Virus record (IMG/VR): IMGVR_UViG_3300047994_000371
Location: 1 to 31,141 of that record
Direction: 5' to 3' (one strand)
From: a virus
Length of the DNA: 31,141 nucleotides
Part shown: positions 1-31,141 of the stretch, piece by piece
How positions within the stretch are numbered: position 1 is the stretch's first letter
Layout: each line of letters begins with the position of its first letter
Notes under the pieces: generated by a model
The model's input: the letters and a program-made list of their open reading frames with translations, nothing else
Database searches by the model: none
What the model was told of the DNA's origin: nothing
Made by a program: the position numbers and the translations under genes

Positions 1-165
1 TCCCACCCCCAGCGGCGGCGCCCTCGCTTCAACACGCGGCGGGGGCGCCGCCGTCCCCTTCCTCGAGGCGCCATGGTCTCTCCTCCCCCTCCCCCGGCTC
101 CCCCGCCGCCGTTCATGGACCCGCGCTACCGCGTGCGCACGAGCGTCGGCCGACCCTACCGCTGA
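1..165 (+). CDS. C-terminal end of a phage protein (partial), possibly large terminase
   Basis: Frame 1 is open from the first base to a TGA at 163-165, giving 54 residues. They are Arg-rich, then contain a run of prolines (PPPPPAPPPP) and end in a basic tail (PRYRVRTSVGRPYR). An ATG at 73 could start a 30-residue peptide, but the open frame before it has the same composition, so an incoming gene is more likely. The large terminase subunit usually lies just upstream of the portal gene, so this may be its disordered tail. That is inferred from position only; no catalytic motif is in view. Confidence 0.5.
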   Translation, partial: SHPQRRRPRFNTRRGRRRPLPRGAMVSPPPPPAPPPPFMDPRYRVRTSVGRPYR

Positions 166-169
166 CCCC

Positions 170-244
170 ATGCTCACCACGCTGGTCCTCGTCGCCCCGT
201 TCGCCTCCGTGGCGCTGGCGATGTGGATCGGCGGCGCCGACTGA
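170..244 (+). CDS. 24-residue hydrophobic peptide
   Basis: An ATG four bases after the previous stop opens a 24-codon frame ending in TGA at 242-244. The product is almost one membrane helix (Leu/Val/Ala-rich to residue 21, ending GGAD). Tight spacing to both neighbours supports translation, but no clear ribosome binding site precedes it. It could be a real single-span micropeptide or simply an open stretch between two genes. No function can be assigned. Confidence 0.35.
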   Translation: MLTTLVLVAPFASVALAMWIGGAD

Positions 245-252
245 GGTTCCCC

Positions 253-615
253 GTGGAAGAGCTGCTCTGGATCCTCGCCCTCGTCGGGGTGATGGGCTGG
301 CTCGCACGCGCGGCCATCCGCCGCAACCGCGTCGCCATCGAGCAGCTCGGCGAGCCGCTTGCCTGCTGCGTCGGCTGTCTCGACACGACCCCCGAGCACG
401 GCGCCGTCGACCGGGGCTGGCACTGGGGAACGATGCACGACGGCGCGCCCGACTGGCTCTGCCCCGCGTGCCGTCTCGGCCAGGTCGACACCCTGGAGGG
501 CCGCCCGATCCTCTACACCTTCCGCGCCGAAGGGCACAGCGATGTCGTATCCGCGATCCGCTCGATCGGTGAGGCCGCGCGGGAGACGGCGCGCGGCCTC
601 ACCTGCGCGGGGTAA
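253..615 (+). CDS. Small membrane protein with zinc-ribbon cysteines and a tape-measure-like C-terminus
   Basis: GTG at 253 is preferred over ATG 223 because GAGG at 244-247 sits five bases upstream and ATG 223 would overlap the previous frame. The 120-residue product has a membrane helix at about residues 4-22, then two Cys pairs (C39/C42 and C70/C73, the second in a WLCPAC context) that could bind zinc. Residues 86-116 closely match residues 5-35 of the tape measure protein encoded at 16952: 22 of 31 positions are identical, including DVVSAIRSI. No known family is recognised for the whole protein. The C-terminal match suggests either a piece of an old tape-measure copy or a protein that mimics the tape-measure start. 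The gene ends three bases before the portal GTG. Confidence 0.7.
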   Translation: MEELLWILALVGVMGWLARAAIRRNRVAIEQLGEPLACCVGCLDTTPEHGAVDRGWHWGTMHDGAPDWLCPACRLGQVDTLEGRPILYTFRAEGHSDVVSAIRSIGEAARETARGLTCAG

Positions 616-618
616 TCC

Positions 619-2856
619 GTGGACGTCGCCAGGCTCTGCATCACCCACCCGACGTACAACGAGCTGCTCTGGCAGCGCTACGACGCCCTCTACCGCGGGG
701 GCGAGGCCTTCCGCGCCAACCTTGACGCCTTCCTCCCTTCCAACCCCGACGAGCCGCCCACGGTCTACGAGGCCCGGAAGAAGGAGGCGCACTACTGCGG
801 GTACATCGGCCCGATCGTCGACTTCTACGCCGCGCTCCTGATGTCCTCGGCGCTGGTGGTCCGGGCCAAGGACCGGAAGCGCCTCGAGGCGGCCGGGCCC
901 GACGCCCCCGACCTCGCGACCGACTCCTACTACGCCCGCTGGAAGGAAGACGTCGACGGCGTCGGCACCGACCTCGTCGACTTCCTCCGTGCCCGGTTCA
1001 CGAGCGCCTGCGTGAAGGGCCGGGCCTGGTGGCTCGTCGAGCGCCCCGACGACGCGGGCAAGCCCGCCGAGACCCTGGCGGAGTGGGAGTCCCGCGGCCT
1101 CGGCGAGGCCGTCGTGGTCCCCCTCGAGAACGAGCAGGTCCTCGACTGGGAGGTCGACCACCGCGGCGAGCTCGTGTGGGCGATCGTCCACACCTGGGAG
1201 CAGCGCCGCGCCAACGTCACCCAGAGCCGCGACCGCGTGCGCGAGGTCTGGCGGATCTACGACCGCGAGGGCATCGAGACCTTCGCCATCGAGTACGACC
1301 CGACCCAGGGCGAGCCGCGCCCGACGACGGCCGTCAAGGTCGGCGGCCGCGTCGCCCACGGCTTCCGCCGGGTCCCCCTCGTGCGGCTCGGCTTCACGGG
1401 GATGCGAGGCGTCCGCTTCAAGCACGCCGGACGCACCCTCAAGCTCTCCTCGTCGGCCCTCGAAGGCTTCTGGGTCCTCCAGCGCCTGGCCGAGGCGCAG
1501 ATCGCACACTTCCGGTCGTCCGCCGCGATGGACTGGAACATCCGCCGCACCTGCTACGCCATGCCCGTCTTCGAGCTGAAGGCGGACGGCGAGGGCAAGC
1601 CGGTTCCCCCGCGGATGGGCACCGGCTACTTCATCATGCTCGCCGAGGGCGAGAAGGCGAGCTGGATCGCTCCGCCCACCGAGCACCTCTCCATCGTCGC
1701 CCAGCGTATCGACACGCTGAAGGACGAAATCTACCGCGTCGCCAACCAGATGGCGCAGGGCGTGGACAACAACGCCGCCGCGGTCGGACGCTCCGCCAAG
1801 TCCAAGGAGGTCGACGCCTCCGCCTCCGAGGTCCTCCTCGGCGTCTACGGCGCCCTCGTGCGCGAGGCGGCCGAGCAGACCTACGAGCTGCTCTCCGAGG
1901 TGCGCGGCGACAGCGACACCATCGCCTGGAGCATCGAGGGCCTGGACAGCTTCACCCTCGCCGACCCCCAGGCGCTCGCCGAGGCCTGCGCCGCGGCCGC
2001 CGCCCAGGTCGAGTCCCCGACGCTCCGCCGCGAGCTCGCCTACCGCCTGGCCGATTCCCTCCTGCCGGGGATGGAGCAGGCGACGCGGGACACCATTCGC
2101 CGCGAGATCGACGAGGCGCTCAAGGCGGCCGACGACGAGGGCGCGGGCCGCGCGCGACGGCGATGCTCCCCCTCCGAGGACAAGGACGACATGGCGAGCT
2201 TCCGGATGGACCACCGCGACGACGCCCTACGGGTGGCGCTCCCCGACGCCCTGAAGGCCAAGCTTCATGTGCGGCCGCTCGGCAAGGCGGCGGCCTTCAC
2301 CGTGTGGGCCGTCGATGGGAACGTCCTCCGGCTCCTCGATGGGGGGTTCTCGGGGGGTGCCAACCCGAGCCGCTACGCCTACGTGCCCGCCAGCGAGCTC
2401 TGGGTAGAGCAGCGCCTAGGCGAGAGCCCGCCCGACCTCGCCGCCCAGGTCCTCCACCAGGCCCTCGAGTGCGCGGTGATGGCGGACGGGACGATCTCCC
2501 ACGCCGCCGCGCACCGGGCCGCGTGCACCTTCGAGGCCCTGCTCCGCAAGATGTTCGCGATGGGCGCGGCCAACGCCGACAGCCCGGCCGCCGCCCTCGC
2601 CCTCGCCGGCGACTGCCTCAAGATCTGGACCGACGCCGCCCGAGCGCTCGCCGAAGGCGCATGCCCCGAGGAGGACGACGCCCCCAACGCCAACCGCCCG
2701 GGTGCCACGGACGAGCCCTCCCCGAGCTCCTCGGGCGAGAAACCCGGCGAGCCCGACCCGGACAGCCAACGGACGCCCGGCGTCCCCACCGCGAAGGCTT
2801 CGCCGAAGCTCTCGAAGGCGGTGCCGGCGCGCCGTCCCCCTCCCCCTCGCCGGTAG
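619..2856 (+). CDS. Portal protein (DUF4055-like) with C-terminal degenerate zincin-like extension
   Basis: This protein forms the ring at the capsid vertex through which DNA is packaged. The N-terminal part fits the DUF4055/portal pattern: a TYNELLWQRYDALYRGGEAF region, then VYEARKKEAHY near residue 50 and a hydrophobic FYAALLMSSALVV segment. GTG 619 lies three bases after the preceding stop; the next ATG (841) would delete the conserved start. The 745-residue length exceeds the roughly 450-550 usual for the family. Residues from about 525 to 650 form a second module (VDGNVLRLLDGGF, YVPASELWVEQ, LHQALE, AAAHRAA). It resembles small phage proteins with an HELxE motif, but here the Glu after His613 is Gln614. 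The last 70 residues are Pro/Ser/Glu-rich and probably disordered. An in-frame ATG at 2191 could in principle start a separate C-terminal product. Confidence 0.85.
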   Translation: MDVARLCITHPTYNELLWQRYDALYRGGEAFRANLDAFLPSNPDEPPTVYEARKKEAHYCGYIGPIVDFYAALLMSSALVVRAKDRKRLEAAGPDAPDLATDSYYARWKEDVDGVGTDLVDFLRARFTSACVKGRAWWLVERPDDAGKPAETLAEWESRGLGEAVVVPLENEQVLDWEVDHRGELVWAIVHTWEQRRANVTQSRDRVREVWRIYDREGIETFAIEYDPTQGEPRPTTAVKVGGRVAHGFRRVPLVRLGFTGMRGVRFKHAGRTLKLSSSALEGFWVLQRLAEAQIAHFRSSAAMDWNIRRTCYAMPVFELKADGEGKPVPPRMGTGYFIMLAEGEKASWIAPPTEHLSIVAQRIDTLKDEIYRVANQMAQGVDNNAAAVGRSAKSKEVDASASEVLLGVYGALVREAAEQTYELLSEVRGDSDTIAWSIEGLDSFTLADPQALAEACAAAAAQVESPTLRRELAYRLADSLLPGMEQATRDTIRREIDEALKAADDEGAGRARRRCSPSEDKDDMASFRMDHRDDALRVALPDALKAKLHVRPLGKAAAFTVWAVDGNVLRLLDGGFSGGANPSRYAYVPASELWVEQRLGESPPDLAAQVLHQALECAVMADGTISHAAAHRAACTFEALLRKMFAMGAANADSPAAALALAGDCLKIWTDAARALAEGACPEEDDAPNANRPGATDEPSPSSSGEKPGEPDPDSQRTPGVPTAKASPKLSKAVPARRPPPPRR

Positions 2857-2859
2857 ACC

Positions 2860-3276
2860 ATGGCCAAAACCCCCATCCCGCTCCAGGCCAACGACGGGGT
2901 GAAGATCCGCGCGACGGTCTCGGCCATCGACACGGGCCCCTTCACGGACGCGAGTTACGACGTCTCGGCCGCCGGCGTCGCCCAGCCCATGGGCTACCGC
3001 AAGGTGCTGCTCTGGCTGGTGTTCCACGGGGGGACCACGCCGTCGGCGCAGGTCCAGCTCCTCCACCGGATCGCACAGGGCAACGTCGCTGGGGGCAGCG
3101 GCTGGGTGCAGGGCGTCCAGAGCGTGGCCCTCTACGGCGGGCAAGCGTTCTTCGTCGACGTCATGGGGCGGGACTTCTTCCCGCTGATCACCTCCCTCAC
3201 CGGCACCCCCACCAGCGTCGACATCTGGTGCGCCGGCTGGGAGAGCTACCGCAACGACGGGCCGCGGGGCGCCTGA
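2860..3276 (+). CDS. Conserved-looking head-region protein, unknown
   Basis: ATG 2860 follows the portal stop by three bases. The 138-residue product is neutral, rich in beta-type sequence (KVLLWLVFHGG, VQSVALYGGQAFFVDVMG) and has no membrane helix or signal. It lies where many phages carry minor head or decoration genes, so a virion role is plausible. No motif lets me name it, and it does not look like a MuF-type minor head protein. Confidence 0.7.
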   Translation: MAKTPIPLQANDGVKIRATVSAIDTGPFTDASYDVSAAGVAQPMGYRKVLLWLVFHGGTTPSAQVQLLHRIAQGNVAGGSGWVQGVQSVALYGGQAFFVDVMGRDFFPLITSLTGTPTSVDIWCAGWESYRNDGPRGA

Positions 3277-3278
3277 CC

Positions 3279-3473
3279 ATGATCGTCGTCCTCGCCAAGA
3301 CCGGACCCGCGACGAGCCTTCTCGACACGCGGCGCGGGGAGCGATTCCACATCTCCGACGTGACGATGGCGGTCCTGGCATCCCAAGGCGTCAGGCCGAC
3401 ACTGGACATCGTCCCTGGCAACTTCAGGCGCGCCGTGCGAGCCATCCTCAGGAGCACGCCGTGCGCGCGATGA
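3279..3473 (+). CDS. 64-residue protein, unknown
   Basis: ATG 3279 lies two bases after the previous stop and the frame closes with TGA at 3471-3473. The product is basic towards its C-terminus (GNFRRAVRAILRST). Codon use is strongly G/C-ending like its neighbours, and the next gene starts inside its last codons, so translational coupling is likely. The segment RFHISDVTMAVLASQGVRP could form a short strand-helix unit. No family is recognised. Confidence 0.6.
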   Translation: MIVVLAKTGPATSLLDTRRGERFHISDVTMAVLASQGVRPTLDIVPGNFRRAVRAILRSTPCAR

Positions 3474-3943
3474 CCGTCGAAGAGATGTTCGGCGACGACG
3501 CGCGGCCGCTGGCGTGCGTTCCCGGCCTGGACGCCTTCAAGGCCACCATCGAGCGGGCCTGGAGCGCGTTCTTTCCCGAGGTGCAGCGTGTGCTCGGCGA
3601 TGAGGTCGCGGCGCTGGGCTTCGGTCGAGGGAGCGGCGGCCGCGGGTGGCAGCCCTTCTGGGTGCCGGTGGCGATCCCGGTGCGGACCGGAGACTCGGAC
3701 CCGTCGAAGAAGATCACGCGGGCGGCGCGCGACCTCGTCGGCGTCATTCGCCAGCACATCGGAGAGCACGGGGAAATCCTGGGCTGCCGCGCGGATCTCG
3801 TCTGGGGCAACGGTCGCCCGTGGAAGCCCGAGCCCTTCGCGGAGGGGCAGGATCTCGGCGTCGACGTCCCGGGCCCATGCGTTGTGCTGATCGTCTACGC
3901 GCGGGCGGCGGAAGCCGAGCCCGCAGCGCCGTCGGGCGCTTGA
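3461..3943 (+). CDS. Unknown protein between portal and scaffold
   Basis: Two starts compete: GTG 3461, with AGGAG at 3450-3454 six bases upstream, and ATG 3470, which overlaps the previous TGA by ATGA. The Shine-Dalgarno spacing favours GTG 3461 (160 residues). The protein contains a KKITRAARDLVGVIRQHIGEHGEI helix region and ends in an Ala/Glu/Pro tail. The alternation of hydrophobic strands and helices suggests one compact domain. No conserved catalytic pattern is visible. It ends just before a cluster of hairpins that separates it from the scaffold gene. Confidence 0.65.
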   Translation: MRAMTVEEMFGDDARPLACVPGLDAFKATIERAWSAFFPEVQRVLGDEVAALGFGRGSGGRGWQPFWVPVAIPVRTGDSDPSKKITRAARDLVGVIRQHIGEHGEILGCRADLVWGNGRPWKPEPFAEGQDLGVDVPGPCVVLIVYARAAEAEPAAPSGA

Positions 3944-3948
3944 TCGGC

Positions 3949-4022
3949 GCTCGGCCGCGGCGCCGAGCATAGCGCCCCACCGATTTCACCCGGCAATCAC
4001 GCCGGGCACGCCTCGCGAGAGG
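3949..4022 (+). promoter_or_regulatory. Three consecutive hairpins before the scaffold/capsid genes
   Basis: Three inverted repeats follow each other in the 124-base gap: GCTCGG/CCGAGC (3949-3954 with 3963-3968), CCCGGC/GCCGGG (3989-3994 with 4001-4006, loop AATCAC) and CCTC/GAGG closing a GCGA tetraloop (4011-4022). No T-run follows any of them, so a classical intrinsic terminator is not evident. They could damp readthrough from the portal operon, protect the capsid mRNA 5' end, or reflect GC-rich sequence only. Confidence 0.4.
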
Positions 4023-4067
4023 CGCACTCGACGCCACGCGACGGCCGCGCGGCGAACGGAGGACTCC

Positions 4068-4937
4068 ATGCCGGACGCACCCGGGGGCGCAGCCCCGACG
4101 AACGATCAGCCCATCACCCGGGCCGACGTCGAAGCCCTCATCACGGGCAAGCTCACCGACTTCAGTGCCACCATCGGCAACACCGTCAACTCCGCCGTCA
4201 GCTCCCAGCTCGGCCGCAAGCTCCAGGGCGAGATCGCCAAGGCGTTCGAGCCCTTCAAGGCGCTCCTCCCCAAGGGCGACGAGGGCCAGGGCGGCGGCGC
4301 CGGCGACGAGAGCCAGGGCCAGCAAGGCCAGGGGGACCAAGGCGCGCAGCGCCCCCAGGGCCAGCAGGCCGGGCAGCAAGGCCAGCAAGGCCAACAAGGC
4401 CAGCAGGCCCGCCAGGGCCAGCAGGGCAATAGGGAGCCTGATCCCGAGGTCCAGGCGCTCCGAGCAAGGCTCGACGAGCTCACGCGCAAGCACACCACCG
4501 TCGCCACCGAGCTCACCAAGGAACGCAACGCGCGCGCCGAGGCCGAGCGTAGGCGCGTCGAGGAGGCCGGCTTCGGGTCGCTCCGTTCCGCGCTCGCCGG
4601 CAAGGTGCTGCCCGGCGCCGAGCAGGACCTCGTCGACCTGCTCCGCGCACGCGGCAAGGTCCACATCGGCGACGACGGCGCCGTCCGTCTCAAGCTCGGC
4701 TTCCGCCCCGAGGAGCCCGAAGAGGGGCTCTCCCTCGCCGAAGGCGTGGAGTCGCTCCTGAAGAGCGAGGGCGTGAAACACTACCTGCCGGCCCCCAGCG
4801 CGAACAACCCGCGCGGCGGACGCGGCCCGCAGAATCCCCCTGGCCCGACCGGCAACCGGACGCAGGCCAACAACCCGAGCGACGCCTTCGCGGCGAAGCA
4901 CGGCATGACCCCCGAAGAGATGCTGCTCCGCGGCTGA
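4068..4937 (+). CDS. Probable capsid scaffold protein with collagen-like Gln/Gly repeats
   Basis: The scaffold role is inferred from position directly before the capsid gene and from architecture. Residues 1-70 are a helical N-terminus (RADVEALITGKLTDFSATIGNTV). Residues about 72-125 are low-complexity Gly/Gln with GQQ triplets. A coiled-coil stretch follows (LRARLDELTRKHTTVATELTKERNARAEAERRR). The C-terminus is polar and ends SDAFAAKHGMTPEEMLLRG, which could be the capsid-binding tip. Start ATG 4068 has GGAGG upstream. At 289 residues it is within the scaffold size range. No serine protease motif is visible, so it does not look like a fused protease-scaffold. Acidic, coiled, disordered scaffolds are typical of phages using an HK97-fold capsid. 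Confidence 0.65.
   Translation: MPDAPGGAAPTNDQPITRADVEALITGKLTDFSATIGNTVNSAVSSQLGRKLQGEIAKAFEPFKALLPKGDEGQGGGAGDESQGQQGQGDQGAQRPQGQQAGQQGQQGQQGQQARQGQQGNREPDPEVQALRARLDELTRKHTTVATELTKERNARAEAERRRVEEAGFGSLRSALAGKVLPGAEQDLVDLLRARGKVHIGDDGAVRLKLGFRPEEPEEGLSLAEGVESLLKSEGVKHYLPAPSANNPRGGRGPQNPPGPTGNRTQANNPSDAFAAKHGMTPEEMLLRG
4357..4427 (+). repeat. Imperfect GGCCAGCAA-type tandem repeat inside the scaffold gene
   Basis: About seven nearly identical 9-base units (GGCCAGCAA, GGCCAACAA, GGCCAGCAG and variants) encode GQQ triplets. The period is a multiple of three, so copy-number change keeps the frame. It is coding low-complexity sequence, not a CRISPR or an intergenic repeat. Confidence 0.7.
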
Positions 4938-4983
4938 TCGCGGACGAGCGCCTCTTCCTTTCCACCCCTGAAAGGGGACTTCC

Positions 4984-6012
4984 ATGGCCGACACGCAGTT
5001 GTCGCTCGCGGCGCTCATTCTCGAGCAGAAGTACCGCGGGCGGATGGTCCACCAGATCAACCGCCGGAGCGTCCTGCTCAAACTCCTCAAGTGCACCCCC
5101 GCGATGGGCCAGAACGCGGCCTGGGGTGCGAAGGGGTCCGGCCAGGTGGCCGAGCAGTACGCCGAGGGCGCCGACGTCTCGAACTTCGGCAGCAACACGC
5201 AGCTCCAGGCGCTGCTCAACTGGGGCCTCTACCGCTCGAACTTCCACCTGACCGGGACCGCCCGGCGAGGTGCGCAGTTCGCGGCGACCCCCGAGATGCA
5301 GTCGAATCAGCTCCTCGCGAACATCGAGGACGCGACGATGCAGCTCACCACCACCATCAACCAGGCCCTCTGGAACGACCCGGGGACCTCGGGATACGTG
5401 GCGGGCATGTCCCCGGCCGTGGGCACCACGACCAACATCTACGCGGGCATCGACCGGACGGTCTACTCGTTCTGGCAGCCCTACAACGTCAACCCGGGGA
5501 GCCTGACGCCCCTCTCCTTCGCCCAGATCCGCGCCGACCAGGCCGCGATCTACATCCAGAGCGGCGAGCAGCCCGACATCGGGCTCTGCGACCCCAACAC
5601 GTTCAACACCCTGGGATCGCTCTTCGACGCCAACCGCCGCTACATGGTCGACACCGTGCCGACCGCGCGCGGCGAGGTGAAGCTCGAGGGCGGCTTCAAG
5701 GCCATCGAGTTCGACGGCACCTACTTCGTGAAGGACAAGGACTCGCCGGCGAACACCATCACATACCTCAACTCCCAGTACGTGCACATCGAGTACCTGC
5801 CCCCGCCCTCCGATCTCATGGTCCAGCTCGCCGAGCTCGGCATGGAGACCCAGGCGGACGACGGCTTCGGGATCATCCCCTTGGGCTTTTGGGTGGAAAA
5901 GCTCGCGAAGACCGGCGACTCGGACAAGTACATGATGACCTGGAACGGTCAGCTCGTCGTCCGCCGCCCGAACGCCTGCGGCCAGCGCGTCAACATCCAG
6001 ATCGCGAGCTGA
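4984..6012 (+). CDS. Major capsid protein (HK97 fold inferred)
   Basis: This is the main shell protein. At 342 residues it has the usual length for an HK97-fold coat, follows the scaffold gene directly, and has a strong ribosome site (AAGGGG seven bases before ATG 4984). Sequence features fitting a coat protein include the N-terminal arm (ALILEQKYRGRMVHQINRRSVLLKLL), a long spine-helix region (NQLLANIEDATMQLTTTINQALW), central FAQIRADQAAIYI and a C-terminal strand region (GIIPLGFWVEKLAKTGDSDKYMMTWNGQLVV). Residues 141-165 are Gly/Thr-rich. No cleavage peptide is apparent and no head protease gene is visible nearby, so the shell may mature without proteolysis. Confidence 0.85.
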   Translation: MADTQLSLAALILEQKYRGRMVHQINRRSVLLKLLKCTPAMGQNAAWGAKGSGQVAEQYAEGADVSNFGSNTQLQALLNWGLYRSNFHLTGTARRGAQFAATPEMQSNQLLANIEDATMQLTTTINQALWNDPGTSGYVAGMSPAVGTTTNIYAGIDRTVYSFWQPYNVNPGSLTPLSFAQIRADQAAIYIQSGEQPDIGLCDPNTFNTLGSLFDANRRYMVDTVPTARGEVKLEGGFKAIEFDGTYFVKDKDSPANTITYLNSQYVHIEYLPPPSDLMVQLAELGMETQADDGFGIIPLGFWVEKLAKTGDSDKYMMTWNGQLVVRRPNACGQRVNIQIAS

Positions 6013-6085
6013 AGCACCCCGCGCGGGTCGGAGGCGACGAGCCCTCGTTCCGCGCGGCACGCTTCGGCGCGCCCCGAGATCCACC

Positions 6086-6682
6086 ATGGGATACCCCACC
6101 CGCAAGACCACCGACGCGCTCACCATCGCGCTCGTCGCGGCGCACAACCTCGGAGTTCGCGCCCGCATCGGCAGCCTGACGACCTACCCGCACGCCGACG
6201 CCACGTCCACGTTCAGCGGCAACTACCAGGCGCCCGTCATCACCGCGATGCAGGTGACGGGCACTGCGGTGGATCTGCCCTCGACGATCACCGTCGCCGA
6301 GCAGGTGCGCACCATCTTGCTCGCGCACTTCGCCGACGCCGGCACCGCCCAGAACCTCTGGGGCGGCGCCCACAAGGCGGCCGACGCCACCAACGTCGCC
6401 GGGATCTCCTACACCACGATCCCCAAGATCAGCTCGAGCACCGGGACCCTCGCCCAGGTGGAGACGCTGCTCAACGCCCTCAAGACCGCGTGCAACGCGC
6501 ACGTGGGTCAGAGCGGCGTGCACTTCACCAACGATGGGACCAACAGCGTCTCGGCCTCCAACGCCACCGACCTGCCGTCGAGCGAGACCCTCGCGTCGGG
6601 CTCGGGCGGCCTCAAGGCGTTCGTCAACGCGCACGTCACCTTCACGGACGGCTCCGCCACCGTCATCCCCGTGTCGGCCTGA
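6086..6682 (+). CDS. Virion protein after the capsid gene, probable decoration or head-fibre component
   Basis: The 198-residue product begins MGYPTRKTTDALTIALVAAHNLG and is Thr/Ser/Ala-rich, as phage surface proteins often are. It contains related segments of the form AH-x(5-9)-G-x-H/N...D-x-x-N (near residues 90-112, 135-160 and again NAHVTF at 180-186), suggesting internal repetition of a small unit. It sits in the 3' neighbourhood of the coat gene, where decoration proteins are usually encoded. No enzyme motif is seen. The decoration role is positional inference. Confidence 0.65.
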   Translation: MGYPTRKTTDALTIALVAAHNLGVRARIGSLTTYPHADATSTFSGNYQAPVITAMQVTGTAVDLPSTITVAEQVRTILLAHFADAGTAQNLWGGAHKAADATNVAGISYTTIPKISSSTGTLAQVETLLNALKTACNAHVGQSGVHFTNDGTNSVSASNATDLPSSETLASGSGGLKAFVNAHVTFTDGSATVIPVSA

Positions 6683-6697
6683 GGGCCTCGGAGCACC

Positions 6698-7357
6698 ATG
6701 AGCACCCCCCAGACCACCGTCCCCGCCCAGGGCGCCGCGGCGCCGGCGCTGCGCACCGCGATCACCCAGGCCGTGGCCGACCTCAGCCACGGCATCTACC
6801 ACGCCGACGAGTTCGTCACGCCGGCGGCAGCGAGCACCAACGCGATCAAGACCAGCATCGCCACCAGCACGAGCGCGTGGAGCTACTCCGGCGCCGCACT
6901 GAACGGCTCGATCGGCGCCGGCGCCCTCTCGCCGGCGCGCCCCATCACCGCCACCTCGTCCTCGAGCGCCGGGGCCTACACCCTGACGGCCATGACCGTC
7001 GTCGGCGTCGACGCCAACGGCAACGCGCTCACGGACACGATGACGCCGACCCAGACCGGCGGCGGCGAGACCATCTCGACCACGAAGGCCTTCGCCAGCG
7101 TCACCTCGATCTCCGGCTCGGCGATGAGCAACACGGCGGGCGCCTGGACCTTCGGCTACGGCGCGGGGCTCGGCCTCCGCCAGACCCCCAAGGTGCGCGC
7201 CGGCATGATCGCCGTGGTGGCCGAGATCGCCAACGCCGCGCGCGTCACCACGGGCGCCTTCACGTTGCCGTCCACTTCGGCGCCAAACGGCATCTACCTG
7301 CCGAGCCACGCGGCGGACGGGACCTACTCCTACTGCATCTTCTACGAGCTGCCCTGA
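6698..7357 (+). CDS. Probable capsid decoration protein (beta-sandwich type)
   Basis: The 219-residue product has a helical N-terminus (LRTAITQAVADLSHGIYHADEF) followed by a Ser/Thr/Gly-rich beta domain. The central pattern VVGVDANGNALTDTMTPTQTGGGETISTTKAFASVTSI is a recurring layout in phage structural proteins, with a Gly-Asx turn, an ET strand, and an aromatic followed by SVTSI. It is the second of two consecutive surface-type genes after the capsid gene. The last base of its TGA is the first base of the next ATG, so the two are translationally coupled. Confidence 0.65.
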   Translation: MSTPQTTVPAQGAAAPALRTAITQAVADLSHGIYHADEFVTPAAASTNAIKTSIATSTSAWSYSGAALNGSIGAGALSPARPITATSSSSAGAYTLTAMTVVGVDANGNALTDTMTPTQTGGGETISTTKAFASVTSISGSAMSNTAGAWTFGYGAGLGLRQTPKVRAGMIAVVAEIANAARVTTGAFTLPSTSAPNGIYLPSHAADGTYSYCIFYELP

Positions 7358-8055
7358 TGGCGCGCTTCAAGAACGCGAGCGCAGGGCCCCTCGATTTCCG
7401 CCTCGGCGGAGCGATGGGCCCGAAGACCCACGTCGAGCCGGGCGGCGAGATCGACGTTCCCGACCGGATCGCCTACTGCATCGGCCGCAGCGGACTTCCG
7501 CTCGAGCGCATCGACGGCCCGGCCGAGGCGACTGCGCCGGTGCCGCTCGCGAGCGCAGGACCGGCAGCCCCCGGTCCCAAGGCCGCCCTCGGCCCCGACG
7601 CGCCCCCGTGGAGCGCCGACGCCCGCCGCTGGTACGACCGGACCCAGGAGCTCGCCGCCACGGCCGCAGAGGCTGGCCGGCGCGCCAAGGACCTGGAGGG
7701 CCAGCTCGAAGCTGCCCACGACCGGGCCGAGGACAACCACCAGCGGGCCGAGGAGGCCGTCCGGCGGGCAACGGACGCGGAGACCGCCCAGCGTCAGCTC
7801 GAGGGCCAGGTCGCCAGCGCCGTCGCCTTCGTGGCACAGGTCCGGGAGAAGCTCGGAATCGGGGCCGAGGATTCGGTAGGCGTGCGCCTCGACGAGCTGC
7901 TCGCCGCCGAGGCCGAGGTGGACCGGCTCCGTGCCGAACTCGAGGCCGCGACGGCTCCTGCCGCTGCGCCTCCTCCCGCGCCGCCGGCGCCGCCCCCTCC
8001 CGGCGCGGAGACCAGCTCGGCGCCCGCGCCTGCCAAGCCGCTCAAGACCCGGTAG
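7357..8055 (+). CDS. Coiled-coil protein with Pro/Ala-rich tail, probable head-tail region
   Basis: ATG 7357 shares its A with the preceding stop (TGATG). The 232-residue product has three parts. An N-terminal small domain (residues 1-55) contains VEPGGEIDVPDRIAYCIGRSGLPLERI. A long charged coiled coil covers about 85-200 (AAEAGRRAKDLEGQLEAAHD onward). The C-terminus is Pro/Ala low complexity (PPPAPPAPPPPGAE) ending in a basic KPLKTR. The N-terminal part is reminiscent of short phage proteins placed after the coat gene whose job is unknown. No enzyme motif is seen. Confidence 0.65.
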   Translation: MARFKNASAGPLDFRLGGAMGPKTHVEPGGEIDVPDRIAYCIGRSGLPLERIDGPAEATAPVPLASAGPAAPGPKAALGPDAPPWSADARRWYDRTQELAATAAEAGRRAKDLEGQLEAAHDRAEDNHQRAEEAVRRATDAETAQRQLEGQVASAVAFVAQVREKLGIGAEDSVGVRLDELLAAEAEVDRLRAELEAATAPAAAPPPAPPAPPPPGAETSSAPAPAKPLKTR

Positions 8056-8067
8056 CCGAGCGCCGCC

Positions 8068-8502
8068 GTGCCCTACGTCACCTTCACCACGGGCCAGGCC
8101 GCGCTCTTCCGCCTCTACCTCGGCTACCCGAACCTTTTCCGGTACCTGAATCCGAGGCTGGAGAGCGCCATCAACGTGGTGGACGCCGACCCCGACGCCT
8201 CCTCGATGGCAATCGGCCTTCTCGCCAAGATCGCCGGCATCGAGACCGAGCTGGGCAACCGCCTCACGGAGATCGGCCTGGCCAAGGCTGACGAGGTGGC
8301 CTGGTTCGAGGGAGCTCGCAAGAACGGGACGGCGGGCCTCGATGGTGTCCGCGCCGAGGGCCGCCGCTTCGTGACGCAGCTCTCCACCCTCTTCGGCGTG
8401 CCGGTGGTCGCCGACGTCTTCGGGGAGCGTGGCTACCCTGGCGACGACTGGATGCACGCGGACAACCAGTACGGCCGCGGCGGCGTCACGCCACTCGGCT
8501 AG
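8068..8502 (+). CDS. Head-tail region protein, unknown
   Basis: GTG 8068 is the only plausible start: the frame upstream overlaps the previous gene and no ATG gives the full domain. The 144-residue product starts PYVTFTTGQAALFRLYLGYPNLFRYLNPRLESAI and contains helical segments typical of small connector proteins (GLLAKIAGIETELGNRLTEIGLAKADEV). Its place in the gene order suggests a head-completion or adaptor function. Sequence alone does not prove this. Confidence 0.6.
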   Translation: MPYVTFTTGQAALFRLYLGYPNLFRYLNPRLESAINVVDADPDASSMAIGLLAKIAGIETELGNRLTEIGLAKADEVAWFEGARKNGTAGLDGVRAEGRRFVTQLSTLFGVPVVADVFGERGYPGDDWMHADNQYGRGGVTPLG

Positions 8503-8520
8503 ACCCGCGCAGCGCGCCCG

Positions 8521-8709
8521 TCATCGCCAACGGCTCCTCCTCGGCGCCTTGAGCGTCCTCGGGGTGCGATAGCTGCGGTTCGCTGCGCGCACCCAGGCGA
8601 GGCACTTGCGGCACGTGGGGGCCTCGCCCTCTTTCGCTGGCACCGCACGACCCTTCACGCCGCTAACCGGCTCGACGCCGAACACCTTGTGCGTGGCCGG
8701 CTCCTTCAT
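8521..8709 (-). CDS. Small CxxC protein on the opposite strand
   Basis: The 295 bases between the neighbouring plus-strand genes have no convincing plus-strand gene, but the minus strand reads a 62-residue frame from ATG 8709 to TGA 8521 with strongly G/C-ending codons. The product begins MKEPATHKVFGVEPVSGVKG, has one CxxC pair (C33/C36 in PTCRKCLAW) and a very basic C-terminus (about 9 Arg/Lys in the last 20). This suggests a small nucleic-acid-associated or zinc-binding peptide. The frame stays open upstream of the ATG, and the ribosome site (GGCGGG) is weak. It is the only minus-strand candidate within the structural block. Confidence 0.5.
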   Translation of the reverse strand: MKEPATHKVFGVEPVSGVKGRAVPAKEGEAPTCRKCLAWVRAANRSYRTPRTLKAPRRSRWR

Positions 8710-8797
8710 CCCGCCATCTTCCCATGTCCGACGCTTACGGCGCGATCCCCTTCCCTCCTCGCGCCGCCGCTCTCCGGCGTCGAACCAGCAAGCCCTG

Positions 8798-9256
8798 ATG
8801 ACCACGCTGCGCGATCGCCTGCTCCCCCGCCTCCAGGAGGTGCGGTGGCGGGTGGGCGCGCTCGGCATGCACCAGGTCCCGGTGCTGCTCCGCTCGTGGA
8901 CGTGGAGCTCCGGGCACGGCCAGACCGGCACCATCATCCCGAACCCGGACCTCATCCTGGGCGCGGCCGATGCGACGGGCACGATCCAGCCTCCCCATGT
9001 GCGAGGCGAGCCTTCGGACGTCGAGATCAAGGTCGACCTCCTCACCCCCGCCTGGTCGAATGCCACCGGCTCGGGCGGCTTCACCCAAGCCCAGCTCGCC
9101 CCCGCGGACCAGGGCAGCGGCTTCACCTACGTCTACGTCGTCGGCTGGTCGAGCGGCGCCCGGAATTACATCCTCGCGCCCCGCGGTCTCGATACGTCGA
9201 AGCCCCTCCACTACACGCTCCACCTGAAGTCGACGGACCGCAAGGTCCCCTACTGA
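8798..9256 (+). CDS. Neck/tail-region protein, unknown
   Basis: ATG 8798 is chosen because the open frame further upstream (from 8606) reads low-quality sequence that overlaps the minus-strand gene. The 152-residue product starts MTTLRDRLLPRLQEVRWRVGALGMHQV and then turns beta-rich, with FTYVYVVGWSSGARNYILAPRG. Connector or stopper proteins in this genomic position often have such a mix. No family is firmly recognised. Confidence 0.65.
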   Translation: MTTLRDRLLPRLQEVRWRVGALGMHQVPVLLRSWTWSSGHGQTGTIIPNPDLILGAADATGTIQPPHVRGEPSDVEIKVDLLTPAWSNATGSGGFTQAQLAPADQGSGFTYVYVVGWSSGARNYILAPRGLDTSKPLHYTLHLKSTDRKVPY

Positions 9257-9272
9257 GGGGCGCAGAGGATCC

Positions 9273-9455
9273 ATGAAAATCAGGGTCAACCTCACAATCG
9301 GAGGCGACGTCATCAAGGGGGATGCGGCGGCGGTAGCGCGCTTCAAGCGAATCAAGAGGCGCGTGAAGACCATGGGCGCCGACGAGCTGGCCGTCCTGCT
9401 TCTGCACGCCGTGGAGCGCGACCTCGACGGCACGCGGATCGGGTTCCGCGCGTAA
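9273..9455 (+). CDS. 60-residue protein, unknown
   Basis: AGAGGA lies five bases before ATG 9273. The product is strongly basic in the middle (RFKRIKRRVKTMG) between a short strand-forming start (MKIRVNLTIGG) and an acidic helix (ADELAVLLLHAVERDL). Its layout suits a small folded nucleic-acid-binding or structural protein. A perfect six-base hairpin follows the stop at 9456-9470. Confidence 0.6.
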   Translation: MKIRVNLTIGGDVIKGDAAAVARFKRIKRRVKTMGADELAVLLLHAVERDLDGTRIGFRA

Positions 9456-9470
9456 GCGGCGTTCCGCCGC
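9456..9470 (+). terminator. GC hairpin directly after a stop codon
   Basis: GCGGCG and CGCCGC (9456-9461 and 9465-9470) pair perfectly around a TTC loop, immediately after the TAA of the 60-residue gene. There is no T-run downstream. It may slow transcription or protect mRNA, but intrinsic termination is unproven. Confidence 0.3.
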
Positions 9471-9594
9471 GCCGCACACGAAGACGCTGAACATGCACGA
9501 CGCCAGCCCGTTCCCCACCAGATCCGTCGCGGGCTTCGCGTACCCGAGCCACGACCGGTCCACCGACCCGCTGGCACCCCCGGAGAACGTCACC

Positions 9595-9960
9595 ATGTCC
9601 CTCTCTCAGCTCGCCGCGCAGCTCTTCGACGCCGAGCGCGCCAAGGCCGCCGCCGAGCGGCTCTGCGAGACGCTACGCGACCAGGTGAAGGCCGGGATGG
9701 AGGCCGAGCTTGATACGGCGCGCGCCGCCGGCGACGCCAACGCCCTCAAGGCCGCCAAGAGACTGGAGCTCGTCGGCCAGGGCACCATCACCTACGTGGA
9801 GAGCGGTTCGAGCGAACGGCTCGACCAGGGCAAGGCCCTCGACAAGCTCGCCGCGCTGGGCGCCCGCCTCCGCGACCTCGGCGAGCACGACGTCGACGAC
9901 GCCGCGCCCTTCAAGTCGATCCCGCGGGCGGCCTCGGTCAGGGTCACCCCGCAGCTCTGA
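9595..9960 (+). CDS. Helical accessory protein, unknown
   Basis: ATG 9595 is chosen because GGAGA at 9582-9586 stands eight bases upstream; an in-frame ATG at 9493 would add 34 residues with no domain character. The 121-residue product is a coiled helix for 70 residues (SQLAAQLFDAERAKAAAERLCE onward), then TITYVESGSSERLDQGKALDKLAALG and a Pro/Arg/Ser end (FKSIPRAASVRVTPQL). The last part recalls the C-terminus of phage proteins that accompany recombination or nuclease modules (Gp157-type), but this is weak. It overlaps the kinase start by one base. Confidence 0.6.
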   Translation: MSLSQLAAQLFDAERAKAAAERLCETLRDQVKAGMEAELDTARAAGDANALKAAKRLELVGQGTITYVESGSSERLDQGKALDKLAALGARLRDLGEHDVDDAAPFKSIPRAASVRVTPQL

Positions 9961-10343
9961 TGCGCACAATCGTCGCCGGCGGGCCGCGCACCGGCAAGAC
10001 GACCTTCGCCGACGCGCTCGGCCGCACCACCGGCGCGCCCGTGCGCCACACCGACAACCTGGTGGGCAAGCTCGACTGGAGCGCCACCTCGGCCGAGGTG
10101 GCCACCTGGCTCGACCAGCCCGGCCCGTGGATCGTCGAGGGCGTCGCCGTCGGGCGCGCGCTCCGGAAGTGGCTCGCCGCCCATCCGGAGGGCAAGCCCG
10201 CCGACCTGATCTACTGCGGCGTCGCAGCGAAGGTCGCGCGGACGCCCGGCCAGATGGCCATGGCCAAGGGCTGCATCACCGTCTGGGCCGAGGTGCTGCC
10301 CCTCCTCGAGGCGCGCGGCGTCCAGGTCCTCAGCCTCCCGTAG
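9960..10343 (+). CDS. P-loop NTPase, probable small nucleotide kinase
   Basis: The protein should bind ATP or GTP. The Walker A motif is clear at residues 7-14 (GGPRTGKT), directly after the first beta strand (TIVA). The segment PGPWIVEGVAVGRALRKWL (about residues 54-72) matches the layout of small AAA_18/adenylate-kinase-like phage kinases. At 127 residues it is compact, and the later LID/Arg region is reduced (KVARTPGQMAMAKG). ATG 9960 overlaps the previous TGA. A metabolic or DNA-related enzyme inside the head-tail connector genes is unusual; it may act on nucleotides or sense nucleotide state. Confidence 0.75.
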   Translation: MRTIVAGGPRTGKTTFADALGRTTGAPVRHTDNLVGKLDWSATSAEVATWLDQPGPWIVEGVAVGRALRKWLAAHPEGKPADLIYCGVAAKVARTPGQMAMAKGCITVWAEVLPLLEARGVQVLSLP

Positions 10344-10351
10344 GAGCCCCG

Positions 10352-10579
10352 ATGCCGTTCCTCGCCGAGCTCGTGCACCACGTGGTGGCCCATCCCCTGT
10401 GGGGGCTCGCCATCGCCGTGCGGCAAGGCGCCCGCCAGCTCGTGCGCGCCCCCGAGGTGGGCGAGGAGGTCTGGGGGCTCGCCGTGCTCGTCGAGCAGCT
10501 CGCCGCCCGGGCGGAGCGCGCCGCCGAACGGCTCCACGCCGTCTCGGCGCGCGCGGCCTGGCCGGACGAGACGCGGTAG
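10352..10579 (+). CDS. 75-residue helical protein with HHVVAHP motif
   Basis: AGGAG at 10342-10346 overlaps the upstream TAG and is five bases before ATG 10352. The product begins MPFLAELVHHVVAHPLWGLA, a motif style I have seen in several short phage and actinobacterial proteins without known function. It continues as one amphipathic helix (VWGLAVLVEQLAARAERAAERLHAV). It might be membrane-associated at the N-terminus. Function unknown. Confidence 0.6.
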   Translation: MPFLAELVHHVVAHPLWGLAIAVRQGARQLVRAPEVGEEVWGLAVLVEQLAARAERAAERLHAVSARAAWPDETR

Positions 10580-10582
10580 GCG

Positions 10583-11371
10583 ATGCCCTCGCCCGCGTCC
10601 TCCGTCGGCCCGCTGGCGCTTCCGATCCCCGCGGGGGCGTCCCACAGCGCCGTCGACGATCCGACGCTCACCGGCCTCGGCGCCTACCTGGCCTACGCGC
10701 TGAACCAGGACCTCAACGCGAAGCTCGCCAGCCTGGAGACGCGCCGAGACGACGGCTCCCTGGTGGCAACCGCGGTCCCCGCCGGCAACGTCTACTGCTG
10801 GGACCCGACCAAGCCGAACGCGTTCTTCACGCGCGGCAAGGGCGACGGCGCCCCGTACCCGCTCCCCGCCCTCTACCTCTGGGACGACTCCGACAAGCGC
10901 AAGCCCTGGAGCCAGCTCTACGGGATGCGCGAGCGGGCGGTCTCGGTCGCGTGGATCTTCGAGGAAGCGCTCCTGCCAGGCTGGCAGATCGACCGCTTCG
11001 GGCTGCGGGGCGCGGCCTGCGCCACCCTCTTCCGCGTCATCGACGAGGGCTGGAACCCGAGCTACTCGGGCACCGCCATCGCCGTGCTGCTCCAGCTCGC
11101 CGGCCACGGCATCGTCTACCAGGGCTCGCGCCGCGTGATGCTCTCGCCCGTCGTCGAGGCGGTCCAGGGCAGCGACCAGCCCATGGTCCGGGCCTACCCC
11201 TGCGCCCTGGCCTCCTACCTCGTCTACGAGCGCGACAACGGCCTGACCGCTCTCCCCTCCGAGGCCGCGCAGGACCTGCTGCTCAAGACCGGCGTCGGCG
11301 AGGACCCGGGCGCGCCGCTCCCGGTCGGCAACCGCGTCGTGCCCGCACCGCCCTACCCCGAATCCACCTGA
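10583..11371 (+). CDS. Tail-region structural protein, unknown
   Basis: The 262-residue product starts three bases after the previous stop. It has alternating strands and turns, with aromatic-rich stretches (NVYCWDPTKPNAFFTRGKG, LPALYLWDDSDKRKPWSQLYG) and one helix-rich segment (TAIAVLLQLAGHGIVYQG). No signal peptide or membrane helix is present. A place shortly before the sheath gene suggests a tail terminator, neck or stopper protein. That is inference from order, since the sequence matches no pattern I can name. Confidence 0.6.
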   Translation: MPSPASSVGPLALPIPAGASHSAVDDPTLTGLGAYLAYALNQDLNAKLASLETRRDDGSLVATAVPAGNVYCWDPTKPNAFFTRGKGDGAPYPLPALYLWDDSDKRKPWSQLYGMRERAVSVAWIFEEALLPGWQIDRFGLRGAACATLFRVIDEGWNPSYSGTAIAVLLQLAGHGIVYQGSRRVMLSPVVEAVQGSDQPMVRAYPCALASYLVYERDNGLTALPSEAAQDLLLKTGVGEDPGAPLPVGNRVVPAPPYPEST

Positions 11372-11378
11372 GGCCATC

Positions 11379-11813
11379 ATGCCGCGCGTCTCGCCGAGCC
11401 TCGTCCGTGACAAGCTCCTGCCGGACGCCGGAGGCGCATGTTACCGCTGCAAGGCGAAGCTGCCCGGCGGCGCTGAGGTGGTGATGGTCCCCGCGGCGTG
11501 GGTGCTCGGGCCCGGGTGCGGGCTCGACGGCGCCTTCCTGCTCTGCACCTCCTGTCCACCTCCCGACCCGCCGCCCAGCGAGCCCACGCTCTCGCCTTCC
11601 GATCGATGGGGCACCGCTCTTACGGCCCTGGGAAACCGTCTTGTCGAACAGGCCGCGGATGGTCGGTGCCTCGTGCGCTACGACCCACGACAAGACCCGC
11701 GCGCGGAGCCCTACCTCGCCGATGCCGTGGAGGTCGGCGGCGTCGACACCATCCCGGGCTTGATCCTCGTGCTCCTCGGCGTCGCCCGGGATGCCGGCGT
11801 CTTCGACCCGTGA
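11379..11813 (+). CDS. Zinc-ribbon-like protein, unknown
   Basis: The 144-residue product carries two Cys pairs, C21/C24 (CYRC) and C56/C59 (CTSC), with C47 between. This is the spacing expected for a structural zinc site formed by two knuckles. The remaining sequence includes WGTALTALGNRLVEQAADGRCLVRY and a hydrophobic C-terminus. Zinc ribbons of this kind occur in small phage proteins and do not define the task. The stop TGA (11811-11813) lies inside the next GTG start, so the two genes are coupled. Confidence 0.6.
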   Translation: MPRVSPSLVRDKLLPDAGGACYRCKAKLPGGAEVVMVPAAWVLGPGCGLDGAFLLCTSCPPPDPPPSEPTLSPSDRWGTALTALGNRLVEQAADGRCLVRYDPRQDPRAEPYLADAVEVGGVDTIPGLILVLLGVARDAGVFDP

Positions 11814-12364
11814 GCACCGCGCCCTCGAACACCAACCCCGGCATCCTGGCGGCTGGGATCTACCCCAGCCTCAGCGCGGTGCGCGCCACCGCACCGCCGC
11901 TGGTGCAGCGCTTCGCGCGGGTGCTCGGCCTGGGGAAGCTCTTCCGCTTCGTCCCCCTCGACCCCTCGGCCGACGACGGGTGGACCGCGCTCGTCCCGAA
12001 CCTCGCCGGCGGCGCCTGGCTCGACGTTCCCGATCTCGACCGAGGCGCTGACCTGGCGCTCGCCAGCGGCGCTGCCACGATCGGCGCCTACGGCGGGCCG
12101 TGGCGTGTCATCCCCGCCGGCACGCTCACCGGGAACGTCACCTACACCCTCGACCCCCTGACGGTCGACGGGGCGACGACGATCCGCGAGGGAGAGCAGA
12201 TCTTCGCGACGCGCCTCGACGCCAGCGGATCCACCGCCACGTGGGTCAACGGCGGCGCCGCCGGCGGCACGCTCTCGACCTTCCCCGCGAGCCAGCAGGC
12301 CTGGGCCTGGTTCTGGTTCGACGGCGCCAACTGGGTGAAGCGCGCCTCGGGCCTGATGGTCTGA
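11810..12364 (+). CDS. Probable tail or neck surface protein, unknown
   Basis: GTG 11810 overlaps the preceding TGA as GTGA, the arrangement seen at several other junctions here. The 184-residue product is rich in Gly, Thr and Trp. Its C-terminal half has beta-type sequence (GNVTYTLDPLTVDGATTIREGEQIFATRLDASGSTATWVNGG) ending in WAWFWFDGANWVKRASG. That ending resembles the tip of phage surface or fibre-like domains. No ribosome site stands out, so it may depend on coupling. Function unknown. Confidence 0.6.
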   Translation: MSTAPSNTNPGILAAGIYPSLSAVRATAPPLVQRFARVLGLGKLFRFVPLDPSADDGWTALVPNLAGGAWLDVPDLDRGADLALASGAATIGAYGGPWRVIPAGTLTGNVTYTLDPLTVDGATTIREGEQIFATRLDASGSTATWVNGGAAGGTLSTFPASQQAWAWFWFDGANWVKRASGLMV

Positions 12365-12454
12365 CGCGGCGGCGCCGGCGTCCCCCTTTCGGGCGCGCCT
12401 CGCTCACAGCCAATCCGATACCGCAGCTCGCGCCGCGGTCTCCCGGTGGAGTGC

Positions 12455-12880
12455 ATGAAAAAGCCTCTTCGCACCTTCCTGCTCGTCCGGGCTGTGCTCG
12501 ACGACAACGAGGTCCCCTACCTCGTCGCGCACCCCGGCATGCCCTCTCGCAAGGTGGGAATCCGGCGCGTCGCGAACCCGCCCGAGAAGCCCGACCACTA
12601 CGCCGAGCACTTCGAGCCCTGCGCCCACGTCGTCGACGCCGGGGACGCCCTGCACCTCGCCCACTACCGGCGCGAGGCCAAGGCCGGGACCCTCCAGATT
12701 CTCGGCGAGTGCTCCAAGCAGAGCCTCCACGACGCCGAGCTCCACTTCGCCGCGGCCGCCACCGCCGCGTCCAAGCTCGCGACGCCGGCGCCGAGTCCCA
12801 CCGCCGCGCCCGCGGCCACCCCCACGCCCGACGCGGCGCCCACCCCTGCGACGGCGCCGACCGCGGCGCGCGCGGAGTAG
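12455..12880 (+). CDS. Small protein with Pro/Ala-rich tail ahead of the sheath gene
   Basis: GTG 12446 and ATG 12455 are in the same frame; GGTGG at 12445-12449 is five bases before ATG 12455, which I prefer (141 residues). A folded N-terminal domain (about 100 residues) begins MKKPLRTFLLVRAVLDDNEVPYLVAHPGM. It is followed by a 45-residue Ala/Pro/Thr tail ending AARAE. In contractile phages a small protein (Mu DUF2635-like) often precedes the sheath, and this gene holds that position. It is longer than that family, so the match is not claimed. Confidence 0.6.
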   Translation: MKKPLRTFLLVRAVLDDNEVPYLVAHPGMPSRKVGIRRVANPPEKPDHYAEHFEPCAHVVDAGDALHLAHYRREAKAGTLQILGECSKQSLHDAELHFAAAATAASKLATPAPSPTAAPAATPTPDAAPTPATAPTAARAE

Positions 12881-12883
12881 CCC

Positions 12884-14635
12884 ATGAGCCTCCAAGGCAT
12901 CCCTTCTACGTCGCCGATCCCGCGACGCGCGAGGCAGTTCTCGCCCGCCGCCGGCACCGGGACCGGTGTCGGCTCGCTCCGCCCCGTGGTGCTCGTCGGC
13001 AACAAGCTCTCCGCCGGCTCCGAGACGGTGGAGCAGCTCAATGGGCCGATCCAGTCTGTCCAGGACTGCTACAACCGCTTCGGCCGGCGCAGCGAGATCG
13101 CGTGGATGTACCGCGCGTACGTCGCCGTCGACCAGCAGCCGCTCGTCTATGCGGTGGCCATGGCCGAGGGCGGCGGGGCCACGGCGAGCACCTGCAATTA
13201 CCAGTTCTCCACCACCTCGACCACGCAGACCGTGGTCAACGTCGACTCCTGCAAGGGTCGACTGCAAGTCCAGGTCAACGTCGGCGACCTGATCACGACG
13301 ATCGCCACCAACGTGGCGGCGGCCATCAACGCGGATCCCGATCTGCCGTTCTCCGCCGCGGTCGACACCACGGCGACCACGATCGCGAGCGGGTCCAACA
13401 ACGTGGCCCTCCCCGCTGCGTCGATCAGCGTCGCGTCCACCACGGGCCTTCCGACCTCGGGGACCGTGCTGATCGGGACCCTCAACACCCTGGTCAGCTA
13501 CACCGGGGTCAGCGGTGGAAACACCCTCACCGGTTGCAGCGGCGGCACCGGCACCCTCCTGACGGGCCAGACCGTCACCAACGCCGGCCAGGTCGACATC
13601 ACCACCAGCCAGAAGGGCCCGCGTTCGGCCGGGTGGATCAACAACCTCCGCATGGGTCTCGCGGACCCGACGAACGCCACGACGGTCGCCAAGAGCTCGG
13701 TCACCGCCGGCACCACCGCCGACTCCTGCGTCAACGCCCTCGCGGCCATCGACACGTCGACCTTCACCTACCACGCGATCGCCTGCACCGCCACCTCGTC
13801 CGTCACGTCCTCGGACGGCGGCGTCGGCCAGTACGCCTCCTACATCGCCGGCATCGTCTCGCCCACGGGAAACAAGAGCTCGATGGCGATCTTCGCCGTC
13901 GATGGCACCAGCTCCCAGGCGACCGCGGTCACCCAGAGCGCGGCCGTCAACTCGGTCTGGGCCAAGTGCTACCGCGTACACGGAAACGACTGGCACACGA
14001 GCATGGTGACCGCCCAGCTTACGGCGATTCACCGGAGCCAGGAGGTCAATTACGCGGCCGCGAACCTGACCAACTGGACGCAGAACTCGACGCTCGGGCA
14101 GGTCTTCCAGATCCCCGATCCCTTCACCAAGACGAACCGGCCCTCGAGCGTCGACGAGACCACCGACCTCCAGGGTGGCGTCTCCACGATCGGATTTCGG
14201 ACGGACGGCACGCCGTACATCGTCCGAAGCATCACGACCTACTCGTGGACCGGCTCCTCGAGCACCACCGACTTCCGGGCCCGCGAAGGCCACATCCCGT
14301 CGGTCATGTTCAAGTACTGGGAGGATCTCCAGGCGCTGCTCATCGCCCAGAACCAGCCCAACGTGGCCGCGGACCCTCCGCAAGGGACGAAGCCGGTCGA
14401 CGGGTTCATGTACCCGAGCGCCGTACGGGTCATCAACAACACGCTGATTCAGGCCATGTGCGGGCCGTACCAGAACGGCATGGCGCTGCTCGACCCGTCG
14501 GTGCTCACCACGATGCTCGGAGCGACCGTCATCAAGCTCATGGCCGCGGGCTTCGAGCTGGACGCGGCGATTGCCTGCGTCCGCCACAACCTCTTCGACG
14601 ACACGCTGATCCAGGAGATCGGCCCGGCGTACTGA
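12884..14635 (+). CDS. Tail sheath protein (Mu gpL-like)
   Basis: This is the contractile outer tube. Diagnostic features are the N-terminal LRPVVLVGNKLSAGSETVEQLNGPIQSVQDCYNRFGRRSEIAWMYRAYV (residues about 32-85), the PFSAAVD region, and the C-terminal half, where FEL-x-AAIACVRHNLFDDTLIQEIGPAY ends the protein. It is longer (583 residues) than typical Mu-type sheaths (about 495), partly because of an extra Gly/Thr-rich module at residues 165-233. That module is also present in the fibre protein at 27498. The gene follows its neighbour by three bases and is followed by the tube gene, the standard order for contractile tails. Confidence 0.92.
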   Translation: MSLQGIPSTSPIPRRARQFSPAAGTGTGVGSLRPVVLVGNKLSAGSETVEQLNGPIQSVQDCYNRFGRRSEIAWMYRAYVAVDQQPLVYAVAMAEGGGATASTCNYQFSTTSTTQTVVNVDSCKGRLQVQVNVGDLITTIATNVAAAINADPDLPFSAAVDTTATTIASGSNNVALPAASISVASTTGLPTSGTVLIGTLNTLVSYTGVSGGNTLTGCSGGTGTLLTGQTVTNAGQVDITTSQKGPRSAGWINNLRMGLADPTNATTVAKSSVTAGTTADSCVNALAAIDTSTFTYHAIACTATSSVTSSDGGVGQYASYIAGIVSPTGNKSSMAIFAVDGTSSQATAVTQSAAVNSVWAKCYRVHGNDWHTSMVTAQLTAIHRSQEVNYAAANLTNWTQNSTLGQVFQIPDPFTKTNRPSSVDETTDLQGGVSTIGFRTDGTPYIVRSITTYSWTGSSSTTDFRAREGHIPSVMFKYWEDLQALLIAQNQPNVAADPPQGTKPVDGFMYPSAVRVINNTLIQAMCGPYQNGMALLDPSVLTTMLGATVIKLMAAGFELDAAIACVRHNLFDDTLIQEIGPAY

Positions 14636-14663
14636 CCCACTTCGGTCGGTCCAGGGAGCAGCC

Positions 14664-15059
14664 ATGAGCGGAACGCCGCAGCTATACGATCGATACTTCG
14701 TGCAGGTCTTCGCGGCCGGCTTCGGAGGGGGCCTGATCGCGGAGAACGCCGAGGTCAAGCTCATGCTGAACGGTGAGGACATCACCGTGAAGACGCTGGC
14801 GCTCGACTACGCCGGCTTCACCCCGGGCGCCGCGAGTCTGGACGTCACGCTGAAGAACTACCTGAGCTTCGCGCCGACCGTGGACTTCATGGCGGTCAAG
14901 CTGGCGAAGGTCTTCGTCACCGTCCAGATCCGCGCGCTCTCCGGGAAGATCCTCACCACGACGGGGCACATCTCGTCGGGCGTCGGCATCGACTCGGCCG
15001 ACGGGAAGAACACCGAGGTCGACCTGACGATCACGGGCACGCCCACCAGCTTCCAGTGA
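14664..15059 (+). CDS. Tail tube protein
   Basis: The inner tube protein follows the sheath gene by 28 bases. The 131-residue product has the usual small size and beta content (EVKLMLNGEDITVKTLALDYAGFTPGAASLDVTLKNYLSF), with TVDFMAVKLAKVFVTVQIRALSGKILTTTGHISSG forming the conserved strand pair and turn of gpM-type tubes. A ribosome site (AGGGAG) precedes ATG 14664. Assignment rests on position, size and strand pattern. Confidence 0.85.
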   Translation: MSGTPQLYDRYFVQVFAAGFGGGLIAENAEVKLMLNGEDITVKTLALDYAGFTPGAASLDVTLKNYLSFAPTVDFMAVKLAKVFVTVQIRALSGKILTTTGHISSGVGIDSADGKNTEVDLTITGTPTSFQ

Positions 15060-15078
15060 GGCTGCCGGGGCGCCGGTC

Positions 15079-15666
15079 ATGACCCCCGCCCGCGACCTCG
15101 CCGACCCGCCCGAGCTCGCGCCCGATGTGCTTTGGCGCAGCCTCCTGCCGTTCCGGCCCGAGCGCCTCATCCTCCCCCGCCTCCGAGGCGCCCCCCACAT
15201 CCCCCTCTCCGTGCGGGCCGTCCCGGCCATGCTCGAGCAGCGCGCCCGCGACGTCGGCCACCTCGCCGCCGGCGACGTCCCCGAGCTCCAGCACCCCTGC
15301 GCGGCCCGCGAGGTCCTCGCGCTGGTGCTCCACGTGCCCCAGGGCCGCGCCTTCGCCTCGGCCGCCGCGCTCGGGCGGCTCGAGCAGCCCGAGCTCGCCG
15401 AGCTCACCCGCGCCACGCTGGAGGCGCTGGCCGACATCTGCCCCACGTACGGGCGCAGCAACCCGCGGCGCTGGCGCGAGGCGCTGACGGCGGGGGCGAA
15501 GCACGGCTCCAACCTCAACGAAGCCCTGACCCTCGCCGCTTGCGTGGACGTCACGCTCGGCGGGCTCGTCCCGCGCCCAGACCGCTACTGGGGATGCCCC
15601 TTCCACGAGCTGCTCGACGGCCACTGGCTCGCCTACCAGGCCGCGCGTGACGCCGTGAAGAAGTAG
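15079..15666 (+). CDS. Probable tail-assembly chaperone, first part
   Basis: The gene between tube and tape measure usually encodes a chaperone that binds the tape measure. This 195-residue product is rich in Arg, Leu and helices (ELTRATLEALADICPTYGRSNPRRWREALTAGAKHG). Its residues include SLLPFRPERLILPRLRGAPHIPLSVRAVPAML. No frameshift slippery site is evident at its end. Its frame is the same as that of the next gene, separated only by one TAG and nine sense codons. It may therefore be produced alone or, by readthrough, as a longer fusion. The chaperone role is positional. Confidence 0.6.
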   Translation: MTPARDLADPPELAPDVLWRSLLPFRPERLILPRLRGAPHIPLSVRAVPAMLEQRARDVGHLAAGDVPELQHPCAAREVLALVLHVPQGRAFASAAALGRLEQPELAELTRATLEALADICPTYGRSNPRRWREALTAGAKHGSNLNEALTLAACVDVTLGGLVPRPDRYWGCPFHELLDGHWLAYQAARDAVKK

Positions 15667-15693
15667 CTCGCCGCTCTCTCAGGGACCTGCACC

Positions 15694-16482
15694 ATGACCA
15701 CCCACGTCCAGAAGACCCCGGCGACCCCCTGCTCGGAGTGCGGGGCGGAGCCGTCGGAGATCGCCTCTACCCCGGAGTGCAACGAGCTCGCGCGCGCCGT
15801 TCACAAGCGCGGGCGGACGGTGCACGTCTTTCCCGTCGGCGGCTTCTTCGGCCTCGGCGCCAAGCCCGTTCCCGCCATCGCCATGCAGATCCTCTCCGTC
15901 GGGGAGGAGGGCGAGGCGCGGGATGCCGCGCACAAGACACGCGCCGAGCAAAGCAAGCGCGCCGGCGAGGGCAAGGAAGCGGCCCAGAAGGACCCGAGCG
16001 CGCACGACCCCGAGCAGAACCTCGAGGCGCTCATGCGCGCCTGCCGGATGGTCGACGACAAGGGTCAGCCCACCCCTTGGGCGGCGTTCCCGGGCGTCAA
16101 CTGGATGCGCCGGGAGCTCTCCATCGACCAGCAGGCGACGCTCCTGGCCCTCTACGACGAGCTCAAGCGCCACCACGGCGCCACCAAGCTCGAGCTGGAC
16201 GAGGAGACCGTCGAGAGCATCGCCCATTTCCTCCACGCGCACCTCGGCGAAGACATCCCCGAATCCTACCTCGCCGCCTACCCGCGGTGGTACCTGACCC
16301 ACCTCTGCGTCCTCTTCGCCGCCCGCCTCTTCGAGGCACGGAAGAGCGTCGAGCTCCTGCTCCAAGCGCGGGAAGCCTGGGACGTCGAGCGGGCCGCCCT
16401 CGAGGCGGAGCTCGCGAGCGCCCGCGCCGAGCTCGCGGCGGGCCCGGGTGATGCCCCGCGGGCGCCACCGGCGGACGCGTAG
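15694..16482 (+). CDS. Probable tail-assembly chaperone, second part
   Basis: The 262-residue product begins with a small Cys cluster (PCSECG, C13/C16). It has a long helical midsection with VDDKGQPTPWAAFPGVNWMRRELSIDQQATLLALYDELKRHHG, and ends with VESIAHFLHAHLGEDIPESYLAAYPRWYLTHLCVLFAARLFEARKSVEL and an Ala/Pro tail. It has its own ribosome site (AGGGA at 15680-15684), so independent initiation is likely. Gene order (tube, this gene, tape measure) is the basis for calling it a tape-measure chaperone. Confidence 0.55.
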   Translation: MTTHVQKTPATPCSECGAEPSEIASTPECNELARAVHKRGRTVHVFPVGGFFGLGAKPVPAIAMQILSVGEEGEARDAAHKTRAEQSKRAGEGKEAAQKDPSAHDPEQNLEALMRACRMVDDKGQPTPWAAFPGVNWMRRELSIDQQATLLALYDELKRHHGATKLELDEETVESIAHFLHAHLGEDIPESYLAAYPRWYLTHLCVLFAARLFEARKSVELLLQAREAWDVERAALEAELASARAELAAGPGDAPRAPPADA

Positions 16483-16485
16483 GCC

Positions 16486-16827
16486 ATGTTCCGCTGCTTC
16501 GTCGAGCTGGGAAGCCTGCCAGGCGCCGACGATCGCTTCGAGAGGGCCTACCGCGACGCCGTCCAGCAGATGAAGGCCACGCTGGACGCCAAAGCTGCGG
16601 AGGAGCGCGCCGAGCACGCCTACCAGAACCGCACGGGCGACCTGGAGAAGAGCACCACCGCCACCGAGGTCATCTCGGCAGGTGAGCGCGATCTGGTCCA
16701 GCTCCAGGCGGACACGCCCTATGCGGTGTACGTCAACCGTCGGGGTCTGATGCGGATCGACGCGCTCGCCGCCGAAGCGGAGACGGAGCTCGCCTATCTC
16801 TTCGACGGGCTCTTGCTCGTGATCTGA
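16486..16827 (+). CDS. Tail-completion protein (HK97 gp10/Mu gpG-like)
   Basis: The 113-residue product fits the tail-completion pattern: a helical lead (AYRDAVQQMKATLDAKAAEERAE), then YQNRTGDLEKSTTA, where the RTGDL motif is typical, and finally LQADTPYAVYVNRRG, the 'YA-x-YV' segment. Such proteins end the tube and join it to the head. In most phages the gene lies before the sheath; here it lies between the chaperone and the tape measure, so the relation to the neck could have shifted. The stop is followed at once by a hairpin. Confidence 0.7.
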   Translation: MFRCFVELGSLPGADDRFERAYRDAVQQMKATLDAKAAEERAEHAYQNRTGDLEKSTTATEVISAGERDLVQLQADTPYAVYVNRRGLMRIDALAAEAETELAYLFDGLLLVI

Positions 16828-16932
16828 GGCCGAAACACGGCCTGCTCTCGTCACGGCGTGGCCCCTTCTCACGTGCCCGGGGTGGCCGAGGCGCGCTTGC
16901 GCCGCGCGCTGCGTCCTCGGACCGCAGCGCGC
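16827..16932 (+). promoter_or_regulatory. Structured leader before the tape measure gene
   Basis: A hairpin AGGCCG/CGGCCT (16827-16832 with 16838-16843) starts at the last base of the previous stop. A perfect 10-base inverted repeat (GCGCGCTGCG at 16904-16913 with CGCAGCGCGC at 16923-16932) ends 19 bases before the GTG start. CCGAGG (16886-16891) can instead pair with CCTCGG (16915-16920), which would break the 10-base stem. Such exclusive pairings may tune tape-measure translation, though chance is favoured by the high GC content. Confidence 0.4.
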
Positions 16933-16951
16933 CCGCGCCCGGTGACTCGCC

Positions 16952-19252
16952 GTGCCCGAACCCATCATTTACCAGTTTCTCGCCGCCGGTCATGGCGACG
17001 TTGTCTCAGCCATCCGCAGCATCGACGTGGCGGCGCGCGAAAGCGCTCGCACGCTCGAGGCGACGGGTCGCTCGGGCGCGGCCGTAGGGCGAGAGACGGA
17101 GCGCGGGGCCGGCGGCGCACGTCGCGGCCTGACCGAACTCCAGCGGATTGCCCTTCGCGTTGCGGCCGACCAGGAGCGCGCCGCGAAGCGCGCCTCTGCG
17201 GCCCAGGAGCGAGAGGCGGTCCGCGCCGTTGCCGCAGCCAACCGGGCAGGGAAAGCCCAAGAGCGCGCCGCGCAGCAGACCGCAAAGGCGCAAGAGCGCG
17301 CCGCCCAGCAAGCCGCCAAGGCCGCGGAGCGAGCCCACGAGTACGTCTACCGGCTGAAGCAGCGCTACCTCGAGAAGGAGGAGCGCGACGCCGAGCGGTC
17401 GGCACAGAAGATCGCGAAGGCCCAGGAGCGCGCACGGACCGCTCACTTTCGCGACGCTGCCCGGTTCGGCGGCGGCGTCGTCGATCGCGGTGTCAGCGCG
17501 CTCGTCGGGCTCGGGCGATCCGCATTCAGCACCGGGGCCACCCTCGTCGGGGGCGCAGTCCGCGAGTCGATGGAGACGCAAGGCATCGCCAACCGCGTCT
17601 CCGTCAACGCCCGCATGAACGGCCAGGAGGGGGCCGATCCGACCACGCTGCGGAAGGAGTTCGAGCACACCGCGATGGCCACGGGCCAGAACGCCGCCGA
17701 CGTCGGGCGCGCGGCCCAGGCGTACGTCGACCTGACCGGCGACCTCGCTTCCGCGCGACGCTCGCTGGAGACGTTCGGCACCGTCGCCACGGCGACCGGC
17801 GCCACCGTGGAAGACGTCGCCACGGCCGCGGCGAGCATCGGCAAGAACTTCGACGTCAAGAGCATGGCCGACATGCAGAAGGTCATGGCCACCCTGGTCT
17901 TTCAGGGGAAAGGCGGGGCCGTCACGATGCGGGACCTCGCCTCCCAGATGCAGAAGCTGGCGAGCGCCGGCGCCGCCTACAACATGGGAAAGGGTCCCGA
18001 GGCGGTCTCCACCCTGGGCGGTCTCCTCCAGGTGGCGCGCACCGGCACACGCTCGCCGCAGCAAGCCGGCACCGCGGTGGAGAACATCTTCGCCGGGCTC
18101 ACCGCGCACCAGAAGAACCTGAAGGCGGCCGGCATCTCGCTCTACGACAAGCAGGGCGGCAAGCGGAACATCTACGAGGTCCTCGCCGAGACCGTCTCCA
18201 AGGTCGGCGGGACCGACATGGGGAAGAAGTCGTCGGAGCTGCTGAAGATCTTCGGCAAGCAGGGGTCGCGCGGCATCAACCCCCTGATGGCCGCCTACCA
18301 GGACGCGACCCAGGGCCTCCACGGGAAAGAGGCGCAGCAGGCCGGCTACGAAGCGATCAAGGCCGCGCTCGAGTCCGCGCGGAACGCGGCCGCCGACTAC
18401 GCCGAGGTCCAGAAGGACGCGGCGAGCGTCCAGGAGCAGGCGTCGTCCAAGTTGAGCGTCGCCTGGGAGACGCTCAAGTCCGCCGTCGGCGACCGCCTCA
18501 TGCCCACCTTCGCCGAGCTGGTCGGCAAGCTCGCCAGTGACGGCAAGGCGCTCGACGCCTTCCTCGTGGCGGTCGACCTCGCCGCCGACGGACTCGCGGC
18601 GGTCACCGACAGGCTGAAGGAAGCGGGCATCATCTCCGGCGGGACGCCCGAGGAGAAGGCCGCCGCGGCGGACAAGCAAGCCAACCGCCTCGGCAAGAGC
18701 GCCGACCGGATGCTCGGCGACCTCGCGGCCTACGGCGACCCGTCGCAGCTCTCGGGCCAGAAGCTCGACGAGTACAACGAGAAGAAGGCCGCGTACGACG
18801 CCGCGCGTGCCAAGGCCAACAGCGCACGCGATGACGCGAACACGCTCGGGGCCAAGGCCAACGAGCAGAGCGACGCGATCAAGGCCATCGGCAGCCTCAC
18901 CGGGGACGATGCCGCGAAAGAGTACGAGGCCCGGTACCGCAAGGCCGGCGGCAAGGTCCTCGGCCCCACCGACGCGAGGGATATCGGCACGCTCGGCGGC
19001 CTGATCCCGAACGACGTCCTGCCGGGGCTCCTCGGAGAGAAGGCCGAGCAGCGCGAGATTCGGCACGCGTACGAGGGCGACGACGGCCGCGGCGGGGGTG
19101 GCGCGGGCGCCGACAAGATGGGCGCCGCCGCGGACAAGCACGCGAGCGCCGCCGACAAGCTCATGAGCGCCGCGGTCGCCCTCGCTTCCATTGTCAGCGG
19201 CGGCAGCATCGGCGGAGCTTCCTTTGTGCCGCGCGTACCAGGTGCCAAATGA
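16952..19252 (+). CDS. Tape measure protein (TP901-like)
   Basis: This protein sets tail length and is ejected with DNA. GTG 16952 is the start because the conserved N-terminus IIYQFLAAGHGDVVSAIRSI follows directly. Residues about 40-175 are charged coiled coil with an 11-residue repeat (KAQERAAQQ-type, residues 101-133). The core (about 180-520) has typical tape-measure elements: HTAMATGQNAADVGRAAQAYVDLTGD, VATATGATVEDVATAAASIGKNFD, MRDLASQMQKLASAG and ENIFAGLTAHQKNLKAAGISLYDKQGGKRNIYEVLAETVSKVG. The C-terminus is Ala/Gly-rich. At 766 residues, roughly 0.15 nm per residue predicts a tail near 115 nm (general rule, not measured). The stop overlaps the next ATG. Codons at its start include more A/T-ending ones than the rest. 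Confidence 0.92.
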   Translation: MPEPIIYQFLAAGHGDVVSAIRSIDVAARESARTLEATGRSGAAVGRETERGAGGARRGLTELQRIALRVAADQERAAKRASAAQEREAVRAVAAANRAGKAQERAAQQTAKAQERAAQQAAKAAERAHEYVYRLKQRYLEKEERDAERSAQKIAKAQERARTAHFRDAARFGGGVVDRGVSALVGLGRSAFSTGATLVGGAVRESMETQGIANRVSVNARMNGQEGADPTTLRKEFEHTAMATGQNAADVGRAAQAYVDLTGDLASARRSLETFGTVATATGATVEDVATAAASIGKNFDVKSMADMQKVMATLVFQGKGGAVTMRDLASQMQKLASAGAAYNMGKGPEAVSTLGGLLQVARTGTRSPQQAGTAVENIFAGLTAHQKNLKAAGISLYDKQGGKRNIYEVLAETVSKVGGTDMGKKSSELLKIFGKQGSRGINPLMAAYQDATQGLHGKEAQQAGYEAIKAALESARNAAADYAEVQKDAASVQEQASSKLSVAWETLKSAVGDRLMPTFAELVGKLASDGKALDAFLVAVDLAADGLAAVTDRLKEAGIISGGTPEEKAAAADKQANRLGKSADRMLGDLAAYGDPSQLSGQKLDEYNEKKAAYDAARAKANSARDDANTLGAKANEQSDAIKAIGSLTGDDAAKEYEARYRKAGGKVLGPTDARDIGTLGGLIPNDVLPGLLGEKAEQREIRHAYEGDDGRGGGGAGADKMGAAADKHASAADKLMSAAVALASIVSGGSIGGASFVPRVPGAK
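17252..17350 (+). repeat. 11-residue (33-base) tandem repeat in tape measure
   Basis: Three consecutive 33-base units encode KAQERAAQQTA, KAQERAAQQAA and KAAERAHEYVY (residues 101-133). An 11-residue period is typical of right-handed coiled coils. It is a coding repeat; the units have drifted at silent positions, so the repeat is not recent. Confidence 0.7.
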
Positions 19253-20199
19253 CCGATGCCGCGATCATCAAAGAGCTGCCGCCGCTCAAGTGGCGCGGGC
19301 TCCTGGCGCCGCTCTACGACGTCCTGCCCTTCAAGTGGAAGAACCGCCTCGCGCCGCGGCCTTATCCCTACGTCGACGTCGAAGCGCACGACCCGACCGG
19401 CCGGGACTCGATCCCGATGTCGGCGAGGCTCTACTTCATCAACACGGTGGTCGCCGAGTACCAGGGGCTCGGTCGTCTCTTTCCCGACTATTGGGAAACG
19501 TGGAGGGACCAGCTCCTCGACGGCGACGCCGGCGACCTCGAGCACCCGGCCCTCGGCCTGCTCCGGGCGCGCGTCGACACCGTCTCCGGCGTGGTCGAGA
19601 CCAAGGTCCAGTCGGGCATCATCGTCGAGGTCTCGTGGATCGAGACCAACGAGGATCCGGCCACTCTCACCGCCCTCGGAAATATCCCCGCGGACCCCGC
19701 CCGCCTCGCTGACGAGACGGACACCAACGCCGCCGCCTTCGGGGTGACCGTGGCCCCTGGCCGGCTCCCGGTGATGTTCACGAGCATGTACGGGATCAGC
19801 TTCCCGAACGGCTTCGTCCAGCCCACCCTCGCCGGCCTCTTCGACGCCATCCGCGGCGACGTCTTCTCCGTGACGCTCACCGCCGGCAGCATGCTGCTCT
19901 CCCTGATGGGCGACGTCGCCGCGATGGTGAGCGCGCTGGTGGCGCTCGACGACGTGACGGCATGGCCGGCGATCGCTTCAGCGAAAGCCTTCTGGAACGC
20001 CCTGTACACAATGCAGGTGAACATCGCCCGCGCGGCCCGCAAGACGGCGACCGAGGTGGTGGGCAAGCAGACGACGCTCGTGGCCTTCGCCGCCGCGCAC
20101 AACAACTCGGTCACCGAGATCATGGCCCTGAACGCCAGCGCGCTGCGGGCCTCGTACGTCGAGCGGGGCACCTCGCTCTCTTACTACACCACGAATTGA
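19249..20199 (+). CDS. Mu gpN-like protein (DNA circularisation N-terminal family)
   Basis: The protein belongs with the first baseplate component encoded after the tape measure in Mu-like phages. The N-terminus matches the DNA_circ_N layout: LPPLKWRGLL, PRPYPYVDVEAHDPTGRDSIPMSARLYFI and DQLLDGDAGDLEHPALGLLRARVDTVSG. The middle is helical (RGDVFSVTLTAGSMLLSLMGDVAAM). The C-terminal 35 residues (TTLVAFAAAHNNSVTEIMALNASAL onward to YVERGTSLSYY) are LysM-like. Length 316 is below that of Mu N (about 490). ATG 19249 overlaps the tape measure TGA. Confidence 0.85.
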   Translation: MTDAAIIKELPPLKWRGLLAPLYDVLPFKWKNRLAPRPYPYVDVEAHDPTGRDSIPMSARLYFINTVVAEYQGLGRLFPDYWETWRDQLLDGDAGDLEHPALGLLRARVDTVSGVVETKVQSGIIVEVSWIETNEDPATLTALGNIPADPARLADETDTNAAAFGVTVAPGRLPVMFTSMYGISFPNGFVQPTLAGLFDAIRGDVFSVTLTAGSMLLSLMGDVAAMVSALVALDDVTAWPAIASAKAFWNALYTMQVNIARAARKTATEVVGKQTTLVAFAAAHNNSVTEIMALNASALRASYVERGTSLSYYTTN

Positions 20200-20200
20200 C

Positions 20201-21391
20201 ATGTCCTCGGCCGTCCGCGCCCAAGTCAAGCTCACGTTTGACGACGGGGGGACGATCGACTCGTTCACGGACTGCACGTACCGCGACTCCTTCACGGACC
20301 CGCTCGCAAGCCTTTCGCTGACGGCGAAGCCGGCGACGTCGAGCCTGTACGCCGACTATCGGACGAAGCTCGGCAAGGGCGAGCAGGTGCATCTCTACAT
20401 CAACGGGGCGCACCAAGGCCGCTTCCTGATCCAGGACGTCGAGCGCGAGACGGGCGCTGGTGATGGGCGGGTGATCAAGGTCACCGCGCACACGCCGCTC
20501 ATCACCCCCTACGAGGGCGCCGTCGATCCGGACCTCTCCCTCCAGAACCTCCAGGACACGAGCATCGAGACCGCGCTCCTGACCCTCTTCGGACCCTACG
20601 GGTTCTCGAAGGTCATCACCGACGCCCGGAGCCACGTCAACGTCCTCACCGGCGTACCTCTCCCCGGCGGCAAGGCGCCTCCGTTCGCCATCGGCGACTT
20701 GAAGATGCGGAACGCCGTCGCCCACGACGGCGAGACCGCCTACCAGTTCGCGGCGCGGATCATCACGCGCCTCGGCGCCTGCCTCCGCATCGCCGAGGAC
20801 GACTCGCTCCTGGTGGGCGTTCCCAACTACGACCAGGACAACGCCTACACCGTTGTCCTTGCGACGACGCCCTCGACCTACTCGGACGCCGACCGCTTCT
20901 TCGGCACGATCAAGATCCGGGAGACCAACGCCGGCCAGTTCGCGCAGACCGAGGTCATCGGGATGCGGCACATCGCCGCCGGCGACCCCAGCGTCGCCCG
21001 GCCGAGCGCGGTGGTGCTCGCGAGCGCTGTCCTCCCCGCCCGCTGCCGGTACCGGTCGACGGTTGCTCCGTTCAAACCCCTGTCCTACAAGGACAAGAAC
21101 TCGCGCGACGCGAACCAGGCCCAGAACGCGGCCATGTTCGAGCTCGGGATGCGGGCCAAGGACGCGTACGTCGTCGAGGGCGAGGTCGACGGCTGGATCT
21201 CCCGCACTGGCCGCGTCTGGACCGTCGACACCATGGCGCGTGTGGTCGTGGAGCCTGAGGGCCTCGACGATCCCATGTACCTCCTCGAGCGGACCCTGCA
21301 CGAGGAGGCGGGCGGCGGTCAGAAGACGTCGCTGCGGTTCATCCCCAAGGGCGCGCTCATCCTCGGGGTCGCCCCCAACAGCAGGCACTGA
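20201..21391 (+). CDS. Baseplate hub protein (Mu gpP-like)
   Basis: The hub connects tube and spike. Features fitting the gpP/gp44 family include an initial beta domain (VKLTFDDGGTIDSFTDCTYRDSF), GKGEQVHLYINGAHQGRFLIQDVERET, the GDLKMRNAVAHDGETAYQFAARIITRLG segment, which resembles the phage late control D helix motif, and a closing GRVWTVDTMARVVVEPEGLDDPMYLLERTLHEEAGGGQKTSLRFIPKGA. The closing part matches the end of gpP, where an MYL-x-x-R strand precedes the tail. Its 396-residue length is in range and the gene starts one base after the preceding TGA. Confidence 0.85.
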   Translation: MSSAVRAQVKLTFDDGGTIDSFTDCTYRDSFTDPLASLSLTAKPATSSLYADYRTKLGKGEQVHLYINGAHQGRFLIQDVERETGAGDGRVIKVTAHTPLITPYEGAVDPDLSLQNLQDTSIETALLTLFGPYGFSKVITDARSHVNVLTGVPLPGGKAPPFAIGDLKMRNAVAHDGETAYQFAARIITRLGACLRIAEDDSLLVGVPNYDQDNAYTVVLATTPSTYSDADRFFGTIKIRETNAGQFAQTEVIGMRHIAAGDPSVARPSAVVLASAVLPARCRYRSTVAPFKPLSYKDKNSRDANQAQNAAMFELGMRAKDAYVVEGEVDGWISRTGRVWTVDTMARVVVEPEGLDDPMYLLERTLHEEAGGGQKTSLRFIPKGALILGVAPNSRH

Positions 21392-21398
21392 GGCTCCG

Positions 21399-22013
21399 AT
21401 GGGCGCCGGCGATCTCGAGCTGCTCGACCTGACCTACGTCGTCTCCTCTGACGACGAGCCGCGCCTGAAGGTCGGCGACCTCGCCACCGGAGACGGGGTC
21501 GGCCAGGACTGCGCCTACCTCTGCACCGACGGCTTCATCTCGTTCCCGAACCCGCCCGACAGCACGGGCGCCGCGCAAGGCATCGCCTGGACCCCGGGGA
21601 ACGACCGCTTCATCATCGCCTGCCAGGACGGTCGGTACAACGGCAAGGCCGGCACCGTCGCCCCCGGCGATCGGGCCATCGTCTCGAAGAGCGACGCCGC
21701 CCTCAAGCTCACGCAGGCGAGCAACAAGATCCAGCTCCTCGCGCTGGCCCAGGGCCTGGCCGTCACGGTCGACGCCACCGGAAACAGCGTGTCCGCCATG
21801 ACGCCCAAGGGCGGCCTCTCGTGCGGCGCCACCGGCGCGCAGTTCCTCTACGCCTCCACCCCCGCCATCGGCCAAGTGCTCCTCCTCCCCGCCGCGGTCG
21901 TCCTCTCGTTCAACGACGGAACCTCGTTGTGCTCGGTCACGCTCGGTCCCGGCGGAACCGTCGCCATCGTCGCGCCTGGGGGCGTCACCATCAACGGGAC
22001 CCCGGTCGTCTGA
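21399..22013 (+). CDS. Baseplate spike protein (Mu gp45-like)
   Basis: The central spike punctures the outer membrane. ATG 21399 begins a 204-residue protein. An N-terminal part includes AQGIAWTPGNDRFIIACQDGRYNGKAGTVAPGDRAIVSKSDAALKLTQ, in which the GDRAIVS segment recurs in gp45/V-type proteins. The C-terminal part is a Thr/Gly/Val repeat pattern (SVTLGPGGTVAIVAPGGVTINGTPVV) characteristic of a trimeric beta-helix spike tip. It lies between hub and wedge genes, the same order as in Mu. The TGA shares a base with the next ATG. Confidence 0.8.
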   Translation: MGAGDLELLDLTYVVSSDDEPRLKVGDLATGDGVGQDCAYLCTDGFISFPNPPDSTGAAQGIAWTPGNDRFIIACQDGRYNGKAGTVAPGDRAIVSKSDAALKLTQASNKIQLLALAQGLAVTVDATGNSVSAMTPKGGLSCGATGAQFLYASTPAIGQVLLLPAAVVLSFNDGTSLCSVTLGPGGTVAIVAPGGVTINGTPVV

Positions 22014-22420
22014 TGCCCGGTGGATTCGGCTTCTTCGGTGCCGGCAGCAGCCCCGCCGGCAACCCCGTCACGCCTCCCGGCGTCACCCCCACCACGCTCG
22101 TCAGTTCGTGGGCCATCGATCCGGTGGCGCAGCGCTACCTCTTGGACGCCTTCGGCAATCCGCTCGCGATGGATGGCACGGATCAGCGGGTCTACGTGCT
22201 GGTCTGCGAGGCGGACACCGACGTCCCCGTCATCACCCCGCAGACCCTCCGCACGCAGGAGGCCGCGCTGCGCACCGCGCTCAAGCCCTTGGTGGACGAC
22301 GGCTCGATCTCGGGGTTGGCCATCACCGCGACCGGCGGCGGAAGCCCCGCCGAGAGCCTCAAGAGCATCACCTACACCAACAACGGCACCAACCTGGCCG
22401 TGACGCTGAAGGTGCGCTGA
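22013..22420 (+). CDS. Baseplate wedge protein (Mu gp46-like)
   Basis: The gene sits between spike and baseplate J genes as gp46 does in Mu. The 135-residue product starts MPGGFGFFGAG and contains SSWAIDPVAQRYLLDAFGNPLAMDGTDQRVYVLVCE, which is comparable with the gp46 start (a W-x-I-D...DAFG layout). A later section, ITPQTLRTQEAALRTALKPLVDDGSISGLAIT, fits the helix and strand of gp25/gp46 wedges. It is coupled to the upstream gene by a one-base overlap (TGATG). Confidence 0.75.
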   Translation: MPGGFGFFGAGSSPAGNPVTPPGVTPTTLVSSWAIDPVAQRYLLDAFGNPLAMDGTDQRVYVLVCEADTDVPVITPQTLRTQEAALRTALKPLVDDGSISGLAITATGGGSPAESLKSITYTNNGTNLAVTLKVR

Positions 22421-22424
22421 GCCC

Positions 22425-23939
22425 ATGACCGCCGTCGGCGACGCTGCCTACCCGACTCCGTCGCAGATCCTCCAGACGATCCTCAACGCGATCGTCTTCG
22501 GGTACGTCGTCCAGGGGCTCTCACCCCCCAACGTCCTGCCCGGCTCCGACCACTACCAACGAGCCCAGGCGTACGCCGATCAGGTCGCCGTCGCGATCGC
22601 GAACGGCCAGATCAGCGCGGCGGCCTTCAACCCGCTGACGGCGACCGGCACGGACCTGATCCAGCTCGCTGCCGTCTTCGGCGTGCAGCCCCGGCCGGCG
22701 AGCCAGGCCGTCGGATACGTCACGATCGCGGTCTCGACGGGGACCGTCAACATCCCTGCGGGCTTCCCTGGGCAGATCAACGGGCAGGCCTACCAGACCT
22801 TCGCAGCCCCGGGCTCGCCGCTCCAGGGCATCGGCAACGGCGCCCAGGTCGCGGTCCAGGCACTCGCTGCCGGCTCCATCGGCAACCAGGCGGCGAACGC
22901 CCAGCTCACCTGGAGCTCGGCGGCCATCGGCACCCTTGGGCCGTTGGCGACGGTCACGTCGACCGCGATCACCAACGGCTACGACACCGACACCGACGAC
23001 ACGCTACGGGCCCGGCTCCTCCAGAAGCTGTCGTCGCCTCCCGTGGGCGGCAACGCGAGCTCGGTGCAGCAGTGGGTCGAGAACGCGTCGGCCGCCATCC
23101 AAGCTGGCTACGTCTACGCCTGCGCGCGAGGCGCCGCCGCCTACGACGTCGCCGTGACCTCGGCCGGAGGGCAGCGCACGGTCGCCTCGGCGATCCTCAC
23201 CGTGGTGAAGGCCGCCGTCCTGGGCCTCATGCCCGGGCAGAACGACTTCAACCTCACCACGGTCACCCCGCAGCTCGTCGACGTGGTCCTCCAGGCCCAG
23301 TTGCCGTTGCCCCAGGCCGCCGGCGGCTCGGGCGGGGGCTGGCGGGATGCGGCCCCCTGGCCCGCCGAGGTCTGCAAGATCACCGCCTACAACGCCGGCA
23401 CGGGCATCGCGACCGTCAACAGCGTGGTCTCGCCCAGCGTCGGCTCGAGCATCGGCGTCTGGGACCCGACCTACATCGATCCCGTGCTCGGGATCGCCGT
23501 CGGCACGATGCGTGAGTACAGCATCACCGGCGCCATCGGCGGCAGCGCCGGCGCCTGGACGTTCACGGTGCAGAGCGGCTGGATCGCCTCCCCGCTCGGC
23601 CAGTACGTCAGCGCGGGCGCGCTCTCGCTCGTCTCCTACGCGACCACGTTCCTCGCGGGGATCGCCGCCGTCGGCCCCGGCGAGAAGACGGCCTTCCTCG
23701 AGCTGCTCCCCCTCGCGGCCCGCTTCCCGGCCGTGGACTCGGGCACGGCTCCGCCGGGGCTCACGACGCGGCTCTCTGACCTCGTGCAGAACGCCTACGC
23801 CGAGATCGCCAACCTGGTCTTCGCGGCGACCTACAGCGCCGGCACGACCACCACGCAGATCCAGCCAAACGTCCCCGCGACCACAGCGGATCCCCCGGGG
23901 ATCCTCGTCCTGAACTCGCTCGCGTTCATCAAGGGCTAG
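22425..23939 (+). CDS. Baseplate J-like protein (Mu gp47-like)
   Basis: Wedge component recognised by its N-terminus (GSDHYQRAQAYADQVAVAIANGQISAAAFNPLTATGTDLIQLAAVFGVQPRPAS), the NIPAGFPGQINGQAYQTFA strand pair, DTDTDDTLRARLLQKLSSPPVGGNASSVQQWV, and the VTSAGGQRTV region before a VVKAAVLGLMPGQND segment. These follow the usual gp47/J order. Residues about 300-400 are an added beta-rich stretch (LPLPQAAGGSGGGW to SLVSYATTF) that makes the protein 504 residues, well above Mu gp47 (about 360). It ends in ILVLNSLAFIKG. Confidence 0.88.
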   Translation: MTAVGDAAYPTPSQILQTILNAIVFGYVVQGLSPPNVLPGSDHYQRAQAYADQVAVAIANGQISAAAFNPLTATGTDLIQLAAVFGVQPRPASQAVGYVTIAVSTGTVNIPAGFPGQINGQAYQTFAAPGSPLQGIGNGAQVAVQALAAGSIGNQAANAQLTWSSAAIGTLGPLATVTSTAITNGYDTDTDDTLRARLLQKLSSPPVGGNASSVQQWVENASAAIQAGYVYACARGAAAYDVAVTSAGGQRTVASAILTVVKAAVLGLMPGQNDFNLTTVTPQLVDVVLQAQLPLPQAAGGSGGGWRDAAPWPAEVCKITAYNAGTGIATVNSVVSPSVGSSIGVWDPTYIDPVLGIAVGTMREYSITGAIGGSAGAWTFTVQSGWIASPLGQYVSAGALSLVSYATTFLAGIAAVGPGEKTAFLELLPLAARFPAVDSGTAPPGLTTRLSDLVQNAYAEIANLVFAATYSAGTTTTQIQPNVPATTADPPGILVLNSLAFIKG

Positions 23940-23941
23940 CC

Positions 23942-24466
23942 ATGACCACGCCGCGCTCCCTCGCCTCCTACGGGAGCCCCAAGAAGAACGCGCGGATCCT
24001 CGCCAACCCGAAGACGGACATCACGCAGGCCGACTGGAACCGCCTGGTGGCCGACGTGGCGGCGTTGACCTGCCCGGCGCCGACCAAGCTTCAGGTCATC
24101 TTCCCCACGGCGGCCTCGAACGGGCCGGTGACGCCGACGTGGTTCGCGGCGCAGTGGGGAAACGACGCCGCGAGCGCACCGGCGATCGCGCGGACCAACA
24201 CCGGCGTCTACACCATCTCCACGCCGAGCGCCTGGGCGAGCCCGGGGATCTGGGTCTACACCCTCGACCCCGACAACGTCGTCCAGACCCAAGAGCAGGT
24301 CCTCTGGAGCTGGTCGGAGCAAGACATCGACGCGCCCATCGGCATCGGCGACGGAAAGGTGCGGCCGGTCCGCACGGGCTACACGATCACCCTCTACGTC
24401 ACCAACACCTCTGGGGTCCTCTCCGATCTCGGCGGCGCCGTCCCGATCTACTGCAAAGCGGGGTGA
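23942..24466 (+). CDS. Extra baseplate or fibre-associated protein, unknown
   Basis: This gene lies between the gp47-like and gp48-like genes, which are adjacent in Mu. The 174-residue product has a short helical start (QADWNRLVADVAALTCPAPTKLQVIF) followed by a beta domain. That domain resembles immunoglobulin-like or fibre-binding folds (VIFPTAASNGPVTPTWFAAQWG, GVYTISTPSAWASPG, YTITLYVTNTSGVLSDL). It could link fibres to the baseplate. No specific family is recognised. Confidence 0.6.
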   Translation: MTTPRSLASYGSPKKNARILANPKTDITQADWNRLVADVAALTCPAPTKLQVIFPTAASNGPVTPTWFAAQWGNDAASAPAIARTNTGVYTISTPSAWASPGIWVYTLDPDNVVQTQEQVLWSWSEQDIDAPIGIGDGKVRPVRTGYTITLYVTNTSGVLSDLGGAVPIYCKAG

Positions 24467-24469
24467 GCC

Positions 24470-25120
24470 GTGCCGCTCGGCTACCCGCTCGCCATGCCGC
24501 TCGGCGGCGGGCCCGACGACCTCGAGGTCGCGCAGGATGCCCTCCTCGAAACCTTCCGGCCCTACCTCGACCCGACCGATCCGGCGCAGATCGCGCTGAC
24601 GAACGCCGAGGCGCTCGCGATCGCGATGGTCTGGGCAATCAACCGGCGGCTCGAAGGCATCCTCGACCCGCTCCGGATGGTCGACGTCCTGCCGACCTGG
24701 GAGCAGGCCGCAGGCCTCCGGCCGGCGCCGACCGACACCGATACCGACCGCCGGCGGGCGCTCGCGGCCCAGTTCTTGGGCTTCGTCGGCAACACCATCG
24801 CCAACCTCTACGCCATCTGCCAGGCCATCGCCGGCACGGCATTCCTGGGGTTCTACCTCCCTTCGGCCAGCGCCCCGACCTACACGCCCGGCCTCAACCC
24901 CGGGCCGCCCGGCTGGGAGTCGACGAGCTGCCGGGCCGTGATCGGCGTGCGCCTCCAGCCCATCACCCTCACCGACGCGGGGTTCCTCTCCACGGTCCGG
25001 CAGCTCAACCGCACCTTGAAGAGCGCCTGCCCGGCCTGGATGAGCTTCGTGGTCGGCACCGACGAGGGCCACGCCGTCGTCGACGTCGCGGTCGCCGACC
25101 GCACCCTCGTCATGGACTGA
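24470..25120 (+). CDS. Mu gp48-like tail protein (DUF2313)
   Basis: GTG 24470 is three bases after the previous stop. The 216-residue product has the DUF2313 pattern: ALTNAEALAIAMVWAINRRLEGILDPLRMVDVLPTWEQAAGLRPAPTDTDTDRRRALAAQFLGF, where the LPTWEQAAGL motif matches the conserved LP-x-WE-x-x-x-GL of Mu gp48, followed by NTIANLYAICQAIAG. These proteins join baseplate wedges to the tail fibres, and the next genes are fibre-like, as expected. Confidence 0.9.
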   Translation: MPLGYPLAMPLGGGPDDLEVAQDALLETFRPYLDPTDPAQIALTNAEALAIAMVWAINRRLEGILDPLRMVDVLPTWEQAAGLRPAPTDTDTDRRRALAAQFLGFVGNTIANLYAICQAIAGTAFLGFYLPSASAPTYTPGLNPGPPGWESTSCRAVIGVRLQPITLTDAGFLSTVRQLNRTLKSACPAWMSFVVGTDEGHAVVDVAVADRTLVMD

Positions 25121-25128
25121 GAGCGCAC

Positions 25129-25755
25129 ATGGCCATCTGCCCCAAGTACGCCGATATGCGCGCGCGCTTCGCCGTGTCGGGTGCGCCCCTCGCGGCGGAT
25201 GGCTTCCCGGTCTTTCCGGGCCCCGCTGTGCTCTCTGGCCCGAAGGCGGGGAGCTTCGACAACTCGGGCGCGACGGGCCTCCTGCGCGCCAACAGCTTCG
25301 CCTCGAGCTGGACGGTCGAGACGCAGGGGGGAACCATCTGGAGCCCGGGGGCGGTCGGCGCCATCGGTCCCTTGATCGCAGGAGCGGTCCAGAGCGGCGA
25401 TCCGCTCTTCCCGCTCATCGTCACCTGCAACGGCGGCGCGAGCGACGGCGGCACGAACGCCTTCTGGTGGTACCTCTCCCAGCGCTCCGACGCCCTGCGC
25501 TTCGTCCTCGCCAACGGCACGCTCTCGCCGGCGGGCCAGCCGCAGTACTTCTCGATCGCGCACCCCGACAACTCGCACTCGGGGACGGTGATCATCACGC
25601 CCCAAAGCGCGCAGATCGCCGCGCTCTTCCCGGGCTCCGGGGGCACGCCGCCGACCGACGCGGCGAGCCTCGCCACGCTCTTCGCCTACTGCGGGCTCTA
25701 CGTCTCGCGCGTCTCCGACAGCGCGTACCAGTGGGCCCGCTTCACCCCGAGCTGA
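25129..25755 (+). CDS. Tail fibre or receptor-binding related protein, unknown
   Basis: ATG 25129 follows eight bases after the previous stop. The 208-residue product begins MAICPKYADMRARFAVSGAPLAADGFPVFPG and is Gly/Ser-rich with aromatic turns (NSFASSWTVETQGGTIWSPGAVG, GTNAFWWYLSQRSDAL). It belongs to the set of surface genes after gp48. The composition and location suggest a fibre segment or a fibre-attachment protein. No specific domain is recognised. Confidence 0.6.
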   Translation: MAICPKYADMRARFAVSGAPLAADGFPVFPGPAVLSGPKAGSFDNSGATGLLRANSFASSWTVETQGGTIWSPGAVGAIGPLIAGAVQSGDPLFPLIVTCNGGASDGGTNAFWWYLSQRSDALRFVLANGTLSPAGQPQYFSIAHPDNSHSGTVIITPQSAQIAALFPGSGGTPPTDAASLATLFAYCGLYVSRVSDSAYQWARFTPS

Positions 25756-25761
25756 AGACCC

Positions 25762-26808
25762 ATGCTCCCTCCCTCCCCGGCCATCCAGCTCTCCGCGGAC
25801 GGCGTCACCTGGGGTGCGCCCGGCGCCGAGCTGGTCGTCTCGCCCGGGGCTCCGTTCTTTGCGCGACTCAACTCGACGGCCAACGTCGACTCCACCACAT
25901 GGTCCGTGATCTCTACGGACGACGTCGGCACGCCGCCGGCGCTTACCCCGAGCGGCCTCGTCAACTCCCAGGTCACCGGCACGGCGGGGGTCGCGGGGAC
26001 GGCGCTCATCCTCCAGAGCTCCATCAACGACCTGGTCGACAAGACGACCGGGAACGTCAACCCGCTCACCACCCAGTCCACCGTGGCAGTCCGGGTGGCG
26101 TGCCTGAACGGGCTCTCGGTCATCTGCTTCGATGAGCATGGTGAGCACGGATCGCAATGGTGGTTGCCGCTGGTCAATGCGGCGATCCGTGGCGCGAGCG
26201 GCATCTCCTCCACGGGAGCACTGCTGCCGCTCACCGGTCTCGCGACGGCCACGGGCGCCGGCGGCGGGCCGTTCTGGGCGGGCGCGCTCCAGCCCAGCGT
26301 CGACTACCCCGGCGCCACGAAGTGCGTCCTGAAGGCCACGCTCTGGTGCGACCACACCGGGAGCGAGCCCGCGTGGACCACCACCACGTATTCGCCGGGC
26401 AACATCGTCGGCAACGCGAACGGCGGCGGGACAGGGATCCCTGTGGTGTACGTCTGCACCACGGGGGGCACCGCCTCCGGCACGCACGGCCCGGTCGGCT
26501 TCGGGACGAACCTCCAGGACCAGGGCGGGTCCGCGTGCCGATGGCGGTCCCAAGAAGCGCAGATCACCGTCGTCGATACCTCGACCAACACCACGCTCGC
26601 AACCATCACCACCAGCATTACCGCCGCGGCGGCGCTGGCCGGCGCCGGCGCGTCGCTCCTCGAGGTCTCCTTCGACCTGTCGTCGGTCCTGATCGGGTTC
26701 TCCTCTCCGACCCTGATCGAGATCGGTCTCGCGGGCGATCCCGCTGACACCGGCGGGACGAAGTACACGGTCGCCGACTGCGGCAATGCGCGGCTGATCT
26801 TCACCTGA
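25762..26808 (+). CDS. Tail fibre/receptor-binding protein with Ig-like and carbohydrate-binding-type motifs
   Basis: The 348-residue product has an Ig-like N-terminus (VVSPGAPFFARLNSTANVDSTTWSVISTDDVG to GVAGTALILQSSINDLVD). Later a YSPGNIVGNANGG...VVYVCTTGGTASGTHGP segment (about residues 215-245) resembles the short aromatic motif (Y-x-PG-x-x-V...YVCTTGGT) of carbohydrate-binding modules in fibres. The C-terminus is Thr/Ala-rich. Position after gp48 fits adsorption. Function is inferred from motif style, not from a trusted family match. Confidence 0.6.
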   Translation: MLPPSPAIQLSADGVTWGAPGAELVVSPGAPFFARLNSTANVDSTTWSVISTDDVGTPPALTPSGLVNSQVTGTAGVAGTALILQSSINDLVDKTTGNVNPLTTQSTVAVRVACLNGLSVICFDEHGEHGSQWWLPLVNAAIRGASGISSTGALLPLTGLATATGAGGGPFWAGALQPSVDYPGATKCVLKATLWCDHTGSEPAWTTTTYSPGNIVGNANGGGTGIPVVYVCTTGGTASGTHGPVGFGTNLQDQGGSACRWRSQEAQITVVDTSTNTTLATITTSITAAAALAGAGASLLEVSFDLSSVLIGFSSPTLIEIGLAGDPADTGGTKYTVADCGNARLIFT

Positions 26809-26870
26809 GAGCCCATGCGCGCTCGCCGGCGCGTCGCTCTCGACCTCCGCAAACCTCCCCGGAGTCCTGC

Positions 26871-27488
26871 ATGTTCGACGTCCCCTCGATGAAGAAGCTC
26901 CCCCCCGTCCTCGCCGGCCTCGGCGTCCCCGACCTGCCCCTGGTCCAGCTCCCCCGGGTGGACGGCGGCGAGGGCCCGGCCGAGCGCGCGCTGCTCGCCG
27001 GCAGCCTGGTCTCCGCCACGCTGTACGAGGCGTATGCGCGGGCCCGCCGCCAGCGTGGCATCGAGCCGGTGATGGTGATCGCCTGCCCGGACTGCGTCGT
27101 GGGGCGCGACATGATCGCCAAGCGCCGCGGCCAGGCCCTGCTCGACGAGCTCACCGGGCCCGTCGTCTGGGCCTGGAGCGAGCAGGAGGCCGCCGGCGCC
27201 CTCGGCGAGGCCGGCTGGAAGCACCTCTCCGCCGGGCTCGACACGATCGGCCACGCCGACGGCGGGATGCGGCTGCTCCTCGCCGTGAACGGCACCGCCG
27301 TCGAGCCGCGCGTCTTCCGCATGGCGGAGCCCACGGCGGCGCCGACGCCGGCGTTGACACCCGCCGTCGCGGCACCCGCCGCTCCGATCCTCGAGGCGAA
27401 GCCCATGGCCTCGGAAGAGGGGGCCGCCGGCACGCCAGCGGCCGCGACAGCCCCCGGCGCCGCCGAGCCCCCGCCCGCCACGACCTGA
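26871..27488 (+). CDS. Fibre-region protein with CPDC motif and Ala/Pro-rich tail, unknown
   Basis: The 205-residue product has a folded part of about 145 residues. It contains SLVSATLYEAYARARRQRGIEPVMVIACPDCVVGRDMIAKRRG (C72/C75) and HADGGMRLLLAVNGTAVEPRVFRMA. A 55-residue Ala/Pro/Thr tail follows. The CPDC pair recalls a redox or metal site, but no thioredoxin-like context (a preceding strand plus a cis-Pro) is obvious. It could be a fibre-assembly or adsorption protein. Function unknown. Confidence 0.6.
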   Translation: MFDVPSMKKLPPVLAGLGVPDLPLVQLPRVDGGEGPAERALLAGSLVSATLYEAYARARRQRGIEPVMVIACPDCVVGRDMIAKRRGQALLDELTGPVVWAWSEQEAAGALGEAGWKHLSAGLDTIGHADGGMRLLLAVNGTAVEPRVFRMAEPTAAPTPALTPAVAAPAAPILEAKPMASEEGAAGTPAAATAPGAAEPPPATT

Positions 27489-27497
27489 GGCCCGCCC

Positions 27498-28682
27498 ATG
27501 AGCTTCCCCCTGACGCCGGCATCGCCCTTCGTGGCCTTCACGACGGTCATCACGTCGGCGTTCCTGAACGCCGTGCGCGTCTCTATCAACGAGGCGCTCG
27601 ACGGCACCGGCGGCGGGACGTATGCACCCGGCGCGCAGATCGTCATCGGCGGCTCGGGGCTCCGCGCCGATCCGTTCTCGGGCGCGGTGCGCGCGGGCAC
27701 GCCCTCCACCACCATCGCCTCTGGCAGCAACAACCAGGCGCTGCCCCAGGCGACGATCTACGTCGGGTCGACGATTGGCGCGCCCACCTCGGGGACCGCC
27801 TGGATCCCCGCCCTCGGCGCCCTGATCGCCTACACCGGGGTGACCTCCGTCACCCTCACCGGCTGCACGCTCGTCGCGGGGCCCGAGGGTGGCCCCGGGC
27901 TCGACCTCGCCACCGGCCAGGCCGTCTACTTCAACGGCGCGCTCCTCATCGACACCAACGCCGGGCTGGCCGTGAACGGCGTCCAGATGGTCAACGGCTC
28001 GATCATCCTCGACGGATCCACCAGCAACGGCTCCCTCACGGTCCAGAACGGGGGATCGATCTCCGTGGTCGGGGGCACGGTCGAGTTCTTCGCCTCGACG
28101 GCGCTCGAGCTGGCGCCGGGCGCGCACATGACGGTGGGTGGCACGTCGGGCACCCCCGCCACGGTCGAGTTCGAGAACTACTCGACGTGTACCTTCGACA
28201 ACGGCTCGACGCTCACCGGCGCCAGCGGATCGCCGGGGGCGACGCTCGCGTGGCACGGCCCTGCGACCTTCAGCGGGGCCACCACGTTGAGCGGGGCCAC
28301 TACGCAGACGGCGCTTTTTACGCGCAGCGGCACGAACGGCCGTACCGCGCTCCGCTACGCGGTGCTCACGAGCGACACGGCGCTCACCGTCGACCCATCA
28401 TCGTACGACGCCATTCTCGCGCAATCGGTTGGGTTCACCGCCGACCGCAACTGGACGTTCTCCGCGCCTGCTGGTGGGATTTGCACCGAAGTGGTTGTGA
28501 ACGGCATCGCATTCTCCGGCTACCAGGGCTCTCATAACCTGTACATCTACGGCGTTGGTGGCTCGGTCGGCGGCAACCTGCTGTTCCACTACAACCCGGC
28601 CGGCGGCGGAACCTCCACGCCCGCCGGCGCGTTCATGATCTACTACGACCCCACCCTCGGCGATTGGTACCCCGTGGCGTAG
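27498..28682 (+). CDS. Tail fibre protein with beta-helix-like repeats
   Basis: The 394-residue product starts with a baseplate-attachment-like N-terminus (PFVAFTTVITSAFLNAVRVSINEALDG). Residues 71-145 form a module shared with the sheath protein (TTIASGSNN to TGQAVYF). Short strand repeats follow (GSIILDGSTSNGSLTVQNGGSISVVGGTVEFF, LELAPGAHMTVGGTSG), as in a trimeric beta-helix. The C-terminal 120 residues (ALFTRSGTNG onward) are a separate tip whose codons end in A/T much more often than the rest, which points to recent exchange. The stop lies four bases before the convergent minus-strand gene. Confidence 0.7.
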   Translation: MSFPLTPASPFVAFTTVITSAFLNAVRVSINEALDGTGGGTYAPGAQIVIGGSGLRADPFSGAVRAGTPSTTIASGSNNQALPQATIYVGSTIGAPTSGTAWIPALGALIAYTGVTSVTLTGCTLVAGPEGGPGLDLATGQAVYFNGALLIDTNAGLAVNGVQMVNGSIILDGSTSNGSLTVQNGGSISVVGGTVEFFASTALELAPGAHMTVGGTSGTPATVEFENYSTCTFDNGSTLTGASGSPGATLAWHGPATFSGATTLSGATTQTALFTRSGTNGRTALRYAVLTSDTALTVDPSSYDAILAQSVGFTADRNWTFSAPAGGICTEVVVNGIAFSGYQGSHNLYIYGVGGSVGGNLLFHYNPAGGGTSTPAGAFMIYYDPTLGDWYPVA

Positions 28683-28686
28683 CGGG

Positions 28687-29079
28687 TTACCGCACGAAGA
28701 AGCTCACGGTGCCGGTCCCGGAAACGCATTCGACGGCGACCGCTCCATCGGAGACCAGCGGCAGCTCGCTGCTCACGAGGTCGGAAGCGTTGTAGAAGGT
28801 TCCTCCGGGGATCGTGGTGTCGGCAGACGATACGGGGCTTCCCTGTAGCCGAACCACGTTGACCGCCAGGTCTTCCTTTGCTCGCCCCGGAAGGGCGAGC
28901 ACGGCGAACGTGGCGGGCTTCCCGTTTGCGGTCCCCTGGACGTTGCAGGGGGCGGACACGATCGAGCCCTCGGATCCGCCCGCGCTCGCCGTCGAGCATG
29001 CGGTCGCGTGGCACAGCGACCAACCCGCCGCGCAGCCGATCGCCAGCGCACCCAACACGTCGAACCTTCTCGTCCTCAT
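28687..29079 (-). CDS. Small exported protein, unknown
   Basis: The minus frame from ATG 29079 to TGA 28687 encodes 130 residues. ATG 29079 is preferred over a start 40 codons upstream because GGAAGGGAA precedes it and a secretory N-terminus begins there: MRTRRFDVLGALAIGCAAGW, with a hydrophobic core and Cys16 (possible lipobox LAIGC). Five cysteines (16, 23, 28, 45, 118) suggest disulfides or lipid attachment. The rest is beta-rich (GTFYNASDLVSSELPLVSDGAVAVEC). It converges on the fibre gene with a four-base gap. It might be a host-surface or lysogenic-conversion gene, or flanking host DNA. Confidence 0.6.
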   Translation of the reverse strand: MRTRRFDVLGALAIGCAAGWSLCHATACSTASAGGSEGSIVSAPCNVQGTANGKPATFAVLALPGRAKEDLAVNVVRLQGSPVSSADTTIPGGTFYNASDLVSSELPLVSDGAVAVECVSGTGTVSFFVR

Positions 29080-29153
29080 GGTGTTCCCTTCCAACGCCCT
29101 CAGCGTAGGCGGCGATCTTCTCTGTTCGGGCCTGACCGTCGATGCCGCGCTCG

Positions 29154-29190
29154 TTGACCGGCCACCCTCGACGTCGATAGCCTGGTCCGA
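29154..29190 (+). promoter_or_regulatory. Candidate promoter for a leaderless transcript
   Basis: TTGACC (29154-29159, five of six to the consensus) and TAGCCT (29178-29183, three of six, TANNNT form) are 18 bases apart. A start about seven bases after the -10 would fall on the A of ATG 29190, giving a leaderless mRNA, which fits the lack of a ribosome site before that gene. The -10 is weak. Confidence 0.4.
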
Positions 29191-29816
29191 TGCAACCACC
29201 GCAAGGATACGGAGGCCCCGGAGAGGGACTCGGACCGCCGCCTGGGTACCAACCCCCGCAGCCGCCGCCGAAGAAGGGGATGAGCGGCGCTGCGATAGCC
29301 CTGCTCGTGATCGTGGGGCTTTTCGTTCTCGGTGCTGGCCTTTGCGTTGCCGTCGTCGGTCTCGGTGCCGGATTCGCCATCCTCGGGCGGGAGTCGCCCA
29401 CGGAGCAGACCAAGCCCAAGTGGACGGTGGGGCAGGTGGTCGACATCGAGGTCACCCTCGTGCGCAGCGATCGGCAGGACCTCGCCTGCGCCGCCCCCGA
29501 CGACATCGGCGGCAAGCACTGCGCCTTCGAGGCGGCCAACAAGCCGTGGTCCAAGGGCGGCGACGTCAACGACGACAAGAAGCTCCTCAAGCCCTACACC
29601 ACGGTGGAGCACGTGCAGTTCACCGCGGCCGGCCTCTGGTCCGACCCCGCGCTCGCGGCCGACAAGCTGCCGGCGACGCGCTTCAGCGTGAAGTGCAAGT
29701 ACAAGGTCGAGGGCACGCTCAAGAGCGTCGAGGTGCGCTGGGAACAGACGGGCCAGTGGTACCCCAACGGCGGCTGGTATGCGGGCACGGTCTCGGACTG
29801 CAAGATCGCACCGTAG
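29190..29816 (+). CDS. Pro-rich membrane-anchored exported protein, host-type
   Basis: The 208-residue product has a Pro/Gly/Gln-rich cytoplasmic start (PPQGYGGPGEGLGPPPGYQPPQPPPKKG). A strong membrane segment covers residues 33-66. An exported domain with four cysteines (100, 111, 169, 204) contains WTVGQVVDIEVTLVRSDRQDLAC, NKPWSKGG, AAGLWSDPALAADKLPATRFSVKCKYKVEGT and GGWYAGTVSDCKIAP. I associate this layout with hypothetical proteins of myxobacteria. It could be a conversion (moron) gene carried by the phage or a host gene next to a prophage. There is no ribosome site, consistent with leaderless start. Confidence 0.7.
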   Translation: MQPPQGYGGPGEGLGPPPGYQPPQPPPKKGMSGAAIALLVIVGLFVLGAGLCVAVVGLGAGFAILGRESPTEQTKPKWTVGQVVDIEVTLVRSDRQDLACAAPDDIGGKHCAFEAANKPWSKGGDVNDDKKLLKPYTTVEHVQFTAAGLWSDPALAADKLPATRFSVKCKYKVEGTLKSVEVRWEQTGQWYPNGGWYAGTVSDCKIAP

Positions 29817-29893
29817 CGAGAACCTGACCCGTGCCCCCTCGGCGGCCACGCTTGAGGCGACGCATCGAGGACGGGATCGAGGCGCGGCGGCGA

Positions 29894-30205
29894 TCATGGC
29901 CGGGGCCTCGGCCCGGGCGCCTTCTTCGGGGGTGCCGGGGTCCCGTTCCTTCGGGGCTTGGAGGGCTCGGGAGCCGACGGTGCGGTGGCATCGGTGAGGA
30001 GGCCCTCTTCCTGGAGGGTCTTGCGGACCATCGCCTGGAGAACGCTCGACGCATTCGCCCTGGCGCCCACCTTTGCCGCCTCTGCCTCGCGGCGCGACAC
30101 GAGCTCGTCGAACGCCTCTGCCTCGCGCTCTTCGAGGCGAACTTGGTAGGCGAACTTCGTCGTCGCCCCAGCGGGCCGCCCGCTCCTGCCTGCCTTCCCG
30201 ACCAT
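29894..30205 (-). CDS. Ribbon-helix-helix DNA-binding regulator with Pro-rich tail
   Basis: The frame from ATG 30205 to TGA 29894 on the minus strand encodes 103 residues. Residues about 14-70 have the ribbon-helix-helix shape: a strand (TTKFAYQVRLEERE), helix one (AEAFDELVSRREAEAAKVG) and helix two (NASSVLQAMVRKTLQEEG). CopG/Arc-type repressors use this fold. The N-terminal GRSGRPAG is a basic arm that could touch the minor groove. The C-terminus is Pro/Lys/Ala-rich, unusual for such a short regulator. It is transcribed away from the operon at 30371, and the shared region (30206-30370) has palindromic half-sites. I infer that it controls that operon and possibly itself. Confidence 0.65.
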   Translation of the reverse strand: MVGKAGRSGRPAGATTKFAYQVRLEEREAEAFDELVSRREAEAAKVGARANASSVLQAMVRKTLQEEGLLTDATAPSAPEPSKPRRNGTPAPPKKAPGPRPRP

Positions 30206-30258
30206 AGGCAGCACCCTAACCCAGGCATCACGAAGCGGCAAGGCTACGTTTTTTTCTC

Positions 30259-30287
30259 TTGCCAAGTTAGCCACGAAGGCTGATACT
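30259..30287 (+). promoter_or_regulatory. Sigma70-type promoter with operator-like inverted repeat
   Basis: TTGCCA (30259-30264, five of six to TTGACA) and GATACT (30282-30287, four of six to TATAAT) are separated by exactly 17 bases, after a T-run (30249-30255). An imperfect inverted repeat TTAGCC-ACGAA-GGCTGA (30267-30283) lies in the spacer and overlaps the -10, a classic repressor position. A further half-site GGCTA is at 30242-30246. Expected transcript start is near 30294. Confidence 0.6.
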
Positions 30288-30293
30288 GCTTCC

Positions 30294-30370
30294 AGAAGTT
30301 GAACGGGCCCCAAAGGAGCAAGCCAGCTCCCCGGGGCCCTGGCCAGCAAACCTCTTGCTCCGAGGTCCAC
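30294..30370 (+). promoter_or_regulatory. Leader with two mutually exclusive hairpins
   Basis: Between the promoter and ATG 30371 two foldings compete. In the first, GGGCCCC (30305-30311) pairs with GGGGCCC (30333-30339), with GGAGC (30315-30319) pairing with GCTCC (30326-30330) inside. In the second, GGAGCAAG (30315-30322) pairs with CTTGCTCC (30354-30361) immediately before the ribosome site GAGGT (30362-30366). The second folding would break the inner stem of the first and could limit ribosome access. Confidence 0.5.
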
Positions 30371-30934
30371 ATGGTTACGCTCCCTGTAGCACAGGCGCCC
30401 GCCGCCGCTGCGCTGCCCACGCTCACCTCCACCGACACTGCCCGCATCCAGGCCAGGGTCGGCTCCCTGACGCTCGGCGGAGTCACCTACTTCGCCGCAG
30501 TGAAGGTGCAGCGCGTCTCGCTGCTCACCTTCTGCGTCGACGGGACCTACGTCTCCGCCGAGGACGCCGCCGCCGAGATCGCGTACCTCGTCGCCGAGCG
30601 CGAGGCGATCGAGGACGAGCCCTCCCTCCTCAGGGCCGCCGAGGTGGTGCAGCGCCAGCTCGCAAACGGCCCCCTCCGCCTCGACGGCTCCTTCACCGTG
30701 CGCACCAGCTTCGGGTGCGGCCACCAGGTGCAGATCGCCACCTGGTCGAGCAAGGACTGGCGCGCCTCCCGTCGCGATGAAGTCCGGGCCCTCGACGAGC
30801 TCGTCGAGTGGGCCAACGGCATGGGCTTGGGCTTCCGGGCCACCCGGGTCGGCTGGGAGGTGGTCGCGACCCTCCCTGCGTACGGCCCCGGCGTCGCCAA
30901 GACCTCGGCCCGCGCCCGCGAAGAGGCCGCGTGA
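30371..30934 (+). CDS. First gene of the operon after the switch region, unknown
   Basis: ATG 30371 has GAGGT four bases upstream; an earlier TTG at 30299 would read through the leader hairpins and is rejected. The 187-residue product has LPTLTSTDTARIQARVGSLTLGGVTYFAAVKVQRVSLLTFCVDGTYVSAEDAAAEIAYLV, a helical section (EREAIEDEPSLLRAAEVVQRQLANG) and a later SFGCGHQVQIATWSSKDWRASRRDEVRALDELVEWANGMG. There is no membrane helix or catalytic motif. As the first product of a regulated operon it may be an early or accessory protein. Its stop overlaps the next GTG. Confidence 0.65.
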   Translation: MVTLPVAQAPAAAALPTLTSTDTARIQARVGSLTLGGVTYFAAVKVQRVSLLTFCVDGTYVSAEDAAAEIAYLVAEREAIEDEPSLLRAAEVVQRQLANGPLRLDGSFTVRTSFGCGHQVQIATWSSKDWRASRRDEVRALDELVEWANGMGLGFRATRVGWEVVATLPAYGPGVAKTSARAREEAA

Positions 30935-31141
30935 CCGCTCTCCCCGCGCTGCCGGTCGACCCGTCCTCGGTGGCCCCCTCGCCGAGCTCCGACATGTCCC
31001 CCGTGAGCCTCGGTCACATGGCCGAGCTCCGGGCGGGCCTGGTGGGTGTCCTCGGCGAGCTCGACGAGCTGCTGGCGGCCGTCGAAGCCTCGGCGGAGGA
31101 CGAGGAGACGAAGGAAGAGCTCCGCGAGCTCGCCGCCGGCG
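30931..31141 (+). CDS. Start of a Glu-rich helical protein (partial)
   Basis: GTG 30931 overlaps the previous TGA as GTGA. Seventy residues are visible before the window ends. A Pro/Ser-rich lead (LPVDPSSVAPSPSS) is followed by a helix with many Glu and Leu (MAELRAGLVGVLGELDELLAAVEASAEDEETKEELRELAAG), probably a coiled coil. It is probably transcribed from the same promoter as the gene before it. No function can be stated. Confidence 0.6.
   Translation, partial: MTALPALPVDPSSVAPSPSSDMSPVSLGHMAELRAGLVGVLGELDELLAAVEASAEDEETKEELRELAAG

Follow-up and report, generated by a model that had tools for sequence, protein, structure and literature searches.

The window analysed here is the whole of a 31,141-base IMG/VR virus record, which represents an incomplete contractile-tailed phage (myovirus). 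By profile searches, it encodes a portal, an SU10-like major capsid protein, a sheath, a PhageMin_Tail tape measure, a GpP-like hub and a baseplate J protein. A small gene near the window start and the gene of the tape measure protein (TMP) have a segment in common. The features involved are the following, with L007 denoting sequence of G001, a relative in the tail module.

253..615, plus strand: small protein of 120 aa with a GTG start, comprising a membrane helix, a rubredoxin-like Cys4 domain and a TMP-derived C-terminal segment
262..318, plus strand: predicted membrane helix, residues 4-22 (LLWILALVGVMGWLARAAI), with a hydropathy mean of 2.02 over 19 residues
364..483, plus strand: rubredoxin-like Cys4 domain, residues 38-77 (CVGC ... 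DWLCPAC), phmmer E 6e-4 to 1smm
505..612 (core 508-600), plus strand: copy of the TMP N-terminal segment, residues 85-120, 67% identical over 36 aa, E 5e-11
619..2856, plus strand: portal protein, phrog_145 E 5e-32, the next gene 3' of the small protein
16486..16827, plus strand: candidate tail completion protein (TCP; HK97-gp10-like), the proposed partner of the segment, PF04883 below cutoff, directly upstream of the TMP
16952..19252, plus strand: TMP of 766 aa, PF10145 E 4e-16 and phrog_794 E 7e-12
16961..17068, plus strand: TMP residues 4-39, the segment in common with the small protein, at the same place in L007

The small gene has a GC3 of 0.91 like the adjacent genes. In a single-sequence model of its product, residues 4-22 form a helix with pLDDT above 90 and the rest is poor. 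This confident helix and the hydropathy bear out, as a prediction, the membrane helix that an earlier note on this DNA had claimed. The motif RRNR directly follows the helix, so by the positive-inside rule the rest of the protein is predicted to be cytoplasmic.

The same note had called the protein a zinc ribbon and pointed to two Cys pairs. The pairs are there (CVGC and CPAC), but a rubredoxin-like domain fits better than a zinc ribbon, by the phmmer match. Further scores of this domain are E 0.013 with NCBIfam and E 0.17 with Pfam, and residues 38-77 score 12.4 bits against rubredoxin PF00301, below the curated cutoff of 23 bits. As to the CxxCG knuckles of rubredoxin, the small protein has CVGC-L and CPAC-R, with the cysteines present and the glycines absent. 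No relatives of the small protein were found in IMG/VR, phages or plasmids by short-conserved-peptide scans, which miss remote relatives. A hydrophobic 24-aa ORF at 170-244 (MLTTLVLVAPFASVALAMWIGGAD) ends 8 bases 5' of the small gene start; it has no family match and is possibly a translated membrane peptide.

Residues 86-116 of the small protein (508-600) and residues 5-35 of the TMP (16964-17056) are identical at 22 of 31 positions, with DVVSAIRSI conserved, exactly as counted before. The match extends to 36 residues, small protein 85-120 against TMP 4-39, so that it begins at about residue 4 of the TMP and reaches the last residue of the small protein. Its Smith-Waterman score is 111 versus a maximum of 49 in 300 shuffles of the same two proteins, and the score and the blastp E value together rule out a chance match. 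The segment is 67% identical to the window TMP and 58% to the L007 TMP at their N-termini.

At the nucleotide level, the core is identical at 61 of 93 positions, and the differences fall 5, 8 and 19 at the first, second and third codon positions. Since the third positions dominate, the conservation is at the protein level and a conserved DNA element is ruled out. Recent copying from the phage's own TMP is ruled out too, by the 61/93 identity.

When 38 predicted window ORFs, some few of them in an approximate or wrong frame, were compared all against all, the sole other cross-match at E ≤ 0.05 was between the sheath and ORF 27498-28682. Here sheath residues 155-241 (13346-13606) are 54% identical to residues 59-153 of the ORF (27672-27956; E 2e-14). 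The segment looks like an insert in the sheath, since the L007 sheath aligns on both flanks and not across residues ~162-231. A tblastn search of the phages collection with it gave no match.

A pattern search of IMG/VR with both copies of the TMP segment found one further genome, G001, whose tape measure begins with this segment (MPEPIVYQFRPEGHGDVVSAIRSI). This TMP (L007), 54% identical to the window TMP over 654 aa, has it at the same place with 19/31 identities and DVVSAIRSI invariant. G001 holds neither a second copy of the segment nor a relative of the small protein. The tape measure is therefore where the segment belongs; its presence in the small protein is most simply secondary, as a captured or duplicated copy. 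By short-conserved-peptide scans, which miss remote relatives, G001 was the only relative of the TMP and the hub found in IMG/VR, and no TMP relatives were found in GTDB genomes. A Gordonia phage gave a weak match to the peptide (E 3), taken as chance.

The earlier note had argued from the codons that the match is held by selection and not by recent copying. Its count is exact, with 9 same and 13 different codons among the 22 common residues, but as it stands the argument does not prove selection on the small protein. The small copy is about equidistant from both TMPs, with 61 of the 93 nt identical to the window TMP and 63 to the L007 TMP, while the two TMPs are identical at 62. The three copies form a star, in which synonymous distances are close to saturation or past it, and capture from an unsampled diverged TMP would give the same codons.

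Of the 19 positions at which the two TMPs agree, the copy retains 17. In a simulation, 0.2 neutral substitutions per site retain 17/19 in <2% of runs and 0.1 in about a quarter. Neutral drift of at least 0.2 substitutions per site is excluded (P < 0.02). The simulation rules out long neutral drift only, and about 0.1 substitutions per site after a capture would still fit the retention. From this, either the capture was fairly recent and from a different TMP lineage, or the copy has been constrained in the small protein.

By similarity, the phage genome is a mosaic, its head genes resembling L006 and MW202476 and its tail genes L007. For the head genes the nearest sequences are L006 (portal 55%, capsid 52%) and MW202476 (portal 37%). 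Between ~10.6 kb and 25 kb the window matches L007/G001, at 69% for the sheath, 54% for the tape measure, 75% for the hub and 61% for J. Portal residues 479-646 are 41% identical to the C-terminal part of the G001 portal (L010:942-1445), and the N-terminal part has matches in L006 and MW202476 alone, so the portal domains seem to have been exchanged separately.

The small gene lies just upstream of the portal gene, where relatives have the terminase-portal boundary. The window starts only ~250 bases before it, so the phage's own terminase is outside the window. The terminase-portal gap is 14 bases in L006 (L006:3489-3502) and 5 bases in MW202476, with no gene in either, and the interval in G001 (L010) holds two ORFs, one short and signal-like, the other of 146 aa and related to window ORF 9493. 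The small gene is absent from this place in all of them. Such an interval, empty in two relatives, filled with other genes in G001 and with the small gene here, indicates that it accepts accessory genes and that the small gene is an accessory insertion.

A partner for the segment is suggested by the neck of phage 80alpha. In its cryo-EM model, TMP residues 1-37, a strand and a helix, dock on the TCP: three TMPs each contribute a strand to a sheet with the TCP hairpin, and their helices pack with the TCP helices (PMC11661146). The starts of the 80alpha TMP, P2 gpT and the segment are alike by eye, unscored, with a hydrophobic stretch and then a probable helix. The copy spans TMP 4-39 up to the stop of the small protein, close to the unit ordered in 80alpha.

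The ORF at 16486-16827 is a candidate TCP, a weak one. It is the only PF04883 place in the window (16.7 bits, E 3.5e-4 for one genome; cutoff 21.4 bits) and its orthologue is the only one in G001 (13.7 bits, E 5e-3, below cutoff), directly upstream of the TMP in both. The G001/L007 orthologue also matches phrog_5, 'tail completion or Neck1', weakly (E 0.014). 80alpha gp51 is a clear PF04883 member, and a profile comparison of the ORF 16486 protein with gp51 found nothing. The HK97-gp10/TCP fold has a long N-terminal helix, a β-hairpin with a short helix and a C-terminal helix; the model of the candidate, poor with a mean pLDDT of 52, has helices at 14-58, 78-84 and 91-110 and no hairpin. PDB profile matches of the candidate to Pizza proteins are spurious, these being designed repeat proteins. 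The candidate and the TMP are 124 bases apart (16828-16951); the gap in L007 is 2 bases.

The earlier note suggested that the peptide is a binding element used by two proteins, for instance for a common partner at the top of the tube or a chaperone. The tube-top part fits the conservation of the segment at the L007 TMP N-terminus and the docking in 80alpha. As to the partner, the best candidate is ORF 16486-16827 and not the tail chaperones at 15079 and 15694.

We propose, with a probability of roughly 0.35, that the small protein is a membrane-anchored mimic of the TMP end that binds the TCP or the TMP. The shared peptide is the TMP N-terminal segment, which in 80alpha docks the TMP end onto the TCP at the head-proximal tail end. 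A copy of it has become the C-terminal end of an accessory protein, made up of the membrane helix and the rubredoxin-like domain, whose gene is inserted between terminase and portal. The anchored copy would bind the TCP, by analogy with the same stretch in 80alpha, or TMP N-termini. In this way the small protein would hold the tail end or compete for it, either while tails are assembled or when a related phage enters. The homology, the place of the segment in the TMPs of two genomes, the order of the domains and the absence of the gene from this place in relatives are observed, and the docking is known from the 80alpha literature; we infer that the copy binds, how the protein lies in the membrane and what either would do to assembly or superinfection. 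A further and less probable reading is that the phage mimics its own TMP end with a metal-binding, membrane-anchored protein, so as to capture TCP or TMP ends and control tail completion or exclude relatives.

Several points weigh against the mimic. Only one genome carries the copy, and a recent capture with no function would leave an identical picture. The TCP candidate scores below the Pfam cutoff, its profile comparison with 80alpha gp51 was negative, and its model is poor. Moreover, 80alpha is a siphophage and the phage here a myovirus, their TMP N-termini being likened by eye.

Equally likely as the mimic is an accidental fusion, in which illegitimate recombination recently put the TMP 5' end of a related phage in frame behind the accessory gene, with no function resulting. 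The mosaic genome with head and tail genes of different affinities favours such an event, and so does the reuse of a sheath segment in ORF 27498 of the same genome. A copy taken from a third TMP should lie about equally far from both TMPs, as this one does. Neutral drift of about 0.1 substitutions per site since then fits the data, and the copy is known from a single genome. Against it, an in-frame and seemingly complete unit that ends near the unit boundary exceeds what a random breakpoint needs.

Superinfection exclusion, a more specific idea, is a less probable function. The membrane-anchored segment, as a putative anti-phage element, would engage the TMP or the TCP of an incoming related phage and block its DNA entry. 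There are precedents acting on incoming TMPs, Ltp of TP-J34 (PMC3952083) and SNIPE (PMC13190303), and the small gene is an accessory insertion. However, the proposed target of Ltp is the C-terminal region of the TMP and not its N-terminus (PMC3952083), and no known exclusion family was recognised in the small protein. Prophage expression is not indicated either, since the gene lies inside the virion gene cluster and a sigma-70 scan, of little power here, found no promoter-like site in 1-900.

Least probable is that the segment binds the tail chaperones, as the earlier note proposed: the 15079 and 15694 products are in the usual chaperone position and conserved in L007 (57-58%), but their annotation is weak (phrog_1442 E 0.064), and in TP901-1 chaperone binding is linked to hydrophobic TMP regions, while mutants point to the TMP N-terminus being at the head-tail end (PMC5099701).

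The finding singles out a short unit at the head-proximal end of the TMP, whose contact has been seen in atomic detail in a siphophage neck (80alpha, PMC11661146). If the copy binds, it is a natural tool for asking what the TMP N-terminus contacts in a contractile tail, and the phage would then be one that puts an imitation of part of its own tail on a membrane protein.

Among the known systems, the closest to the segment is the 80alpha neck. The element there is the N-terminal ~37 TMP residues too, a strand and a helix in 80alpha and similar by eye here. It is described only in the TMP of that siphophage, whereas in our myophage it also ends a membrane protein. As for the rest of the small protein, it is like rubredoxin in the two CxxC knuckles with the ...DWLCPAC... 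stretch (E 6e-4 to 1smm), and differs in having no Gly after the knuckles, in scoring below the Pfam cutoff and in being fused to the membrane helix and the TMP segment.

The Ltp lipoproteins, exemplified in TP-J34, serve superinfection exclusion by targeting the TMP, and resemble the small protein in being phage-encoded and membrane-anchored, the latter by prediction here (PMC3952083). They are surface-exposed and not described with TMP-derived sequence, whereas the small protein carries such a segment. SNIPE is a bacterial defence membrane nuclease that associates with the TMP, and it has a single N-terminal membrane helix with the rest cytoplasmic, as predicted for the small protein (PMC13190303). 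Some of its relatives carry virion-protein-like segments, in their case tail-needle-like N-terminal regions, as the small protein carries its TMP segment. The small protein is far smaller, without a nuclease domain, and SNIPE is bacterial. Finally, the Tai inhibitors are small phage-encoded accessory proteins that interfere with tail assembly, TaiEcA targeting the central tail fibre (PMC11364771). The small protein is likened to them by description, both being small phage accessory proteins.
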